64,000 nucleotides of DNA. It comes from Candidatus Poribacteria bacterium (GTDB lineage Bacteria > Poribacteria > WGA-4E > PCPOR2b). The stretch spans positions 219,673 to 283,672 of the forward strand of contig JAPPKS010000023.1 of the NCBI GenBank assembly GCA_028819845.1, in the 5' to 3' direction. Positions 1-64,000 of the stretch are shown in pieces. The position numbers were made by a program, and so were the translations under genes. The notes under the pieces were generated by a model, which did no database searches, was not told the origin of the DNA, and was given only the letters and a program-made list of their open reading frames with translations. Position 1 is the stretch's first letter, and each line of letters starts with the position of its first letter.

Positions 1-682
1 GCCGCATTTCAAGTCGCACAGAGGCATGAAATTTGAGCGCTAATCCGCCAGGCGTAGTTTCCGGGTTGCCAAACATAACGCCTATCTTCTGACGAATCTG
101 GTTTGTAAAAACAACACAGGTCTTTGACCGATTTGTAATACCGCTGAGTTTACGCAGCGCTTTGGACATTAAACGCGGCAATAAGCCCACATGCGCGTCA
201 CCCATATCCCCCTCAATTTCCGCTTGAGGTGTCAACGCCGCCACCGAATCAATCACAACGATGTCAATTGCCCCGCTGCGAATAAGGGTTTCCACAATTT
301 CCAACGCTTGTTCGCCGGTGTCCGGCTGAGAAATGAGCAGCTCATCCATATCTACACCGATGCGTTTTGAATAATTGGGGTCTAGTGCGTGTTCAACATC
401 TACAAATGCCGCAACCCCTCGTTGTTTTTGTGCTTCAGCCACAACATGCAGCGCAAGCGTTGTTTTTCCGCTCGATTCGTGGCCGAAAATTTCGACGATG
501 CGCCCGCGGGGCACGCCACCTACACCGAGCGCAATGTCTAGTGCAAGCGAACCTGTAGGAATAGATTCGACCGGAACAATTTCAGTACTGTTAAAGCGCA
601 TTATCGCGCCTTTACCGTGTTGCCGCTCAATTTGTGTTATTGCAAGATCGATGGTATGGTTCTTTTCATCTCTTGTCATCAT
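1..682 (-). CDS. recA: RecA recombinase (3' end outside window)
   Basis: This is the N-terminal 227 residues of RecA, the ATP-dependent strand-exchange protein of homologous recombination and SOS induction. The gene enters from the left edge, so its C-terminus is missing. Visible motifs are Walker [10 protein letters not shown] (residues 67-75), Walker B IDIVVIDS, the L1 segment around [22 protein letters not shown]'s first half, and the L2 segment [20 protein letters not shown]. His68 stands where most RecA proteins have Pro in the P-loop. The start ATG at 682 overlaps the thpR stop (TGATG) and a second ATG lies at 679. GGAGG sits 4 and 7 bases upstream of the two, so the second may be used. 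It is the last visible gene of the lolA-pgsA-thpR-recA operon. The identification is secure. Confidence 0.97.
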
Positions 683-1269
683 CAAACCTCCATATTCAAT
701 CTACACGATTTTAAGCGGGTGTAGACCGCCCCTGTCAATTGCAGTTGGCTCCGCACAAGTGTAATCTCCTCGACCGTCATTGAGGCGCCGTCAATTTTCT
801 CATATTGCTGAAACGCATCGGTGAACGGCCGCAAATCCATCCGCTTCTTAATTCTGGCGATTGTCAAATGAGGGCTTGCTGCTCTTTCATCGCGCGGAAA
901 TCCACATCGATCTAGTTCAAGGTTGATTTCTTTGGCTAACTCACTTATGTCGGCACTCCCATCTTTAACACCGCACCAAACCACCCTTGGGCGTTTTAGA
1001 TTCGGAAATGCGCCAATCCCTCCAACCCGCATCGTAAATGGGAAATGCCCCATCGCTACCTTCTGGATGGCAGCTTCAATCGTACCGAGCTGGGTGTGTT
1101 CAACCTCTCCCAAGAATTTTAATGTAAGGTGAAAATTTTTCGGGATAACCCATGACGCATGGCGAATACGTTTTCTGAGTATATCTTGAATTTGTGCCAA
1201 CTTGTCTTGAATTGTGGACGGGATTTCGATTGCTACGAAACAACGAATTCGCTGCGATGTGTTTTGCAT
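682..1269 (-). CDS. thpR: RNA 2',3'-cyclic phosphodiesterase (2'-5' RNA ligase family)
   Basis: This is a 2H-phosphoesterase family protein of about 195 residues. Both signature tetrapeptides are present: HLTL at residues 47-50 (in [10 protein letters not shown]) and HLTI at 134-137. The family hydrolyses 2',3'-cyclic phosphates and can join tRNA halves through a 2'-5' bond; the cellular role in bacteria is not settled. The ATG at 1269 is chosen because homologues begin shortly before an RxFVAIExP-like segment; an in-frame TTG at 1293 would add eight residues. Neither start has a well-spaced ribosome-binding site. The gene sits between pgsA and recA, as thpR often does in bacteria, and its stop overlaps the recA start, suggesting translational coupling. 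Confidence 0.92.
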
Positions 1270-1342
1270 ACCCCTAATACTGAATAAATACAATCACCAA
1301 TGTCACGGTTTGACGTTGACACTTACGCTTGATACGATCGAT

Positions 1343-1969
1343 TTAGAGATCGTCGCCGGTGTATATATCCGCCGACCGCATCAAGTCGTACATCGCCTTG
1401 CGGTTATTATACAGAAATTCCAAACCAGACACCACTGTTAAAATGAGCGGAATGTACATCATAAAATAGATTGGCCCGAACGGGTGAACGATAATGTTTG
1501 CGGGAAGCACTCGCAATCCTCCAAATTCATAGATAACAAGCAATGCCAAACTTATGGTAAGGACAACCATTTGTGAAGATGTCTTATATTTCCCCCACTT
1601 GGCTGATGCGACGACAGTCCCCTGCGTTGCAATGAATGCAATCCGTAACCCCGTAACAACAAATTCACGCCCTATAATGGTAATAACCATCCAGCCTGGA
1701 ATTAGTCCTTCTCCGAACCGGGTTAGACAAATTAACGCCGCGCCAACAAGGAGTTTATCCGCGAGTGGATCGATGAATTTTCCAAAACTAGTGGTACCTT
1801 GCTTCCGAGCGATTCGTCCATCGAAGAAATCCGTGAGCGAGGATACCGCAAATATGATTAGCGCTGCAAGCAAACGTTGGTAGCGAAAAGAGAGCATCAA
1901 AAGCGGTACCATGACGATGCGTGAAATCGTTAGGTAATTCGCCAAGCGCATGAGGTTGTGAATATTCAT
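1343..1969 (-). CDS. pgsA: CDP-diacylglycerol--glycerol-3-phosphate 3-phosphatidyltransferase
   Basis: This 208-residue integral membrane enzyme makes phosphatidylglycerol phosphate from CDP-diacylglycerol and glycerol-3-phosphate, the committed step of anionic phospholipid synthesis. The CDP-alcohol phosphotransferase signature is complete: D47, D50-G51, A54-R55, G63, D67 and D71. Several hydrophobic segments follow, as expected for the family, and the length is typical. It starts 33 bases after the lolA stop and is followed after a 73-base gap by thpR, so it is probably co-transcribed from the promoter upstream of lolA. Other CDP-alcohol transferases share the signature, but position next to thpR-recA supports pgsA. 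Confidence 0.93.
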   Translation of the reverse strand: MNIHNLMRLANYLTISRIVMVPLLMLSFRYQRLLAALIIFAVSSLTDFFDGRIARKQGTTSFGKFIDPLADKLLVGAALICLTRFGEGLIPGWMVITIIGREFVVTGLRIAFIATQGTVVASAKWGKYKTSSQMVVLTISLALLVIYEFGGLRVLPANIIVHPFGPIYFMMYIPLILTVVSGLEFLYNNRKAMYDLMRSADIYTGDDL

Positions 1970-2002
1970 AGTTATACTGTTGTGCTACGTGAGAGGTGCG
2001 AT

Positions 2003-2719
2003 TCACTCGTCGGATGAAAGGTCAATAATTTCGACATCGTCGGGAATAACAAATCTAAAGGCATCGGCCGCAATTTCCTCATCGCGCCGAACTTTTTTCA
2101 ACGAAACTACGACACTAAGGGTACTCCCATCTTCTCTCTCGGATCTATAACCAAACTGCACCGGCAACCAATCACTCGATTGCACCCAAACCTCCAAGAT
2201 TTCGCGCGCATGCTGGATTCCATCCGCCGGTTGAGACAACAAATGCGGCTTAGGCGACAATTCAATCTGGTAGACGCCCTTCTTATTGGCGATGGAATCT
2301 GGAACTAGCCGCATATCATAATTCTCTTGAACGTCATCCAATGATGACCCGATTCCCGGCAATAACTCGTTGCGATTCGAGTTGTTCCACCGCATCTTAT
2401 TGACCTGATTCAGCATCGGCGTATAAGACCAAGAATAATCGCCATCTAGGATGATTAACTGTACGGTTTGGCTAGAATCCTCGCGGCTCAAATACTCCTT
2501 GCGCAACAAGTTAGGCTTACTAAATGCCAGTTTGCCGCCAGCAATGCTTTTATTGCCATCTTGAAGCGTCGTCTCCTCAAACTCAGCGCTAAAGTTCTTG
2601 GATGTGTCATAAGCTGCTTTAAACTTGTGGAAAATCTCATCGACTGTATAAGCAAATCCCCACTGCCCGCCAGCGATCAAAAAGAATGTCAGTAGTTTCC
2701 CATACCAGAGCAGTTTCAT
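2003..2719 (-). CDS. lolA: LolA-like outer-membrane lipoprotein carrier protein
   Basis: The protein has about 238 residues with a signal peptide (MKLLWYGKLLTFFLIAGG..., cleavage probably after GFA). The mature part begins TVDEIFHKFKAAYDTSKNFSA and continues as an incomplete beta-barrel with the LolA-type lines FSAEFEETTLQDG, GGKLAFSKPNLLRKEY and DGDYSWSYTP. LolA carries lipoproteins across the periplasm to the outer membrane, which implies a diderm cell. The ATG at 2719 is preferred over a longer frame reaching 2770 because it starts the signal peptide and has AAAGG five bases upstream. It is the first gene of the operon, with a clear promoter directly upstream. The family also includes periplasmic LolA-fold proteins of other function, so the exact role is an inference. 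Confidence 0.85.
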   Translation of the reverse strand: MKLLWYGKLLTFFLIAGGQWGFAYTVDEIFHKFKAAYDTSKNFSAEFEETTLQDGNKSIAGGKLAFSKPNLLRKEYLSREDSSQTVQLIILDGDYSWSYTPMLNQVNKMRWNNSNRNELLPGIGSSLDDVQENYDMRLVPDSIANKKGVYQIELSPKPHLLSQPADGIQHAREILEVWVQSSDWLPVQFGYRSEREDGSTLSVVVSLKKVRRDEEIAADAFRFVIPDDVEIIDLSSDE

Positions 2720-2760
2720 TGACCTTTTCCCCCGGATTTCAATTCTGGATTCACGATTGC

Positions 2761-2789
2761 AGTATAGCACCCGCGCCCCTAATTGTCAA
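2761..2789 (-). promoter_or_regulatory. Sigma-70-like promoter of the lolA-pgsA-thpR-recA operon
   Basis: On the minus strand TTGACA (2784-2789) and TATACT (2761-2766) are separated by exactly 17 bases, a near-consensus promoter. Transcription would start about 35 bases before the lolA ATG. No SOS-box-like palindrome was recognised beside it. Confidence 0.7.
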
Positions 2790-3547
2790 CGCAGTTTTTG
2801 AAGTCTATCACTAGGGCGTGTTGACATTTGTGTGAATCCCTCCGTAACCGTAGGGGATCAACCGAGTGAATAGCGAGGGCGATAGTGTTTATCAGGTCAC
2901 CGCGCCCACAGATCGACCGCTGCTAGGAAACTCCCAACCATACAGATATGATTGGGAACAGAGGGTTGGGAAACTACGAATGTTCGTGGGGTTGTGCACT
3001 GCCCATGATTGTCGAGTTGTGATTGAATGTCAACAGTAACTAGCTTAAAATTAGACCTTGAAGTGTATTCGCAGTTTGATAAACATAACAAGCTACTCGG
3101 TTGACTTTCACTGTTCATAACTGCAATTGTTCTTCAATTTGACTTGACGGAATCAATGTGCCGCCGGATTGAAATAACGCGCTCATTTACACCGGGGCTG
3201 CAGTTTTTGTTCCACATTTACGTGACTATTATGGCTGCCTCACTTCGCAGCCAAGGTTTTTAGCTTCACGGCGTGCGGTTCATTTCGATTGGCAACTTGA
3301 AAGCGGGCGGTAAAATGCGAGGTAAGCGGCATTGCTATCCAAGGAATTAACGCTCCGGATTTGGTATGCTTACTGTCAGACATGCTCGATCAGAACCCAA
3401 CCTAATGACAACGTTTGGCAAAAAATTAATCGTTTTACTTTTTGAAACCGTTTCATAAGAGATGCGTTTGGTAAGGATAGAAATAATCCAAAAAAATCTG
3501 GGATTCGTATTAAATCTCTCTAATCCATCACGAGGAAACCATTTCAA
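2790..3547. other. Long intergenic region without a recognisable gene
   Basis: About 760 bases lie between the lolA promoter and the next gene. Short open frames here have no family character and poor codon structure. An 8-base inverted repeat, TCCCAACC (2932-2939) and GGTTGGGA (2964-2971), is the only obvious structure. No RNA gene, transposase or terminator was recognised. Confidence 0.5.
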
Positions 3548-4564
3548 ATGCCAAAACATTATACTTATCTAGTCTCTTGCGTCCGGGAAACTTCGATCGA
3601 ATGGGGAATTGAACTTCAATCCCTCGGCGATGCAGTGCCGCCAAAGGTCGTAAGATTGCCGCACCTGACTCGAGCGCTAACGGATACGCCATATTTTCAA
3701 TCAAAAAGTAACCCGATAGCTTATCTTAAGCAGCTAATAAAAGGCATGACGGATATGCTGCGTGATTACCACACACGTGTTTTCAGAAAGATTCAGATTA
3801 GGCTGGAAGAGTTACAGGTTGGCGAACGATGCTATGTCCAAGTTGCTTACACAGATAATGGTGCGGAAATTAAACCCCACAATTACGAAATCCAGCTTCT
3901 TGAGAACTCGCCGCTTGAGTCGCCAGACGCAAATCCCGATCGGTCAACTGCATTCTCTCCTACACTGAATGCGGACAATCTTTCTGGTTATCAGGGCGAA
4001 GAGGCCGTCCTGAATTGGCAAAACTCAACTAAACCAAGTGCGGAGAATCAAAATAAATCTTCCGTTGGTAATTCAACTGAGGTGGTTAAACAGATTACGC
4101 GGTTACATGAGAGAGTTAGGAAGCTTCAATCTGAAATGGACCTGATGAAGGAGAGACTGGACGAAGGGCGGCGCTTGTCAGAAAGAATTTTGAGTGACAG
4201 AGATTTTCTTGCATCTAGAAAGGCAGAGGTCGCTGGCCAACCCAATGCACCGCGAATTGGGAGCAAACGGGTTTATATGCGTCCAAACGGTGGAAAAGAT
4301 TCGCAGAAAAAGGATAGCATTATGCTCAATCAGGATGAAAGTACCGCTATCCAATACATCATGGACCAGAAGAAAATCACTGAATCTCAGTTGAGGAAGC
4401 AATACCACATTGGTAATGCTTCTGAAGTTATGGCGAGCTTGATTGACAAGATGGAACAGTACAATTCACCCTGCATTGATGTCCAGACGGATGAGAATGG
4501 TAAGTTGGTTTATCATTGGAATCAGCCGGATGATGGTGCGATGGCGGCGTCAAATCCTTCTTGA
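3548..4564 (+). CDS. Unrecognised protein with coiled coil and possible C-terminal winged helix
   Basis: I do not recognise this 338-residue soluble protein. Residues 1-120 look like a compact alpha/beta domain. A polar, Ser/Asn-rich linker follows (about 125-175). Residues 180-225 form a strongly predicted coiled coil (KQITRLHERVRKLQSEM, then LMKERLDEGRR). The end (about 265-325) has helices and a charged turn that could be a winged helix (AIQYIMDQKKITESQLRKQY, then NASEVMASLIDKME). There is no signal peptide or membrane segment, so it is probably cytoplasmic. The ATG has AGGAAA about ten bases upstream. It stands alone, divergent from the lolA operon and convergent with the AtuA operon. A DNA-binding or replication-related role is possible but is only a guess from the C-terminus. 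Confidence 0.7.
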   Translation: MPKHYTYLVSCVRETSIEWGIELQSLGDAVPPKVVRLPHLTRALTDTPYFQSKSNPIAYLKQLIKGMTDMLRDYHTRVFRKIQIRLEELQVGERCYVQVAYTDNGAEIKPHNYEIQLLENSPLESPDANPDRSTAFSPTLNADNLSGYQGEEAVLNWQNSTKPSAENQNKSSVGNSTEVVKQITRLHERVRKLQSEMDLMKERLDEGRRLSERILSDRDFLASRKAEVAGQPNAPRIGSKRVYMRPNGGKDSQKKDSIMLNQDESTAIQYIMDQKKITESQLRKQYHIGNASEVMASLIDKMEQYNSPCIDVQTDENGKLVYHWNQPDDGAMAASNPS

Positions 4565-4655
4565 TGGGCAGGTTCGTACCTTGAATGCATCGCAGTCAAG
4601 CCTAACCACAGTTCATTGCTGATTTTCAATCCGTTGTGCACGCTTCCGGATTTTA

Positions 4656-4982
4656 TCATTCAGGCGGTGCGTCAATCTCCATGTCGAGCAGAATGGCGCT
4701 AAACCCTTTGCCGTGCCCGTCAATCATCAGAGAACGTGACACCCCACCACCAAGCGCATGACGAACAACGAAGTTTAACGCGCCAATTTTCGGAAGTTCA
4801 TAGCGCTCTATTTCCCCGTGCGGTATGCCGCTGAGATAATCATCTACAGCTTCCGCCGTCACGTGTTCGGTCACCCACTCGTAGTGAATTTGGTCGTAGA
4901 CAATCAGCCCGATATTTACGGTATCAGCCTTGTCGCCCGATCGCGAGTGGCAAATCTGCCTAAGCTTGATTCGATTAGCCAT
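4656..4982 (-). CDS. Small AtuA-associated protein (AtuA C-terminal-like domain)
   Basis: This is a 108-residue protein resembling the C-terminal domain found fused to, or encoded beside, AtuA/DUF1446 proteins: it opens with KLRQICHSRSGDKADTVNIG and contains the line LNFVVRHALGGGVSRSL. In several lineages the two parts are one polypeptide; here they are separate genes eight to fourteen bases apart. ATG 4982 is chosen over ATG 4988 because GGGAGA lies six bases before it, a normal distance, whereas it nearly touches 4988. It is the third gene of the operon begun by the DUF6785-like membrane protein and presumably works in a complex with AtuA. Confidence 0.8.
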   Translation of the reverse strand: MANRIKLRQICHSRSGDKADTVNIGLIVYDQIHYEWVTEHVTAEAVDDYLSGIPHGEIERYELPKIGALNFVVRHALGGGVSRSLMIDGHGKGFSAILLDMEIDAPPE

Positions 4983-4995
4983 TGTCATTCTCCCT

Positions 4996-6435
4996 TTACT
5001 CTACAACGTATTCTAGTACGTTAAATTGGACGGTTTCACGGGGTAACAGCGTGGTATAAAGCCCGATGACTTCCTCTGGCCCCGCTTGGTAATCGAGCCG
5101 CAGTCCCTGGCTTACACCCGCCGGCCCATTTAGCGCGAGAGACTCAACATCATGCAACACTTCCCACGCCTGATCTTGAGTGTCGAAATAACCGCTCACT
5201 CTCAGTTCCACTTCTTTCACTGCGGACAAATCTACATCAGACCATGGAAAGAGTGCGTTAACACCAACAAAATCGAACCGCAATGCAGCGCTATCAATGC
5301 CGTGGACGCGGGTTGCCCGCTTGGCAATCGTATCGGCGGCTAACCGCGCTCTGGCATACGCCCCGGTTCCGCCATAGTACGCCCGGCTAACTGCCACAAA
5401 GTTCTCGCGTACACCGAGCAGCACTTTTACTGTTGATGGTCGAGGATGCCCTTTCGTTCCGGTTACGCTGACTCGATCGGTGCCAACTTGCTTAATCTCC
5501 GTGCTGGTGAAATCGACTACGCCATCGTTATGAATGTAGTTGCTTGGATCATGGAGTTCGTAAAGGAGTTGCTCTTTGACGGTCCGCTCGGATACTACCC
5601 CGCCTGTATTTGGAACCTTGGTGATAATCGCATCTCCGTTTGAGTGCACCTCAGCGATAGGCATTCCAATGTTGTCCAAACCCGATACATCCTTCATTCC
5701 GGGATCTGCATGATATCCGCCCGAGAGCTGTGCACCGCACTCCATCAGGTGTCCAATGCCTAGCCCGCTCGCCAGCAAATCCCAGTCATCCATCTGCCAG
5801 TCCAATTCAAATATCAACGGCGCAAGAAATTGAGTGGAATCACCGGCTCTGCTAGTAATCACAATATCCGCGCCGCGCCGCAGCCCTTCAACAATCAGGG
5901 GTGCACCCTGGTAAGCGATAGCGGCTACCAGCCTATCCCCGAAAGTGGAGACCGGCTCGCCCGTCTCGGAGGTTACCGGATCTATTTCATTGATAAGCGC
6001 GGCGCTGCTATCCGGCTGCGTATAGGCGACTTTGATACCTTTAATGTTCAATTCCTCGCAGATTTTGGCTGTTAAATTAACTGCACCTTTTACATCTGCG
6101 CTCCCACCATTATGGATGATTTTAACACCATTCTTGATGCATGCCGGAAGTACAGTTCGCAAGGTTCTACCAAGCGTGACATCGTATCCGACATCGCCCT
6201 TTGCCTTTCGCAGTGCGGATTCGGAATAGGCTTTTTCCGATTGAGCGTCAAAAATTAGATAATCAATCCCGCCATTCTCCGCGAGATTGAGTGCGGCGTC
6301 TATGCGGTCGCCGCCGGCGCCGGATCCGCTTCCCAGCCGAATTGATGATTTTCGTGTATTTATTGTCTTACCCTCCTCAGCAGCGTTAATTTTGTAGACC
6401 GAAACTATTCGGCAAGTTATCTCTACTCCCACCAC
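4996..6435 (-). CDS. AtuA / DUF1446 family protein
   Basis: The protein belongs to the AtuA family, named for an acyclic terpene (citronellol/geraniol) utilisation locus of Pseudomonas; the reaction is not firmly established, and most members probably act on other carboxylic or acyl substrates. The family start motif IRLGSGSGAGGDRIDAAL is followed by the glycine-rich line IHNGGSADVKGAV, and VVTSRAGDSTQFLAP-like sequence in the middle. The only usual start codon reaching the motif is GTG 6435 inside the end of the preceding gene, and it has no ribosome-binding site. GGAGG lies instead eight bases before an in-frame ATA at 6363-6361, just before the conserved start, so the true N-terminus may be there. 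The operon places it with a membrane protein and the small AtuA partner. Confidence 0.85.
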   Translation of the reverse strand: MVGVEITCRIVSVYKINAAEEGKTINTRKSSIRLGSGSGAGGDRIDAALNLAENGGIDYLIFDAQSEKAYSESALRKAKGDVGYDVTLGRTLRTVLPACIKNGVKIIHNGGSADVKGAVNLTAKICEELNIKGIKVAYTQPDSSAALINEIDPVTSETGEPVSTFGDRLVAAIAYQGAPLIVEGLRRGADIVITSRAGDSTQFLAPLIFELDWQMDDWDLLASGLGIGHLMECGAQLSGGYHADPGMKDVSGLDNIGMPIAEVHSNGDAIITKVPNTGGVVSERTVKEQLLYELHDPSNYIHNDGVVDFTSTEIKQVGTDRVSVTGTKGHPRPSTVKVLLGVRENFVAVSRAYYGGTGAYARARLAADTIAKRATRVHGIDSAALRFDFVGVNALFPWSDVDLSAVKEVELRVSGYFDTQDQAWEVLHDVESLALNGPAGVSQGLRLDYQAGPEEVIGLYTTLLPRETVQFNVLEYVVE

Positions 6436-8366
6436 CTGACGGGGTGCCAGCCCATATTATAGGTCATGATTTTGAATGCTGCGTTCATGATGCTCCAAAT
6501 ACCGCCCATAGCGTAATCTCCCAATATCAGACCGGCAAAGAACGGGATGGCTTTTCGATACGCCCGCAAGCCGCCGTACCGAAGAATTGTGAATTTTAAG
6601 CACCAACTAATCAACACCGGCACCCAAATATAAATCATCTCTGCCGGACTCACTCCTAATACAAAACCAACCGGGTGGAATGGCCACCATAGAAAGCGCA
6701 TCTTCATGGCTAATAGAAACCCCGTGATTGCCGCACCGAGTCCCATAAAACCGATTGTCGTGTAATCCGTAGTTTTTTGAAAGGTCAGCCACAGTTGGAG
6801 ACGTTGTGTAAAGCTTTCTCTGCCCATGCCCCCGATTTCCGACTGATTCTCAACGCCGAAGTGGTATGAAAGCCCAAAATAAATCACAAAGGTTGCCGGA
6901 ATACCGACGGCAAAGGCAAGAATCATCGCCCATGTCAGCCTTCGACGATTGATATTCGCATTCTCACCGATTCGAAATGCTTCCAGTTGATTCGGCATCG
7001 GATGGCCTGGCTGGTCTCGATTCAGTCCAAAAAAGAAGGAAAGAACCGTCAAGTTTCGGGCGCCAAAGGCGCGTGTTCCCAGGGAGGTTACCATTGTGCG
7101 CCCCGGATCCAACCAAAGCAGTTCATGCACCGGCAATCCCAGTCCGCTCCGCATCTTGGTTATCCCTAGCGCGGCGCAGCAGTAAAGCGTTAAAAACAGA
7201 AGGATAACCCACAGAGACAGCCCAGCGTTATAAGCGAAAACGAGCAGAAAAATCACGCCCGCGAGGATGCCCAGCATTGCGGCACGGTACGACATCGGCT
7301 CCGCCGCCTCATCTATTCCTCCCTTTCCGGTGAATATCTGCGTAAAAACCCGCTTGAGATGTCTCCGTCCAACCCACAGCGCTAGAAGACCCAAGCCAAT
7401 CCACGCTCCCTGAGCCTGCTCGTCGAGATAAAGTTCACGCCATCCCATTGTAGCGCCCAGCGACAATTGCGTCATCTTCTTGAAAAAGTAAAAGAACCAT
7501 GCCGAAAAGGCGAGATCCAGCGGCATAAAATAGGAAAGTCCAATGACGAACGGCTGGAAAGAGATGCGCGTCCCGTGCATGTAACTCCACGGCTTTTCCT
7601 GAAAATGATACTGCGTCCACCCGACCGGTATGTAAGGGACGAAAGGATAGAAAGCCTTCAATCCGTTAAAAAGGCTAATCCCTGCCGCGATTGCAAATCC
7701 GACCCACATCAAACGATTCTTCAGAAATCCAACCGGATCCCGCCCCATCTCCAGCGGCAACCAGGTAATCGGGTACGTAAGCCGTTCATGTTCGGAGAAC
7801 TGCCGCTTGATTATCGCGTTGATACAGATGAGAATGAAGCAGAGCACAAACAGAAAGGCAGACCAGTAAAACAGCGGTCCAATCCAAGCCTTGATGTGGT
7901 GTAAGTTGAAAAACGTGTCTTCACCAAGAAAAAAGCCTCGCAGGTCATTCTCGTTTTCGACGGTGAACCAGCCCGGGATATAATGCCAGAAGAGATTACG
8001 CCAGTCGTTTTCCGCTGTGGCGTACCAGTAGGGGTGAGCAATGGGACCGAGCAGTCGAGTCATTCGATGTCCTGATATGGTCGACACCATGACGACCATG
8101 ACATAGATGACCAACAAGTCGGTGTTTTTGAATGCGGCTTTGCCAACAATCTTTTTGCACAGGAGGTTCAGCAATATCAGCACAAACAGCGTAAATACCG
8201 CATTGCTGAACAGCGACATGTACGTGTGATTTAGACCTTTAAGGTAGTCATTGGCTGAGATCCAGTAGGAATTGACGACCACCAAAATCACGCCGATTGC
8301 CAGTGCACTCAGGGATATTCCACTCGGCGGTTGACTTCTGGTTCGCGTCACATTATCCAAAGACAA
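6423..8366 (-). CDS. DUF6785/DUF6784-like polytopic membrane protein (probable permease), copy 1
   Basis: This 647-residue integral membrane protein has about 12-14 hydrophobic segments, beginning near residue 18. I associate its overall pattern with DUF6785/DUF6784, seen in Poribacteria and Planctomycetes-like genomes, but from memory only. Characteristic lines are ATAENDWRNLFWHYIPGWF, ERLTYPITWLPLEM, MRSGLGLPVHELLWLDPGR and a C-terminal GLILGDYAMGGIWS. The second copy at 51747-53693 has the same order of motifs. No function is established; oligopeptide- or solute-transporter-like behaviour is an inference from topology. The last 13 bases overlap the AtuA frame, and a strong promoter lies upstream, so the membrane protein and AtuA are expressed together. 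It may import the substrate that the AtuA pair acts on. Confidence 0.8.
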   Translation of the reverse strand: MSLDNVTRTRSQPPSGISLSALAIGVILVVVNSYWISANDYLKGLNHTYMSLFSNAVFTLFVLILLNLLCKKIVGKAAFKNTDLLVIYVMVVMVSTISGHRMTRLLGPIAHPYWYATAENDWRNLFWHYIPGWFTVENENDLRGFFLGEDTFFNLHHIKAWIGPLFYWSAFLFVLCFILICINAIIKRQFSEHERLTYPITWLPLEMGRDPVGFLKNRLMWVGFAIAAGISLFNGLKAFYPFVPYIPVGWTQYHFQEKPWSYMHGTRISFQPFVIGLSYFMPLDLAFSAWFFYFFKKMTQLSLGATMGWRELYLDEQAQGAWIGLGLLALWVGRRHLKRVFTQIFTGKGGIDEAAEPMSYRAAMLGILAGVIFLLVFAYNAGLSLWVILLFLTLYCCAALGITKMRSGLGLPVHELLWLDPGRTMVTSLGTRAFGARNLTVLSFFFGLNRDQPGHPMPNQLEAFRIGENANINRRRLTWAMILAFAVGIPATFVIYFGLSYHFGVENQSEIGGMGRESFTQRLQLWLTFQKTTDYTTIGFMGLGAAITGFLLAMKMRFLWWPFHPVGFVLGVSPAEMIYIWVPVLISWCLKFTILRYGGLRAYRKAIPFFAGLILGDYAMGGIWSIMNAAFKIMTYNMGWHPVRWWE

Positions 8367-8432
8367 TTCCTCACTTTAACAAATGCAAACTATCGCTAAA
8401 TCCGTGTATGATTGTTCCGCACTCTAGAATAC

Positions 8433-8462
8433 ATTATAAATCTATCTGTTAATGGTTGTCAA
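8433..8462 (-). promoter_or_regulatory. Promoter of the membrane protein-AtuA operon
   Basis: On the minus strand TTGACA (8457-8462) and TATAAT (8433-8438), both perfect consensus hexamers, are separated by 18 bases. They lie about 67 bases before the ATG at 8366. Confidence 0.75.
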
Positions 8463-8658
8463 CACACTCAACGCACAGCGTTTTCAGTTGAAAACTAGAA
8501 ATTCTTGGGACACTTTTGCCTTGAGATAAGAAACTTACTCCGGTAATCTGAGTTTGTGAAAACAGTTTTGAAAACACTAAAGTTCAACTAAACAGCAGGG
8601 CAGTAATTTGCTAAATTAACGCGTCCCATATCTACGCTTCTATATCTAGTTTTTTCTG

Positions 8659-8687
8659 TTGACATCTCCAATGTTTTTGATTAAGAT
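8659..8687 (+). promoter_or_regulatory. Promoter of the molybdenum hydroxylase operon
   Basis: TTGACA (8659-8664) and TAAGAT (8682-8687) have a 17-base spacer and lie about 115 bases before the first gene. With the minus-strand promoter at 8433-8462 this makes a divergent promoter region of about 430 bases; nothing else was recognised there. Confidence 0.5.
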
Positions 8688-8802
8688 AAAGCGAGTGACC
8701 AACAAGTACCGTAAAATGTGCAGCCCCGGTCAATGATCGGGATACAACTGCGCTCACTAAGTTCCATTTGTGAACCATCTATCTTGAAAGGAGATTGATG
8801 CC

Positions 8803-9678
8803 TTGCGAGCGTTTGACTATATACCCGCAAAAACCGTTGATGAGGCAGTGGCTTTGCTCGCGGAAAAGGGAGATCAGGCGAAACCGTTGAGCGGCGGTAC
8901 CGATCTCATTGTTATGGTTAGGGAAGGCAGGCGGCAGTTGGATTTGATGGTAGATGTCAAAGACATCCCCGAAACCAATGTGCTTTCGTATTCCCAAGAA
9001 ACCGGCTTACATCTCGGCGCGGCTGTGCCCTGCTATCAAATCTACGCAGATGATGAAATTTCCGCTGCTTATCCGGGGCTTGCAGACGCTGCCAAGATTA
9101 TCGGAGGCACCGCAATTCAAGGCAGAGCGAGTGTCGGCGGTAATTTGTGCAACGCCTCACCCGCTGCGGATACGATACCGCCGCTAATTGTGCTAGAAGC
9201 CGTCTGCGTCATTGCGGGTCCAAACGGGACGCGTGACGTCCCGGCAGAGCAATTTTGCACAGGACCGGGGCAAACCGTCTTGGAAAACGGAGAATTTCTC
9301 GTATCGTTTAAAATTCCCGCACCCAAGAATAATTCAAGCTCTTATTATCTTCGATTCATCCCGCGCAATGAAATGGACATCGCAGTGGTGGGCGCGGGCG
9401 CATCAGTCGTCTTGGACACGGAGAAAACGTCGTTCGTATCAGCTCGAATCGGACTCGCTGCGGTCGCCCCAACGCCACTGTTCGCCGAGGAAGCCAGTGC
9501 GTCGCTTGCCGGCAGGGAAGTGTCCGACGAAGCGGTCAATGCAGCAGCTGAAGCGGCGCGCCACATCGCCCGACCAATCAGCGACATGCGCGGCACGATT
9601 GAACAGCGGGTTCACCTCGTTGAAGTGCTGACACGCCGCGCCTTAAATGGTGCAATTCATAGAGTGAAGGAGTCGTGA
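8803..9678 (+). CDS. Xanthine dehydrogenase family FAD-binding subunit
   Basis: This is the 291-residue FAD-binding subunit of a molybdenum hydroxylase (XdhB/CoxM type). It passes electrons from the iron-sulphur subunit to FAD. The PCMH-type FAD fold is visible in KPLSGGTDLIVMVREG (residues 28-43), IGGTAIQGRASVGGNLCNASPAAD (about 101-124, shown here as the family line) and a C-terminal CO-dehydrogenase flavoprotein domain. The start is TTG at 8803: GGAG lies nine bases upstream and the nearby ATG at 8798 is in the wrong frame. It is followed after six bases by the iron-sulphur subunit, then the molybdopterin subunit, the usual medium-small-large operon. Confidence 0.93.
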   Translation: MRAFDYIPAKTVDEAVALLAEKGDQAKPLSGGTDLIVMVREGRRQLDLMVDVKDIPETNVLSYSQETGLHLGAAVPCYQIYADDEISAAYPGLADAAKIIGGTAIQGRASVGGNLCNASPAADTIPPLIVLEAVCVIAGPNGTRDVPAEQFCTGPGQTVLENGEFLVSFKIPAPKNNSSSYYLRFIPRNEMDIAVVGAGASVVLDTEKTSFVSARIGLAAVAPTPLFAEEASASLAGREVSDEAVNAAAEAARHIARPISDMRGTIEQRVHLVEVLTRRALNGAIHRVKES

Positions 9679-9684
9679 AAATAG

Positions 9685-10173
9685 ATGCCGAAAAAAGTAC
9701 ATGTTCAAACGACAATTAACGGCGAAACTGTTGAATTTCTGTGTGAGCCTCGCCAGAGCCTGCTTGAAGTCCTTCGAGATGAACTCGGAATGACCGGCGC
9801 CAAAGAAGGTTGCAACAACGGAAACTGCGGCGCATGCAGCGTAATTCTTGACGGACGGCTGGTCAATTCCTGTATTGTGCTTGGCGTTGAAACTGAAGGG
9901 AAAACGGTGGAAACCGTTGAGGGTCTCGCCGAGCCGGGAAAACTCCATCCGATACAGGAGATTTTCTTGGAAGATGCGGCACTTCAGTGCGGTATCTGCA
10001 CGCCCGGCTTTATCGTAGCAACAAAGGCATTGCTGGACAAAAATCCCAACCCAACTGAGTACGAAGTCCGTTACTGGCTGGCAGGCAATCTATGCCGTTG
10101 TACCGGCTACGATAAGATTGTCCGCGCCGTGCTCGATTCGGCTCAAATTATGTCTTCGGAGGTAGGTGCATAA
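9685..10173 (+). CDS. (2Fe-2S)-binding subunit of molybdenum hydroxylase
   Basis: This 162-residue subunit carries the two [2Fe-2S] clusters that link the molybdenum site to FAD. The N-terminal plant-ferredoxin-like cluster ligands are C43, C48, C51 and C63 (EGCNNGNCGACSVILDG). The C-terminal helical cluster ligands are C102, C105, C137 and C139 (CGICTPGF and NLCRCTGY). All eight cysteines are present and the length is typical, so the subunit should be functional. Its stop overlaps the ATG of the large subunit (TAATG), a sign of translational coupling. Confidence 0.96.
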   Translation: MPKKVHVQTTINGETVEFLCEPRQSLLEVLRDELGMTGAKEGCNNGNCGACSVILDGRLVNSCIVLGVETEGKTVETVEGLAEPGKLHPIQEIFLEDAALQCGICTPGFIVATKALLDKNPNPTEYEVRYWLAGNLCRCTGYDKIVRAVLDSAQIMSSEVGA

Positions 10174-12428
10174 TGTCAGAGAAGAAAGAATATAAAGTCA
10201 TCGGCACCCGTCCTATCCGGCATGATGGTGTCGACAAGGTGACAGGCCGCGCCCTCTACGGCGCAGATTTCCAAACTACGGGGCTGCTGCACGGCAAGGT
10301 TTTGCGCAGTCGCCACGCCCATGCCCGCATAAAATCCATTGACACTAGCCGCGCGGAAGCCCATCCCGATGTGAAAGCGGTCGTGACTGCGGCGGACCTC
10401 CCTACGGCAGCAGACAAAATCGCCGATCTCGGTGAAAGTGCAGTCAATCTGAAATATCTGTGCGACAATATTCTTGCGAGCGACAAAGCCCTATACACAG
10501 GGCATGCAGTCGCTGCACTCGCGGCGAGCGACCCTCATACGGCTGAAGAAGCGCTTGAACTCATTGATGTCGAGTACGAGGTGTTACCGCCGGTGCTTGA
10601 AGTGCGGGAAGCGATGGAAGACGATGCGCCGCTGCTGCATGAAAATCTGAAAACCGACGCGATGGGAGAAAAGTCTGAAGAGTCGAGTAATGTCGCAAGT
10701 CATTTCCAACACAAAAAGGGCGACATTGACACGGGCTTTGCGGAAGCGGACGTTGTCATCGAACACGATTTTGTTACCGGCACCGTGCATCAAGGCTATA
10801 TCGAACCTCACAACGCAACCGCACTGTACAACCCCGACGGGCAACTCACCATCTGGTGCAGCACGCAAGGCGCATTTGCCGTGCGTCAACAAGTATCGGA
10901 AATCCTCCAGATTCCGGTTTCCAAGGTTAAGGTGGTGCCGATGGAGATTGGCGGCGGGTTCGGCGGGAAGATTAGTGTTTATCTTGAGCCGGTTGCCGCG
11001 CTGCTTTCCAAGAAATCGGGCCGCCCCGTCAAGGTCTTGATGAATCGGGCAGAAGTTTTTGAAGCCACCGGGCCGACCCCTGCATCTTACATCCGAGTAA
11101 AGATGGGCGTCACTAATGATGGGCGAATCACCGCAGCAGAGGGCTACTTGGCGTTTGAAGCCGGCGCTTACCCGGGTTCACCCGTTGGCGCGGGAGCCAT
11201 GTGTATCTTCTCCCCTTACAATATCCCAAATGGGCTGATTGATGGGTATGATGTAGTCGTCAATAAACCGAAATCTAACGCGTACCGCGCGCCCGGCGCG
11301 ACAAATGCCGAGTTTGCTGCCGAAACCGTCGTCGATGAAATCTGCGAGAAGCTTGGCATGGATCCGCTCGAATTCCGCATCCTCAACGGAGCAGAAGAGG
11401 GAGTCAGCCGCATTGACGGCCCCGTATTCCCGCGAATCGGTTGCATCGAAGCAACTGAAGCCGCAAAGGAACATCCACACTACGAAGCGCCGCTCGAAGG
11501 GGAAAATAGAGGGCGCGGTGTGGCGTCCGGGTTCTGGTTCAATGTCGGATTGAAGTCGAGCGTCGCAATTAACGTGAACCCCGATGGTACCATTAGCCTT
11601 GTTGAGGGTTCGACCGATATTGGCGGCACACGGGCGTCGATTGCAATGCAAGCCGCGGAGGTACTGGGAATTCCCGCCGAATCGGTCTATCCCACCGTAG
11701 TCGATACAAATTCGGTCGGGTATACAGATGTAACCGGCGGCAGCCGAACCGCATTTGCGACGGGATACGCCGCCTATGAAGCTGCGCAGGATGTCAAGCA
11801 GCAGATGACCGAACGCGCCGCAAAATTGTGGGAGGTCGATGCAGCGGAAGTGCAGTTCGCGGATGGCGATTTTGTATGCGTGAACGGCAAAGATGAGCGC
11901 ATGAGTTTCAAGGAGTTGGCTGCGAGGCTGGATGAAGTCGGCGGTCCGGTCACCGGGCGTGCTTCCGTCGATCCGACTGGGGTTGGCGGCGCTTTTGCCA
12001 CGCACATCGTTGACGTTGAGGTCGATCCGGACACCGGCAAGGTCGAAATCCTGCGCTACACAGCGACGCAAGACGCTGGAAAAGCCGTCCATCCCAGTTA
12101 TGTCGAAGGGCAGATGCAAGGCGGCGTCACGCAAGGGATTGGCTGGGCGTTGAATGAGGAATATATCTACGACAAAGACGGGCGAATGTCCAACGCGAGT
12201 TTCCTCGATTACCGCATGCCAACCTGCCTAGATTTGCCGATGATTGACACGGTCATCGTTGAAGTTCCCAATCCGGGCCACCCGTACGGTGTGCGAGGCG
12301 TAGGGGAGGTTCCAATCGTTCCGCCCCCCGCTGCGATCGCCAACGCTATCTATCGCGCAATTGGTGTTCGGATGAAGGAGCTCCCAATGTCTCCCGGCCG
12401 GATACTCAAAACGATGGGCAAACTCTAA
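10173..12428 (+). CDS. Xanthine dehydrogenase family molybdopterin-binding subunit
   Basis: This is the 751-residue catalytic subunit. The first domain (about 1-130) is the a/b hammerhead, beginning GTRPIRHDGVDKVTGRALYG. The molybdenum cofactor domains follow with EPHNATALY, EIGGGFGGK, AYRAPGATNAEFA and, near the C-terminus, RGVGEVPIVPP; the Glu in this last motif matches the catalytic base of xanthine dehydrogenases. It lacks the AYxCSFR loop of true carbon monoxide dehydrogenases, so a purine, aldehyde or N-heterocycle substrate is more likely than CO. The substrate cannot be read from the sequence. A MoaD-like protein lies 245 bases downstream, but no XdhC-type maturation factor is present in the window. 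Confidence 0.93.
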   Translation: MSEKKEYKVIGTRPIRHDGVDKVTGRALYGADFQTTGLLHGKVLRSRHAHARIKSIDTSRAEAHPDVKAVVTAADLPTAADKIADLGESAVNLKYLCDNILASDKALYTGHAVAALAASDPHTAEEALELIDVEYEVLPPVLEVREAMEDDAPLLHENLKTDAMGEKSEESSNVASHFQHKKGDIDTGFAEADVVIEHDFVTGTVHQGYIEPHNATALYNPDGQLTIWCSTQGAFAVRQQVSEILQIPVSKVKVVPMEIGGGFGGKISVYLEPVAALLSKKSGRPVKVLMNRAEVFEATGPTPASYIRVKMGVTNDGRITAAEGYLAFEAGAYPGSPVGAGAMCIFSPYNIPNGLIDGYDVVVNKPKSNAYRAPGATNAEFAAETVVDEICEKLGMDPLEFRILNGAEEGVSRIDGPVFPRIGCIEATEAAKEHPHYEAPLEGENRGRGVASGFWFNVGLKSSVAINVNPDGTISLVEGSTDIGGTRASIAMQAAEVLGIPAESVYPTVVDTNSVGYTDVTGGSRTAFATGYAAYEAAQDVKQQMTERAAKLWEVDAAEVQFADGDFVCVNGKDERMSFKELAARLDEVGGPVTGRASVDPTGVGGAFATHIVDVEVDPDTGKVEILRYTATQDAGKAVHPSYVEGQMQGGVTQGIGWALNEEYIYDKDGRMSNASFLDYRMPTCLDLPMIDTVIVEVPNPGHPYGVRGVGEVPIVPPPAAIANAIYRAIGVRMKELPMSPGRILKTMGKL

Positions 12429-12451
12429 ATATTGGGTTAGTCGAAAAACCA

Positions 12452-12487
12452 GTGCCTGCCTCTAATTTGAGGCAATGGGGCAGGCAC
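12452..12487 (+). repeat. Hairpin downstream of the molybdenum hydroxylase operon
   Basis: GTGCCTGCC (12452-12460) and GGCAGGCAC (12479-12487) are perfect complements around an 18-base loop, 24 bases after the large-subunit stop. There is no T-run, so this is not a classical terminator; it may stabilise the mRNA end or be a mobile repeat. Confidence 0.45.
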
Positions 12488-12507
12488 GCTACCAACATCA
12501 TTCTCTT

Positions 12508-12627
12508 AGGACTTACGCAATAAGTTCAATAGTCCCCCTGATAAGGGGGATTTAGGGGGTTAGAAACATGGAAATAACGAGTTTTAAGTCCAATTTTTGC
12601 TTTTTCTGCTCAATTTGCGTAAGTCCT
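12508..12627. mobile_element. 120-bp MITE-like element with 13-bp terminal inverted repeats
   Basis: AGGACTTACGCAA (12508-12520) and TTGCGTAAGTCCT (12615-12627) are perfect terminal inverted repeats around 94 bases that hold a G/C-run hairpin (CCCCCTGATAAGGGGG). No coding frame is present. Similar ends occur, from memory, on small elements and insertion sequences of cyanobacteria and other bacteria. No clear target duplication flanks it. It separates the molybdenum hydroxylase operon from the MoaD-like gene. Confidence 0.65.
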
Positions 12628-12672
12628 GTCTCGGTATTTCCAATCCTCCCCGCATTCATGTAAGGCAATACC

Positions 12673-12978
12673 ATGCCAATCGTATCAGTCCCCTCCCTCA
12701 TGCAGAATCTCACCAACGGCGCAGACAAAGTTACCGTGGACGGCGAAACACTTCGAGAAGTGATTGATAATCTTGAAGAATCCTATCCCGGCTTCAAAGC
12801 ACGTCTCTGCGACGGCAACCGGATTCGGAAAAACATCTCGCTGTACATCGACGGCACCATCTCACGGGAAGGCATGCGTCAACCCGTAAAAGCCGACACC
12901 GAAATCCACTTCCTCCCCGCCATAAGTGGTGGTTGTAGCCTAATGCCCGCCAAGGACACTGAAGTTGTTGCTGTCTAG
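12673..12978 (+). CDS. MoaD/ThiS-like ubiquitin-fold sulphur carrier with C-terminal tail
   Basis: This is a 101-residue beta-grasp protein of the MoaD/ThiS family, whose C-terminal Gly-Gly is activated as an acyl adenylate and then thiocarboxylate for molybdopterin, thiamin or other sulphur transfers. The fold pattern includes LREVIDNLEESYPGFKARL, NISLYIDG and TEIHFLPAISGG. The diglycine is at residues 86-87 and is followed by a 14-residue tail (CSLMPAKDTEVVAV), so the carrier cannot be used until the tail is removed. Some bacterial carriers are known to need a JAMM-type protease for this. The position after a molybdenum hydroxylase operon suggests a link to cofactor supply, but an intervening MITE makes co-transcription uncertain. 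Confidence 0.85.
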   Translation: MPIVSVPSLMQNLTNGADKVTVDGETLREVIDNLEESYPGFKARLCDGNRIRKNISLYIDGTISREGMRQPVKADTEIHFLPAISGGCSLMPAKDTEVVAV

Positions 12979-13046
12979 GCGCAGCGCGTTGGGGATAGTG
13001 TGTCTATCTCCTTTTTGGCGTTAAGTTATTCAGGGGGCAATTCCTG

Positions 13047-13811
13047 ATGAAGAGGATGGTTTACTGTTCCATTGCGCTTACCGTGTTCGTGTGTGCGGTC
13101 ACCATTGAAACTCCGGCTGACCTTGTTGAGGGGTTAATTGCCGCTTGGTTACTCAATGAGGGAAAAGGTTCTGTAATGAAAGATGCTGTGGGTGACCATG
13201 ATGGCGAAATCGATGGCGGTGTGTGGACTGAAAACGCCAAGAACGGTAAGTCTGCCTATCGACTTACACACAAAACGCTCATTACTGTTAAGAATTCGGT
13301 GGATATCGATAGATTAGATGATGGGTTTACAATCGCACACTGGATAAACCCCAAACAGGGCGGCGCGATTATGGATAAATCGGGGCATGACGGTTCGAGG
13401 ATCCAGTGGTACATTCTCAATGACAGACGCCACCATTGGGGCATCGGCCCGGTATGGGGGATATCGGATGGCAATCCCGTTGCTGCCTTTCACACGTGGT
13501 ATCACTTCGCATGGTCGCATGAACCAGATGACGCGAGCATAATCTATCGCAACGGCAAAGAAGTTGGCAGGAACCGCCTCGGGGCTGTGCCGGTGACCGG
13601 AAGGAATATGCTCTTTGGTAACCGGTTGCCTTGGGAGGGGCGGCAAGAGTGGTTCAATGGGATATTGGACGATATCGGTTTTTGGAATCGACCGCTATCC
13701 GAAGAGGAAGTCAACGAACTCATAGAGGTGGGGCTACCTAATGTCCTTGGTGTTGCCCCACAGAGCAAATTAGCAACGACGTGGGCAACACTCAAAACTT
13801 ATCTAAATTAG
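13047..13811 (+). CDS. Secreted LamG/concanavalin-like protein, copy A
   Basis: The protein has 254 residues with a signal peptide (MKRMVYCSIALTVFVCAVTI). A LamG/concanavalin-A-like lectin domain covers about residues 28-228: it starts with LVEGLIAAWLLNEGKG, contains DGFTIAHWINP and WYHFAWSHEPDDASIIYRNG, and ends DDIGFWNRPLSEEEV. After the domain a short linker leads to KLATTWATLKTYLN at the extreme C-terminus, a peptide shared with five other secreted proteins here. The role is probably glycan or matrix binding outside the cell; no catalytic residues are seen. Copy B at 19733 is nearly identical in layout and length, so the two are a recent duplication. AGGGGG lies upstream of the ATG. Confidence 0.85.
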   Translation: MKRMVYCSIALTVFVCAVTIETPADLVEGLIAAWLLNEGKGSVMKDAVGDHDGEIDGGVWTENAKNGKSAYRLTHKTLITVKNSVDIDRLDDGFTIAHWINPKQGGAIMDKSGHDGSRIQWYILNDRRHHWGIGPVWGISDGNPVAAFHTWYHFAWSHEPDDASIIYRNGKEVGRNRLGAVPVTGRNMLFGNRLPWEGRQEWFNGILDDIGFWNRPLSEEEVNELIEVGLPNVLGVAPQSKLATTWATLKTYLN

Positions 13812-13944
13812 CACATGTACTTCCTTTGCACTTACTCTCATCACCTCACAACTTTGCCGACGCGCGCCGATATATCGTAGCATCTTCTTTCTTCAAATGT
13901 GGTTACAGTCATCCACCGGCATCAAGCGCAACGATTTGCAGTTC

Positions 13945-14211
13945 TTGTAGGTTGGGTTGAGCGAATAAACCCAAAATCGTAACAATGGCAGATGTTCGGC
14001 CGGAACATCCAAACGCCCTTTTACCGAAATTGATGTAGCGTAACCCAACGCTTTTCAATTCACCCAGCTATTTCTGTATGCTCAAATACATTCGAAATAA
14101 CCAAAAGCGTTGGGTTCGCTAAATCCTAACAAACTCTATACAACATCAAATCCCGATATCAATTCGGCATATTGCTTCCGTTTCACTTGCTCCGCTTAAC
14201 CCAACCTACAA
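13945..14211. mobile_element. TIR-bounded non-autonomous element, copy A
   Basis: TTGTAGGTTGGGTT (13945-13958) and AACCCAACCTACAA (14198-14211) are perfect inverted ends of a 267-bp noncoding element. Inside, ACCCAACGCTTTT and AAAAGCGTTGGGT form a second inverted pair. The 3' part (GCTAAATCC...ACAACATCAAATCCCGA...GCTCCGCTTAACCCAACC) matches copy B at 19271-19508 closely, while the left parts differ more. It lies between the LamG copy A and a truncated coding fragment. Confidence 0.7.
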
Positions 14212-14259
14212 AAACTTTAATTCCTCATTGGCGTCTAGAACAGGTTAAAGCAACGCTAA

Positions 14260-14457
14260 TTTCTATTTTGCCAGAAGAAAAACAAAACCAAAAAAGTCAT
14301 TGAATACTTCAACTTAAGAAACCAGTCGAAGCATTTACTGAAATGTGCCAAGCGCGCGGTGGAGATAGCCATTGAGCAGAACGAACAAACCGCGATTGAC
14401 TATCTAGAATATGAGACGCAGGTCGAAGACCCTCGGAACGGAGAGGTGACAAGATGA
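14260..14457 (+). pseudogene. C-terminal remnant of an unknown gene, coupled to the AAA ATPase
   Basis: An open frame of 65 codons without a plausible ATG runs from just after a TAA (14257-14259) to a TGA that overlaps the ATPase start (ATGA, 14454-14457). It encodes a charged helical end, including HLLKCAKRAVEIAIEQNEQ and TAIDYLEYE. The protein-like amphipathic pattern and the stop/start overlap suggest it is the tail of a real gene that once preceded the ATPase and lost its 5' part, perhaps when element A (ending at 14211) inserted. I do not recognise the family. Confidence 0.45.
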
Positions 14458-15758
14458 GCATCATTCAATTTTCAATGGAAGAGGTACGCTGCTTTGCAGA
14501 ACGCCAAGAGTTCAACATCCGCCCTCTGACGTTTTTGGTCGGAGAGAACAGTACCGGCAAGACCACAGCGTTGGCATGTTTCCAAGTGTTATCAGATTAT
14601 CTCATAGATGGGGGAATTAATTTCAATTCGCCGCCCTATTCAATGGGAATTTTTAGAGATATTGTCAGAAACAGCAGGAAAACAGAAAAGGTGTTCACGC
14701 TTGGAGTTACAAATGGTGATGTTGGGTATACAGTTGAATTTGCAAAAAAAATGGGAGGGGTTGAACCTGTCGTCAAGTCAATAACGGTGAAATTTACTGA
14801 TGGCGAAATTGTAATAAGAGCTAGCAATACAATGGGAGACCGAATGCGTTTAACCTCCTGTGATAAAGCGCAGAATCAGTATCATATAGATGTTCGTTCT
14901 GAAGCTTTGGATATTTATCCTCCTCGCGACCTCTTAGAGGATTTTAAGCGCGGATGGCATGAGTTATCTGAAGATGAAAAGGCATTGAGGGACTATTTGG
15001 AGAAAACTGAAATATCATGGCGATGGTGGCATGGGGACAACGTATTCGTATGTAATACTGCACCTATTCGTACACAACCTAAACGGACCTATAACCCAAC
15101 ACGACAATTTTACGATCCTGAAGGAAGCCATGTGCCGATGTGGTTCATGGAGACAAAAGCGACTGAAAAAGAGGAATGGGAAACTCTGAAAGATCAGTTG
15201 GTCGAATTTGGTAAACGTTCGGGGCTATTTCAGAATATAGATATCAATAATCTTGGTGGGGCGAGGGGTAATCCGTTCCAACTGAAGGTGACGGTGAGGG
15301 GACCTAATTCTAATATTGTTGATGTCGGTTACGGTGTCAGTCAAATTTTGCCAATCTTGGCACGTGTTTTAGAATATCCCGTTTTTCGCCGAGGCACAGG
15401 TGGGATTCTGCATATAGGACCAATGCCAGTTTCCTTATTACAACAACCCGAAGTCCATCTGCACCCGAGGGCACAAGCAGAGTTATCTTCACTACTAGCG
15501 ACACTGGCATGCGAGGGTAACCGGGCATTTATCGTTGAAACACATAGTGATTACATGATTGACCGGGTGCGCGTAGAAATCAGAAAGGGCACCATCCACC
15601 CTGAATATGTGTCGCTCATAAATTTAGAACCAAAGGGCAATGTTGTCAAGGTGCATAACATCAGTTTTGATAACATGGGTAATATGGAAAACGTACCGCC
15701 GCACTATAGAGAATTTTTCCTGAACGAAACCGACCGGTTCATGGGTTTTGAGGATTAA
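14454..15758 (+). CDS. AAA (ABC-type) ATPase of the AAA_15/DUF3696-like group
   Basis: This 434-residue SMC/ABC-like ATPase resembles the OLD/AAA_15 proteins common in defence and toxin-antitoxin-like loci. Walker A is GENSTGKTT (residues 30-38), an ABC-like signature region is GYGVSQILPIL (292-302), Walker B is LLQQPE (328-333) and the switch His is in ETHSDY (362-367). The C-terminal 60 residues match the DUF3696-like end of such ATPases (GNVVKVHNISFDNMGN). There is no fused TOPRIM nuclease. The next gene, two bases after the stop, encodes a PIN-like nuclease, so the pair probably works as ATPase sensor plus effector. The known PARIS system pairs a related ATPase with a TOPRIM protein; the PIN partner is different here. 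Confidence 0.85.
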   Translation: MSIIQFSMEEVRCFAERQEFNIRPLTFLVGENSTGKTTALACFQVLSDYLIDGGINFNSPPYSMGIFRDIVRNSRKTEKVFTLGVTNGDVGYTVEFAKKMGGVEPVVKSITVKFTDGEIVIRASNTMGDRMRLTSCDKAQNQYHIDVRSEALDIYPPRDLLEDFKRGWHELSEDEKALRDYLEKTEISWRWWHGDNVFVCNTAPIRTQPKRTYNPTRQFYDPEGSHVPMWFMETKATEKEEWETLKDQLVEFGKRSGLFQNIDINNLGGARGNPFQLKVTVRGPNSNIVDVGYGVSQILPILARVLEYPVFRRGTGGILHIGPMPVSLLQQPEVHLHPRAQAELSSLLATLACEGNRAFIVETHSDYMIDRVRVEIRKGTIHPEYVSLINLEPKGNVVKVHNISFDNMGNMENVPPHYREFFLNETDRFMGFED

Positions 15759-15760
15759 TT

Positions 15761-16246
15761 ATGTGTATAATCTTGGACACCAACGCTTTTGGGAATTTCA
15801 AAAAAAGAGATAAGGGTGAAATAGACGAAGATATGGAGCCTATATGGAGTTGGTTATATCAAAAGCGCGGGAAAATCGCATATTCGCCGACCGAAAAAAT
15901 ACAAGGTGAGTGGAAAAAAGGGGGAATGATAAATCAGATGAAAACTCTGAACCAAGCCGGCAAACTCAAATTAGTGTCGGCAGACGATGTGCGAGAAAAA
16001 GCTGATGAACTAAAACTTTCGGGGTTACTTAAATCAGACGACCCCGATTTGATTGCATTAGCTAAAATTGCAAAGGTGAAAGTATTGGTTGTGCAGCGCC
16101 TTACTGACATACCGCGCCGGGGGCGAAAAACAGGAAATAGCGGCGCTGATTCCGATTTGCGGACAGACTTTAAAAATCTGGTCGGCGGTGCAGTGTACAT
16201 GACAAAGAAACATTCGCACCTGCTGCGCAGAGATACCTGTCCGTAG
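15761..16246 (+). CDS. PIN-like nuclease, partner of the upstream ATPase
   Basis: This is a 161-residue PIN-like protein. The first strand holds the acidic motif IILDTN (D6), a middle acidic residue is E45, DDPDLIALAKIA (D93, D94, D96) matches the third acidic position and DSDLRTDF (D130, D132, D136) the fourth, with an invariant-looking TDF. PIN domains are metal-dependent ribonucleases, usually cutting tRNA, rRNA or mRNA. The gene begins two bases after the ATPase stop. No small antitoxin gene is adjacent, so control probably comes from the ATPase rather than from a VapB-type antitoxin. Assignment to the PIN superfamily is from motif order, not from a search. Confidence 0.7.
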   Translation: MCIILDTNAFGNFKKRDKGEIDEDMEPIWSWLYQKRGKIAYSPTEKIQGEWKKGGMINQMKTLNQAGKLKLVSADDVREKADELKLSGLLKSDDPDLIALAKIAKVKVLVVQRLTDIPRRGRKTGNSGADSDLRTDFKNLVGGAVYMTKKHSHLLRRDTCP

Positions 16247-16477
16247 AGAGAAATAGCGATTCTTACCAAGGCTTCTATCGTACAGCTACTATAAACACCA
16301 TTGACCGTTACTAATTGGCGTTAATCCCGCGCTCAAAAACACGTACCCAATGGACAGCGATTTCCAGAAATCCTTTATTGTTGGTTGCGCTCTTCCATGG
16401 CACTGTGGCAGACGTATGGAATAATTTAAAAAAACAACTGTGGATGTCGATCTAATTCAGTTTCACTACCAATAAAG

Positions 16478-17736
16478 TTGCTAATAAAGAATATTTCAGT
16501 CTTCTCAATCATATGCTTGCTGCTTTATGGCGGTGTGTCAGCCGCCGGCGCATCGGATTGGCCGCAGTGGCGCGGTCCCTATAGGGACGGAATCTCCCGG
16601 GAAACGGGGATTCTCAAAAAGTGGCCGGACGGAGGTCCCAAAGTCCTTTGGAGAGTTTCACTTGGCGAGGGATTTTCCGGGATTTCCGTCGCTGACGGTC
16701 GTGTCTACACGATGTTCTCGGACGCAGAAGATGAGTTCGTCGTTTGTCTCGATGCCGCAAATGGCGAAGAGATCTGGCGGTTTCGTACCGACAAAACATT
16801 CTATGAGTACGAAGGCGGCAATGGACCTCGTGCGACACCGACAATTGACGGGGAGTTCCTCTTCACGGTATCCGCGCAGGGTAAATTCTATGCGTTGCAT
16901 AGTGTAAATGGAGTAAAGGTCTGGTCTTACGATCTGATTAAAGATTTCAGCGGCTACATGCCCAGGTGGGGGTTCAGTTCTTCACCGTTGGTGGAAGGCA
17001 ATCAGCTTTTTGTAGAGGTCGGCGGCGTCAATGGAAAATTTATCGTGGCATTTGATAAGAAGAATGGCGATGTCCTCTGGAGTTCCCACACAGACAAACT
17101 GGGATACGCATCGCCGATTGCTGTTACAATTAGCGGGATACGACAACTCATAGTCTTCGCGGGCATCGGTTGCTCTCAGTATCAACCGATAACGGAAAAC
17201 TGCTCTGGAGTTACCCATGGCGGACGGGACGGTATGATGTTCACGCGGCAACTCCCATTTTCATTGCGCCGGACAAGGTTTACATCTCATCGGCGTACGG
17301 AAAGGGAGCCGCAGTCGTACAGGTCAAGGTAACGGATTCTCCCGAATCTAGTGCCCGGAACAATATGAAGGTCGACGAGATTTGGAAGAATGAGAGAATG
17401 CAGAACCGGTTGGCTACGTCGGTTTTGTACGACAATCACCTTTACGGCTTTCACAGGACTATTTTGAAATGTATTGATGCAAATACCGGCGTGGAAAAAT
17501 GGAAAACTCGAGGATTCGGTGAAGGCACGCTCATGCTTGCTGACGGACACCTGATTATTCTCGGCGACCGAGGCAAGTTGGGTTTGGTAGAGGCGACCGC
17601 TTCCGCTTATCATAAGGCAGCGAGCGCAGAGGTGCTGAGCGGACTGTGTTGGACGGTACCGACGCTTGCGAACGGAAGGCTTTATGCTCGAAACGAGAAG
17701 GAGATGGTCTGTTTAGACATGACAGGCAGAAATTAG
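16478..17736 (+). pseudogene. PQQ-like beta-propeller secreted protein, frameshifted
   Basis: The gene encodes an outer-membrane or periplasmic PQQ-binding-like beta-propeller protein of about 420 residues. The first frame (16478-17332) starts with a signal peptide (TTG start) and the typical ASDWPQWRGPYRDGIS, then propeller blades with GEEIWRF and KNGDVLWSS. Near 17165-17172 homology leaves this frame (after LIVFAGIG) and continues in the next one (LLSVSTDNGKLLWSYPW) to the stop at 17736. The second frame is offset in the way a single lost base would produce, probably one T in GGTTGC. It is either a recent pseudogene or a sequencing/assembly error. Related proteins are frequent, often with no known PQQ use. 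Confidence 0.8.
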
Positions 17737-17889
17737 GGAATGACCGATAAAACCAGGCTATTTTTTTTGGGGGAAAGCAAAAGGGTTATAATGTTCTAAG
17801 GAAAAAACTTGGTGATGAAGCCAGTACGCGGGATAAGAACGGCTATAGAAAATTAGGCATAATGCGGCAAAAACAGGGGAGAACGACTC

Positions 17890-19107
17890 ATGAAATTAAG
17901 AAACAAGCGCCGCTATATCGCGCTTGGCGGTTTATTGATGTTAATCGGAATGGTGGCGGTTAGCGTTTTTATGCCTAGCGTTGAAGAAGATGTGGTATTC
18001 CGAATTCCGGATTGGAAAGTCAAATCGGTTTATGCGAATGATGAAGACACCCGCATGATAACTGGAGATGTTCCCATCGGTGTTGTCGTGGCGCTGACAG
18101 GGAAACATGCCGAAGCGTACGGTTTCGCTATGCAACGCGGTTTTGAATTGGCGCGCGAGGAGATTAACAACGCCGGTGATGTAAATCTCACATTTATCAC
18201 TGTGGATGATCAGAGCAGTGTGGACGGGGCAAAGGAGGCTGTACGGCACTTGGCAGCCCGGGGCGTATCTGCCATTGTTGGACTCGCTATCTCCACGCAC
18301 CTTAAAGAGGCTGCGCCGATCGCGCAGCAGCATAGAGTCATCGCCTTTAGCTCGGTCTCCTCCGCTGCCGGTTTGAGCGCGATCGGGGATTTTATTTTCC
18401 GCACCAGTCTCGCCACAAATATTAGCATTCCCAGCGGTTTGACCGCGACGCAGCAGAAACTCGGCTATAAAAAGGTGGCATTGATATATGATGAAATTGA
18501 TGTCTACTCCATAAATAGCAATGAAGTGTTAAGGAGAGCACTTGAAGCAAACGGAGTCGAGATTCTAATCACGGAAACCTTCCAAACCGGCGATACCGAT
18601 TTGACCCGGCAATTGACCAATATAGTAGCGGCAAAACCGGACGCCCTCTTTGTCTCCGCGCTGTCACAAGAAATAGCACAGACTGTCGCGCAAACGTCCG
18701 TGGTAGGTGTTCCCGACAGTATTGACTTAATTGTCCCTGATTTAACCATGAACGAAGTGCGAAAGGCGGGCGATGCCGCTGAAGGCGCCATAGGTTTTAT
18801 CGGATGGTCTACCATGTCTGACGCCCGAGGAAACCAATCGTTTGTTCAAAATTATCGGGCGAAATATGGTATCCAGCCCGAACCGTGGGCGGCACAATCG
18901 TATGCAACCCTTTATGTGCTCGCTAACGCAATTAAAATTGCGCAATCGTCGGATGCCGCCGCCATTCGGGACGCACTTGCACAAACGAAGGATTTCCCGA
19001 CAATTTTGGGCAAATCAGGCGCGTTCTCATTCAATCCTGACGGAGACGCACTGTATGACCAAATTATAATGGTCGTCAAGGACGGAGAACTTCAGTTCTT
19101 TGAATAA
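17890..19107 (+). CDS. ABC transporter substrate-binding protein (type 1, Leu/Ile/Val-like)
   Basis: This is a 405-residue periplasmic binding protein with an N-terminal membrane/signal segment (about 10-30). The periplasmic-binding fold type 1 lines are IGVVVALTGKHAEAYG, GFELAREEINNAG, VSAIVGLAISTHLKEAAPIA and the C-terminal AAIRDALAQTKDF and GKSGAFSFNPDGD. Such proteins bind branched-chain amino acids, amides, urea or aromatic acids. No permease or ATPase genes are near, so it is an orphan, possibly serving a transporter elsewhere or as a signalling receptor. The ATG has GGGGAGA nine bases upstream. The hydrophobic leader is long and lacks a clear cleavage site, so it might remain membrane anchored. 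Confidence 0.88.
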   Translation: MKLRNKRRYIALGGLLMLIGMVAVSVFMPSVEEDVVFRIPDWKVKSVYANDEDTRMITGDVPIGVVVALTGKHAEAYGFAMQRGFELAREEINNAGDVNLTFITVDDQSSVDGAKEAVRHLAARGVSAIVGLAISTHLKEAAPIAQQHRVIAFSSVSSAAGLSAIGDFIFRTSLATNISIPSGLTATQQKLGYKKVALIYDEIDVYSINSNEVLRRALEANGVEILITETFQTGDTDLTRQLTNIVAAKPDALFVSALSQEIAQTVAQTSVVGVPDSIDLIVPDLTMNEVRKAGDAAEGAIGFIGWSTMSDARGNQSFVQNYRAKYGIQPEPWAAQSYATLYVLANAIKIAQSSDAAAIRDALAQTKDFPTILGKSGAFSFNPDGDALYDQIIMVVKDGELQFFE

Positions 19108-19267
19108 TCGGCAGCAAAGACGTATGTTGAATCCGCATTCAGTATCACTTTGCCGCTATTGTCAAAGCGGAGCCGGTAGACGCCGTGGCAATTCGAGACG
19201 CGTCGGCATTACCCCATTGACACTCCTACCTGGCACAATTCGTTTCGTTTTGAACTTAAGCGTGTGG

Positions 19268-19511
19268 TTTTTGTAGGTTGGGTAGAGCGGGTAATTACCA
19301 TTCAGTTCTTAAGAAAATAATCGGGTACGGGTAACTCTCGTCGTGATTTCCCAGATTCATGTAGTGAAACCCAACGCTTTTCTGTCGGCCAGAGGTTTGA
19401 AAAGCGTTGGGTTCGCTAAATTCAAACATCCTCTATACAACATCAAATCCCGAAATCCATTTGACATATTTCGTCCATTTCAATTGCTCCGCTTAACCCA
19501 ACCTACAAAAA
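19268..19511. mobile_element. TIR-bounded non-autonomous element, copy B
   Basis: TTTTTGTAGGTTGGGT (19268-19283) and ACCCAACCTACAAAAA (19496-19511) are perfect 16-bp inverted ends of a 244-bp noncoding element. An inner hairpin pairs CCCAACGCTTTTC with GAAAAGCGTTGGG. The right half closely matches element A. It lies in the 625-bp gap between the binding-protein gene and LamG copy B; apart from it and the promoter below, nothing was recognised in that gap. Confidence 0.7.
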
Positions 19512-19611
19512 CTGGGAATCGAATCAAGTCACCATCATAAGCGTGAGTTTTCTATGAAGGGTGCGTAATCATCCAATGAAAAAGCGAAATTTCAAGATGG
19601 TAGGTTTCGTA

Positions 19612-19641
19612 TTGAACTTAAACGTCTAGCTATGCTATAAT
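19612..19641 (+). promoter_or_regulatory. Promoter of LamG copy B
   Basis: TTGAAC (19612-19617) and a perfect TATAAT (19636-19641) are 18 bases apart, about 92 bases before the ATG at 19733. Confidence 0.6.
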
Positions 19642-19732
19642 GCTTAACTGAAGTTAGGAGATAAGATAGTCAATCAGGGAATGATGTATCTATCTCGTTT
19701 TTGCGCAAGAATTCTAAAGGGGAGGATTCCTG

Positions 19733-20497
19733 ATGAGGAGGATAGCTTACTGCTTCATTGCGATTACTGTATTTGTCTGCCTGATTTCCGTTAAAGCTCC
19801 GGCTGACCTTGTTGACGGACTGGTTGCTGCTTGGTTGCTTGATGAGGGAAAAGGGGCTGTTATGAAAGATTCAGTGGGCGACCACGACGGCGAAATTGAT
19901 GGCGGGGAATGGACTGATGATGCCAAGAGCGGAAAGTCTGCATATCGGCTTGCGGGGCAAACGCTCATTACGGTTAAAAATTCGAAGGACATTGACATCC
20001 TGAAGGACGGGTTTACGATCGCGCACTGGATTAACCCCAAACAGGGCGGCGCGATTATGGATAAATCGGGGGATGACGGTTCGAGAATCCAGTGGTACAT
20101 CCTTGGCGACAAACGCCATCATTGGGGCATCGGCGGGGCATGGGGGTTCTCGGATGGCAATCCAGTTCCCAATTTTAACGAATGGTATCACTTCGCATGG
20201 TCACACGAACCAGATGAAGCGAGCATTGTCTATCGTGACGGGGAGGAAGTCGGCATGAACCGCCTCGGAGCTGTGCCGGAGACCGGGAGGGATATGCACT
20301 TTGGCAACCGGTTGCCCTGGGAGGGCCGGCAAGAATGGTTCAATGGGATATTGGACGATATCGGTTTCTGGAATCGACCATTATCCGAGGCTGAGGTCAA
20401 TGAACTCTTAGACAAAGGGCTGCCAAATTTCCTCGCCGTCTCGCCACAAGGCAAATTAGCAACAACGTGGGCAACACTGAAAACTCGCCTAAATTAG
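19733..20497 (+). CDS. Secreted LamG/concanavalin-like protein, copy B
   Basis: This 254-residue protein has the same length and architecture as copy A at 13047: a signal peptide (MRRIAYCFIAITVFVCLISV), a LamG domain (about 28-228, with DGFTIAHWINPKQGGAIMDK and WYHFAWSHEPDEASIVYRDG), then the C-terminal peptide KLATTWATLKTRLN. Most differences are conservative. It has its own promoter and a GGGGAGG-type ribosome-binding site. The 368 bases after it hold no recognisable gene. It is probably an exported glycan-binding or matrix protein; a catalytic role is not evident. Confidence 0.87.
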   Translation: MRRIAYCFIAITVFVCLISVKAPADLVDGLVAAWLLDEGKGAVMKDSVGDHDGEIDGGEWTDDAKSGKSAYRLAGQTLITVKNSKDIDILKDGFTIAHWINPKQGGAIMDKSGDDGSRIQWYILGDKRHHWGIGGAWGFSDGNPVPNFNEWYHFAWSHEPDEASIVYRDGEEVGMNRLGAVPETGRDMHFGNRLPWEGRQEWFNGILDDIGFWNRPLSEAEVNELLDKGLPNFLAVSPQGKLATTWATLKTRLN

Positions 20498-20865
20498 CGC
20501 ATGTACCGCTGTTGCGCCTACTTTCGCCGCCTGGCAACTTTCCCGCAATGTACTTAAAGGTGGATGCGCAAAAGAGACTTAACTCAACAGGTGTGTTTCG
20601 GAAACTTATACTCCAATACAAAAAATAGTGTTTGGGGTGCAAACGAGAGAGGAGGTGTGTTGCGCTTTCGCAAAGCGTTGAGGTGCCGTGGCAAATATAA
20701 CCTTGCGCTATTCAAATTTGGACATTTACTCACGTATTAACTGATGAATTCCAAACCCGAACATTATTGTGACGGGATTTTACAGATTCTAGGTTGTTCG
20801 GTGGTTCTGCCGGTTTTTGGTAAGATAATTTGCACGAAAAAATGCTTTGAATAGGGAGGCTTGAC

Positions 20866-21642
20866 ATGTATAGATTTTTCATTAAACACGCTTTTTATTT
20901 GATTGCCCTAATAGCCATGATTGCCAATTCGGCGGCTTTCGCGGCGATAGATGGCAATTTGGTGGCATACTGGGGTTGTGATGAGGGCTCTGGAAATACC
21001 CTCAACGATAGCGCCGGGGGACATACCGGTATGCTGTCTGCGGGCATTGCGTTTGTAGACGACACTGCCTCTAACTCTGGTACGGCGTTGGATTTTACGG
21101 CGGGCGGCGATCCCTTGATTACTGTGGAAGATGCGCCCGACCTCAATAACTGGGATCCTGGGTTCACTGTTGCCATGTGGCTTTGTCCTCGCGGCGGCGG
21201 TTCACTGATGGATAAGTCGGAGAGCGATGCTGTTAGAGTTCAATGGTATGTCCTGGGCGACCAACGCATGCATTGGGGTCATGGCGGCTCGTGGGGTTTC
21301 TCTGACGACATGCACTTTCCTGCTTTTGGTGAATGGCATCATGTTGCCTGGACACACGACATGGCGCAGAGCGTCGTGTATATTGACGGCAACGTGGCAG
21401 GCACCACTGAATTCGAGGGGCCAATACCCGACACTACGGGAGCCGTGTTATACTTTGGCAACCGTCTAGTCCACGAAGGGCGGTCGGAATGGTACAACGG
21501 CAAGATGGATGAAATCGGCCTATGGAACCGGGCATTATCCGCCGATGAAATCGGAGCGCTTGCCGGTGGCGAAATTCCCACGGCGGTCTTGCCACAGGAT
21601 AAACTCGCGACGACATGGGCGGACCTTAAATCTCACGATTAG
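20866..21642 (+). CDS. Secreted LamG/concanavalin-like protein, third member
   Basis: This is a 258-residue LamG protein, more distant from the two copies upstream but with the same plan: a signal peptide ending near AAFA, then a domain starting IDGNLVAYWGCDEGSGNTL and containing DPGFTVAMWLCPRGGGSLMDK, WHHVAWTHDMAQSVVYIDG and DEIGLWNRALSADEI. It ends with DKLATTWADLKSHD, the shared C-terminal peptide. GGGAGG lies six bases before the ATG. A strong intrinsic terminator follows. It forms a same-strand series with copy B but probably has separate transcription because the gap is 368 bases. Confidence 0.85.
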   Translation: MYRFFIKHAFYLIALIAMIANSAAFAAIDGNLVAYWGCDEGSGNTLNDSAGGHTGMLSAGIAFVDDTASNSGTALDFTAGGDPLITVEDAPDLNNWDPGFTVAMWLCPRGGGSLMDKSESDAVRVQWYVLGDQRMHWGHGGSWGFSDDMHFPAFGEWHHVAWTHDMAQSVVYIDGNVAGTTEFEGPIPDTTGAVLYFGNRLVHEGRSEWYNGKMDEIGLWNRALSADEIGALAGGEIPTAVLPQDKLATTWADLKSHD

Positions 21643-21700
21643 TCCGTGAGGTGTATTTGCGAAGGTTTGCACGCAGTTTGAGGCTGATATAAACTACCGG

Positions 21701-21761
21701 GGCAAATTTCAGATAAAGGAACTCAATTCAAATCCTATATCTGAGATTTGCCTTTTTTTTT
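21701..21761 (+). terminator. Rho-independent terminator
   Basis: GGCAAATTTCAGATA (21701-21715) pairs with TATCTGAGATTTGCC (21738-21752) with one G-U pair, followed by a run of nine T. It lies between the convergent LamG and binding-protein genes and terminates the plus-strand transcript. Confidence 0.85.
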
Positions 21762-21816
21762 AGCGAAGCAGCGAATTTCGAGGGAAAAAACGCGGGAGAA
21801 ATGCTAATCGAAAGGT

Positions 21817-23163
21817 CTATAGTTTCTTTGCTGCTTTAAATTTTTGGGTTGCGAACTGACGCCACTCTTTGAGTTTGGTATTGCGGTAATCCGGCTTTTG
21901 CCATTCGTTTTGGGCAATTCGCATGGCTTCTTCTTCCGAAAGTGGTATTTCGACGAGCTTTCGGGTTGCCGCCTGCCGAATTTCCATATCTTTGGTTTTA
22001 TTAATCGTTTTCCACGCATTGACCAAATCTTTGTGCGGATCAATGACGAGCGCGCCGATAAGATCGCTTACAACGTCCCAACGCTTCCCACCCTTCTCTG
22101 CATTATATCGAATTGGCGTCAGATTTAGTTCAAACGGATTCGATACGGCGCAGCGTTCACCGAGTTCATCGTAGAGGGTAGGAATCACGCTGCAGCGGTT
22201 CAATTCAAACTCCTTGGGACCGTCGGGATCGGTAATAGGCAACATCCATAGCTTTTGCCCTTCATCCGAAAGCACAAACTCGATGAACTGTTGAGCCGCT
22301 TCCAAATTCGGCGCACCCTTCAGTATCGCTATGGAATCGGGGCCCACAACGGCTGCATCCGACGGCACGATATATCCGATTGCATCCGCTCCAATTACAG
22401 CAATCTCCGCATAGGCGTAAAAATCTATTGCCATTCCATAGATAACTTGCCCCGACGTAACATCTCTGGGAATCCTGCTTGAGGCAGCGGGGAACATTCT
22501 GACATTTGCGCCCAATTGCGTAATTAATGCAAACCCTTTTTCCCAACCGTAGCCCTGAAGGATGATTTCGTACATCATGTGCGCGCTTCCGCTTTCGCGC
22601 GGGTCTGCCGCGCCCACACGGCCAATCAATTCGGGGCGCGTCAAATCTTTCCATGTTCTGACTTCGGGCAAGCCGAGACGTTGACGAAGGTTTTCATTGT
22701 ACATAATCCCGAAACTTGATAGCGCTGTGCCGTACCATCGAAATTCCGTATCATAGACGGGAATCCCATAGAACTCTTTAGGGATTCTATGCAATTGTTC
22801 GGCAGGAAGTTTGTACGGAAGCAGCAGACCTCTATCGGCAAGCTTGAGGTAATTATCCGTCCCTCCCCCAAAAAAAAGATCGATGCCGATGCCTTCAGGA
22901 AGGCGCTGAAATTCGGATTCGATAAATCGAAAATTGGACGATGTCCCGCCTGAATCTATCCAATCAAGAGTAATCTGCCTTCCAATTTTGTTTTCGTACC
23001 ATGTCCTGAAACTCCTGCTAAATTCCGTTTCGATGCCTTCCCAGTGCGGGGAAATAATCACTAGATTGTCCTGGGCAGTCGCGGCTTCGGTCCAGCAAAG
23101 GATAACGGTGAAACTGAAGAATAGAATTACCGCACAGATTGGGGCGCAGTTTTGCGTTCGCAT
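21817..23163 (-). CDS. ABC transporter substrate-binding protein (type 2, iron/thiamine-like)
   Basis: This 448-residue extracellular solute-binding protein has a signal peptide ending near ATA in CWTEAATAQD. The type 2 fold is visible in LVIISPHWEGIETEFSRSF, IDLFFGGGTDNY, FGIMYNENLRQRLGLPEV with TWKDLTRPELIGRVG, and GSAHMMYEIILQGYG, the usual layout of Fe(III)- and thiamine-binding members. ATG 23163 is preferred over TTG 23169 because AAGGA lies seven bases before it. A C-terminal extension of about 100 residues (from RWDVVSDLIGALV) is longer than in most family members. No permease or ATPase gene is near. A 45-residue membrane protein is encoded 58 bases upstream. Confidence 0.88.
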   Translation of the reverse strand: MRTQNCAPICAVILFFSFTVILCWTEAATAQDNLVIISPHWEGIETEFSRSFRTWYENKIGRQITLDWIDSGGTSSNFRFIESEFQRLPEGIGIDLFFGGGTDNYLKLADRGLLLPYKLPAEQLHRIPKEFYGIPVYDTEFRWYGTALSSFGIMYNENLRQRLGLPEVRTWKDLTRPELIGRVGAADPRESGSAHMMYEIILQGYGWEKGFALITQLGANVRMFPAASSRIPRDVTSGQVIYGMAIDFYAYAEIAVIGADAIGYIVPSDAAVVGPDSIAILKGAPNLEAAQQFIEFVLSDEGQKLWMLPITDPDGPKEFELNRCSVIPTLYDELGERCAVSNPFELNLTPIRYNAEKGGKRWDVVSDLIGALVIDPHKDLVNAWKTINKTKDMEIRQAATRKLVEIPLSEEEAMRIAQNEWQKPDYRNTKLKEWRQFATQKFKAAKKL

Positions 23164-23221
23164 AGGCAAATCCTTATGTTAAAGACGTTGAAAACAACGG
23201 ATAGAAAAACCGGTGAGATAA

Positions 23222-23359
23222 TCAGAAGGGTAAATGGCGGGTGATTGTAGGCATTTGCCACATCAACACCAAAATCACGGAGAGAAGAATCAGATACCAT
23301 ACAACTCGCTTCCATGATCCACGTCTTCTACCTTGGTCAAGGCGGTTTGAAATCTTCAT
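23222..23359 (-). CDS. Small single-pass membrane protein (45 aa)
   Basis: A short frame encodes MKISNRLDQGRRRGSWK followed by a single hydrophobic helix (RVVWYLILLSVILVLMW) and a ten-residue tail. A positively charged N-terminus before the helix suggests an N-in membrane protein. It lies 58 bases before the binding-protein gene on the same strand and could be its membrane anchor or regulator. The ribosome-binding site is weak (AGG about ten bases upstream), so the call is tentative. I know no named family. Confidence 0.5.
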   Translation of the reverse strand: MKISNRLDQGRRRGSWKRVVWYLILLSVILVLMWQMPTITRHLPF

Positions 23360-23614
23360 GGTGTCGTGCCTGCTGTGTTTCGAAAAGTAAAGTTCTTCAT
23401 AAGATTATGCGCCGCTAATTTAGGTGCAAAATGTCAATCCTTGGCTTTGAACATTTGGGACGCAACCATGCCAAACTCAACTTGCGTCACAATAGAACAC
23501 CGCCGCAACTTGCCGACTACGTTTTTTACGGCTGCGGATCTGATAAAGAACTAATACGCTATCTCACCGGATTGGATGTGCAAAACCAAATATTTTGACA
23601 TTGTGTGATAACTG

Positions 23615-24529
23615 CTAATCCCTGCGCTGTTCCGCGGGAATTACCGACTTTATCTGGCGGGCATGGATTACGGAAATACCGTAACTGAAAACTTCCTCGA
23701 CAGAAAATTCAAACCCGCTGTGGTGGATTTTCTCCCCCTGTTCCGGCAATCGACCGAATAGACTCAATATAAGCCCACCGATTGTATCACATCGATCGGT
23801 CTGAATGTTTGTGCCGAATGATGAATTAATCATATCTATTGATGTCCGCGCATCAACAATCCATGAACCGTTGTCGAGGAGTTCAACCGGCGGGGTATGC
23901 CGTTTGTGATTGTAACGTATCTCACCTACGATTTGCTCAATCATGTCCTCCAAAGTGACAAATCCAACGCACCCTGCATGCTCATCAATGACAACGGCAA
24001 TGGGGTCTTCCGCGATGCGCAGTTCGTCAAGCAGATCGCTCGTGAGTTTTGTTTCTGGGACATAGTAGGCTGGTCGAATAAGAGAATTCAGTTCGTTCAA
24101 TTTCTGGGGTGCATACAGAACATCGGAGATGCTGACAATTCCAGTCAGTCGATCGATTCGTTCTTCATAGACTGGGATGTATTGATAGTTAGAGTGGCGC
24201 ACTATTGCCTTCACTTGCTCGACGGGTGTTGCGACATGAACGGCAATGATTTCTGACAACGGAATCATGACTTCTCGCGCGGTAGTCGTCGAAAGGGAAA
24301 AAATTCCGCGCAACATACGTGATTCGTTAGCTGAAAATGTGTCAATCCATTCAAGGAGAAATTCTAAAACTTGTTCCCTGGTCGGTCCGACCTTACTTTT
24401 GCGCTTCCGTTTGGCAAACACGTTTTTTCTATCGTCAGTATTTGTTATCCTAGACGGAAGGTTCGGTTGTGGATTCGATTGAGCAACAAGTTGATTTTGT
24501 TTATTGATTACTTTGCTTATAAAGCCCAT
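23615..24529 (-). CDS. CorC/HlyC-type CBS-domain protein without membrane domain
   Basis: The 304-residue protein has a charged N-terminal segment (1-50), a linker helix with FSLSTTTAREVMIPLSEI, two CBS domains (about 75-200; IDRLTGIVSISDVLY and HAGCVGFVTLEDMIEQIVGE) and a C-terminal CorC_HlyC domain (about 215-300; DGSWIVDARTSIDMINSSFG). The DUF21 transmembrane domain of full-length family members is absent, as in E. coli CorC. Such proteins are linked to magnesium/cobalt efflux and to membrane-protein partners, but the mechanism is unclear. It stands alone between minus-strand genes. Confidence 0.87.
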   Translation of the reverse strand: MGFISKVINKQNQLVAQSNPQPNLPSRITNTDDRKNVFAKRKRKSKVGPTREQVLEFLLEWIDTFSANESRMLRGIFSLSTTTAREVMIPLSEIIAVHVATPVEQVKAIVRHSNYQYIPVYEERIDRLTGIVSISDVLYAPQKLNELNSLIRPAYYVPETKLTSDLLDELRIAEDPIAVVIDEHAGCVGFVTLEDMIEQIVGEIRYNHKRHTPPVELLDNGSWIVDARTSIDMINSSFGTNIQTDRCDTIGGLILSLFGRLPEQGEKIHHSGFEFSVEEVFSYGISVIHARQIKSVIPAEQRRD

Positions 24530-24788
24530 GGGTACGTGTGATAGATTGATTCTAGCCTAGAGATTTGGCCCAATTTGCGATTTCGATTTTTTCCTGAAAT
24601 TGGAAGAATAGCCTTGTTAAAACTACAGTGCAAAGAGACAAAACATGTGCAAGAATTTTCATCTATGCCGTCAACAAAATTACCTCATTGCAGATTCAAT
24701 ATTGGGGAAAAGGTGCTCCATATCCAGCAACTTCGTGTGAGATGCGTTTTACTTATTGCATCATCCGGTTTATAAAGTTTCTCCTAGT

Positions 24789-25487
24789 TTATCGTGCGGA
24801 TTTGACCCGACCCCACGCGGCTGCGAGTTTTCCATTTAAACCCACCGACCGAGGACGGCCCGGCCCACCCTCCTTAATTTCTTCGCCCGTAATCTCGACA
24901 TGATCAAATCGTGCTTGGGCGCCAGAAACCACAAGCCCCGCTTGGCCGGATTTAAGGGGTTGGAGATCCCGCGCGGCAAAAACTTCATCATCAATCCGAA
25001 ATTCGAGCAGGTCGCCGTTGACCGATGCCTTAAGTTCGTACCACTTCTCTATATCTCCAACAAAGGGGAAATTTCGAATGAACCAGATTTGTGGTGTGGC
25101 TTTAATAATCCTTGTGGTTCCAAGCGTAAAATTGATGAAAAACAGGTAACGCTCATCCAACTCGCCGCGGTCGTACAAAGTAAGTCCTACACTTGCTGGG
25201 AGGTGTTTTTCTTGCACAAGCTTTACTCTGCATGAGAGGGAATAGTTGTTCCAATCCATATCCCCCGTTAGCCACAAGCTCATAAAACCGGGCTCGAAGA
25301 TTTGTCCTACGGCCTCGCCTTCGTCAACCCACCATTTTTCCACGCGGCGATCCAAATTATAGATAGCCCACTCTGGTTCTCGTCCATCTTCAAAATCGTC
25401 GCGCCAAGTGCCAGCAAACCCGAAATTACTGTACGTCAGCATGCCAATTTGAAAGACGAGAACCCATTGAACAAGGACGGATTTCAT
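24789..25487 (-). CDS. Secreted beta-sandwich protein with the shared C-terminal peptide
   Basis: This 232-residue exported protein has a signal peptide (MKSVLVQWVLVFQIGMLTYS) and one concanavalin-like or 3-keto-disaccharide-hydrolase-like beta-sandwich domain (about 27-205). Lines such as WRDDFEDGREPEWAIYN, YSLSCRVKLVQEKHLPASVG and SGQAGLVVSGAQARFDHVEI are typical of this jelly-roll class, which binds or cleaves sugars. The C-terminus is GKLAAAWGRVKSAR, the same peptide as in the LamG proteins although the domain before it is different. GAGAGGA lies ahead of the ATG and a good promoter is just upstream. Confidence 0.78.
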   Translation of the reverse strand: MKSVLVQWVLVFQIGMLTYSNFGFAGTWRDDFEDGREPEWAIYNLDRRVEKWWVDEGEAVGQIFEPGFMSLWLTGDMDWNNYSLSCRVKLVQEKHLPASVGLTLYDRGELDERYLFFINFTLGTTRIIKATPQIWFIRNFPFVGDIEKWYELKASVNGDLLEFRIDDEVFAARDLQPLKSGQAGLVVSGAQARFDHVEITGEEIKEGGPGRPRSVGLNGKLAAAWGRVKSAR

Positions 25488-25522
25488 CTTGCAATTTTCC
25501 TCTCATTGAAGGGCTTCCGAAA

Positions 25523-25551
25523 ATAGTAGCAAATAGCCATTCATGTGTCAA
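25523..25551 (-). promoter_or_regulatory. Promoter of the beta-sandwich protein gene
   Basis: On the minus strand TTGACA (25546-25551) and TACTAT (25523-25528) are separated by 17 bases, about 36 bases before the ATG at 25487. Confidence 0.55.
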
Positions 25552-25636
25552 GCAAAATTCGGGGATATATTGGTAGTAGTTAAGGGAAGGTTGGTTTTGT
25601 ATGGATTTGAGTTACGTATATGATATAGAAGCAGGT

Positions 25637-25666
25637 TTGAATGTGAATCCTATTCTATAGTATAAT
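25637..25666 (+). promoter_or_regulatory. Promoter of the sensor kinase gene
   Basis: TTGAAT (25637-25642) and a perfect TATAAT (25661-25666) have an 18-base spacer. The 5' leader would be about 140 bases, with no structure recognised. Confidence 0.5.
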
Positions 25667-25813
25667 ATCTGCGCCAGACAGTGCGGATTCGACAAATCAT
25701 GGAGTATCTCTTCCGAGCTTCCGCATTTTCCGTTGAAGTTAAAATCCAAGATTGGGATTGCATGGATTGCTACCACACAAATTTCGAAGAAATTTCGTAA
25801 ATTATAACGAACG

Positions 25814-27463
25814 ATGATTCGCCCTCATTTGAATTTTCAACGCAAGCTAATGGCCGTTTTTGTGGGGCTTACCTTGCTCCCCACACTTGTGCTTGTCCTC
25901 GTTTCTTACCATCTGATTGGTCGAAGCATTGAACGGTGGGCAGGTCATCAGATTGCCAATACTTTAGAAAATTCGGCTTTGATATTGCGTGATGCAAAGG
26001 AACTCGCACATAACCTTGAGCTTCACGAAACCGACCTATTGACGCACACTGCCGAGATTTTAGCGGTCGATTTTGATTTGGTTGCAGGATTAGATTCGCT
26101 TAATCTCGAAAATGTTGGCATACGTTCGGCTGAACTTGCCGATGATAACGCAGAATACCTCATCGCTGTGTATGATCGATTGGGGAACAGAATATTCACC
26201 AGCGTTAGCTCGGACCTGCCGCCGCTCAATCTCGCTGAATTTTTGAATCCCTTGGATGAATTGCCTGATGCCCCTACAGTTTCCGAGGAATTGGAAAATC
26301 AAGGATATTTGATATGTGGGATGCCAATCTTTTCTGAAGACGGCGTCCTACGATTGGGTGCCATTGTCGTCGGAAAATCAATGCCGCTGACGCCCGCTCA
26401 GACACGTTCTCAGATGGTCTCCATCAAAAACAGCCTTGGGAGCATCAAAAGCCAACTCGGCACTTTGGAGTCCAATATGGATGCGGGAGGGACGGTAAAC
26501 CGTCGAACAGAAAAGCGAACAACTTCTATCGCGCTGGTAATCACGGCAGTTTTGGTAATTGCTCTGTCCTTTTGGGTGAGTCGTAGCCTCGCTAGGGGAA
26601 TTAACACGCCAATCCAATCACTCGTTGCCGGCACAAAACAGATTGCCGATGGAAATCTTGACTACAAGGTCGAGGTGCTAACTGATGATGAATTTGCCGA
26701 TTTAGCGAGGGCGTTCAATCGAATGGGGAACGACCTCAAGAAACGCACTGAAGAACTCAGGCGCGCCGAACAAATTGCGGCATGGCAGGACGTCGCACAA
26801 AAACTGGCGCATGAGATAAAGAATCCGCTGACCCCAATCCAGTTGTCGGCGCAACGCCTACAACGCCGTTACCAGAACGGTGGCGAAGACTTTGGGGAGC
26901 TTCTAGATCGCTGTACACAAACCATCATCACTGAAGTTGAGGGGTTAAGGCATCTGCTCGACGAGTTTTCCCTGCTTGCCCGGATGCCATCCCCCCAGAT
27001 CGCTTCCGTGAACTTACGCGAGACAATTGACGAAACTTTGGAACTATTCGACAACGTACCGTCGAATATTGTTTGCCAAATTGATGCTTCACCTGACCTG
27101 CCTCTAGTTACCGCAGACGCGGAATATCTGAAACGCGCCTTTTTCAATTTGATTAAAAACGCGCTGGAAGCCATGTCGGAAACTAACGAGCCATCGCTGA
27201 CGATTCGCGCATTCACGTCAGCCGACGCATCAAAAGTGTGTGTGCAGTTTTCCGATACAGGGCCGGGAATACCTGCTGAAATGAGACCAAAGTTGTTCAT
27301 GCCGCACGTGTCTACCAAGAAAGAGGGAATGGGACTAGGTCTGGCGATTGTAAAAAAAATTCTCACGGATCTTGGCGGCGACATCCGCGTTGAGGAATCT
27401 AAATTCGATTCGGCCGGTGCGACTTTTACACTATGGTTGAAGGCAGTTGAAGCTGAAACGTGA
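25814..27463 (+). CDS. NtrY-like sensor histidine kinase
   Basis: This 549-residue membrane sensor kinase has a first membrane helix (about 11-33), a periplasmic sensing region (about 34-235), a second helix (239-258), HAMP (260-312), the phosphoacceptor H-box LAHEIKNPLTPIQLSAQRL with His333, and a HATPase domain with NLIKNALEA, DTGPGIP and GMGLGLAIVKKIL. The sequence AWQDVAQKLAHEIKNPLTP is typical of NtrY and its relatives, which usually phosphorylate an NtrC-family regulator. No response-regulator gene is near, so it is an orphan kinase here. The following gene starts 25 bases downstream. Confidence 0.93.
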   Translation: MIRPHLNFQRKLMAVFVGLTLLPTLVLVLVSYHLIGRSIERWAGHQIANTLENSALILRDAKELAHNLELHETDLLTHTAEILAVDFDLVAGLDSLNLENVGIRSAELADDNAEYLIAVYDRLGNRIFTSVSSDLPPLNLAEFLNPLDELPDAPTVSEELENQGYLICGMPIFSEDGVLRLGAIVVGKSMPLTPAQTRSQMVSIKNSLGSIKSQLGTLESNMDAGGTVNRRTEKRTTSIALVITAVLVIALSFWVSRSLARGINTPIQSLVAGTKQIADGNLDYKVEVLTDDEFADLARAFNRMGNDLKKRTEELRRAEQIAAWQDVAQKLAHEIKNPLTPIQLSAQRLQRRYQNGGEDFGELLDRCTQTIITEVEGLRHLLDEFSLLARMPSPQIASVNLRETIDETLELFDNVPSNIVCQIDASPDLPLVTADAEYLKRAFFNLIKNALEAMSETNEPSLTIRAFTSADASKVCVQFSDTGPGIPAEMRPKLFMPHVSTKKEGMGLGLAIVKKILTDLGGDIRVEESKFDSAGATFTLWLKAVEAET

Positions 27464-27488
27464 GTTGAGAGCGATCGCGTGCCTTTAA

Positions 27489-28817
27489 ATGAATACTAGA
27501 CGGGTTGTCACTGCATTCTTGGCTCATAGTGGAAAAATCCTGCTGCTGAAACGTAGTAGCAAAGTCAGGACATACCCTAGGCGCTGGGCGGGCATTAGTG
27601 GTTCGATAGAACAAGGCGATGCATCCCCCGATGAAAGAGTTTTGAAGGAGATAGAAGAGGAAACCGGTCTTTTCCCGGAAGATATTCAATTCGTCAGAAA
27701 GGGCAAACCGGCAAAAATTGCGGATGAAAACCGGATTTGGATGGTTTACCCCTTTCTCTACAATGTGCCAAACCCGGGCAAAATCCGCACAAATTGGGAG
27801 CATACCGACAAATTATGGATTGAGCCGGGTGAGATTACAGCGCATAATACCGTCCCAAACCTAGCGCAAACACTCGATAGCGTCTATCTGAGAAAAGGGC
27901 TTTCCAATCGCATTGCTGACATTGAAGCAGATCGTACACTCGGTGCGTCAGAACTTGCGCTCGCGGCGTTGTATGTATTGAAAAGGGAAACTACTGAAGT
28001 ACGCGCGAAATCTCCGGACGCCCTGCTTGCCCATTTGTCCAACGTCGCATGGCATCTGCGCAGCACTAGGCCAAGCATGGCCCCATTAACAAACGCGACT
28101 GCTTTCGTGCTCTACCACGCCATGAGGGAACCAATTAAACGCAAGCGGGTATCTTATCTGAGAGCGCTCATCGCTGAAAAAATTGACGAATATGAGACGA
28201 ATTGCAGGAACGCCTCGAAAATCATCTCGCATCAAACCGAGAGTTTGCTGGCAGATAATACAACCATCCTGACACATAGTTACAGTGGAACGGTTGTAAA
28301 TGCAATTGCGAGTTCGAGCAGGGAAAACCTACATATCATCGTCACCGAATCTAGGCCATTATATGAAGGCGTCAAGACCGCCAATCGCCTATCGGAGAAA
28401 TACGATGTTACTCTCATCACCGATGCACAAGCGGGGTATTTTATTGGTCAAGCGGATTTCGTGCTCATTGGATCGGATTCTGTCCTTCCGGATGGGGCAG
28501 TGGTGAACAAGGTGGGCACACATCTGATTGCGCTTGCAGCCGAACGGCAAAATGTACCGGTATACGCCCTTTGCCAAACAGACAAATTTCGGTCTTTAGC
28601 CCATAATAACGACACAACAATCGAATTTGAAGAAAAGGACGGTTCGGAGGTGATATCGGAAGGGGTTCGAAAGGTAAAGGTTAGAAACATCTACTTTGAC
28701 GTAACACCAGCCGAGTTGATTCGCGGCATCGTCACAGAGCGCGGCATACTAACGACCAACGACGTATTACCGGTTGCTAAGGAGATGGCTGAATATGAAA
28801 GTGTTTGGCATATGTGA
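27489..28817 (+). CDS. NUDIX hydrolase / eIF2B-like fusion protein
   Basis: This 442-residue two-domain protein starts with a NUDIX domain (about 1-140; WAGISGSIEQGD and the catalytic helix LKEIEEETGL) and continues with an initiation factor 2B alpha/beta/delta-like domain (about 170-440; HSYSGTVVNAI, ESRPLYEGVKTANRLS, GADFVLIGSDSVLPDGAVVNKVGT-like region and YFDVTPAELI). The Nudix box is close to consensus with about one residue more between its first Gly and the RE(KE) pair. eIF2B-like proteins in prokaryotes include ribose-1,5-bisphosphate and methylthioribose-1-phosphate isomerases. From memory the same fusion is found in archaea. It probably acts on a nucleotide- or sugar-phosphate, but the substrate cannot be read off. 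Confidence 0.82.
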   Translation: MNTRRVVTAFLAHSGKILLLKRSSKVRTYPRRWAGISGSIEQGDASPDERVLKEIEEETGLFPEDIQFVRKGKPAKIADENRIWMVYPFLYNVPNPGKIRTNWEHTDKLWIEPGEITAHNTVPNLAQTLDSVYLRKGLSNRIADIEADRTLGASELALAALYVLKRETTEVRAKSPDALLAHLSNVAWHLRSTRPSMAPLTNATAFVLYHAMREPIKRKRVSYLRALIAEKIDEYETNCRNASKIISHQTESLLADNTTILTHSYSGTVVNAIASSSRENLHIIVTESRPLYEGVKTANRLSEKYDVTLITDAQAGYFIGQADFVLIGSDSVLPDGAVVNKVGTHLIALAAERQNVPVYALCQTDKFRSLAHNNDTTIEFEEKDGSEVISEGVRKVKVRNIYFDVTPAELIRGIVTERGILTTNDVLPVAKEMAEYESVWHM

Positions 28818-28900
28818 GTCGGTATAAGCGATCCGCTTTGTTCATTAGGCAGATTCATAAACAACTCTCTAATCGTAAATTATTGTCAATGTTTAATTGG

Positions 28901-31504
28901 TTAGTTTTGTGAAGAGCGCCTAAAATCAATTCTGCGCAGAGCGATATCAAGAAGCAGCAGAAATGCAGCGATAGCAAGAAGGATGCGCCAAAGATGAATC
29001 CGAATTATAACCGGATTTTCAGGTGCGCGAAACACGTCTTCGGGCGAAGGCGCGAATTTTCCGCCTGAAGCCGCGGCAAGTTGTTTCAGGAGCGATTCAT
29101 TTGCCGTGTGCACGAGATACTCTTCAGGATATGAGACGACCGTGCCGGTGACTTGGGTGTTGACGGATTCCCCATGCTGCTTCTGCATGATGTTGACAAA
29201 ATACGCTCCCATATCATTAACCGGAAAAGAGAGTTTATATTGCCCCGGCGCCGATTGAGTCATGTCCAGCGGTGTCTTCTTTAGGTTGGGTTGAATGAGG
29301 GAAACATCGTTTTCGAGTTCATTGAGAAAATCACCCTCCGCGTTCAGCGCGTCCACAGTCAGATAAGCGGCTCCCCTGTCTTGTTCAATGTTTGCTTGGA
29401 AGTTGCTGGCAGCGGATTTTCGCATGGTATCGCGCACCAATTGAGTCCAGAATTTTCCGTAGCCGGGCCACTCCAGCCAATCTGTTGCCCACCGCCTCTT
29501 TGCATCAGAGGTAAACGCAACCGACCTACCTAAGCCGTATTGCCAGCTCGCTAGAATCGGATCCCCCCGGTCTGAAACCAAATAGACTTCGGCAGTCGGA
29601 CGGGGGTGTGTTGAAACATAACCAAGCAGGAACGGCGCAAAATCTAGGTCAATGCCTTGCAATACTTGTGTGAATTTGACAACCTGCGGGACAAACGGAT
29701 CGTCGATTATCGCGGACTTGGAAGCGGTAACAGTCTCTTTGGCGAATATCTGGGGGATGCTGTAGGCGTCTTGTGTAAAGTAAGCTCGCCCGTTGCCCCA
29801 ATCTGCGATGTTTGACATCAAGTTCATATCGGCGCCACTGCCGATGCCCACAGTCGAAACCGTGATCCGCTCGCCGCGCATCGAATTCACAATACCGTAC
29901 CAATCGCCCTGTTGCGAATGTCCGTCGCTGAGGACGATGACGTGTTTAAGTTTGGCTTTGGTCTCGGTCAAAGCGAGATACGCCTGTTGAAGTGCGGGAT
30001 AGAGGTTGGTACCACCACTCGCGCGGATTGAGCCGATTTGGTCGGATAGATAGAGTTTGTCCGCTGCGGTGTGCATCTCGGCGATCCAGTGCGGCGACCC
30101 ATCAAATGCGATTACCCCGAGTTTATCGCGCCGCCCAAGCAGTTCGACCGTTGCGCGTGCGGCTTCTTTAGCCAATTCAACCTTAATTCCCGACATACTT
30201 CCTGACTTGTCAATTACCAGAACCATTCCAATGCTCGGGGTCTCCTTCTTCTTTTCTGTGTCGGTACGCACCGGTAAAATCTCCTCAATCGGTGTTTTAT
30301 AGTAACCCCCAAGCCCGAAGCTGTTTTCACTTCCTAACATCATGAACCCTCCGCCAAGGTCTTGGACATATGTGCGGATGAGCTCCATCTGCCTCTGATT
30401 CAATCGGTTGGCGGGCACGTCACCAAAGAGCAACAGGTCATAATTCTGAAGGTCCGACAGTTGGTTGGGAACGCCCAAACCGTTGCGGACATTGACTTGA
30501 ATGTCCACATCCTCAAGTACACGAACTAGATGCCGCGCCTGTGATTCGTTCTCATCAATTACCAGCACCTTCGGCGTGCCGGAAACAACAACGATGCCGA
30601 GCGCATGATTGTTGTCGTAGCGTGTGTCCTGAATCGAGCGGCAGATCGCGTCGAAGGTCAACATACCGCTCTCAGCCGCGGTTTGATCGAAACTGAATCG
30701 GTTTTCGCCCGCCTTTAACCGTACCTCCCTTTTGGCGACCTCGAACTTATTTTTGTGTAGGCGAATCTCCGCGAAATCCTCGCGGTTGCTGTGGATGTAC
30801 ACTTCCAATTGGAAAGGTTCACCCTGTTTGACCTGCGCCGGTGCATCAAGCCGCTTCATCACAACTTCCGGCACATCGCTCGGGTAAATCGGCACGGCAT
30901 CAAGTTGCACGCCGAAGGTTTTTCCGCGTAACCCTGCCCGAATTCCATTGCCGTGGGTTTCTGTTCCGTCGCTAATTAGCACGATTCGCCTGTTTGTGTC
31001 GGCGGGGAAAATTCCCCACGCCATCTCGATACCTTGCGCGATATCGGTAGCATCTCCAGCGCCTTCATCCCCTGCCAGCCATTCTTCCCGCGTTTCAGCC
31101 AGGTTAAATGCTCCGATCGTTGTCGGTTCGTTGTTGGTATCCCTAGAATTTTCATCGGTAAAGTCCCGAATGACCTGTACGTGGTCAGTAAACGCCACAA
31201 CACTTGCGCTGTCGCTGCCACGGTGTTCTATCGCTGTGTCAATAAATTTTTGCGCTTCTTCCAACCCATCGTCCGATATACTGTCCGATATATCTGCGAG
31301 GAAAACGACCGCTAGTCTATCGTCAGTTTTTAAGAATTGGAGTCCAGCGAGGCTAAGGATGAGCAGGATAATGATGATACAACGCAGAGCAAAGCTGACT
31401 CGACGCTGCCAGCGGCCTAGATCGACGAGGCTACGGCGGTGACCGTAGTAAAGCAGAGGCAATAGAAGCAGTAAGAAAAGTAGGTAGGGGCGTGCAATTT
31501 CCAT
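28901..31504 (-). CDS. Double VWA-domain, glutamine-amidotransferase-like membrane protein
   Basis: This is a protein of about 867 residues anchored by two N-terminal helices (8-20 and 41-58) and one near the C-terminus (about 840-858). A first von Willebrand A domain has the MIDAS motif DISDS (71-75). A beta-sandwich stretch (about 215-300) and a glutamine-amidotransferase-like domain (about 310-410; KVLVIDENESQARHL, LGGGFMMLGSENSFG) follow, then a second VWA domain with DKSGS (432-436) and a region of unknown fold. Proteins of this layout are annotated DUF1355/VWA and often sit beside MoxR ATPases; none is visible here. ATG 31504 is preferred to GTG 31549 because it begins the membrane anchor. 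It probably organises a protein complex at the cell surface. Confidence 0.8.
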   Translation of the reverse strand: MEIARPYLLFLLLLLPLLYYGHRRSLVDLGRWQRRVSFALRCIIIILLILSLAGLQFLKTDDRLAVVFLADISDSISDDGLEEAQKFIDTAIEHRGSDSASVVAFTDHVQVIRDFTDENSRDTNNEPTTIGAFNLAETREEWLAGDEGAGDATDIAQGIEMAWGIFPADTNRRIVLISDGTETHGNGIRAGLRGKTFGVQLDAVPIYPSDVPEVVMKRLDAPAQVKQGEPFQLEVYIHSNREDFAEIRLHKNKFEVAKREVRLKAGENRFSFDQTAAESGMLTFDAICRSIQDTRYDNNHALGIVVVSGTPKVLVIDENESQARHLVRVLEDVDIQVNVRNGLGVPNQLSDLQNYDLLLFGDVPANRLNQRQMELIRTYVQDLGGGFMMLGSENSFGLGGYYKTPIEEILPVRTDTEKKKETPSIGMVLVIDKSGSMSGIKVELAKEAARATVELLGRRDKLGVIAFDGSPHWIAEMHTAADKLYLSDQIGSIRASGGTNLYPALQQAYLALTETKAKLKHVIVLSDGHSQQGDWYGIVNSMRGERITVSTVGIGSGADMNLMSNIADWGNGRAYFTQDAYSIPQIFAKETVTASKSAIIDDPFVPQVVKFTQVLQGIDLDFAPFLLGYVSTHPRPTAEVYLVSDRGDPILASWQYGLGRSVAFTSDAKRRWATDWLEWPGYGKFWTQLVRDTMRKSAASNFQANIEQDRGAAYLTVDALNAEGDFLNELENDVSLIQPNLKKTPLDMTQSAPGQYKLSFPVNDMGAYFVNIMQKQHGESVNTQVTGTVVSYPEEYLVHTANESLLKQLAAASGGKFAPSPEDVFRAPENPVIIRIHLWRILLAIAAFLLLLDIALRRIDFRRSSQN

Positions 31505-31739
31505 TGTAGTCTGTTGGTTTCCATTAATATAGAAACCGTTCGACAGCACTTAAGTATACTGCGAAAAATGCAGGGCATAGCTAAGGTGGGAAATTCAAAA
31601 GCGCAGCGCACTTTAATCCACCATCTTGTTCGCGCAATAGCCTCCCTGCCTCTTCAGCCAACTGATTTGCGATTTAAACACGACGGTCAGCTTAACTGCC
31701 GAGGCGTACGTGCTATTGCGCCCCAAATGCTAGAAAGAA

Positions 31740-32087
31740 TCATTTATGAATGATTTGGTCTTGCAAGGGGATAATCGTATAAGGAATGCCGTAGGCCTCT
31801 CCCCTTACTGAACCTTCGGGGAGTTCGTGCACGTCCGAAAGTGGATGCGATGGAATTATAATGTGCGGCAAGGTGGGAGATATACTTTGTCCACTTTCAA
31901 GTCTACCGACACGTTTTTTAAGAACTTCAAGCTCTTTTTGTAGTCCATTTATCTGCGAAATGAGGTCTTTTGTTTCCGATTCAGAGGCTTTTTCATTTCC
32001 CAATATTGTGGAATTGGATGTAATCAAGAAGACGAACAATACTATCCCGATCGCAGCCGAAATTGTAAGTAACCGCCCTGTTTTCAT
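31740..32087 (-). CDS. Small membrane-anchored coiled-coil protein
   Basis: The protein has 115 residues, with one N-terminal membrane segment (about 6-26), a coiled coil (LISQINGLQKELEVLKKRVG, about 42-62) and a polar tail containing HIIIPSHPLSDVHELPEG. ATG 32087 is favoured over ATG 32096 because AAGGA is eight bases before it. It lies between the VWA protein and the next membrane protein, all on the minus strand, and may be part of the same envelope assembly. I recognise no family. Confidence 0.6.
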   Translation of the reverse strand: MKTGRLLTISAAIGIVLFVFLITSNSTILGNEKASESETKDLISQINGLQKELEVLKKRVGRLESGQSISPTLPHIIIPSHPLSDVHELPEGSVRGEAYGIPYTIIPLQDQIIHK

Positions 32088-32204
32088 GTTTCCCATCCTT
32101 CGAGTTGTTTTTGAGTCCCGTGAATTCAGAGTCCATACGGTAACTTTCGACTAGTGAAGTGAATAGTGGAATACACATTTGATATATTCTGAGTCTCGCG
32201 GTTC

Positions 32205-33668
32205 CTACTCCTCAATTGGTTTGATGGACTCGAAATACCGCTTTACGTAGAACTTGTAACCCAACGGAATCTGTTCTTGAGCGAGTGCATCCTCGGAAAA
32301 CTTTTGGTACTTAGTGTAAGCCTCTTCATAACTTTCCACGGTCTGCGTCCCCGCAGACTCCGGATCTTCATTGACAAGTGTTTGAGTAATCTCTTCAATT
32401 GTTGAATCTCCGTCACCTTGTACGCCGGTGATTCGCTCTAATTGAAGAGAACTATCAAGCTTGGTCAACGCGCCGAGTGGATTGGTATCTGTTGCAGTGC
32501 CTATTCCATTGGCAGGGCGATTCCCATTCGCAGCGCATACGCCAGCAATGCCTGCTTTACAAGCCTGACATTGAGCCTTAAGCATCGCCAACAGCGAGTT
32601 ACACTTTTTCGTGCCTGCGCAATCCGACAGCTTCTGAGCAGCATCCAGTAATTTCTTATTAGCGATTTTCAAATCACTCTTCCCTACTGCGCGCCCGGCT
32701 TGAGCCAGGTCTGTTCCCAATGAATCGCACTGCGTCCCTTGCAAACTTGACCCGCCGCGTTCAAGTGCGTCGGAGACATTTTGGCGTTGCTCTGCATCAA
32801 ACGATTTGAGTTTTTGGGATAACTTGAACAATCTCTCGGCGGACTTTTCATATTGACCTGACTTTAACGCCTGTCCGAAGTCGCTCAAATTCGGGTTTTC
32901 GGCAAGCTGTTCGCCGAGTGACTGCAACAAGGCATCCATCTTGGCAACGTCCTCAAGATTCATCTGCGATTGCAGCGCCGCGTCAATTTCGGTCAACTTG
33001 GCGAGCGCTTCTTTCGGCGTGATGTTTTCTTTCTTTAGTTCAAGGATTCTCTCTTTAATCTCTTCTACCACGTCTTCCAGACCGGTTTGTTCCGCTTCTT
33101 CCTCAACCCTTTCAATTTGTTCTAGTAGGTGATCGGCTTCCGCGGCTATTTGCGGCGAAAAGTCAAGTGTCGCGGGCGCTTCAGCTGGGGTAAAAAATTC
33201 AATGTAGGAAAATGCCAACGCCATAATTATTACCAACGCGGCAAACTTGGTTTCACGCGGGATAGAATAGCTAACAACCTCACTCGCCGGCACTTTTTGC
33301 AGTCGGTCAGAGGCATCTTTGAGTTGCAACGCGGTCAAGACTTCATCGGTCTGTTGTTGCATGAACTCAAGTCCGCTCGCCGCACGATCTTTCAAGGAGG
33401 CTTTGGCATCAATAGTCTGCGCAGCGGTTTGAAGATTGATTGGACGAAATAGGCTTGCAATTATTCCAATGGCTGAGATGCCTAGTGCTACCCAAATTAG
33501 GACGACGGGGGAAACATCAAACGTCGCGATAAAGCTATCGACGACAAACAACGGCACACATAGTATCATGCCCCAAAAAAGAAATCTTGCCAGAATTTTG
33601 AACGTCCTTTGTACGTTCAGTCGGCGGCGCACTTTGCGAATTTTTTCGATAATCAATTCTTCAGGCAT
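32205..33668 (-). CDS. Membrane protein with long helical periplasmic/cytosolic region
   Basis: The 487-residue protein has membrane helices near residues 26-48, 52-72 and 148-165, then a long alanine- and leucine-rich helical region with strong coiled-coil character (LLEQIERVEEEAEQ, EIKERILELKKEN). A cysteine-rich stretch (CAGTKKCNSLLAMLKAQCQAC) lies near residue 340-365 and could bind metal or form disulphides. Its layout resembles DUF4175-like partners of VWA/MoxR loci, but I cannot assign a family. AGGAGAG precedes the ATG. The neighbouring double-VWA protein suggests a shared complex. Confidence 0.65.
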   Translation of the reverse strand: MPEELIIEKIRKVRRRLNVQRTFKILARFLFWGMILCVPLFVVDSFIATFDVSPVVLIWVALGISAIGIIASLFRPINLQTAAQTIDAKASLKDRAASGLEFMQQQTDEVLTALQLKDASDRLQKVPASEVVSYSIPRETKFAALVIIMALAFSYIEFFTPAEAPATLDFSPQIAAEADHLLEQIERVEEEAEQTGLEDVVEEIKERILELKKENITPKEALAKLTEIDAALQSQMNLEDVAKMDALLQSLGEQLAENPNLSDFGQALKSGQYEKSAERLFKLSQKLKSFDAEQRQNVSDALERGGSSLQGTQCDSLGTDLAQAGRAVGKSDLKIANKKLLDAAQKLSDCAGTKKCNSLLAMLKAQCQACKAGIAGVCAANGNRPANGIGTATDTNPLGALTKLDSSLQLERITGVQGDGDSTIEEITQTLVNEDPESAGTQTVESYEEAYTKYQKFSEDALAQEQIPLGYKFYVKRYFESIKPIEE

Positions 33669-33837
33669 TTTGCTCTCCTTTTGGTTTCAATCGCGTGTAA
33701 AGCAGGTGCATCCGATAGTTGAGGCGAGGCGACAATCCAAATAAGGGATTTTGATGTTTAAAATACCACTTACAAACGAACTTGTCAAATCAAATTTATG
33801 ACACTCGAATTTAACTAAAACGATGACGGCCGCACGG

Positions 33838-35298
33838 TTATTTCTGTGTATCTTGTTCGCCGAGAGACAGTATAGGTTTCATCTCAAAGTTGATGTTAGA
33901 TGTCGTTTCACCTGACCTGACCAGTGTTTTGGCGCCCGCGCGAGCGTAGGGATATTTTGAAGCAATAACCTCGAATTCGCCGACGGGAACTCCTTCAACG
34001 ATATACATCCCAGACTCATCTGAAGACGTTTCGAGTCCAAAAGAATAGCCACCTCGGCGAACCTCAATTTTGGCATTGGCGATTGGTGTTTGGTTTTCGG
34101 CGTCTTTGACCTCTCCAGAAATGCTGCCATGTGCAAAGACGTCTACCCAACCTACTCGTGCTTCTACAGGAATCCCAGTATCATCCGGCGTAGATAGGCG
34201 AAGGTTTTGTAAACTGACCGCGCTTCCGCCAGCCGTTACAGGCTTAAAGGTCACAACGACAAGCGGTCCTGTGCTTTTCACTAAACCTTCTACCCCGGAT
34301 CGGCGGCATGTGATGCCTGTGATGAGTCCATCATCATTGTTTATCACGGGGGCATTCCAAATTGTTGCCGCGCCGTCCTGATTCAAGAACGTCCCTTCCG
34401 CGATGTCGATTGCTTGTAGAATTGACGGCTCGAAAGCAATGTCGAAACTGAATTTGTGAATATTCTCACCTGGCAGTCGGGCGAAGACTGTAATGGGAAT
34501 GGAGTCAGCATCAGGGCTGACTACTGTCTTCCCAACGCTCACATTCCTGGCGAAGGCACGGTTGATTCCGCCCATCAGCGTTCTAATATCGTTCTCGCTC
34601 AAGGCGACGTTGAAAACCGCGAATTCGTCTATGAGACCGTCAAATGAGGAATCTAATCGACCGCCGATTTGTAAATCCCCATTCCGTGGAGTATAGCGAC
34701 TCGCTTCACTGGTCGACGCGATTTCGGAGCCATTTCTGTAAATCTTCATGAACTTGCTTGGAATGCTGTAAGTAAATGCCCAGTGTTCCCATTTGCCGAC
34801 GGAATCCAGCGGGCGATCTACTGTGACTTGATTCCAACCATATTGCCAATGAATGGCGTTATATATGGGACGGTTCCAGGGAAAGTGGATTGCGCAACGA
34901 TCAATCAGCCTCGACCCGGCGGGGCTTATGCTGTTAAGCGGCATTAGGCAGATAAGGTCTTGATTCTTAACCCCCTTTAGTTTTACCCATGCCATAATGG
35001 TCACTTCCTCACTCGGGAGTGCTTCTCCAAATCTAGGAATCTCGACAATATCGCCAAATCCGTCTAAATCCAACGCCATTCCGAACTTTCCCGGAGCCCA
35101 ATTCGGATCGCCAGTGAACGTCCCATCATGACCATTCCCCGAAGAATCTATGGCGATTTCACTTGAGCTGTCATCAAATAACCAGACGCCAACCGCTGAG
35201 TCGGGATCGACAGCACCAGTGCTAATACCAGGTAAAATCAACGTGATGGCCAACAAACATACAAGGATAAGCGTAAATTGCGCCATTATTGTTTTCAT
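33838..35298 (-). CDS. Secreted LamG + cohesin-like + carboxypeptidase-regulatory-like protein
   Basis: This 486-residue protein has a signal peptide ending near STGA. Residues about 30-245 are a LamG domain (AVGVWLFDDSSSEIAIDSSG, EVTIMAWVKLKG, LIDEFAVFNVALSENDI). Residues about 255-390 look like a cohesin domain (ITVFARLPGENIHKFSFDIA, FEPSILQAIDIAEG, GLVKSTGPLVVVTFKP). Residues about 393-470 are a carboxypeptidase-regulatory-like beta-sandwich (ISGEVKDAENQTPIANAKIE). It ends GEQDTQK and lacks the KLATTW-type peptide found in other LamG proteins here. No dockerin was recognised in the window. A surface-binding or adhesion role is likely. GGGAGGAAATC precedes the ATG. Confidence 0.8.
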   Translation of the reverse strand: MKTIMAQFTLILVCLLAITLILPGISTGAVDPDSAVGVWLFDDSSSEIAIDSSGNGHDGTFTGDPNWAPGKFGMALDLDGFGDIVEIPRFGEALPSEEVTIMAWVKLKGVKNQDLICLMPLNSISPAGSRLIDRCAIHFPWNRPIYNAIHWQYGWNQVTVDRPLDSVGKWEHWAFTYSIPSKFMKIYRNGSEIASTSEASRYTPRNGDLQIGGRLDSSFDGLIDEFAVFNVALSENDIRTLMGGINRAFARNVSVGKTVVSPDADSIPITVFARLPGENIHKFSFDIAFEPSILQAIDIAEGTFLNQDGAATIWNAPVINNDDGLITGITCRRSGVEGLVKSTGPLVVVTFKPVTAGGSAVSLQNLRLSTPDDTGIPVEARVGWVDVFAHGSISGEVKDAENQTPIANAKIEVRRGGYSFGLETSSDESGMYIVEGVPVGEFEVIASKYPYARAGAKTLVRSGETTSNINFEMKPILSLGEQDTQK

Positions 35299-35351
35299 GA
35301 TTTCCTCCCGAATTGATAAACTATCTGTATGTCTGGAATTCTAACAAGGAT

Positions 35352-38300
35352 TTAATTTCGAGATTCAGCGAGGGCAGTTTTAATGTCCTCCTGAAAGACC
35401 GATTGATCTGTGTAACCTGCGTAGTGCTTCACGATTGTTCCATTCCTATCAATTAGGAAGGTCGCGGGGAGGGAATCCAAGCCATCGAATTGCGCCGCCG
35501 CATCTTGGTCCGCTATGAGATTGGGATAGGTCACTCCAAACTTCGCAACGAATGACTTCATGTCACCCTCCCCCTTTTCGTCCAATGAAATCCCCAATAC
35601 TACCAGTCCGTGAGCATTGTATTGTTCATGAAGCGCCTGAAACTGGGGAATCCCCCGCACGGACGGGGGACACCATGCTGCCCAGAAGTTTAAAAGGACG
35701 ACCTCACCACTGAAATCCGAAATCGAAATCTCTTCGCCGTTCAATTTGTTCAAGTCAATGGATGGTGCTGGCTTTCCTACAACAACACCAACCTGACTTG
35801 AGCGAGACGCTGACTCGTAAAGTTCCCATAGTCCCCTAAGTGCCGCTTCTTGTTCCGTCGGCGTAGTGGCGTGAAGGGCATCTGTGCGGAGCATTGATTC
35901 AACATCGGCATCAATCTCTCCTAGCCGCTCGTAATGGTTAGCTAGTAACATGACCAACCCGTGCCGAACTTTCGGAGTCGCCTCCGATTGAATCAACTCC
36001 TTCACCTTTCCCGGTTGTCCATTGAAAAGGTACGCTTGTCCCAATATCGTCCTACTGTTCGGGCTAGGTTCCAGTTGTAACGCAAGTTCTGCCAATTCAA
36101 GCACCTTTTTAGGCAGCACCCGTTTTGTGAGCAGCTCGGATACAAGCTGGAAATACCCCCAACCGCGCCCCCGCCGATTGAGTTCTTTTTGGCGGAGATC
36201 AACCCATTGGGTGTATGCGGCTTCCGCCTTTTCAGGGTCGGCTACCTCTTTGTAAGCGTCGCCGAGTATCTCGTGGAAGGCAGGACTGTCCGCCAATTGT
36301 GCTTTAAGCGCCTCAAGCGTTGCGATTCCTTCCGCCCTGCGCCCATGAGTGCTGTAAAGATTCCACATTGATGGGAGTAGCGCCCCGCGTTCTACTTCAT
36401 CCTCGGAGGAGCGCACTGCGCTAAGCATTTCGGTGATGGCGGCGTCATGTTCCCCGCTGCGAGTATACAAATCAACTAGCGACCGTCGTCTCTGAACACG
36501 TTCAAGGGGGCTCTCCTCTAGTTCAATTAGCCGCTTGTAGAGAGGTATCGCCTTTTCGCGGTCGACACCCTCATACAGTACCGCCAACGGGGCCAAGATA
36601 ACCGCGCTATCGGGATTCAATCCGCGTGCGAGTTCGTAAGAGGCGATTGCTTCGCCAGGCATGTCGTTCCATTCGTAAGTTTGCGCCAAGGCGAAGTGAG
36701 TGTCCGGATCATCGGGGTTGTCGACAACTGCTTGTGTCCGCTCTGCAATCAAATCCTCATAAAGATTCCCGTCTCTGTATGCCCTGCGCATCGCGGCTTC
36801 TGCTGTTTTTCGTCCACTGTCATCTTGGGCAACGTTTGCCATCTGCTGATACGCATTGACGGCTTCCTCGTACCGCTTTGCACCGAGGTAGCTTTGGCCG
36901 AGCATGCCATACAAGCGCTCGCTTTCCCACGGACTGTACCAACTAATTGCGGCAATTGCGTCTTCGACGAGTTTGATTGCCGGGGTATACATCTCACCAT
37001 CAAGACAAATTGACCCTACTGTGGCGAGGAACCACATGTCCTGATTGCGATTGCTGCCCGATAGTGCAACCTCGCCTTGATTAAGTAGCTCTTTCGCCAT
37101 GTCTGGCTGGCCATCTTTATTGAAAGCGGCGGCCGCGTAGTAATAGCTGCGGACATTGCCAGGTTGTATTTTGCAGAGGGTTTGATACAATTCGGCAACC
37201 TGATTGTGGTCTTTGGTGTTCCGGTGGATTTCAGCGAGCATTTCAACGACGGCCGGGTTTTCCGGTTCCGTTTCCAACCTCTTTTCAAAGCGTGTATTCA
37301 ACTGCTCTAGTTTCCCTTGGCTTCTATAGGCGTTAATCAGGGTCTCACGAGCTTCATCTCCGGCGAAGTTGACTTTGAAACCGGATGAACTGTGGCTGAT
37401 TGACATACTCGATGAACCAGAACGAGACAGCATTTCGTAGAGTTCTACCGCAAGGTCATGCTCTCCAAGCTGAACGTAAATTTGCACTAATTCGTTGGAG
37501 AGCTGATTTCGCTCCCAGCTTTGGGAGGTCATGTCGAGCGCTTTCTTAAAAGCATCGACAGCTTCTTCTAATTTTCCATCCTGCTGATAACGTCGAGCGC
37601 GTTCTTGCTGCATCTCTAAGGTGAGAGTCCCCTCCTCCTCAGCCTTTTGAAGCATCTCCTCTAATTTTCCCTGACGCCGGTAGATGTCCAGCAACTGCCG
37701 TTCAATATCACGTCGTTCCCACTCTTGTCCCGTATATTGAATGGCATCATCGAACGCCTTTTCGGCGGAATCCAGGTCATTCTTCCGGAGATAAAGTTGC
37801 GCCAATTCTCGGTACGCCTGCCCATCGCCCGGTCCAAATTCAATCGCTTTATTGAAGGATTCGATGGCATCGTCAATGTGATTCTCTGCCGCATAGACTC
37901 GTGCAAGGCGGATGTAGTGGATACCGCTATCTACCTCGCCTTCAATGTATTTCTGGGCTAGGTCAAGCGCCTCGGGGAACCTGCCCGCTTCACGCAAGGA
38001 GTTGACAATGCCGTCTTGGTATTTTGTGTTTTCCGGGTCGGCCTCAAGCAAACTTTGCCAAGTGCCAATTGCCTTGTCGTGCTTATTTTGGCGGGTATAG
38101 ATGTTAGCAAGTTGCGCTCGAGATTCGAAATCTTCCGGCATTACTTGTGCGATTTGCTCGTAAATCTCCACCGCTTTGCTGAGTTCATTCTGCTGCATGT
38201 ATTGCTGTGCTAACATCCGCTGCATGCCGAGATTTGCCCCTGCCATCTCTTCCAACTTTTCAGGCAGCCGTGTCGTGGTCTGGAGTCCGCCCTTACGGGA

Positions 38301-41300
38301 TTTAACCTCAATCAAACGTTGCTGTGCTTGTTCTCTTGCCCATTTATCTGCCGACAAGTCGTTCACAATTTCCGTGAACGTCGCTTCCGCGTCATCCCAC
38401 ATCTCGTGTTGCATATATAGTGTGGCGATTTCCTGTTTCTCCCAGTACCCACCACTGCCGCCATACATCATCAAACGCATCATTCCCATCTTTCGGAATG
38501 CGCCCTTTGCCTGCTCTTTCTCGCCCTTCTGAGCGTAGACTGCACCGAGTTTTCGGTAAATGTCAGATAGCTGCCAGAATCGCTGCGGATCAAGTTTTTT
38601 AGCGGCGGCTTCAAGCATCCGGAGTTCACGGTTGCGGTCGCCCGCACCACGATAAGCGTCTGCTAAACCGCTCAGTCGTTGAGCGTTCACAGACACAACG
38701 TTATCGTCAATAAGTTGATTAACCAGCGGGTCTGACCCTTCAAGGTCATTCGCCGCAATTTTCATCGACGCAACCAGATAGAGCAGCGACGAGTCTCCCG
38801 GCTCCTCAGCGAGTTTAGCTTCATATTCCGCTAACAGTATCTCTATGTTACCTGATGACTTATAGAGTTCGGTCAGCTTGGATACAATCCCCACTTGTAT
38901 TTGGGGATTCTGCGAGATTGTTGCCGACTCCGTATCTAACTTTTCGCGTAAAAACTCGATTGCTTTCTCTCGTTCACCCGCAGCCGCATAGGCTGATGCT
39001 AGGTTTGCATAGGTGTTATGCCCATCAGGGAGAACCTCATGAATCTTTTCGTAGATTTGGACCGCAGCTTGCGCATTGTTATTCTCGATACACCGATCTG
39101 CCACGTTTTGGGCAAAATAGTTCACGTAAGTTCGCCCAACAGATGGCGCAATCATATCCTTAACGATGGAAACCAATTCATCGACTTTACCCGCTTGGAA
39201 GAAGGTTTCCATCAACTCCCAATAGTTGTAACCGAGCGCATTCGGATTTTGCTTTAGAAGGGCAACGTATTGAACTACTGCATCTGCCGCGTTACCGCTG
39301 CGCTGTAACATCTGGGCGTACCGCTGTCGGGTCATGCTGTCTTTTGGACGGAGGGCGAGCGCCGCATCGAATGCCGCCGAGGCTTTCTTGACCTGGTTTG
39401 TGCTTTCGTAATACGATGCCAACCGCACTTGTGCTTGGAACGAATTCGGGTTCTTTTCAGTGGCTTCGACCAACTGAGGTTCGCGTTCACGTACGGTTCT
39501 GGATCGACTCACTAGATGCGCAGCCTGCTGGAAACCCCACGAGTGCAGGGTCTGGCCATAGCGGTCGCGTTGACTTGCGAACCGCAATGCGCGTTCAGCT
39601 ATGAGCGTAGCATCCTGTCCCCGGCCGAGGTCCTCCAAGTGCGAACTCAACTCCATCAAGAAATTTGGGTCGCGTTGCCCCATCGCCAATGTCACCACCT
39701 TCTTGGCGACAGCGATGGCGTATTGCGTTAAGCCCGCCTGCTGGAGAGTCTGTGAAAACTGATAAAGCTCGCGGACCCCAACCGGCGAATTCAATACTTT
39801 CGTCATCAACTCCCGAACCTTCACAGTGTTGCCGGTGTGAGCGGCAAGCTGTAGCGAGAGGTCATAATACTGTCTCCGATTTCGTGGGTCAAGCCCGGCA
39901 AGCTCGTCGAGTAATTCTAATGCAGTTGCATGCAATCCCGTCTGAATTGAGACAAATACCGTGTTAACCTTGAGCGTGAGATCACGAGGGAAATCGTTTT
40001 GTAATGCGGACAGAATTTCCTGTGCTTCGTCTCGTTTACCGCCCCACCAATAGCAGTAACTTAACGCTAAACCGGGAAAGATACGGTCCCTGCCTTCAGC
40101 GTCTTCCAACTTATCCTGGAGTGTTGTGGTCAACGCTTCCTGTTGATTTCTTGTCCAAAACTGGCTGAATACCTGTTGGAGATACTGCAAACGGGATTGA
40201 TCATAGTAAATTGTGGGCGATGGATAGTTGGATTGAATGGGCGTATGTCCGCCGTAGGAATGTGACGAGTATGCTAGTGTTGCAACCTTTCGGGGATTTG
40301 TGGAATTCGGTTTGGTCCTGTCAAAAAATGTCCAGTAGAGTTCAATACTTTTGTCGGTGTGCCCTTCGCGGACATATGCAGCTGCGAGAGACTGGTAGAT
40401 ACTCACATACCGCCACCATTGCTGCTGCGCGAATGAAGTCATCCCCGTTACAGTCGGGGAACCCGCCGGAGTCAACGGAATCTGTAGTTGGGCGAGAAGA
40501 CGTTCCGCCGCTTCAATTCTTCCCATTTGGGTGAGCATCGTGACAAGTGCCGAAACCGTGTTTAAATCCGTCACGTTTGCAGTTTCAAGATTGTCTACTA
40601 TTTCCGCGGCATCTGCCTGCCGGCCTTGATTGTAGAGCACCCCAACGTAACTTGCAGTGAACCAAAGCCGTGCTTCGGATGTCAATCCCACCATTTCTTC
40701 TAGACGTTGTTTGAACGTGTCAGGATCGAGGTTTTGCTGCATTGATTGAGTCAAACGCATCGCTTGGTACGCCAAATCATTGGGGGAGGCAGCAATCAGC
40801 CGTTCCGTGACTTCAGCGACTTTATCGGTGTTTTGGAGGATTGTGTAGAGTTGCGCTAATCTTTCGAGGGCATTTATGTCCTTAGGATTAGCCGCTGCCT
40901 CGGCTTCAAATTGCTGGGTGAGTTCACTCAGTTTACCGCGCTGCTGGGCAATTGTAGTCAGCTGCACGAAAGCGCCTGCTTGGGCTTCTTCAAAGCTGTT
41001 CGGCATCCACGGTGTCCCGCTTCCGCCGCCATACGGCTGTTGCTGTATCTGCCAAACGAGACGTTGAGCGAGGTTGAATCGGTTGATGTTGATACCGGGA
41101 GGCCCGTAAGTTGGTGCAGGCGGACTTGCTTTAATAGCCTGAGCGACATTTTTCGGTGGTTTCGGCATCTCTAGAATCCGCAAGAAATGCGGTCGCGCGA
41201 GGTCCAACTCGTTCATTTCAACCAAAGCCGCTCCGACCTGATAAACCGATTTTGCATCTTGCACCTTTTCGCCCGCTCGGTTGAGAGCCAATAGCGCTTC

Positions 41301-44012
41301 ATCAAGAAGACCGTGCCGAATTAACAACGCCGCCAGTTTGATTTCTGCTTCAAGCGTTTGATTTCGCGAGTGCAGCAGCTTGGTCCACGCCTGAATCGCC
41401 TCCTGTTCCCGACCCAGATCGAACAACAAGTCCCCTAAACGCTGCTGGTGGAATGGATCGGGTTCCACCTTGACCAACCGCTGCAGATAGGTCAGCGCAT
41501 CCTGCGTATCGCCTAGATTGCGGCTGATTTCGACCAGTTGCGCCAGAAGATTCGAATCATCGCGTTCCCGGTCTAAAGCCTGCGCCAATTGGAATCGCGC
41601 ACCCAGTAGGTCACCTTCAATCTGATAGAACTCAGCCAACGCCAAGACCGGGCCAATATCGGACGGATTCGCTTTTGACATCTGCTTCAACTTGTCTTCA
41701 AACTCATCGGCCCGCCCCAAGTCGTAGTATGCGTCGGATAGCGGTTTAACGAAGGTGAGCTTGTCGTCCACACTTTCCCCCAACTCCCAGCACCGCCAGT
41801 ATTGTTCGATTGCCTGACGAACATTCCCCGATAGTTTGTAAATTTCTGCAAGCTCCTCCCTGATGTCGGTGTCTTCTGGACGAAGGCGGATTGCCTGCTT
41901 GAGACTGTCGGAGGAGGTTTCATAGTTCCCAATCTGTTTTGCAATTTCCGCCAACATTTGATGTCCTTCTGGGTTGCGCGGACTGTGCGCGACCGTTTGC
42001 TTCGCCGCCGCTGTCGCCGCATCAAAATCCATCGCGTCCAAATGGGAACGCGCAATTTTCGCATAATGTTCCCGTGAGTTCGCGCTGTCAATCTGAACGA
42101 GGTGTTCAAAAATGGCGACCGCTTCGTGGCGCAGGCCTTGCTGGACATAGATGTCGGCAAGCCAACGGGTGATCTGCACATCATCTGGCTTGAGCTCTTT
42201 CGCCCGAATAAGAGTTTCAAGCGCATTGGTCAAGTTCCCCAATTTTAGATACATCTTGGCAAGTTGTTTCCGCTGGTCGAAAGATTCGGGTTCTGCTTCC
42301 AGTTCGTCAATTTTCCCCGCAAGCGTTCCCTGCTGCCGAAAGATTTCAATCCGTTGGTCTCCCATCTGCTCCGCAAAGAATTCGTTTGGTGCAAGTTTCG
42401 TCGCTTCAACATATTCAGTTAATGCCTCTTCGTAATCCTTGTTTTCCATCAATCGCCGCGCGAATGCCTCACGATATCGGTATTCTTCGGGCGCTAACTC
42501 CACGGCTTTTCGGCTCGCACTAATCGCGTCGGTTTGAAAGTCCTTCGCATCAAGCAACTGTGCAAGCCTATCATAATTCTCAGCCATTGCACGCTCTCCG
42601 TCAACCATCCGATTCCAAGTTGCCGCAGCCTTCTGGCGGGAACCCTGACGGAAGTAGAATTCGCCAAAATATTCGATGTAATCGAGATTGTCCGGCGCAA
42701 GCGAAATCGCCTTTTCATATGCCGCAATTGCATCGTCCAGCCAATCATGACCCGCGTAAATCTCTGCGAGAATAAGATGCGTCCCAGCGTTCTCAGGATC
42801 TCGGTCTATCATCCGCTGGTACGCACCCTTCGCCCGTACTTTGTCCTCAAGCTGCAGATACAACTCTCCAAGTTCCCGGTAAATGCCAAAATCGTCAGGC
42901 TGTTCTTCACTGAGGATTTCATACTCCGCCGCCGCATCTTCAAATCTTTCAGCGGTGCGAAATGCAGCGATTAGGTTTAGGCGTAATCCAGCGTCCGTCG
43001 GGGCGAGTTCCAATGCCTTTCGATATGAATCAATTCCGTCGTCAAGTTGTTGGTTCTCAATATACGCTGAAGCCAGTAGGCCGATGAGTTCTGGGGCATT
43101 CGGCGTCACGCTGAGTTTGTCTTGATAGTACGCGATTAATCCTTCCCAATCCCCGTCGGCAGCGTAGATGCCGATGATACGATGCTGAAGGTCTTTCCGC
43201 AGCCAATTGCCCTGTCCCGTCAATGCAAGCGCAGCGTCATAACGTTGGATGGCGCCAGCATAGTCCCCCTGCTCTTCCTGTATCTTCCCAATTTCCCGAC
43301 GACTCAGACACACGCGGTAAGGGTCATCGGATTTGAGCTGAATTATCGCTTCGTGTTGTTTAATGGCTTGGCCATAGAATTCTTGTTCGCGGAACAGGTC
43401 GGCGAGTTCGATGCGGGCGAAGATGTTCTCCGGTTCAAGTTCAGAGATTTTCCCCCACGCCAAAATCGCTTCGTCCACACGGTCTCTGCTGAAATAGGCG
43501 CGGCCAAGGGTTTTATAGAGTGCAGTCAGGTCATCAAGCGTAGCAGACTTGGTTTCAATTGCGTATTCAGCCGATTGCGTCAATGCGGCAATTGCCTTCT
43601 CGTATTGGCGCAGCGCGGCATACGTTTGTCCAAGCGCAAAGTGGGGATAGTAGTTTTTCGGGGCAAGTTCAACAGCGCGTTGATACGCTGATACGGCCTC
43701 ATTGTCCTTACCGAGCCGTTTGTAGATGTGTCCTAGAATCAACTGAAGGTTGGGGTTGTTCGGGTTGGCTAGTGCTGCTGTTTGATAATCGGCGGCCATG
43801 GCGTCCAAGCCGGCGCCTTCGAGGTAGAATTGGTACAAGCGGTCGAAGGTGCTTCCCGCTTTCGGCTTACGCTCAAGCATCTGCTTGTAGCGGGCAATGA
43901 CTTTGTCGCCGTTAGTCTCATCTTGGGCAATGGTGAGTGATGAGGGAAACAAGATGCAGCAGACGAGATACAATATGCAAGGGACACTACGGCAAAATCT
44001 TGGGACAAACAT
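35352..44012 (-). CDS. Giant secreted TPR protein with C-terminal thioredoxin-like domain
   Basis: At 2886 residues this is by far the longest gene in the window. A signal peptide (PCILYLVCCILFPSSLTIA) is followed by an almost unbroken array of tetratricopeptide repeats, room for several dozen (AVSAYQRAVELAPKNYYPH, KAIGTWQSLLEADPENTKYQ are typical). A thioredoxin-like domain of the TlpA/ResA type occupies about 2745-2886: SGEVVLLNFWAAWCPPSVRG, LGISLDEKGEGDMK, SLPATFLIDRNG. Its active site is WCPPS (Cys2781, Ser2784; codons TGT CCC CCG TCC), so the usual second Cys is missing. TPRs act as scaffolds and the gene is likely periplasmic or outer-membrane associated. AAGGAGG lies seven bases before the ATG. 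Confidence 0.9.
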   Translation of the reverse strand: MFVPRFCRSVPCILYLVCCILFPSSLTIAQDETNGDKVIARYKQMLERKPKAGSTFDRLYQFYLEGAGLDAMAADYQTAALANPNNPNLQLILGHIYKRLGKDNEAVSAYQRAVELAPKNYYPHFALGQTYAALRQYEKAIAALTQSAEYAIETKSATLDDLTALYKTLGRAYFSRDRVDEAILAWGKISELEPENIFARIELADLFREQEFYGQAIKQHEAIIQLKSDDPYRVCLSRREIGKIQEEQGDYAGAIQRYDAALALTGQGNWLRKDLQHRIIGIYAADGDWEGLIAYYQDKLSVTPNAPELIGLLASAYIENQQLDDGIDSYRKALELAPTDAGLRLNLIAAFRTAERFEDAAAEYEILSEEQPDDFGIYRELGELYLQLEDKVRAKGAYQRMIDRDPENAGTHLILAEIYAGHDWLDDAIAAYEKAISLAPDNLDYIEYFGEFYFRQGSRQKAAATWNRMVDGERAMAENYDRLAQLLDAKDFQTDAISASRKAVELAPEEYRYREAFARRLMENKDYEEALTEYVEATKLAPNEFFAEQMGDQRIEIFRQQGTLAGKIDELEAEPESFDQRKQLAKMYLKLGNLTNALETLIRAKELKPDDVQITRWLADIYVQQGLRHEAVAIFEHLVQIDSANSREHYAKIARSHLDAMDFDAATAAAKQTVAHSPRNPEGHQMLAEIAKQIGNYETSSDSLKQAIRLRPEDTDIREELAEIYKLSGNVRQAIEQYWRCWELGESVDDKLTFVKPLSDAYYDLGRADEFEDKLKQMSKANPSDIGPVLALAEFYQIEGDLLGARFQLAQALDRERDDSNLLAQLVEISRNLGDTQDALTYLQRLVKVEPDPFHQQRLGDLLFDLGREQEAIQAWTKLLHSRNQTLEAEIKLAALLIRHGLLDEALLALNRAGEKVQDAKSVYQVGAALVEMNELDLARPHFLRILEMPKPPKNVAQAIKASPPAPTYGPPGININRFNLAQRLVWQIQQQPYGGGSGTPWMPNSFEEAQAGAFVQLTTIAQQRGKLSELTQQFEAEAAANPKDINALERLAQLYTILQNTDKVAEVTERLIAASPNDLAYQAMRLTQSMQQNLDPDTFKQRLEEMVGLTSEARLWFTASYVGVLYNQGRQADAAEIVDNLETANVTDLNTVSALVTMLTQMGRIEAAERLLAQLQIPLTPAGSPTVTGMTSFAQQQWWRYVSIYQSLAAAYVREGHTDKSIELYWTFFDRTKPNSTNPRKVATLAYSSHSYGGHTPIQSNYPSPTIYYDQSRLQYLQQVFSQFWTRNQQEALTTTLQDKLEDAEGRDRIFPGLALSYCYWWGGKRDEAQEILSALQNDFPRDLTLKVNTVFVSIQTGLHATALELLDELAGLDPRNRRQYYDLSLQLAAHTGNTVKVRELMTKVLNSPVGVRELYQFSQTLQQAGLTQYAIAVAKKVVTLAMGQRDPNFLMELSSHLEDLGRGQDATLIAERALRFASQRDRYGQTLHSWGFQQAAHLVSRSRTVREREPQLVEATEKNPNSFQAQVRLASYYESTNQVKKASAAFDAALALRPKDSMTRQRYAQMLQRSGNAADAVVQYVALLKQNPNALGYNYWELMETFFQAGKVDELVSIVKDMIAPSVGRTYVNYFAQNVADRCIENNNAQAAVQIYEKIHEVLPDGHNTYANLASAYAAAGEREKAIEFLREKLDTESATISQNPQIQVGIVSKLTELYKSSGNIEILLAEYEAKLAEEPGDSSLLYLVASMKIAANDLEGSDPLVNQLIDDNVVSVNAQRLSGLADAYRGAGDRNRELRMLEAAAKKLDPQRFWQLSDIYRKLGAVYAQKGEKEQAKGAFRKMGMMRLMMYGGSGGYWEKQEIATLYMQHEMWDDAEATFTEIVNDLSADKWAREQAQQRLIEVKSRKGGLQTTTRLPEKLEEMAGANLGMQRMLAQQYMQQNELSKAVEIYEQIAQVMPEDFESRAQLANIYTRQNKHDKAIGTWQSLLEADPENTKYQDGIVNSLREAGRFPEALDLAQKYIEGEVDSGIHYIRLARVYAAENHIDDAIESFNKAIEFGPGDGQAYRELAQLYLRKNDLDSAEKAFDDAIQYTGQEWERRDIERQLLDIYRRQGKLEEMLQKAEEEGTLTLEMQQERARRYQQDGKLEEAVDAFKKALDMTSQSWERNQLSNELVQIYVQLGEHDLAVELYEMLSRSGSSSMSISHSSSGFKVNFAGDEARETLINAYRSQGKLEQLNTRFEKRLETEPENPAVVEMLAEIHRNTKDHNQVAELYQTLCKIQPGNVRSYYYAAAAFNKDGQPDMAKELLNQGEVALSGSNRNQDMWFLATVGSICLDGEMYTPAIKLVEDAIAAISWYSPWESERLYGMLGQSYLGAKRYEEAVNAYQQMANVAQDDSGRKTAEAAMRRAYRDGNLYEDLIAERTQAVVDNPDDPDTHFALAQTYEWNDMPGEAIASYELARGLNPDSAVILAPLAVLYEGVDREKAIPLYKRLIELEESPLERVQRRRSLVDLYTRSGEHDAAITEMLSAVRSSEDEVERGALLPSMWNLYSTHGRRAEGIATLEALKAQLADSPAFHEILGDAYKEVADPEKAEAAYTQWVDLRQKELNRRGRGWGYFQLVSELLTKRVLPKKVLELAELALQLEPSPNSRTILGQAYLFNGQPGKVKELIQSEATPKVRHGLVMLLANHYERLGEIDADVESMLRTDALHATTPTEQEAALRGLWELYESASRSSQVGVVVGKPAPSIDLNKLNGEEISISDFSGEVVLLNFWAAWCPPSVRGIPQFQALHEQYNAHGLVVLGISLDEKGEGDMKSFVAKFGVTYPNLIADQDAAAQFDGLDSLPATFLIDRNGTIVKHYAGYTDQSVFQEDIKTALAESRN

Positions 44013-44240
44013 GAAGAATCCTCCTTGAGAGCGTGGACACGGTTGGAAGGCGGCACAAAACGCCTTAAAGTGTTAAGACGTGAAATTAGAAAGTTGCGTT
44101 TAATTGGCTAAGTTGTTTCCCAAACGTCAAACCCTCAAACATAGCCGCCGTGTGTGATGCGCTCGACCGAATAAATGTGGCTTGTCTCTTTCGCAGAATT
44201 CTGCGTGGACTGTTGCCAAATTGATCCGGTGGGTATGGAA

Positions 44241-46103
44241 TCATCGCGTTGCCTGTTCCATAATGTCCGTCATCCGGGCGACAAAGTCAGTCGGAGTTTC
44301 CATATTTCCATCAATTAATAACGCTCCTTCATATAGTTGCAGGGCGCAGCTTTTGAGAATTGCCTCGTCGCTTTTGCTCCGGTGGAGCTGCGCCAAATTT
44401 TTAATCAACGGATGCGTGGGGTTAATCTCCAAGATTTTCTTGGATTCGCCAATCTGCCCGCCCATCATTTTCATCATCCGTTCCATCTGCCTGTCCATAC
44501 CGCTCGCGCCAACAACCAGGGTCGCCGCCGAATCAACCAGCCTTTTAGAAGCAACAACATCCTCCACCTTGTCGCCAAGCTGTTCATTGAAAAATGAAAT
44601 CAGCGATTTTATATCGTCTTCAGACAGAGTATCGTTAGGGCTATCCTCGTCAGGTTTAAAATCTATGTCCGCCTTTTCGATGCTCTTCAGCGGCTTACCG
44701 TCATACTCGTGAAGATGCGGGATGTTGAAGACATCGGCTGCATCAACGAAAAACAGTACTTCGATGTCCTTTTTTCTAAAGTATTCCAAACTAGGGTTTC
44801 GTTCAACCGCATCTCTGTTGTCGCCTGAAAGGTAATAAATCTCCGTCTGATCCTCCGGCATACCGTCAACATATTCCTTTAAAGAAGTGAACTTCCCTTT
44901 TTCGGCCTTGGAGGATTCGAACCGTAAGAGATTTATCAATCGGTCTCTATTGGCGAAATCCGAACCTGCTCCTGTCTTAAAGAGCAATCCAAAGTTCTTA
45001 AAAAACTTCTCATATTTCTCCGATTCATTTTCTGCCCAGTCTTCCAACAGCGAAAGTATCCTACCCGTTATCACATCCTTAATTTTCGCCATGACCGGAC
45101 TGGACTGTGTCACCTCGCGGGACACATTTAAGGGTAAATCTTCCGTATCAACAACACCCGACACAAAATGGAGGTATTCAGGAAGCAATTCTTTACAATC
45201 GTCTTGGATAAAGATTCTACTGGAATACAAATGCAGCGACCTCAAGTCTTCCACTCTAAAATAGTTAAGCGGCGGCGTGTCAGGAAAAAAAATTAATGCT
45301 TTGAAATTTACACGTCCTTCAATTGATAGGTGCAGATGGCCAAGCGGCGGATTATAGTCGTTGGAAATGAACTTATAAAACTCAGTTCGTTCTTCTTCTG
45401 TTATTTCATTCTTGTTCTTATGCCATAACGCACTTATGGTATTCACTTCCTCCCCGCCGACATAGATGGGAAAGTCGGCAAAGTTGGAGTATTTCTTGAT
45501 GACGCCTTTAACCCGATCGTCATCGCTAAAATCCTTAGCGTCGTCTTTCAATTTGAAGAATATTTTCGTCCCTCGCTCTTCGAGCGGGATTTCCTCAATG
45601 GTAAATTTGCCTTCGCCAGTAGATTCCCACTGGTACCCAATTGAGTCTGGATCGGCATGGCGAGTTTGAATCGTCACCTTATCCGTGACCATGAATACCG
45701 AATAAAAACCGATGCCGAACTCACCTATCAGATTACCGTCGAACGGCTTGTTCTCGGTCTTCAATCTCTGAAAAAACTCTAACGTTCCTGAACTTGCTAC
45801 TGTGCCGATTCTGTCAATTAAATCAGACTTTGTCATACCGACGCCCGAATCCGTAATGGAAAACGTCTGTTCCTCGGCGTCAAGGGCAATGTTAATCCGC
45901 AGCGGAACGTCAGGGTTCAAAATATTGCGGTCCGTCAACTGTTGGAAACGAACTTTGTTCAAGGCATCGGAAGCGTTGGAAATTAGCTCGCGAAGAAATA
46001 CTTCGGGATGCGTGTAAAGTGAGTGTACAATGAGATGAAGGAGCTGTTTCATCTCAGCCTTATATTCAAACTCTTGGGAATGTTCAGTGTCAATGTTAGA
46101 CAT
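44241..46103 (-). CDS. htpG: Chaperone HtpG (Hsp90)
   Basis: This is a full-length 620-residue bacterial Hsp90. The N-terminal GHKL ATPase domain shows EVFLRELISNASDALNKVRF, ITDSGVGMT and GEFGIGFYSVFMVTD. The middle domain has TEFYKFISNDYNPPLGHLH and GVVDTEDLPLNVSRE, and the C-terminal dimerisation region closes with helical sequence near DFVARMTDIME. HtpG refolds or stabilises client proteins in the cytosol. The upstream 170 bases contain no CIRCE or obvious heat-shock sigma-32 promoter. It separates the TPR giant from the TonB group and shares no obvious operon with them. Confidence 0.97.
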   Translation of the reverse strand: MSNIDTEHSQEFEYKAEMKQLLHLIVHSLYTHPEVFLRELISNASDALNKVRFQQLTDRNILNPDVPLRINIALDAEEQTFSITDSGVGMTKSDLIDRIGTVASSGTLEFFQRLKTENKPFDGNLIGEFGIGFYSVFMVTDKVTIQTRHADPDSIGYQWESTGEGKFTIEEIPLEERGTKIFFKLKDDAKDFSDDDRVKGVIKKYSNFADFPIYVGGEEVNTISALWHKNKNEITEEERTEFYKFISNDYNPPLGHLHLSIEGRVNFKALIFFPDTPPLNYFRVEDLRSLHLYSSRIFIQDDCKELLPEYLHFVSGVVDTEDLPLNVSREVTQSSPVMAKIKDVITGRILSLLEDWAENESEKYEKFFKNFGLLFKTGAGSDFANRDRLINLLRFESSKAEKGKFTSLKEYVDGMPEDQTEIYYLSGDNRDAVERNPSLEYFRKKDIEVLFFVDAADVFNIPHLHEYDGKPLKSIEKADIDFKPDEDSPNDTLSEDDIKSLISFFNEQLGDKVEDVVASKRLVDSAATLVVGASGMDRQMERMMKMMGGQIGESKKILEINPTHPLIKNLAQLHRSKSDEAILKSCALQLYEGALLIDGNMETPTDFVARMTDIMEQATR

Positions 46104-46279
46104 GATTCTAAATTCTCCTCTTAATTGGGCAAACCTCGCCGAAATCTCCCTTAAATTATTGCTGTGACATGATGTGTTGAATCTTTAAATCGTGCTGTAT
46201 GGAACGGGAAACCAAGATTTAACCTACATTTTATCCTTGTCCTAATAGCTGGAAGTCCGGATTTAATTTTGTTTGGCCC

Positions 46280-47119
46280 TCAGAACCGCAATTCGCCTGT
46301 GATGAAGTCTGACGCGAAATGACTTTCATAAATACGCGCGTAGTCAACCTTTAAATTCTTCCAATCGAACCCAATACCGACAGTCCAATCCTGGTCTGAT
46401 AATCCCGCCCGCACGCGTAGAAATGAAACCGCTTTACATTCAACCCCAAAGTAGAATTCCGCTCGGCGAAGAGGCAGCCCCGGCAGTGCAGTATCCCAAG
46501 CGAACAACACAGCCCGCCAGCGATATGAAACTCCGAGCGTTAACCATTGAATGCCGGACCGGTTGGGCAAATTTTGTGCGAGGAGTCCAAATGTCAGATT
46601 GGTGTAGGGTTTAATTAGCAGGGCAACATCGTAGGAGGGGTGGCTGCCGAAGAATTGATAACGTCGACTTGGGTGTTTGCGTTTGAATTTTATACTAGTG
46701 CCAACTGCACCGTAGGCAGTAAATTGACGGGCAAATGCGTAGTAGTTAAAATCGGGCGTTCCCGACTCAACTCCCAATGCAATCTTATTCCCCCAGAACA
46801 ACCCATACCCGCGATAGGTGTAGCCAATTCCTTTTGGATCAAAGGCATAGTCGTTTCGGTCGTTAAATTTGTTGGCACCGAAAATTTTTACGCCTTGGCC
46901 TTGAATCAATCCGGCGGGATTCCAGAAACCCGCTGTTGCGCCGTCAGCGATTGCCGTGAAGGCGTTACCCATACCCAATGCTCTCGCACCGACGTACAAC
47001 GGACGCGCGGTTTCAAACGGCAAATTCGCCAAGGCTCTAGGTATGTAAATAAATAACACCACGACGGTCGCCGATACGTATCGCAACCAATCCGAGGTAA
47101 AGTATTTCCTTTTCCTCAA
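46280..47119 (-). CDS. PorV/UPF0164-like outer-membrane barrel protein
   Basis: This 279-residue exported protein has an N-terminal membrane segment (about 13-32, cleavage near ALA). The start of the mature part, PLYVGARALGMGNAFTAIADGATAGFWNPAGL, is typical of PorV/PorQ/UPF0164-type barrels of the FadL-like group; shorter alternating aromatic strands follow and the last residue is Phe, as is usual for outer-membrane barrels. The start codon appears to be TTG at 47119, 17 bases after the TonB-like stop, so the two genes probably form an operon. The cargo or partner is unknown. Confidence 0.75.
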   Translation of the reverse strand: MRKRKYFTSDWLRYVSATVVVLFIYIPRALANLPFETARPLYVGARALGMGNAFTAIADGATAGFWNPAGLIQGQGVKIFGANKFNDRNDYAFDPKGIGYTYRGYGLFWGNKIALGVESGTPDFNYYAFARQFTAYGAVGTSIKFKRKHPSRRYQFFGSHPSYDVALLIKPYTNLTFGLLAQNLPNRSGIQWLTLGVSYRWRAVLFAWDTALPGLPLRRAEFYFGVECKAVSFLRVRAGLSDQDWTVGIGFDWKNLKVDYARIYESHFASDFITGELRF

Positions 47120-47136
47120 TTCCCACTTGAGAATAT

Positions 47137-48042
47137 TTAATCCTCAATTTTGAACCGATACGGAATAATTATACGAATTGCGACCGGTTTACCGTCTTTT
47201 TGAGCTGGCGTAAATCGTGACCGTTTCAACGCCTCAATTGCTTCTTCATCGCAACCATAGCCTAAAGGTTCGAGAACCTCAATATCGCTTGCTTTGCCGT
47301 CAGTTCCTATCGTGGCTTTTAACTTCACAACTCCTTCTTTTCCGGCATTCCGGGCACGTTCAGGGTATTTCGGCTTCGGTTTATGCAGGGCTTTTGGAGG
47401 AACGGTGTTTTCCGTTATGTCCACGACTGGCACGTCGACTGGGTCTTCTAGCTCAAGATCGGCACCGGGGATATCTGCCTCAAACTTGTCAAAAATTTCT
47501 GGTCTTTCTGCCCTCTTAGGGGCAATCGTCGGCATCTCAGGAGTAATGCTTGGGCGATTCCCAGCGGCTATTGGCGGTCTTTCAATCGTCGGTATTTCTG
47601 GGGGCGCACCAGATGAGCCAATATCAACATTGTCTGAAGGAATAGTAATTCCACCACGGCCGGATGGAATATCCACCGGCCTTACCGGCTGACGGGGTTG
47701 GATCGTTTCAACCCGCTGTATATCGGGTTCAGGTTTCTGGGCTACACGTTTGCGTAGACGCCGTTTTTCCGGGGGATCTTCCGCTTCATACATTGCAGCT
47801 ACCACTGCATCATCATCGTTAATCGCCACATTTTTGGCAATGTGAAATGCGACAACCAACAGTATGAGCAAATGAAAAGCAAGAGATACCATCCACGCAA
47901 GAGATTTAGACGCACGCGCACCCTTTCTCTTTCGCCGCTCTAAAATCGGCTCAACCACAGGAATTGGGCGCTTACGTTCATGTTCTAGCGAATTCGACTT
48001 CAATTGAAATTCCTCGGTGTTTTCAACGTTACCGTTGGACAT
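47137..48042 (-). CDS. TonB family energy-transducing protein
   Basis: This is a protein of about 301 residues. One membrane helix (about 48-70; WMVSLAFHLLILLVVAFHIA) anchors it, then a basic and proline/isoleucine-rich periplasmic linker with RPVDIPSGRGGITIPSD, and a C-terminal TonB domain (about 210-301; PKYPERARNAGKEGVVKLKA, SRFTPAQKDGKPVAIRIIIP). It transmits the proton-motive force to outer-membrane receptors. No ExbB/ExbD or TonB-dependent receptor genes are near. ATG 48042 is preferred to ATG 48075; GGAG lies eleven bases upstream, a slightly long distance. It is followed by a barrel protein gene. Confidence 0.9.
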   Translation of the reverse strand: MSNGNVENTEEFQLKSNSLEHERKRPIPVVEPILERRKRKGARASKSLAWMVSLAFHLLILLVVAFHIAKNVAINDDDAVVAAMYEAEDPPEKRRLRKRVAQKPEPDIQRVETIQPRQPVRPVDIPSGRGGITIPSDNVDIGSSGAPPEIPTIERPPIAAGNRPSITPEMPTIAPKRAERPEIFDKFEADIPGADLELEDPVDVPVVDITENTVPPKALHKPKPKYPERARNAGKEGVVKLKATIGTDGKASDIEVLEPLGYGCDEEAIEALKRSRFTPAQKDGKPVAIRIIIPYRFKIED

Positions 48043-48719
48043 GGCTCGAAAATCTCCTCTCTGTTGCACGCTCATTAAAATGTCGACTGAGCTGAATTGC
48101 TATTCTACCGAGTATAGTCGGGATGTAAGAAATAGGATAAGTTCAAGAGAAGGGTTGGTAGTCTTTGCCGATTAAGATTTCCGATTCTGAATTATTTTCA
48201 GCCGTTTTCTGTACCTGTTTTAGTAAACGAAATCCGCAGGGGTTGGTTTAGTTGGCTTTAAGCATTCCCATACAACCGCCTGACCTTTTATCTTGGCAAC
48301 CATACACTTATGTTTAAACTCAAACGGAGCGGAATTATCGAATGTGCCGTTTTTGAGGCGGCGGTCTACTTCAAACTATAGCCGGATATGAACAATACGC
48401 CGCCGCACAAGAACCCAAATGATTCTGGACGCCATTAATGCTTTACTAAAGAATGATAGCCGTGGCGGTTGGAACGGACTCCCTAATTCTGTAAGATGAG
48501 AACGTGACAACTCTTTATTAGACCGCTACCATATTTGGAATCGGATGACCAACATATAATGTACCAGATAATATCGCCGATTTCAACTAAAAATGTTGGC
48601 AGACGCGTGAAGTATTAGCAATTCCACCGGTATTCGGTAGAATGACATCGCTCATGCGCGCCACCGCTCCGAATCATCGGCTGGTGCATTAAAGATTGCA
48701 GGCGAAAACCTTGTGCCAG
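48043..48719. other. Intergenic region without a recognisable gene
   Basis: About 680 bases between the TonB gene and the inositol-phosphate synthase gene. No frame with protein character, no RNA fold of a known class and no element with terminal repeats were recognised. Confidence 0.5.
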
Positions 48720-49802
48720 TTATCGTTCTCTTTGCCCCGCTACAAATTCGTCCAACTGCTGAACCGCGAGTGAATCGTCGTCTATCGTGACTGGCGGATG
48801 CTTGGTCAACCATGCGGATGCGGCATTGAGTACGCCCGATGTCCCGCGATCAAGCGCTAGCTTCATGTATCGGATCATATCAACCATTACGCCGCCAAAG
48901 TTTGCGCTGTCTTCTACCTCCAATTTGGCTTCAAAGCGCAGCGGCGCATCTCCATAGTTGCTGGCATCAATATAGAAAAGCGCCGTTTTGCGGTCCCCCA
49001 TAAAATCAACGTAGGAAAACCCTGTCGAGATTTCTGAGTCCGAAGATACTAGTGTTTCAAGAGCTTCTTGCTTGGTCTTGTGCTTCGACTGTCCCCGGTT
49101 GACGAGGTTGTAAAAATCGGTATTGCCAGCGTAGTTTACCTGATAGGTACGATTGACGTGGATACCTCTCGCGCGCAGCAGTTGAAGCAATGCACGGTGG
49201 ATAGCTGTGCCGCCAAGCTGACTCTTCACATCGTCGCCTATTAACGGCACACCGTTTTCGGCAGCCGTCTTCTGGTAAGCCGGATCGCAGACGATGAGTT
49301 CTGGCATCCCATTGATAAATCCAATTTTAGCCTCTTTTATGGCGGCATCGGCGTAAAACCTCGCCGCTTGCGCCGAAGCGGTCGGCAGGAAGTTCAGCAA
49401 CATCTCTGCCCCACTGTCCTTCAAGATTTGCGCGACATCGGCGGCCGGTTGGTCGGCAACTTCTACAAAGTCAGACAGCGCAGCACTGATACCATCCATC
49501 GGCGGTCCCATATGGACTTCCACACCACAGTTTGGAACATCTACACCGGGATAGTGATAGGCGATATTCGCACCGGAAAAAATTGCTTGAGATAAGTCTT
49601 GTCCAACACGCCGGGCGTCAATATCAAAAGCCGCGACAGGCACAATGTCAGTGACCTTGTAGCCTCCAATATCAACATTCATGAGTCCCGGCGCATCTGC
49701 GCCGAATTTTCGATAATATGCCATGCCCTGGATTAGGGCACTGGTGCAGTTGCCGACACCGACAATCGCTACGCGTATCGGACTTTTCGTCTCCCATGCC
49801 AT
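48720..49802 (-). CDS. ino1: Myo-inositol-1-phosphate synthase
   Basis: This 360-residue NAD-dependent enzyme converts glucose-6-phosphate to 1L-myo-inositol-1-phosphate, the entry to inositol lipids and solutes. The Rossmann motif is GVGNCTSALIQG (from residue 15). Family lines include PDLNFLPTASAQAARFYADAA-like (residues about 145-160), GDDVKSQLGGTAIHRALLQL, YAGNTDFYNL and AWLTKHPPV. The short length and pattern match the actinobacterial/archaeal class rather than the eukaryotic one. GGAGAAACCC precedes the ATG. It follows the phosphopantothenate synthetase gene after 51 bases and belongs to the same operon. Confidence 0.93.
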   Translation of the reverse strand: MAWETKSPIRVAIVGVGNCTSALIQGMAYYRKFGADAPGLMNVDIGGYKVTDIVPVAAFDIDARRVGQDLSQAIFSGANIAYHYPGVDVPNCGVEVHMGPPMDGISAALSDFVEVADQPAADVAQILKDSGAEMLLNFLPTASAQAARFYADAAIKEAKIGFINGMPELIVCDPAYQKTAAENGVPLIGDDVKSQLGGTAIHRALLQLLRARGIHVNRTYQVNYAGNTDFYNLVNRGQSKHKTKQEALETLVSSDSEISTGFSYVDFMGDRKTALFYIDASNYGDAPLRFEAKLEVEDSANFGGVMVDMIRYMKLALDRGTSGVLNAASAWLTKHPPVTIDDDSLAVQQLDEFVAGQRER

Positions 49803-49853
49803 GGGTTTCTCCTTTAGAATCTTAATAAACCCTCAACAAACTGAGTTCAGTTA

Positions 49854-50588
49854 TTATGCTCTACGAATCCATTGCAGTGCAGTTTCTAAAACTTTTTCAT
49901 TGCTGTATTTAGAGACTATCCGTTGTAAGGTAAGCGGCGAAGCGTCCGCTAATTCACGAATCTCCCGAATCAGCAACGGCAAAGCTCTGACCACGTTGTC
50001 CACGATGGTGGCGCTCGATCTGCTTGCCGTTCGAGACATTGGGTTGAGGTCTACTGAAATGACATCTTTACCCATTTTCCGCAGTGCTTCACAACGATCG
50101 CCGTCTTCAAGCGGCACAAATACGACATCCGCCCTAAAAATGCCGTCTGTGTGGACGTACTTTCGGTTTGAATCGATAAACGAAAGCCGGATATCGGAAG
50201 AAGGTATCAACACCTGAACGGCGCCGCGATTCAACAAATATTCTTGTATCGTCTCTTCCCGCCCTTTTGAAGTGTGAAAGAGGTTCACTTCCAAAGGCGC
50301 CTTTAGCAACTTGCCTAATGCTATCAATTCATCAGGGACAAGCGCCGCAGCATTCCCATTTACGGAGACTACAGGGTACTCGGCCAGCAATAGCATGGCA
50401 GCGCTTGTATGAATAGCCTGTGCGGCGAATTGCTGTGTTGCTTCTCCGATGAGATAGTCGAACGCCTCCCCGCGGCCGTGCGCAATCAGACCGTGGATGG
50501 AGGTAATGCCGCTCTCCACACCGGCAGTAATATCATCTCGTAATTTCAGCGATTGATACCGTGGATGGCTTTCAGGAACATCGCTCAT
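49854..50588 (-). CDS. 4-phosphopantoate--beta-alanine ligase (archaeal-type phosphopantothenate synthetase)
   Basis: This 244-residue protein matches archaeal phosphopantothenate synthetase: PESHPRYQSLKLRDDI (residues 5-20), GLIAHGRGEAFDYLIGE (33-49), VVSVNGNAAALVPDELIAL, KAPLEVNLFH, DVVFVPLEDGDRCEALRKMG and ISVDLNPMSRTASRSS. In archaea the enzyme joins 4-phosphopantoate and beta-alanine with ATP to give 4'-phosphopantothenate, replacing bacterial PanC and CoaA. The start overlaps the stop of the pantoate kinase gene by four bases (ATGA). The pairing of the two enzymes in one operon strongly supports the assignment. Archaeal origin by gene transfer is likely but needs a phylogeny. Confidence 0.9.
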   Translation of the reverse strand: MSDVPESHPRYQSLKLRDDITAGVESGITSIHGLIAHGRGEAFDYLIGEATQQFAAQAIHTSAAMLLLAEYPVVSVNGNAAALVPDELIALGKLLKAPLEVNLFHTSKGREETIQEYLLNRGAVQVLIPSSDIRLSFIDSNRKYVHTDGIFRADVVFVPLEDGDRCEALRKMGKDVISVDLNPMSRTASRSSATIVDNVVRALPLLIREIRELADASPLTLQRIVSKYSNEKVLETALQWIRRA

Positions 50589-51418
50589 AACAACCTCGCC
50601 CGTTCCATAGAGATCGCCGTCTCTTTCGCACCTTCAAATGGTTGTGTGCTGAATACGGCGTTTCCCAGCATAATCATCGACGCAAACCCGTTCTCGCTTT
50701 CAATCTGATTGATAACACACCGGACATTTTTATCCCTTAACAGTCCGCTTTCGATAGCGAATGCCTTGGAAAATCTGATGCAAGTATTGAAGTCTACCGC
50801 TTCAGAATTAACGAGCGCTCCTAGATAATTCAACGCTTTATCAGCCGATTTGTTGATGCTGTCCGTTTGCTTGGAATCTGTGAGGACGTCTCTGGTCTGA
50901 ATGGGACCGAAATACTTATAGTAAATGGGTTGTTTTCGAACAGGCAGCCGTTCTGCCGAAAGCGGATGGCCTGCCTTTAATTTGACGAGGCAGCCGCCGT
51001 GATATTGCGCGCAGACATCGCCCAAACCAGTCAGATTTTCCACCTCAGCCACGTGAGCTATCATCGCAAGGCACCTCGAAGATTTGCCTAAGCTCAGCAA
51101 AGCATTAACTGCATACGCCACGGCTAACGCAGAAGCACCGCTCAATCCAAAACCGCACCCTAACGGCTGCGGCGAGGTGATATCGATGAGCATTGATTCG
51201 GGCGTTAATTTTTGAAGGGTTGACACCACTGTGGGGAAATGTATCTCGACGCCATTAAACAGAATACTCGTCTGGCTATGTGGCGATACCGTCACCACGA
51301 CACCTTCATTAATGGTAAACCCCATCCCCAGCGAGTGCATTTTGGCCGCGTCCTCATGCGGTACAACCCTGAAAACACATGAGATGTTGCTGGGTGCGAA
51401 CGCGCTGACCTGTTCCAT
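50585..51418 (-). CDS. Pantoate kinase (archaeal-type GHMP kinase)
   Basis: This 277-residue GHMP-superfamily kinase matches archaeal pantoate kinase. Residues 4-20 (VSAFAPSNISCVFRVVP) are the N-terminal substrate strand; the phosphate-binding motif is PLGCGFGLSGASALAV (about 85-100), the archaeal variant of PxGxGLGSSAA; NLTGLGDVCAQYHGGC is the conserved middle motif. In archaea the enzyme phosphorylates pantoate, the first step of the alternative coenzyme A route. The next gene encodes its partner enzyme. AAAGAGA lies ahead of the ATG and a near-consensus promoter lies about 140 bases upstream. Confidence 0.9.
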   Translation of the reverse strand: MEQVSAFAPSNISCVFRVVPHEDAAKMHSLGMGFTINEGVVVTVSPHSQTSILFNGVEIHFPTVVSTLQKLTPESMLIDITSPQPLGCGFGLSGASALAVAYAVNALLSLGKSSRCLAMIAHVAEVENLTGLGDVCAQYHGGCLVKLKAGHPLSAERLPVRKQPIYYKYFGPIQTRDVLTDSKQTDSINKSADKALNYLGALVNSEAVDFNTCIRFSKAFAIESGLLRDKNVRCVINQIESENGFASMIMLGNAVFSTQPFEGAKETAISMERARLL

Positions 51419-51557
51419 TCTCTTTATTGGCGTTTATTTGACTTTGGCGGGATAGCTTGGCGGCGGACGGAATGGGCATTAACGTTCCAACCAATAGACC
51501 ATTCGCTTCATGCCGCAAGTTGCGATGCCTAATGTTTATTGTATGTTCCAGAGACGA

Positions 51558-51586
51558 ATTATACAAGAGGGTACTAACTCGGTCAA
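51558..51586 (-). promoter_or_regulatory. Promoter of the pantoate kinase-phosphopantothenate synthetase-inositol operon
   Basis: On the minus strand TTGACC (51581-51586) and a perfect TATAAT (51558-51563) have a 17-base spacer. The leader would be about 130 bases. The rest of the 328-base gap to the next gene shows nothing recognisable. Confidence 0.65.
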
Positions 51587-51746
51587 GCAAAAAACTGTCG
51601 CACAAGGAGCGCAACTCCCGGATCAAGTAAGCGCTTCAAAGGGCGTTGACTACCGGTCAAACTCGTAAACTAGAGCGGATTTCGCTAACGGAGGTTTTGA
51701 AACATCTCCAAAATGGCTTTTCCTAAATAAACCATCCATTTGCAAC

Positions 51747-53693
51747 CTAAAACATAAAGCGGTACATCGGGCGTCCTAGGATGACGCCGGCTAAACTCCA
51801 GAGCGCTCCGACAAAGAATTCACCCAGTACCAACCCGGTAAAAAACGGCACGCCTTTACGATAAGCGTGAATTCCGCCAATACGGACTAAAATCAGCTTC
51901 ATCAACCAACTCAGAAGGATTGAAACCCAATACCAATTCATGGTTTGGTAGCCAATCCCGATTGCGTAACCGGCGGGATGCAAGGGCCACCAGATAAACC
52001 ACCGGTGCAATCCGGTGAGCAGTCCGGTAAAAGCGAACGCTCCAATAGATGCCGCAATCTCTAGGGGCGCCGCATCTAGAGGGGTTGTCAACCATACGCG
52101 TAACTGACCCAGAAATGCCCCTCGAATCCAATGCTCGCCGTAAATCGCGGCGCCATAACGGTACCCCTGTGCATAGTATGCCCAAGCTGATGAGATGGTA
52201 CCGACCACAGCTACTAGCATGATTGCTGGAACTAACTTGCTCGGAGCGACGCTGCGCAATTCGGCCGCTTTGAATCCTTCGAGCATGACCGGCATCGGGT
52301 GGCAGCGGTATGATCGGTTGAAGCCGCGAAAAAACGTGAATAGTGTCAAGCTTTTTCCGCCGAATCTACGTGTTCCCAAAACGGAGACTAGAGCACCGCC
52401 GGGATGCCACAGGACATCATGCGTGGGCGGACCAAGTTCAGCGCGGACACGAGTAATCGCAATTGCAAGCGCAAAAAATAGACCAAAATATGCAAGGGCA
52501 TGGATAGGCGAAACCCCAGCGCTAAAACAGAATAACAAGACAAACAGTACGCCTAAGGTTAAGCCAATCGCCGCCTGCCTTACGATACGGACATGCTCAA
52601 TTTCTTCGCCGCGGCGCCGAAATGCCGCCTTTATTTGCTCATAAAGAAATTTTCGGCTTACCCATACAGCAAAAACGCCGAGAGCGAACCATGCACCGAA
52701 CAACTGCTCATGCGCAAAGGGAAAGCCCGGAAGGTGTCCGAGCCCTAGCATGGTTCCCCATACCAAAACTATCTTTCGAAACAGATAGAAAAACCAGATG
52801 GAGAACGACAGATTGAGCGGGATGAAAAAACTCAAGCCAACCACGAAGGGATAGACCGCAAGCGGCGTATAGCCAATAGCGTTTAAGGGTTTTTCTGTAA
52901 AGAGTTGACCCAAGTCAAATCCTACTTTTGAAGGATTGTGGCCTATCCCTCCGACGCTGGGTACAACCGGAAACAGAAAATGGAGGCCGTTGATTAGGTT
53001 CATACTGCCCGCCAAGATGAACCCTATCCAAAACAACCTGTTTCTGAACAACGCGGACCCATTCCGTTCGGTAAGCTGCATCGGAATCTGGATGATGGGA
53101 TACGTCAGTTTTTCTTGATAGACCCATTGCCGCTGCACAAGCACCGTCAAACAGAGCATCATCCACGTCAAAACGACAATTAAAGCAGACCACCAGAACA
53201 CTGGTCTAATCCAAAGCCACAGATGGCTCCAAACGTGCAGCGTCGATTCCCCTTGATAAAAAGGGACGAGTGCATCCCGATTTTTTACCGTCAGCCAATC
53301 AGGAATATGATGGTGGAATAACTCCGCCCACTCGTTTTCTGGCGTTGCAAACCAGATTGAATGGGGTATGAGAGGCCAGAGCAACTGGAGCATATCGTGC
53401 CCGGCGATGGAAGATGCTACCGCGAGAAGCAGATAGACAACTGTCAACTCGCCATCACTAAACTGCGCGCGGGGTGCAGCGACACGAATCAGATAGTTCC
53501 ATCCAATCAATAGCAGAAGGATGAAAACGGCGTTGAAATACAACGAAACGACGGTAGGAAAACTTTGGCCGCTGTCATAGCCGCCTGTTCCCCAGCTAAT
53601 CATCAACCAGTAGGAGTTGGGTACGGTGAGTATGAGGGCAATCAGCACCGCGCGGAAGGTAACACTTCTCGTTGATGAAGGAGATGTCATCAT
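51747..53693 (-). CDS. DUF6785/DUF6784-like polytopic membrane protein, copy 2
   Basis: This 648-residue protein with about 12-14 membrane segments is a paralogue of the one at 6423. Shared landmarks are ATPENEWAELFHHHIPDWL, EKLTYPIIQIPMQLTE, TRVRAELGPPTHDVLWHPG and FFTGLVLGEFFVGALWSLAG. The same His/Asp-rich lines occur at similar positions in both. It has no AtuA neighbour here; the flanking genes are the CoA operon (same strand, 328 bases downstream) and a broken gene upstream. It is probably a second permease with a different substrate. No clear promoter was seen upstream. Confidence 0.8.
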   Translation of the reverse strand: MMTSPSSTRSVTFRAVLIALILTVPNSYWLMISWGTGGYDSGQSFPTVVSLYFNAVFILLLLIGWNYLIRVAAPRAQFSDGELTVVYLLLAVASSIAGHDMLQLLWPLIPHSIWFATPENEWAELFHHHIPDWLTVKNRDALVPFYQGESTLHVWSHLWLWIRPVFWWSALIVVLTWMMLCLTVLVQRQWVYQEKLTYPIIQIPMQLTERNGSALFRNRLFWIGFILAGSMNLINGLHFLFPVVPSVGGIGHNPSKVGFDLGQLFTEKPLNAIGYTPLAVYPFVVGLSFFIPLNLSFSIWFFYLFRKIVLVWGTMLGLGHLPGFPFAHEQLFGAWFALGVFAVWVSRKFLYEQIKAAFRRRGEEIEHVRIVRQAAIGLTLGVLFVLLFCFSAGVSPIHALAYFGLFFALAIAITRVRAELGPPTHDVLWHPGGALVSVLGTRRFGGKSLTLFTFFRGFNRSYRCHPMPVMLEGFKAAELRSVAPSKLVPAIMLVAVVGTISSAWAYYAQGYRYGAAIYGEHWIRGAFLGQLRVWLTTPLDAAPLEIAASIGAFAFTGLLTGLHRWFIWWPLHPAGYAIGIGYQTMNWYWVSILLSWLMKLILVRIGGIHAYRKGVPFFTGLVLGEFFVGALWSLAGVILGRPMYRFMF

Positions 53694-53848
53694 TCGAATA
53701 TGCTAACAATTCTTAGCGTCGGTGGGAAGTATAAAGCGGTGGATTCAAGTTGGCTGCCGCATGCCGAAGTAGATTGAAACCGTCGATAAATCCGGATTGG
53801 TTGGAGTGTATTTTTTTACCTGCGGTCGCCCGGCTTCAATTAAGGCTG

Positions 53849-54379
53849 TTAATCGGCGCGCCCAAACTCCAGCATGGCATAGCGAAGGAAGATACCGCCG
53901 CCCGGGCAAGCGATTGGACCGTTAACTGCGAGACAGGCAATGATGTGCCGTTCGCCTGGCAACGCATTCTCGCAGACGCTCACGCGTTGTGGTGCGTTGT
54001 GGCCCGATATCGCGCCGCGCCCCGTATTGCCGATCGCGATGTCGCACTCGCCGTTAATCCAGATTTCGCCGTAATCGTCTACACAGGTTGTAAACCACAC
54101 CTGGGTACCGCGAATGTCAGCATTGCCGACCCGTTCAGGCAGTGTTACTCCGATGCGGTACTAACCGAAGCAAAAACCCTCTGAAACGGATTCTTGTATG
54201 TTCTCGCATACCGTCCAGTCGGTATCGTCATAGTCTGCCAGCCGCGCTGGGGATTGTTTGAGTTGGTCCACTAGACCGCCGTTAGGCTCTCCCGGAACCA
54301 ACCCGCCGGCGTATCGCCACTGCCCTTTGACCAATTGCAGGTGGTCGGGGTTTTCCAAATCCAACGTCGCGACAATCAT
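53849..54379 (-). pseudogene. Jelly-roll/sugar-binding protein interrupted by an amber codon
   Basis: A frame of 177 codons starts at ATG 54379 with AGGAGG six bases upstream and runs to 53849, but is broken by TAG at 54161-54163. The parts before (MIVATLDLENPDHLQLVKGQ...) and after (VWFTTCVDDYGEIWINGECD) the stop are in the same frame and read as one beta-sandwich protein; from memory the sequence SEGFCFG-stop-YRI has Trp at the stop, which would be TGG to TAG. The class looks like the sugar-binding domain that accompanies SMP-30/gluconolactonase-like proteins. It is a recent pseudogene, a sequencing error or a read-through case. Confidence 0.6.
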
Positions 54380-54892
54380 CGGAGCCTCCTAGATTCTTTT
54401 CGTGATCCTTGGGATTGTTCACGTTCCGGTTGTCTTGTATACCAACCTTGGAGTAGAATCGACCTGGAGAAAACAGCTTGACAAATTCATTCGAATGCGG
54501 TGGGGATCGGGAAGAAATACATCTGGCGCAGATTTCAGGAAGGACGAGGAGAAATGGCCTTTGTATCTACAATCTTCAACCTCAATGAGTGCGCGGTTCC
54601 GAGCATAACAATGCAAGTGGAGAACTCAACGTACTTGCGGCTTGACCGTAGATAGGATTGCTTACTGCAACACTAGCACGATTAGTAGTATGCGCTTCTT
54701 GAGAGGGAAGGAAATACGCGGAATATAAGTAAACGCGTCTGCTCTTGCCTTAAAGGCGGGCATTCACGAAAGGATTGCCCGCCACACATGAATTACAGTC
54801 CGTCACCCAAAACTAGGTTTAATCAGCATCAAGTTGCGGCGTCGTTTAAAATTCAGTCGCATCCACAATTTACATTTTGCACGGCGCAGGCG
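54380..54892. other. Intergenic region without a recognisable gene
   Basis: About 510 bases upstream of the interrupted gene. Short open frames on both strands have no protein character. No promoter, terminator or repeat was recognised with confidence. Confidence 0.45.
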
Positions 54893-55648
54893 TTAGGGTA
54901 CGTGTTTTATCGCACCCCACGTCGTGGTGATTGAATTGCGGGGTTTTACGGATTGTTCTCCCGGCTCTAATTCAAACAACTCCAAAACTTCATCTTGGTC
55001 AAATCCGCGGTTGTAGATGCGAAGTTCGTCCATTGCGCCGACATACGAATTCAAGCTCATGAACCCAATTTGGATATCTGATTCAAATGGGTCAATCTTG
55101 AAAATTCCTTGAACCTGACCTTGTCGGACACCATCGGTGTAGTAAGTTCCTGTCTCTTCAATTACAGTGCACACGATTAGGTGCCACTCGTTCACGCCCA
55201 TCACATTTCCCACACCAGTCCCTCTCCATGCATTCGCGACCCGGATTTCCATCCTGCCGCCGCCATGAAGCAGGTCAACGTTGTATTGTTGGTGTTTGTA
55301 AATCGCTCGGTTTTCGCCGGCTAAGTCGAATTTTTCCGGATACGCCCAAAAGGCAACGGTAAATTCCTTATCCTTGACCATCAGAGAATCCGATCTCGGG
55401 ATTATGGCGCCCTGCTGATTGGTTTTAAAACGTATTGCCTTGCCAAACTTGCCATCGTTTGTCCGCTCGGCAGTCTGGAGTCTCCCGTGGTTGTCGTTAC
55501 CGCTAGAGTCTTTGAGACCATCGTCATTCCCCTCGAACTGATAATAACCTACGAGTCCGTCTTCCAGTGCGGCTGGAACAGGCGATACCCAAATTCCTAA
55601 CAGCAAAACAACCGCCGCCGCAACATAGAACAGGAATTGGAATTTCAT
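54893..55648 (-). CDS. Secreted LamG/concanavalin-like protein, tandem copy 1
   Basis: This 251-residue protein has a signal peptide (FYVAAAVVLLLGIWVSPVPA) and one LamG domain (about 28-228): LEDGLVGYYQFEGNDDGLKD, KEFTVAFWAYPEKFDLAGEN, WHLIVCTVIEETGTYYTDGV and GAMDELRIYNRGFDQDEV. It ends with NSITTTWGAIKHVP, a form of the shared C-terminal peptide. GGAGGAG precedes the ATG. Its neighbour at 55785 is a tandem paralogue, so the pair arose by local duplication. A glycan-binding role outside the cell is likely. Confidence 0.85.
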   Translation of the reverse strand: MKFQFLFYVAAAVVLLLGIWVSPVPAALEDGLVGYYQFEGNDDGLKDSSGNDNHGRLQTAERTNDGKFGKAIRFKTNQQGAIIPRSDSLMVKDKEFTVAFWAYPEKFDLAGENRAIYKHQQYNVDLLHGGGRMEIRVANAWRGTGVGNVMGVNEWHLIVCTVIEETGTYYTDGVRQGQVQGIFKIDPFESDIQIGFMSLNSYVGAMDELRIYNRGFDQDEVLELFELEPGEQSVKPRNSITTTWGAIKHVP

Positions 55649-55713
55649 TTTATCTCCTCCACAATCTGAATTATAAACTAATCAATAGCATCATCCACAC
55701 AAATGCGTAAGCG

Positions 55714-55765
55714 TCCAATAGATCGAGAATCAGGAAATAATCCTACCTTCTCTCGATCTATTGGA
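55714..55765. repeat. Perfect 15-bp inverted repeat between the LamG pair
   Basis: TCCAATAGATCGAGA (55714-55728) and TCTCGATCTATTGGA (55751-55765) are perfectly complementary around a 22-base loop. No T-run follows on either strand. It lies between the tandem LamG genes and may be an mRNA-stabilising hairpin or a mobile repeat. Confidence 0.6.
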
Positions 55766-55784
55766 TGGTTAGGATGGGAGCCCG

Positions 55785-56537
55785 TTACGGGGCGTGTTTG
55801 ATTGTTGCCCATGTGGTCACTAGCGACCCTTCGGGCGACACAGCTTCCCCGTCGCTGCCTAAAAACAGCGTCGATACTTCGTCTGCACTGAGCGCACGAT
55901 TATAGACACGCAAATTGTCCATGCAACCCACGAATGAATTCAATCCGATATTCCCAAGCCAAAGGTCGGATTCGTTTTGTTCGATTGGTCCAGGGATTCC
56001 GTCGTTGCCGCCGACGACTTCGCCGTCAATGTAGTGAGTCGATACCTGTCCGTCCAACGTCGCCGTAACAAGATGCCACTCGTTCAAACTCAACGGCTCC
56101 GCGGGAGCTGTACCGTGCCAACTGCCTTCCGCTCGGATTTCAAGGCGGCCGCCTCCCCTAAGCAGATCGAAGTTGTATTGTTGGTGTTTGTAAACCAGTC
56201 GGTTCTCACCTTCGGGGTCAAAGTCTTCCAGATTGACCCAGACTGCAACCGTGAACGCGTTTGTAACCAGAAGACCGGCGCCAGAAATTGTCGCCTTTCG
56301 GTCGGGGTCGGCAAAGCGCAAGCATTTGCCGCCCTGATAGCCGTCATCTGACCGCTCGGCGGTTTGAAGCGTCCCGTCATTTCCATTACCGGTGATATCC
56401 ATTAGAACATCCCCATCGCCTTCAAAGTTGAAGTGTGCGAGGAGCCCCGCCTCAAGGTCGGCGGATACCGGAGAAACCATCCCCCACGCCAATACAGTAA
56501 GGGCAGAAATCAAACTCAACACCAAGTGACGTTGCAT
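55785..56537 (-). CDS. Secreted LamG/concanavalin-like protein, tandem copy 2
   Basis: This 250-residue paralogue of the gene at 54893 has a signal peptide (MQRHLVLSLISALTVLAWG), a LamG domain (about 25-225; LEAGLLAHFNFEGDGDVLMD, NAFTVAVWVNLEDFDPEGEN, EWHLVTATLDGQVSTHYIDG, GCMDNLRVYNRALSADEV) and a C-terminal GSLVTTWATIKHAP. ATG 56537 is preferred to ATG 56552 because GGAGG lies eight bases upstream and the signal peptide starts there. An extended -10 element is just ahead. It is transcribed before its tandem copy. Confidence 0.86.
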   Translation of the reverse strand: MQRHLVLSLISALTVLAWGMVSPVSADLEAGLLAHFNFEGDGDVLMDITGNGNDGTLQTAERSDDGYQGGKCLRFADPDRKATISGAGLLVTNAFTVAVWVNLEDFDPEGENRLVYKHQQYNFDLLRGGGRLEIRAEGSWHGTAPAEPLSLNEWHLVTATLDGQVSTHYIDGEVVGGNDGIPGPIEQNESDLWLGNIGLNSFVGCMDNLRVYNRALSADEVSTLFLGSDGEAVSPEGSLVTTWATIKHAP

Positions 56538-56596
56538 AAATTTTACCTCCAAATGGGTTATTATTCGCTATGTGCTTCAAGATACGTGAAATTAAA

Positions 56597-56605
56597 ATTA
56601 TAGCA
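56597..56605 (-). promoter_or_regulatory. Extended -10 promoter of the tandem LamG genes
   Basis: On the minus strand TGCTATAAT (TGn plus a perfect TATAAT) lies about 60 bases before the ATG at 56537. No well-spaced -35 was found. Confidence 0.4.
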
Positions 56606-56647
56606 TGATTCACTGACTACTCGCCACAAAAAAACTCTCGCCATATT

Positions 56648-57592
56648 TCACAGCTTCGTGGCGGCAATACCCACCCAACTATCTTGCTTCTGAATCTCAA
56701 TACATTGAAAACCGTTCGCTCGCAATAGAATTTCAATCTCAACCGCTTCCTTCCCCAAAAGCCCTGACAATACAACTTTCCCTTCACTTTTGAGATATTG
56801 CGGACAGCGGGGAATCATGGGTAGAATTTCCTCCGAAAGCGTGTTGGATATGATGAGGTGATATGTACCGCACAGCGCATTCAGCCCGTCGCCCTGCTTC
56901 AGACGAACGATGGGTTGGACGCCATTGCGTAGAACATTTTCCGACGCAATCGGCATCACTGTCTCATCTATATCTGTGGCATCGACCCGCTTGGCGCCGA
57001 GTTTGGCTGCCGCAATTGATAAGATGCCGGTTCCGGTGCCAATGTCGGCAGCAATGTCGCCCTTCCTGATTACCTTCTCTAACAGCTCCATTGAGACCTG
57101 GGTCGTCGGATGATGTCCAGTCCCAAAAGCCATTCCCGGATCTAATCGGATTAGGATTTCCGAATCATTGGGCTTAAACTCATGCCATGTTGGGGCGATA
57201 ACGATGCGTTTTCCGATGCGGTGAGGGTGGAAGCCGGAACGCCATTTCGCAGCCCAATCTTCTTCTTCAACCTCGCTCAACCAAACTTCCGCCGGATGAG
57301 GATTCATCCCGATTTCGGGTAGCTGCGCTAGAAATTTTTGTACCACCTGAACACGATCACTAACAACATCGTCCGCGCGAAAGTAGGAAATTAGCTTCAC
57401 CGCGGGTTGAGGCGAGGTCGAATCTTCTTTAACCTCAATGCCGTTCGCATTCAACTCAAACAAGTAATTCGAGACAGCGTCAACTGCTTCATGAGAGGTT
57501 ACCACGGTGAGCTGCGTCCATCTCATAATACTAACTTCATCATAGTTTGAGTCCGGCGAACTTTTTTCTGCGCTGCCGATAGACGAACGCAT
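56648..57592 (-). CDS. prmA: Ribosomal protein L11 methyltransferase
   Basis: This protein (292-314 residues depending on start) matches PrmA. The N-terminal substrate-recognition region has MRWTQLTVVTSHEAVDAVSN, EVEEEDWAAKWRSGFHPHRI and the SAM-dependent methyltransferase domain carries RLDPGMAFGTGHHPTTQVSM and ADIGTGTGILSIAAAKLGA. It trimethylates ribosomal protein L11. The in-frame ATG at 57592 overlaps the preceding stop (TAATG), suggesting coupling, but homologues begin at the internal ATG 57526, so 22 extra residues may not be translated. Confidence 0.9.
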   Translation of the reverse strand: MRSSIGSAEKSSPDSNYDEVSIMRWTQLTVVTSHEAVDAVSNYLFELNANGIEVKEDSTSPQPAVKLISYFRADDVVSDRVQVVQKFLAQLPEIGMNPHPAEVWLSEVEEEDWAAKWRSGFHPHRIGKRIVIAPTWHEFKPNDSEILIRLDPGMAFGTGHHPTTQVSMELLEKVIRKGDIAADIGTGTGILSIAAAKLGAKRVDATDIDETVMPIASENVLRNGVQPIVRLKQGDGLNALCGTYHLIISNTLSEEILPMIPRCPQYLKSEGKVVLSGLLGKEAVEIEILLRANGFQCIEIQKQDSWVGIAATKL

Positions 57593-58482
57593 TAGATGGA
57601 GCCGGGTTGTGATTCCCCTTTGTAATATGGACCGTAGTGAGGACCGATTAGGTTTTCGCTAACCCCGGGCCCCGATTGACCGCCTGTGATTAGAAAATCG
57701 TCGCCTATGCCGCACAACCAATTGTACATGTCAGCGACATACTTGGTTAGGTGTCGAGGAATTCGATCAGAAAGCGCCGTCCCCAAATTGAAGTCCGGCT
57801 CAATAATCCAATCCCTTTCCGGGCTTACTGTGCGCCAGTAGTCGTATTTCAGCATGTGCCGCACACCCGATGCTGTAGCGTCGCTTTTTCGATGCAGAAT
57901 GCTTTGGGAATGGACAGCAAGCGTGCCAGCGGATCCGGCGGAGGAAACCCCTTGAGCCAGTTCCGGCGCATAAGGCGGATCAAGATGCGATGTTGGTACA
58001 ATTTCGGTAGGCCCCATCTCAGGCGGCGTATCCTGCGGAACGTAAAATACCTCAATAAAGTTGATTTTAGGGCCGCTGACGAATCCACCGTCATGATGCC
58101 ATCCCTGTGAGGGGGACGGACAGTTTGTGGAATGCCGGCTCATGAGGACCGGCAGCCCGACATTTCTGCCCAACAGCGAACGTAACACACCGGTCACTTG
58201 AGGATTGAGAATCACATTGTCAATGAACCACTCCTCTAGATAGAGCGTGCTAGGTTCATGCGAGTTGCGGATTCTCTCCAAATCCCGGCGGGTGCGTCCC
58301 TCAGGAATATAACTCGGGTTCGAAGGCAGCTCCCCATTCAGATAGGCGCACGTGCGTTGATTCGTTTCATCATCAATCACACCTTCTAGGATTAGGTACC
58401 CGTCTCGGCAGAAATCCAGAATCTGCGTGTCGGTTAGGGTCGGTTCACAGTCAAACGTTCTATTGATTTTGTCGTAATTCAT
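57592..58482 (-). CDS. Phytanoyl-CoA dioxygenase family protein
   Basis: This 296-residue Fe(II)/2-oxoglutarate-dependent oxygenase belongs to the PhyH family. The double-stranded beta-helix ligands are visible as HHDGGF (H and D) in the middle and a distal His in LAVHSQSILHRKSD, with basic residues after it that could bind 2-oxoglutarate. The N-terminal line FCRDGYLILEGVIDDETNQR is typical. The substrate is unknown; the family is strongly expanded in sponge symbionts, from memory. The stop overlaps the ATG of prmA. Confidence 0.9.
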   Translation of the reverse strand: MNYDKINRTFDCEPTLTDTQILDFCRDGYLILEGVIDDETNQRTCAYLNGELPSNPSYIPEGRTRRDLERIRNSHEPSTLYLEEWFIDNVILNPQVTGVLRSLLGRNVGLPVLMSRHSTNCPSPSQGWHHDGGFVSGPKINFIEVFYVPQDTPPEMGPTEIVPTSHLDPPYAPELAQGVSSAGSAGTLAVHSQSILHRKSDATASGVRHMLKYDYWRTVSPERDWIIEPDFNLGTALSDRIPRHLTKYVADMYNWLCGIGDDFLITGGQSGPGVSENLIGPHYGPYYKGESQPGSI

Positions 58483-58610
58483 CGTGGATCACCCCAATCA
58501 AGTTTGAAGTCTCTTCGCTCGTCTGCATGCCAGCCGAAACTCAAACCAGCCGTATTAGTTATTATTACGTATTGACGATTCTCCGTCAACCCATAAATAC
58601 GTGTATGTCA

Positions 58611-59591
58611 TTACCCAATTTCCCAATCGAGCAGTACCCCCATGGCTTGATTCATCCGGTTGTAGAGTAAATCAAACGCGTCCGCAGCCTGGCTGAATGG
58701 AAATCGGTGAGTTGTCATCTGCTCTGTCCGGACGATTCCGGATCCGAGAAGTTCCATCGCGCGGCGAGAAATCCCCGCTCCAACCGTCTGGCCGTAGTAA
58801 CCTCCGAGTATCTGGCGCCGCTGAATTTTCCCGCTCCACAGCGGCAGGGGCGCATCTTCGTAAAGCCCAATCAGATGCAACAACCCCCCGACAGCGAGCA
58901 TATCTAACCCCTGGTCAAACGCGTCGGGTCCCCCAGGACCGCCGACGGCGTACACAACAATATCGGCGCCAATGCCGTTGGTTAGCCGGCGGACAGCTCG
59001 AACTGCATCTTCATCAGACGCGTTGATGACAACGTCGGCGCCCAATGCTTCAGCTAACTGACACCGGTTGTCCAATGTGTCAATTGCAATTACACGCCCA
59101 TTGCCGTTGGCTTTTGCGACCTGCATGATTAGGCTGCCGACCAGTCCCTGCCCCACTATTACAACCGTGTCATTCGATTGAATGTTTTCGATGTCCACCC
59201 ATGCTACCGCGCCCGACACCAGGGGATAGTAGGGAGCCTGATCGAAATTCACGGTCGATAGCATGGGAACCACTTGCGCGTGCTCCTGCGGCGAACTTAC
59301 ACGCGCGGGCCGAACAACATATTGAGCGTGCGGCGCCGAAGCAACCACCCGATCGCCGACCGCGAAGTGCTCAACGCCCGCACCGACAGCGTCAACAACT
59401 CCCGCCAGCGAATATCCCATCCGTTCCGGGTCAATCGCTGATGCTCGTGTATACCGTCCACCCATCTCCGATCCCCGGCTGATAAGGCTCCGTACCGCTT
59501 TGACACGAACCTCGCCGTGGCCCGGTTCAGGTGTGGGAACCTCCTCTATGACGATATTAAACTTGCCTTCCGGTTTGCAAACCCGTTTCAC
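58611..59591 (-). CDS. Zinc-type MDR dehydrogenase/oxidoreductase
   Basis: This 326-residue medium-chain dehydrogenase/reductase has an N-terminal GroES-like fold (EEVPTPEPGHGEVRVKAVRS, MGYSLAGVVDAVGAGVEHFAVGDRVV) and a Rossmann domain (VIVGQGLVGSLIMQVAKANG, AEALGADVVI). The catalytic zinc ligands of classic alcohol dehydrogenases are not all recognisable: the segment where the first Cys would be reads SLISRGSE. The substrate is unknown; such proteins are common in sugar or acid catabolism. The start is GTG with AAAGGA upstream. It is followed by the PhyH gene 128 bases later. Confidence 0.85.
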   Translation of the reverse strand: MKRVCKPEGKFNIVIEEVPTPEPGHGEVRVKAVRSLISRGSEMGGRYTRASAIDPERMGYSLAGVVDAVGAGVEHFAVGDRVVASAPHAQYVVRPARVSSPQEHAQVVPMLSTVNFDQAPYYPLVSGAVAWVDIENIQSNDTVVIVGQGLVGSLIMQVAKANGNGRVIAIDTLDNRCQLAEALGADVVINASDEDAVRAVRRLTNGIGADIVVYAVGGPGGPDAFDQGLDMLAVGGLLHLIGLYEDAPLPLWSGKIQRRQILGGYYGQTVGAGISRRAMELLGSGIVRTEQMTTHRFPFSQAADAFDLLYNRMNQAMGVLLDWEIG

Positions 59592-59826
59592 AGTCCGTCC
59601 TTTCTACGACAAACTTTAGACGAATATTCCTAACAAACGGTTGAATTGATGGGACACGCCGCGCCGTGGTTCTAGGTCGTTTTTATGGTATGCTCACTCG
59701 TCGTGTGCGTTCACGCGGTTCGCAATTTAGCAAAGACAATATATGATGTCAACCCAAAAATCGAAATTTTGCCGTTTTATCTATGCCGTCCAAAAGACTT
59801 TAGCGACAGATTGAGTTTCTTTCAAC

Positions 59827-59855
59827 TTGACAACGCAATCCAGTTATGATATTAT
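59827..59855 (+). promoter_or_regulatory. Promoter of rplM
   Basis: TTGACA (59827-59832) and TATTAT (59850-59855) with a 17-base spacer lie about 100 bases before rplM. The leader contains the small palindrome CAACATCAATGTTG, which might have an autoregulatory role. The remainder of the 364-base gap shows nothing. Confidence 0.7.
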
Positions 59856-59955
59856 TTCGGGCTGTGCTCAACATCAATGTTGCTTCATCTATAGAAGTTG
59901 GATCGCTAGTAAAGTGCAGGGCACACATTCTTGTGATTACGCGTAGGAGCAGATT

Positions 59956-60393
59956 ATGCTTACAATGAAATCATACGTTTTTAAAGAATCGGACTGGGAA
60001 ATCAAGTGGTATGTCGTAGACGCAAATGGAAAAGTGCTCGGGCGTTTGGCGACTCAAATTGCGACCATTCTTCGGGGAAAGCACCGTCCGACTTTTACGC
60101 CGCATGCCGATATGGGGTATCGCGTCGCCGTTGTTAATGCCGAGAAGGTCATCGTCACGGGAAAGAAAGCCGAACAGAAAACCTACTTTCGTTACAGCGG
60201 CTATCCAAGCGGGGACAAATACACCACCTTCAAAGAGCAGATGCAGAAAAAACCGGAAGAAATTATAAGACATGCCGTGAAGGGAATGCTGCCGAAAAAT
60301 CGCTTGGGACGAAAATTGATTAAAAAGTTAAAGGTTTACGCCGGTCCGAATCATCCGCACGATGCGCAGCTACCCGAAATAGTGGAGATTTAA
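59956..60393 (+). CDS. rplM: 50S ribosomal protein L13
   Basis: This is the 145-residue L13 protein, an early assembly protein of the large subunit. Typical sequences are [55 protein letters not shown] and [24 protein letters not shown] lies six bases before ATG 59956, which supports that start although ATG 59965 is also in frame. Unusually, rpsI does not follow directly but after a 292-base gap. Confidence 0.97.
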
Positions 60394-60685
60394 CCTTCAG
60401 CAAAGGCGATGTGTTCACTAATGCTCCGATTCGCCTGTCAATTAAACCAGAGACGGGCAGTTTTCGGCTAAAATCTTTTTCACGTACTCACTTCACATTG
60501 TATTTGTCCGAGTCATGAGCGTAGATGTCCACGTTAAAACGCTACGCCGTCGTAGGCGGCGCATCTTACCCTGCATTCGTGATGAAGCAGCGTATTACAA
60601 CGCCTCTACGTTATCAGCGAAATTCCAATCAGCAATAGACTAACAGCAGAAGACTAGGCTACACACTTGAAACTGAGGAGACGGT
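60394..60685 (+). other. 292-base gap between rplM and rpsI
   Basis: No gene is visible. A small hairpin, CTACGCCGTCGTAG, overlaps a GCC/GGC inverted pair around 60540-60562. No T-run follows it. The two ribosomal genes are usually less than about 20 bases apart, so the spacer is odd and may hold a second promoter or a repeat. Confidence 0.5.
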
Positions 60686-61081
60686 ATGGCAGTGGAACAA
60701 TATTGGGGAACAGGGCGGCGTAAAACCTCCGTGGCACGCGTTAGGTTGGTCGCGGATGGGTCTGGACAGTTCGTAGTCAATAGAAAACCGATTGAGGAAT
60801 ACTTCGATCGGGCAGACCACGTTCAGATTGCGAAACAACCGTTTGGGGTTATTGAAAGAAGCAGCGAATATGATGTCTTCGTGAACGCGCATGGCGGCGG
60901 TATCTCGGGGCAAGCGGGAGCGATTCTTCACGGACTTGCCCGCGCCCTCGTTAAGGCGGATGAGTCTTTCAAACCCACCCTGAAAAAAGCAGGCTTCCTG
61001 ACCCGGGATGCTCGAATGGTTGAACGCAAAAAATATGGACAGAAAGGCGCACGCGCTCGGTTCCAATTCTCCAAACGCTAG
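60686..61081 (+). CDS. rpsI: 30S ribosomal protein S9
   Basis: This is the 131-residue S9 protein of the small subunit, whose C-terminus reaches the P-site tRNA. Typical sequences are [57 protein letters not shown] and the terminal FSKR. GAGGAGACGGT precedes the ATG. Confidence 0.97.
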
Positions 61082-61121
61082 ATTCTCCTTATTGTTGGGA
61101 ATCTTATTGAGGATGTAAATC

Positions 61122-62414
61122 ATGCCAAATATCGCTATATTGGGTGCCCAATGGGGCGATGAAAGCAAAGGCAAAACCACGGATTTTCTCGCTGAAAAAG
61201 CCGATATTGTTGCAAGGTATCAAGGCGGTGATAACGCCGGGCATACTATCGTTATCGGGGACGAGAAATACATTCTTCATCTGCTTCCGTCCGGTATTCT
61301 ACAGCCCCATACCGTAAATGTGATTGGCAACGGTGTGGTCATCAATCTGGAAACGCTTTTCGCTGAAATCAATGAGCTCGTTGCACGTGGAATTGAGGTT
61401 GGCGGACGTCTGAAGATAAGTTCCCGAGCCCACTTAATCCTCCCTTACCACAAGATAATGGAATCGTGGGACGACTTAGGAAGCGGGTTAAAGATAGGCA
61501 CCACCTCGCGCGGAATTGGACCAACATACGTCGATAAGATGAATCGCCATTCGGGAATACGGGTCGCGGATCTGCTTGAGTTCGACCTGTTTCAGAAGAA
61601 ATTTGACTTTAATCTTGAAGCCAAAGATTACGTCCTCAATCAGATCGGCGGCGAGATTGATAGAAATGCCTTACTTGAGAAATACTACGAATACGCTCAG
61701 CAGCTTGCGCCCTATGTCATTGATACCCCTGAATTCATGCACCGAGAGATGAAATCCGGGAAGCAGGTGCTCTTTGAGGGTGCGCAGGGGACGATGCTAG
61801 ATATCGATTTTGGGACATATCCGTACGTCACGTCGTCCAATACTACCGTCGGTGCGGTATGTACAGGGCTGGGCGTCGCGCCCAAGGCGATTGATCATGT
61901 TTTGGGAGTCTCAAAAGCATACGTGACGCGTGTCGGGGGCGGCCCATTCCCGACAGAGATGCCGCCAGATTTGGATGAAGAGATTCGCCGTATCGGCGAA
62001 GAATACGGCGCAACGACGCAGCGCCCGCGCCGCTGCGGCTGGCTCGATCTTGTCGCACTGCGCTATGCAACCCAAATTAACGGCTTTACCGGTATTGTTC
62101 TGACGAAATTTGATGTCTTGGACGGCCTTGACGAAATCCAAATATGCGTTGCGTATCAGCGTGATGGCGAGGAAGTATCGGCGTTTCCGGCGAACTTACG
62201 GACTCTCGCTGAATGTGAGCCTGTTTACGAAACACTGCCCGGCTGGAAACAGTCAACCGCCGATGTTCGCCGATACGAAGATTTGCCAACAAACGCAAAG
62301 CGATACATCTCATACGTCGCTGAATTCTTGGACGTGCCCATTGTTATGGCTTCCGTGGGTAAGGATCGGGCACAAACTGTAATTTGCGATTCAGATTTCC
62401 TCTCATCTGATTGA
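61122..62414 (+). CDS. purA: Adenylosuccinate synthetase
   Basis: This 430-residue enzyme makes adenylosuccinate from IMP, aspartate and GTP in AMP synthesis. The P-loop GAQWGDESKGKTTDFLAE-like start (GAQWGDES) is present, with QGGDNAGHTIVI, VLFEGAQGTMLDIDFGTYPY, SSNTTVGAVCTG and GQRPRRCGWLDLVALRYA-like sequence (TTQRPRRCGWLDL). Length is typical. It follows rpsI after 40 bases on the same strand and is probably partly co-transcribed. Confidence 0.97.
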   Translation: MPNIAILGAQWGDESKGKTTDFLAEKADIVARYQGGDNAGHTIVIGDEKYILHLLPSGILQPHTVNVIGNGVVINLETLFAEINELVARGIEVGGRLKISSRAHLILPYHKIMESWDDLGSGLKIGTTSRGIGPTYVDKMNRHSGIRVADLLEFDLFQKKFDFNLEAKDYVLNQIGGEIDRNALLEKYYEYAQQLAPYVIDTPEFMHREMKSGKQVLFEGAQGTMLDIDFGTYPYVTSSNTTVGAVCTGLGVAPKAIDHVLGVSKAYVTRVGGGPFPTEMPPDLDEEIRRIGEEYGATTQRPRRCGWLDLVALRYATQINGFTGIVLTKFDVLDGLDEIQICVAYQRDGEEVSAFPANLRTLAECEPVYETLPGWKQSTADVRRYEDLPTNAKRYISYVAEFLDVPIVMASVGKDRAQTVICDSDFLSSD

Positions 62415-62460
62415 TCGCCCGCTGGTTGAGATACGGCCGCACCGATGTCAATACGCTGCC

Positions 62461-62490
62461 TTGACATTTTGGGTCACAATTCGGTATCAT
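62461..62490 (+). promoter_or_regulatory. Promoter of the tRNA-Lys/tRNA-Glu unit
   Basis: TTGACA (62461-62466) and TATCAT (62485-62490) have an 18-base spacer and lie 35 bases before the first tRNA. Confidence 0.6.
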
Positions 62491-62525
62491 TTATCGCTAT
62501 CTACAATAGCGGCACCGCCAACTTA

Positions 62526-62598
62526 GGGCCGTTAGCTCAGTTGGTAGAGCATCTGACTTTTAATCAGGTGGTCACAGGTTCGACCCCTGTACGGCCCA
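62526..62598 (+). tRNA. tRNA-Lys (anticodon TTT)
   Basis: A cloverleaf with acceptor GGGCCGT/ACGGCCC, D-arm GCTC/GAGC, an anticodon stem TCTGA/TCAGG around loop CTTTTAA (anticodon TTT) and T-arm CAGGTTCGACCCCTG. The discriminator is A. The full CCA end is not encoded (ACCT follows). Confidence 0.95.
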
Positions 62599-62604
62599 CC
62601 TATC

Positions 62605-62679
62605 GTCCCCGTCGTCTAGCCTGGCCAAGGACACCAGCCTTTCACGCTGGCGACACGGGTTCAAATCCCGTCGGGGACG
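62605..62679 (+). tRNA. tRNA-Glu (anticodon TTC)
   Basis: A cloverleaf with acceptor GTCCCCG/CGGGGAC, anticodon stem CCAGC/GCTGG around loop CTTTCAC (anticodon TTC) and T-arm CGGGTTCAAATCCCG. Discriminator G, no encoded CCA. It lies six bases after tRNA-Lys. Confidence 0.95.
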
Positions 62680-62689
62680 TCCAATCTTT

Positions 62690-62724
62690 AGCCCCTTCCA
62701 CACGATGTGGTAGGGGCTTTTTTT
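62690..62724 (+). terminator. Rho-independent terminator after the tRNA pair
   Basis: AGCCCCT (62690-62696) pairs with AGGGGCT (62712-62718), extended by inner CCACA/TGTGG pairs, and is followed by a run of seven T. Confidence 0.85.
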
Positions 62725-62939
62725 CTAGCAATGAGTTGCCGCGGGCTATGCTCTTGGAACCTGTTTGATCGTTTATTTTATACCGCACCAGTTTCCTTGA
62801 TCCAAGCCCCAGAGGGGCGACAGGTTATCGCAACTCAACCACCCATTATTCAATCTGGCTTATCATTTAACCCAAATTTCAATGGTCAGTAAAAAAACAA
62901 GCGGCTAATTACCCGGCAAACGGAAAGGAACGCAACCAA

Positions 62940-64000
62940 TTGAACGATGACCGAGAACTAGGCAAGGTAGACATCCCACCCATCAGCGGCGTCTTTGGTG
63001 AATCGTGGTCGCTCAAGAAACTGCTCGGACTGCTCGCCGTGTTTGGCCCCGCAGCAATTGTGGCGTCGGTCAGCATCGGCGCGGGTGAGACCATTGTCGT
63101 CGTACGCGCCGGAGCATGGGCAGGCTATAGGTTGCTGTGGCTCGTACTGCTCAGTTGCGTAGTCAAGGGTGTATTTGTCACGTATCTGCTGGGCCGCTAC
63201 ACTGCCGTCAGTGGCGAACACATCGGACACCGCTTGGCTCGGCTGCCCGGTCCCCGCGGTTGGCTGCCGCTGGCGATTGTGGCGATGGAAATGCTCGGCG
63301 CGCCGCTCGCTTGGGTTCCGATTGCCAAACCGTGCGGCGATCTGTTCCATTTTTTATTTCAAAGTTCGCTGTCGCAGTCTATCGCTGAACCCATCTGGGA
63401 GAATATCTTCACCTCTTGCTTCATCACACTTGCGCTTGCGTTCGGCTTGCGCCTCTCGTTTGAAAGGCTGGAAAAACAGCAAATAATCATCTGCCTTATC
63501 CTCGTCACCGGTACGCTTATCGGCACGCTGATTGTGCGTCCCAATTTTAGGGAAGCGGTCATCGGCAGCATTAGTTTCGGACACATTCCGCCGTTTCCTG
63601 CATGGGCGCCGCAGGACGCTATAAAAAATCCGCTGCTGACGATGGCAACCGCCTTCGGATACGTCGGCGGTTCCGTCATGGGGTACGTAGTCTATGCAAA
63701 CTGGGTTGGGATGCACAGATGGGGTTTGACAGGTCACCAGAACATTGACGCCATCCGCCGTCACGCGTTCACACGCGACAAAATCGACTACCTGCCCGAC
63801 TCGCCGGAGCAAGTGAGCCAGTTACGCAAACTGGTAGCGCCGCTGCGGTGGGATGCCGGCATCGGAGCGGTCGTGCTTTTCATTGTGACGGGCGCGTTTA
63901 TGTTATCCGGCGCCGCGGTGCTGTATCCCCTCCAAACCACGTTTGAAGGGTGGGGGCTGCTGACCAACCAAGCCCATGTTTGGAGCAACATTCATGCGTC
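62940..64000 (+). CDS. Divergent Nramp-family transporter (3' end outside window)
   Basis: The first 353 residues of a polytopic membrane protein run off the right edge. The N-terminal pattern SLKKLLGLLAVFGPAAIVAS, then SIGAGETIVVVRAGAWAGYR and a helix with LSCVVKGVFVTYLLGRYTAV, matches Nramp family metal transporters in layout. The DPGN metal-binding motif of transmembrane helix 1 is replaced by GAGET, and the helix 6 region (TAFGYVGGSVMGYVVYANWV) lacks the MPH metal ligands. It probably does not carry manganese or iron like classical members. The start is TTG 62940 with AAAGGA ten bases upstream. Confidence 0.75.
   Translation, partial: MNDDRELGKVDIPPISGVFGESWSLKKLLGLLAVFGPAAIVASVSIGAGETIVVVRAGAWAGYRLLWLVLLSCVVKGVFVTYLLGRYTAVSGEHIGHRLARLPGPRGWLPLAIVAMEMLGAPLAWVPIAKPCGDLFHFLFQSSLSQSIAEPIWENIFTSCFITLALAFGLRLSFERLEKQQIIICLILVTGTLIGTLIVRPNFREAVIGSISFGHIPPFPAWAPQDAIKNPLLTMATAFGYVGGSVMGYVVYANWVGMHRWGLTGHQNIDAIRRHAFTRDKIDYLPDSPEQVSQLRKLVAPLRWDAGIGAVVLFIVTGAFMLSGAAVLYPLQTTFEGWGLLTNQAHVWSNIHA

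Follow-up and report, generated by a model that had tools for sequence, protein, structure and literature searches.

The locus studied here raises the question of what an ATPase gene and the small gene directly behind it do in a poribacterial genome, and whether the truncated reading frame in front of them is what remains of a third component. We call the whole 64,000-nucleotide stretch of DNA that was analysed the window. It belongs to a host genome of 4.6 Mb, whose closest relatives are sponge-associated Candidatus Poribacteria. An initial annotation, made from the sequence without database searches, had described an ATPase gene followed after two bases by a PIN-like nuclease gene in repeat-rich surroundings, and had regarded this pair as a possible undescribed defence or dormancy system. 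The open reading frames agree with these coordinates: both genes are intact, lie on the same strand and are separated by a gap of 2 bases (Table 1). The repeats are likewise real, as a block in front of the locus recurs many times in the host genome.

Table 1. Features of the ATPase-nuclease locus (positions in the window)
Feature	Position	Strand	Basis or remark
Dispersed repeat block	13890..14245	.	Directly 5' of the hsdS stub; 78 matches in the host genome
HsdS C-terminal stub	14290..14457	+	77% identical over 48 aa to the end of HsdS in sibling G004
OLD/Rad50-type ABC ATPase, 434 aa, predicted sensor/regulator	14454..15758	+	Pfam AAA_15, PADLOC, fold matches
Walker A GENSTGKTT, residues 30-38	14541..14567	+	Kept across 67 homologues, with G30, G35 and K36 invariant at its core
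Walker B region QQPEVHLHP, residues 330-338	15441..15467	+	Almost every position invariant in 67 homologues
ETHS motif, residues 362-365, typical of the OLD/AAA_21 class	15537..15548	+	At any one position, no more than one of 67 homologues deviates
PIN-fold nuclease, 161 aa, predicted effector; acidic D6, E50, D94, D130, D136	15761..16246	+	Pfam PIN, AlphaFold2, Foldseek
Nuclease residue 96, Asp in the window copy, His in the other 66	16046..16048	+	Alignment of 67 nucleases

Protein families and active sites

The assignment of the first protein to an AAA_15-like class proved correct, with matches to Pfam AAA_15 (2.9e-16) and AAA_21, and both Walker motifs and the ETHS-type motif, as expected of an OLD-class member with this fold, are present. 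Its best PADLOC matches are NsnB (2.3e-36), PDC-M55A, HEC-03B and AriA (models at 1.3e-18 and 3.2e-14), so that NsnB, which we take to be a component of the Menshen system, scores above AriA; a literature search on NsnB yielded nothing pertinent. In a structure comparison, the AlphaFold model of the ATPase groups with PtuA of retrons and Septu, with retron ATPases, Rad50 and GajA; the low confidence of this model (pLDDT 64) allows only the fold class to be taken from it. ATPases of the AAA_15 class are numerous in the host genome (more than a dozen), and several of them cluster at 78-116 kb of contig C9, which is possibly the main defence island of this genome.

The small protein is much harder to place. 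Used as a single query, the window nuclease gave nothing significant in Pfam, PADLOC, NCBIfam, PHROGs or the PDB; sequence-profile searches of the PDB returned only coiled-coil, ferritin and similar noise, and a search of the genome contig collection with one nuclease sequence gave no matches. The family is recognised only through a profile and through its distant members, which match Pfam PIN at 2.8e-6 and other PIN families more weakly. The initial annotation had named the absence of a PIN fold from a structure prediction as evidence against its reading. The AlphaFold2 model (pLDDT 86) does show this fold, and mainly PIN proteins stand at the top of the Foldseek list against the PDB (AF1683, HARP RNase P, Nob1 and VapC toxins), with a modest best E-value of 0.004. 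The acidic set of PIN proteins is also kept: E50, D94, D130 and D136 occur in all 67 aligned nucleases and D6 in 66 of them. The C-terminus of the nuclease is conserved as well, and its C160 is almost invariant. From fold and acidic residues, the small open reading frame is predicted to encode a nuclease of the PIN superfamily with putative ribonuclease activity. As the exchange of histidine for aspartate at residue 96 is confined to the window copy among the 67 sequences, activity of this particular copy should not be assumed, and the exchange may alter it.

Conservation and distribution of the pair

If the two genes were neighbours by chance, they should not be found together elsewhere, and a lack of conserved adjacency in other genomes was the second result that the initial annotation had named as refuting its reading. 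However, the ATPase gene lies directly upstream of the nuclease gene in all 29 loci fetched from other genomes and in 67 of the 68 loci recovered by a nuclease-profile search of a public genome collection (the two sets overlap and the counts are not independent), which excludes a chance adjacency. Going by the labels of the metagenome-bin records, these 68 loci span about ten phyla, with representatives of Poribacteria, Latescibacterota, Chloroflexota, Pseudomonadota, Planctomycetota, Acidobacteriota, Armatimonadota, Rhodothermales/Bacteroidetes, Acidimicrobiales, Cyanobacteria and Nitrospira. In most loci the spacing between the two genes amounts to -1 to +6 bases. A locus from Desulfobacterales (L114) contains a partial nuclease match and no ATPase.

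Among related genomes the presence of the pair is patchy: a protein search detected the nuclease in 50 of 98 genomes. The reverse search found the ATPase in 52 of 96 genomes (E ≤ 1e-40) with the nuclease adjoining in nearly all of them, the exceptions including one contig end and one broken nuclease. The identity matrices of the two proteins correlate with r = 0.90 for the whole set and 0.86 for 21 distant members, and with median pairwise dN/dS values of 0.18 for the ATPase and 0.20 for the nuclease both genes are under purifying selection. In the tree the Poribacteria copies form one clade. Three gammaproteobacterial copies linked to restriction-modification (R-M) genes (L099, L101 and L104) branch just outside the copies from Poribacteria, Latescibacterota and Caldilineaceae, on long branches that make this placement unsure.

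The upstream frame is a remnant of hsdS

The initial annotation had noticed a truncated frame whose stop overlaps the start of the ATPase gene, and had concluded that an older third component may have been lost. The overlap is there: a 65-aa frame (14260-14457) ends in a TGA that overlaps the ATG of the ATPase gene (ATGA). In sibling genomes, the last 48 amino acids of a 471-aa protein that matches Pfam Methylase_S (3.9e-6) are 77% identical to 48 residues of this frame. The sibling G004 still has the complete arrangement, consisting of a 788-aa HSDR_N and N6_Mtase fusion protein, the 471-aa HsdS and the pair, and there the end of hsdS overlaps the ATPase start in the same way as in the window. 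Because of the identity to the HsdS C-terminus, the Methylase_S match and this shared overlap, the frame is a coding remnant, namely what is left of the C-terminal end of a specificity subunit of type I restriction.

Thus a remnant does exist, but it does not stem from an obligate third part of the pair. That possibility is ruled out, since the stub is HsdS, which is absent from most relatives, and most relatives consist of the two genes only; what is missing is the host restriction system. A similar stub is retained in G007, while in G006 a retained hsdS is separated from the ATPase gene by two extra genes. In locus L062 two proteins of 166 and 256 aa without Pfam matches are encoded between HsdS and the ATPase (3416-4676); the tail of the 256-aa protein resembles that of HsdS, as though only the overlapping end had survived a recombination. 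In the window the dispersed repeat, of which one further copy (89% identical) lies at 19400-19513, may be a trace of the event by which most of hsdS was lost. Within the explanation that we prefer below, the window pair would be a stand-alone survivor of an arrangement linked to type I R-M.

Restriction and BREX-related settings

Several relatives are found in operons of other restriction systems. In L099 a type III-like mod gene, whose stop overlaps the ATPase start, is followed by the pair and by res, which encodes a helicase-endonuclease. Res and Mod adjoin the pair in L101, while in L104 the order is Res, other genes, pair and Mod. Type I linkage is seen in G004, in L098 (a Poribacterium with HsdM and HsdS upstream of the pair), in L121 (HsdR upstream) and in L125 (HsdM and HsdS downstream); the window has only the hsdS stub, and such linkage is absent in most Poribacteria. 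The HsdM-type methylase adjoining the pair in L125 (907-3411) carries a C-terminal PIN_3-like extension (0.00032), a methylase-PIN fusion.

A third setting is formed by DUF499 loci, which a recent survey describes as BREX-related (PMC12839542). In a Rhodothermales record, a DUF1156-type methylase-like gene and a DUF499 ATPase gene enclose two tandem copies of the pair (L110, 2512-6468), where the DUF1156 label reflects our own reading and mutual similarity of the proteins, the L110 protein being cut at the locus start and without a Pfam match. The arrangement in L112 is similar, and in Acidimicrobiales (L113/L182) the pair stands beside a DUF1156/DUF499 locus. This BREX-related context, seen in L110, L112 and L113, does not occur in the window. 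Between the DUF1156-like and DUF499 genes of L182 there is also a second ATPase gene together with a small TOPRIM-like open reading frame (9740-11577), and two different ATPase-nuclease modules may thus share one defence locus. In a sponge-symbiont Synechococcus (L116, 6856-10392), a 1178-aa SIR2_2 protein (1.9e-23) adjoins the pair.

The placement of the pair in restriction and BREX-related operons suggests a defence role, as had been proposed from the window alone. Methylase genes occur within 6 kb of the pair in 5 of 23 genomes, against 1.39 expected (p = 0.009); as the test was devised after the loci had been seen and covers methylase families only, this enrichment is supportive and not decisive. 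One could assume that the pair is a defence module which owes its proximity to R-M genes only to the clustering of defence genes, and that it senses some other phage component without guarding restriction. The variety of the linked systems (type I, type III and BREX-related) is in line with this, and so are the raised odds of proximity in R-M-rich genomes, which reach an expected 22% in G100. Against it stand the stop/start overlaps with hsdS and mod on the same strand and the insertion of the pair into mod-res and DUF1156-DUF499 gene sets, and such overlaps and insertions within operons are more than loose clustering. We think that this alternative is less likely than not; it differs from the guarding of restriction that we favour in the trigger only, and the confidence that we place in the two overlaps.

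Stand-alone copies and decay of the nuclease

The co-occurrence in defence islands that the initial annotation had suggested as a test is found in part: several lineages have R-M or BREX-related flanks, but most Poribacteria copies are surrounded by ordinary genes. In that family of Poribacteria from which most copies come, synteny is conserved and the neighbourhood is not one of defence: the pair is enclosed by the same ordinary genes, which according to our reading of the sequences are vWA/MoxR-type genes on one flank and, on the opposite flank, genes for a thiamine-diphosphate enzyme and a PhyH-like oxygenase. The window copy is not flanked by a complete R-M system, and among the distant loci many to most are without an obvious defence gene in the surrounding 6 kb. 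A pair that is mostly alone in such surroundings weakens the simple defence-island reading. Moreover, we found no relatives of the pair on plasmids, phages or viral contigs, which is unusual for a mobile defence cassette.

These observations raise the question of whether the pair is a chromosomal module for RNA processing or DNA repair, possibly of defensive origin and by now a housekeeping function in Poribacteria. Its single copy in roughly half of the genomes of the order, the conserved synteny with vWA/MoxR and metabolic genes, the low dN/dS and the single Poribacteria clade are all compatible with such a role. A housekeeping function is harder to reconcile with the patchy presence, with repeated loss of the nuclease, and with the R-M and BREX-related contexts that other phyla and some Poribacteria show, and we consider it improbable.

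The loss of the nuclease is one-sided. Among 50 genomes of the Poribacteria order that were checked, the nuclease was broken without a break in the ATPase in 5, both genes were broken in 1, and the ATPase alone in none; some of the 5 nuclease breaks may be assembly errors, two of them lie in near-complete genomes (G041 and G046), and in another of the 5, G070, the ATPase is split across contig ends. Breakage confined to the nuclease would be expected if the nuclease is the costly part. At the G046 locus (L133), just 3' of the ATPase gene, the PIN gene has lost its second half and its frame ends in an antitoxin-like tail; it is followed by an open reading frame for a ParE-type toxin (Pfam ParE_toxin, 1.6e-6).

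This pattern of decay also fits with a toxin that is never left without its partner, and together with the PIN fold and the tight two-gene operon it might indicate an unusual toxin-antitoxin system, in which a VapC-like toxin is neutralised through binding by the ATPase and serves addiction or stress dormancy instead of phage sensing. VapBC systems likewise contain a small PIN-fold protein. However, the initial annotation was right that a VapB-type antitoxin is missing, as the ATPase and nuclease genes are the sole genes common to all 21 loci compared, and the partner is an ABC ATPase of 430 aa with invariant catalytic motifs and not a DNA-binding antitoxin of the VapB type. The placement in R-M and BREX-related operons suits a sensor better, and in the analogous WonAB system, which blocks translation, the effector is toxic only together with its ATPase, which rules out simple sequestration there (PMC12137116). 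A toxin-antitoxin function of the pair is therefore rather unlikely in our opinion.

Relation to known systems

The closest models are PARIS, WonAB and PrrC. PARIS also combines an OLD-class ABC ATPase gene with a neighbouring small nuclease gene; the ATPase described here matches the AriA models, and the R-M-linked placement of the pair would suit a sensor of anti-restriction. According to the survey, PARIS has the same ATPase class, senses an anti-restriction protein and cuts tRNA (PMC12839542). In contrast to the PIN fold found here, its effector AriB is a TOPRIM/DUF4435 protein, and there was no AriB match among the PADLOC matches of the nucleases. WonAB resembles the pair as a two-gene operon of an OLD-ABC ATPase and a standalone nuclease, and its translation-blocking abortive infection can serve as a model; its nuclease is of the PD-(D/E)XK type, however, and it was found on a prophage, whereas the present pair was not found on mobile elements. 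PrrC of EcoprrI, consisting of an ABC ATPase and an anticodon nuclease, is silenced by the linked type I R-M enzyme (PMC2610378). PrrC and RloC resemble the pair in the logic of an ABC ATPase and a tRNA nuclease tied to a type I R-M operon, a link that the pair has in some of its loci, but they are one fused polypeptide with another nuclease domain, while here there are two separate open reading frames and the tRNA target is putative.

Since NsnB is the best PADLOC match of the ATPase, a relation to Menshen (NsnA-NsnB-NsnC) also has to be considered. Menshen is a three-gene set with DUF262 or TOPRIM partners (PMC10952713), whereas only two genes are conserved here; no further conserved gene stands beside the pair and hence there is no Menshen-like DUF262 or TOPRIM partner, nor did the nucleases give a PADLOC match to Menshen.

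To call the pair undescribed would be too strong. The 2026 survey lists OLD-ABC ATPases paired with PIN endoRNases that were found in silico in BREX and BREX-related loci (PMC12839542). This is the same kind of pairing, and some of the relatives presented here lie in DUF499 loci; such modules are treated collectively there and Poribacteria are absent from the main text. Other PIN defence systems have already been validated (PMC13092281), and our family was set beside the systems of both publications by description only. The present analysis adds the definition of one coherent family that has conserved residues and spans about ten phyla. It finds this family inserted into type I, type III and DUF499 operons and standing alone in Poribacteria, and it identifies the window frame as an hsdS stub.

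Proposed function

We favour the explanation, with moderate confidence, that the pair is a two-gene sensor-effector defence module which backs restriction and whose ATPase licenses the PIN nuclease upon attack. Following the models of PARIS, WonAB and PrrC, the OLD-class ABC ATPase, probably as a dimer, would restrain, hold or position the nuclease and act as the sensor of infection, most plausibly of a failure or inhibition of restriction caused by an anti-restriction protein or a disturbed R-M complex. The trigger would lead the ATPase to license the nuclease, so that control would be by activation and not by neutralisation. The nuclease would then cut an essential RNA, most likely tRNA, and the resulting stop of translation would abort the phage infection or send the cell into dormancy.

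A more far-reaching and decidedly tentative idea, which we would not expect to hold in full, is that PrrC has a widespread, as yet unnamed counterpart in this two-gene pair. A PIN tRNA nuclease and its OLD-ABC sensor would have been plugged into the operons of restriction machineries that are unrelated to each other (type I, type III and DUF499) in order to guard them, and in sponge-symbiont Poribacteria they would now be a stand-alone, vertically inherited chromosomal immune pair.

The mod-pair-res and DUF1156-pair-pair-DUF499 operons are gene sets in which these ideas can be tested directly. If they are true, a single small module has joined several restriction systems that are unrelated to one another, and the guarding of restriction by RNA cleavage would be a general design and not a special case of PrrC and PARIS. 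It would also mean that uncultured sponge symbionts can maintain such a pair like any ordinary chromosomal gene, in a place where searches based on co-localisation would miss it.

Follow-up and report, generated by a model that had tools for sequence, protein, structure and literature searches.

An archaeal-type pantoate kinase and phosphopantothenate synthetase pair as the sole detected route from pantoate to 4'-phosphopantothenate in an order of Poribacteria

Locus organization

The window (the whole 64-kb stretch of DNA analyzed) belongs to a Candidatus Poribacteria metagenome-assembled genome (MAG), hereafter G000, that is 96.6% complete in 35 contigs. Three consecutive minus-strand genes lie at the locus (Table 1), and the open reading frames of that strand confirmed both the gene coordinates and the four-base overlap between the first two genes proposed in an earlier sequence-only reading of this DNA. 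The third gene starts 51 bp past the PPS stop, and the gap contains an AAAGGAG ribosome site. The near-consensus promoter proposed in the same reading is present 140 bp ahead of PoK, although it is one of five promoter-like sites scoring at least 11/12 on the two strands of the window. A common transcript for PoK, PPS, and the third gene is plausible.

Table 1. Features of the PoK/PPS locus (positions in the window)
Feature	Position	Strand	Basis
PoK, predicted pantoate kinase, GHMP kinase superfamily, 277 aa	50585..51418	-	profile, PDB, and model matches
PPS, predicted phosphopantothenate synthetase (4-phosphopantoate--beta-alanine ligase), 244 aa	49854..50588	-	profile and PDB matches
PoK stop/PPS start overlap, 4 bp, ATGA	50585..50588	-	sequence
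Inositol-3-phosphate synthase homologue (MIPS-like), 360 aa, third gene of putative operon	48720..49802	-	TIGR03450, 1gr0
Sigma-70-like promoter, TTGACC-N17-TATAAT	51558..51586	-	11/12 consensus match

The neighbours of the pair are bacterial (HtpG, TonB, and DUF6785 genes) and similar in GC content. A DUF6785/DUF6784 gene lies upstream of PoK at 51747-53693, and genes of this kind also adjoin PPS in Poribacteria family f4 (L005, L006, L012, L015, and others), often at a distance of ~10-50 bp and sometimes on both sides; they possibly encode a transporter or merely represent an abundant family. Elsewhere in the window, a repeat-rich 2886-aa protein (35352-44012) showed, by eye, tandem TPRs and a thioredoxin-like C-terminus.

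Identification of the PoK and PPS genes

In profile searches, PPS matched PF02006 (E 3e-66; 223 bits, cut-off 26.4) and, over its full length, the NCBIfam model PRK13761 (329 bits, above the curated cut-off of 227), and its score against NF041123 (292.5 bits) was slightly below the cut-off of 300. It aligned end to end with the Thermococcus kodakarensis enzyme TkPPS (3wdk; E 1e-67) at ~51% identity, and the motifs HGRGEAxDYL, VNG, VPLEDGDR, DLNPxSR, and TIVDN were invariant in an alignment with 3wdk and 4mb0. These matches bear out the archaeal phosphopantothenate synthetase motifs recognized earlier and assign the gene to that archaeal family, with ligase activity predicted from homology.

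The two top-scoring NCBIfam models for PoK were both pantoate kinase models, namely NF040725 (147 bits, below the equivalog cut-off of 380) and NF041122 (79 bits, below the cut-off of 500), while other GHMP models, including homoserine and mevalonate kinase, all scored below 25 bits. NF040725, by its name, represents a methanogen subgroup, and we place PoK by its sequence in the wider pantoate kinase family, not in the subgroups described by these two models. The T. kodakarensis enzyme TkPoK (6jbc) was the sole strong PDB match by sequence (E 3e-16). It was also the best PDB match of the AlphaFold model of PoK (pLDDT 96.8), with an E-value of 1.2e-23 and a TM of 0.84 (TMq), followed by the next fold neighbour at E 1.6e-13. 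Seven TkPoK residues (Ser28, Ser104, His131, Glu134, Asp143, Arg155, and Thr186) were reportedly identified as needed for pantoate and ATP use by mutagenesis in T. kodakarensis; each of the seven numbers agrees with the stated residue type in the TkPoK sequence. Six of them are identical in the PoK of the window, the exception being Arg155, which is replaced by Lys146; this position is Lys in the clade to which this PoK belongs. The archaeal pantoate kinase motifs of the sequence-only reading thus found support in sequence models and fold alike, and the gene is predicted to encode a pantoate kinase of the archaeal family that would phosphorylate pantoate.

The third gene

The third gene showed full-length homology with the mycobacterial-type inositol-3-phosphate synthase (1gr0, E 5e-82; TIGR03450, 302.8 bits) and matched Inos-1-P_synth PF01658 with 82 bits (cut-off 27). 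It differs from this type in scoring below the TIGR03450 equivalog cut-off of 638 and in being unlinked to CoA genes in relatives. The surroundings of PoK/PPS in the relatives examined (Poribacteria families f1, f2, and f4, other bacteria, and archaea; ~5-8 kb where contigs allow) contained no inositol-phosphate-synthase homologue, and the third gene is therefore probably an incidental operon partner outside the conserved CoA unit. The suggestion that the gene set also feeds inositol metabolism was not supported. In G001, a genome of the same phylum without PoK/PPS, an inositol-phosphate-synthase homologue (L194:4334-5392) lies ~1 kb from CoaBC, probably by chance.

CoA biosynthesis genes of the genome

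Family searches of the G000 contigs, with positive controls for PanC and CoaX in the same phylum, found PanB (C8:148376-149125) and CoaBC (C35:394815) and found no PanC, CoaX, or CoaA. The CoaBC was 55-56% identical to those of PanC-type Poribacteria outside the order of G000 versus 34-41% to those of DPANN archaea. It is thus of the host-phylum type, and the downstream step was therefore not acquired along with the PoK/PPS pair. The origin of PanB is less clear than that of CoaBC. Stronger- and weaker-scoring PanB types occur in the phylum (L049-L054), and G000 carries the weaker one (279 bits versus ~328-362).

PanD was not found in G000 or in any PoK/PPS genome save on one contig of G059, described below. 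Apart from this suspect contig, it was absent across the whole order, even from genomes that keep PanC, and a link between PanD loss and the PoK/PPS swap was therefore rejected.

Distribution across Poribacteria

Of the 85 Poribacteria genomes surveyed, 64 carried PPS and 67 gave a strong PoK match. Their union comprised 68 genomes, all within the order of G000, and neither gene was found elsewhere in the phylum. PanC was detected in 14 of the 85 and CoaX in 13, with one or both in 15 (E ~1e-60 to 1e-114). The two sets overlapped in G059 only (Fisher p 2.6e-12, a value that ignores kinship, so that independent cases in other phyla weigh more). G059 has 6% contamination, and the contig that carries its PanC, next to PanB and PanD, looks foreign. 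Six single-contig genomes (G022, G046 = OY282386, G080, and G082-G084) carried the PoK/PPS pair without PanC, CoaX, or a CoaA over the cut-off. PanC and pantothenate kinase thus appear to have been lost, and PoK/PPS swapped in, across almost all of the order.

Five genomes of the order (G015, G016, and G023-G025) kept PanC and/or CoaX and lacked the pair, indicating that the swap or its reversal occurred inside the order. The PoK and PPS frames abut or overlap in families f1 and f2; in f4 they lie apart, and both are kept.

Occurrence and gene context in other bacteria and archaea

PPS was also sought in named genomes, with at least 541 matches, of which the best 80 were listed. The listed matches included Latescibacterota, Gammaproteobacteria, Gemmatimonadota, Verrucomicrobiota, Chloroflexota, Cloacimonadota, Gottesmanbacteria, a spirochaete, and others; one gammaproteobacterial genome among them is a single chromosome (OY282378). 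In the 17 PPS-bearing bacterial genomes from outside Poribacteria among the matches listed, PanC, CoaX, and CoaA over the cut-off were each found in none (0/17), and PoK scored well above background in 15. These 17 genomes show, separately from the Poribacteria, the same trade of PanC/PanK for PoK/PPS. A search of plasmids gave no PPS match.

Gene order in relatives of the pair was examined as well. In Woesearchaeota, panB-coaBC-PoK-PPS runs were identified by Pfam in L102 and L115, and by similarity, with other reading frames interspersed, in L107. Two Nanoarchaeota carry CoaBC-PoK fusions directly beside PPS (L103:3900-5918 and L105:3953-5992). A Gottesmanbacteria (CPR) MAG (L138:4774-6741) showed the gene order PoK-PanD-PPS, with a bacterial aspartate decarboxylase between the archaeal-type genes. 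These gene arrangements tie the PoK clade shared with Poribacteria to CoA synthesis.

Several further observations were made in these genomes. In a Gemmatimonadaceae MAG, PoK-PPS is immediately preceded by a gene for a ComA (phosphosulfolactate synthase) homologue (L118:3758-4465). A MAG titled Klebsiella pneumoniae (L123) contains an archaeal-type PPS, and this record is probably mislabelled or contaminated. The sample-series names jk18x1bz, SB06xx, and p16x are common to Poribacteria and other PoK/PPS bacteria (L092/L119; L091/L116 and L140; L094/L158), hinting at exchange within shared communities.

Phylogenetic analysis

Molecular phylogenetic analysis of joined PoK and PPS sequences, including archaeal and bacterial homologues, was run with and without long rows. 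The Poribacteria formed one group (support 96/89; 93/89 without long rows), and its sister group contained bacteria from several phyla (99/98). Together these bacteria were supported at 100/99 and joined with DPANN at 100/100. DPANN as one clade was rejected with long rows (p 0.002) but was monophyletic at 71/81 without them. A single clade of all bacterial rows was rejected (AU p 1e-48), indicating several entries into bacteria. The trees place the Poribacterial pair among bacteria of several phyla, in a clade that is allied with DPANN archaea and may be either nested within them or their sister.

Proposed pathway and alternative explanations

We propose that PoK/PPS is the sole detected route from pantoate to 4'-phosphopantothenate in these bacteria, that the pair has a DPANN-allied origin, and that it displaced PanC and pantothenate kinase; we assign this explanation as a whole a probability of roughly 90%. 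In this pathway, PanB would make ketopantoate, from which a reductase would yield pantoate. PoK would convert pantoate to 4-phosphopantoate, PPS would join 4-phosphopantoate and beta-alanine into 4'-phosphopantothenate, and the bacterial CoaBC would continue from there. Phosphorylation would precede condensation, as in the archaeal order, and free pantothenate would be bypassed. The pair would have entered bacteria from a DPANN-allied archaeal-type source and taken the place of PanC and pantothenate kinase in almost all of the Poribacteria order, as well as in several further phyla of bacteria. The explanation is based on homology, conserved residues, and fold, together with patterns of co-occurrence and mutual exclusion, gene context, and phylogeny, from which we infer enzyme activity, flux, and transfer direction.

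The sequence-only reading left open whether the CoA route was replaced or supplemented. The pair might be additional or vestigial, with a bacterial PanC and pantothenate kinase having escaped detection through MAG incompleteness or enzyme divergence. G000 is indeed a nearly complete MAG in many contigs, and the pantothenate kinase search covered CoaX and CoaA, so that a missed kinase could be of type II (PF03630). However, the PanC and CoaX searches succeed in 15 genomes of the phylum, and, with the exception of the contaminated G059, none of the 68 PoK/PPS genomes, the six single-contig ones included, has either gene; the same absence recurs in the 17 genomes of other phyla among the matches listed. 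An additional or vestigial role of the pair is therefore very improbable. The absence of PanC/CoaX from PoK/PPS genomes, together with the DPANN-allied clade and gene context, argues for replacement and a hybrid bacterial/archaeal route. Of what was suggested earlier, replacement stood, and the additional route and the inositol tie did not; the searches revealed neither a set of PanC plus CoaA/CoaX nor weak similarity of the two proteins to their archaeal counterparts.

A slightly smaller chance still attaches to the GHMP kinase beside PPS being another small-molecule kinase, such as a homoserine or mevalonate kinase, an option raised by its superfamily membership and by its failure to reach the cut-offs of the NCBIfam pantoate kinase models. 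Against it, the top pantoate kinase model is more than 120 bits ahead of the best other kinase model, the fold match to TkPoK leads the next one by ten orders of magnitude in E-value, members of the same clade occur as CoaBC fusions or within panB-coaBC operons, and PoK co-occurs with PPS even where the genes are far apart. Most of the genomes are MAGs, and archaeal contigs could have been binned into bacterial ones. The bacterial neighbours and like GC content in the window speak against such contamination, as do the presence of the pair in the single-contig Poribacteria and in the single-chromosome gammaproteobacterium and the separate clade formed by the Poribacterial sequences. Contamination was rejected for the order as a whole by the single-contig genomes and the clade structure, and we regard its chance as close to negligible.

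Comparison with known systems

The PoK/PPS gene pair is adjacent in many archaea, as in the window. The pathway of T. kodakarensis (6jbc/3wdk) and Methanospirillum hungatei uses the same two enzyme families, presumably in the same step order, and positions reportedly involved in catalysis and binding there are mostly kept in the Poribacterial pair. Unlike in that pathway, the Poribacterial host is a bacterium in which PanB and CoaBC are present, the latter clearly of host-phylum type, and its PoK belongs to a divergent DPANN-allied clade with Lys in place of Arg155. The bacterial PanC and pantothenate kinase (CoaA/CoaX) fill the same gap between pantoate and 4'-phosphopantothenate, but they are non-homologous to PoK/PPS and take phosphorylation and condensation in the opposite order. 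Among archaea, the pair is closest in sequence to the genes in the Woesearchaeota and Nanoarchaeota (DPANN) operons and CoaBC-PoK fusions, whereas the Poribacterial PoK/PPS is unlinked to panB or coaBC and the CoaBC of its host differs from the DPANN type.

Work on T. kodakarensis described PoK and PPS as unique to archaea, where they replace PanC/PanK (PMC6650551). Among the openly accessible papers that use the term pantoate kinase, none, judged by title and abstract opening, reports the enzyme in bacteria. The enzymes are of a known kind; what is new is that they form the only route detected in a bacterial order, that the resulting pathway would be a hybrid, and that the pair has spread repeatedly.

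Implications

With PoK/PPS as the only detected route in almost all of a bacterial order, and sporadically in further phyla, the archaea-only boundary of these enzymes no longer holds, and a pair of steps in an essential cofactor pathway would be exchangeable between domains as a unit. We see a somewhat better than even chance that a mobile, DPANN-allied two-gene module has repeatedly replaced near-universal bacterial CoA steps in many phyla and become nearly fixed in the Poribacteria order, with free pantothenate left unusable and drugs activated by pantothenate kinase ineffective. Such bacteria would be predicted to leave external pantothenate unused, to have lost CoA feedback at pantothenate kinase, and to be indifferent to pantothenamides. 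Metabolic reconstructions that score PanC and CoaA/CoaX would wrongly call them pantothenate or CoA auxotrophs.
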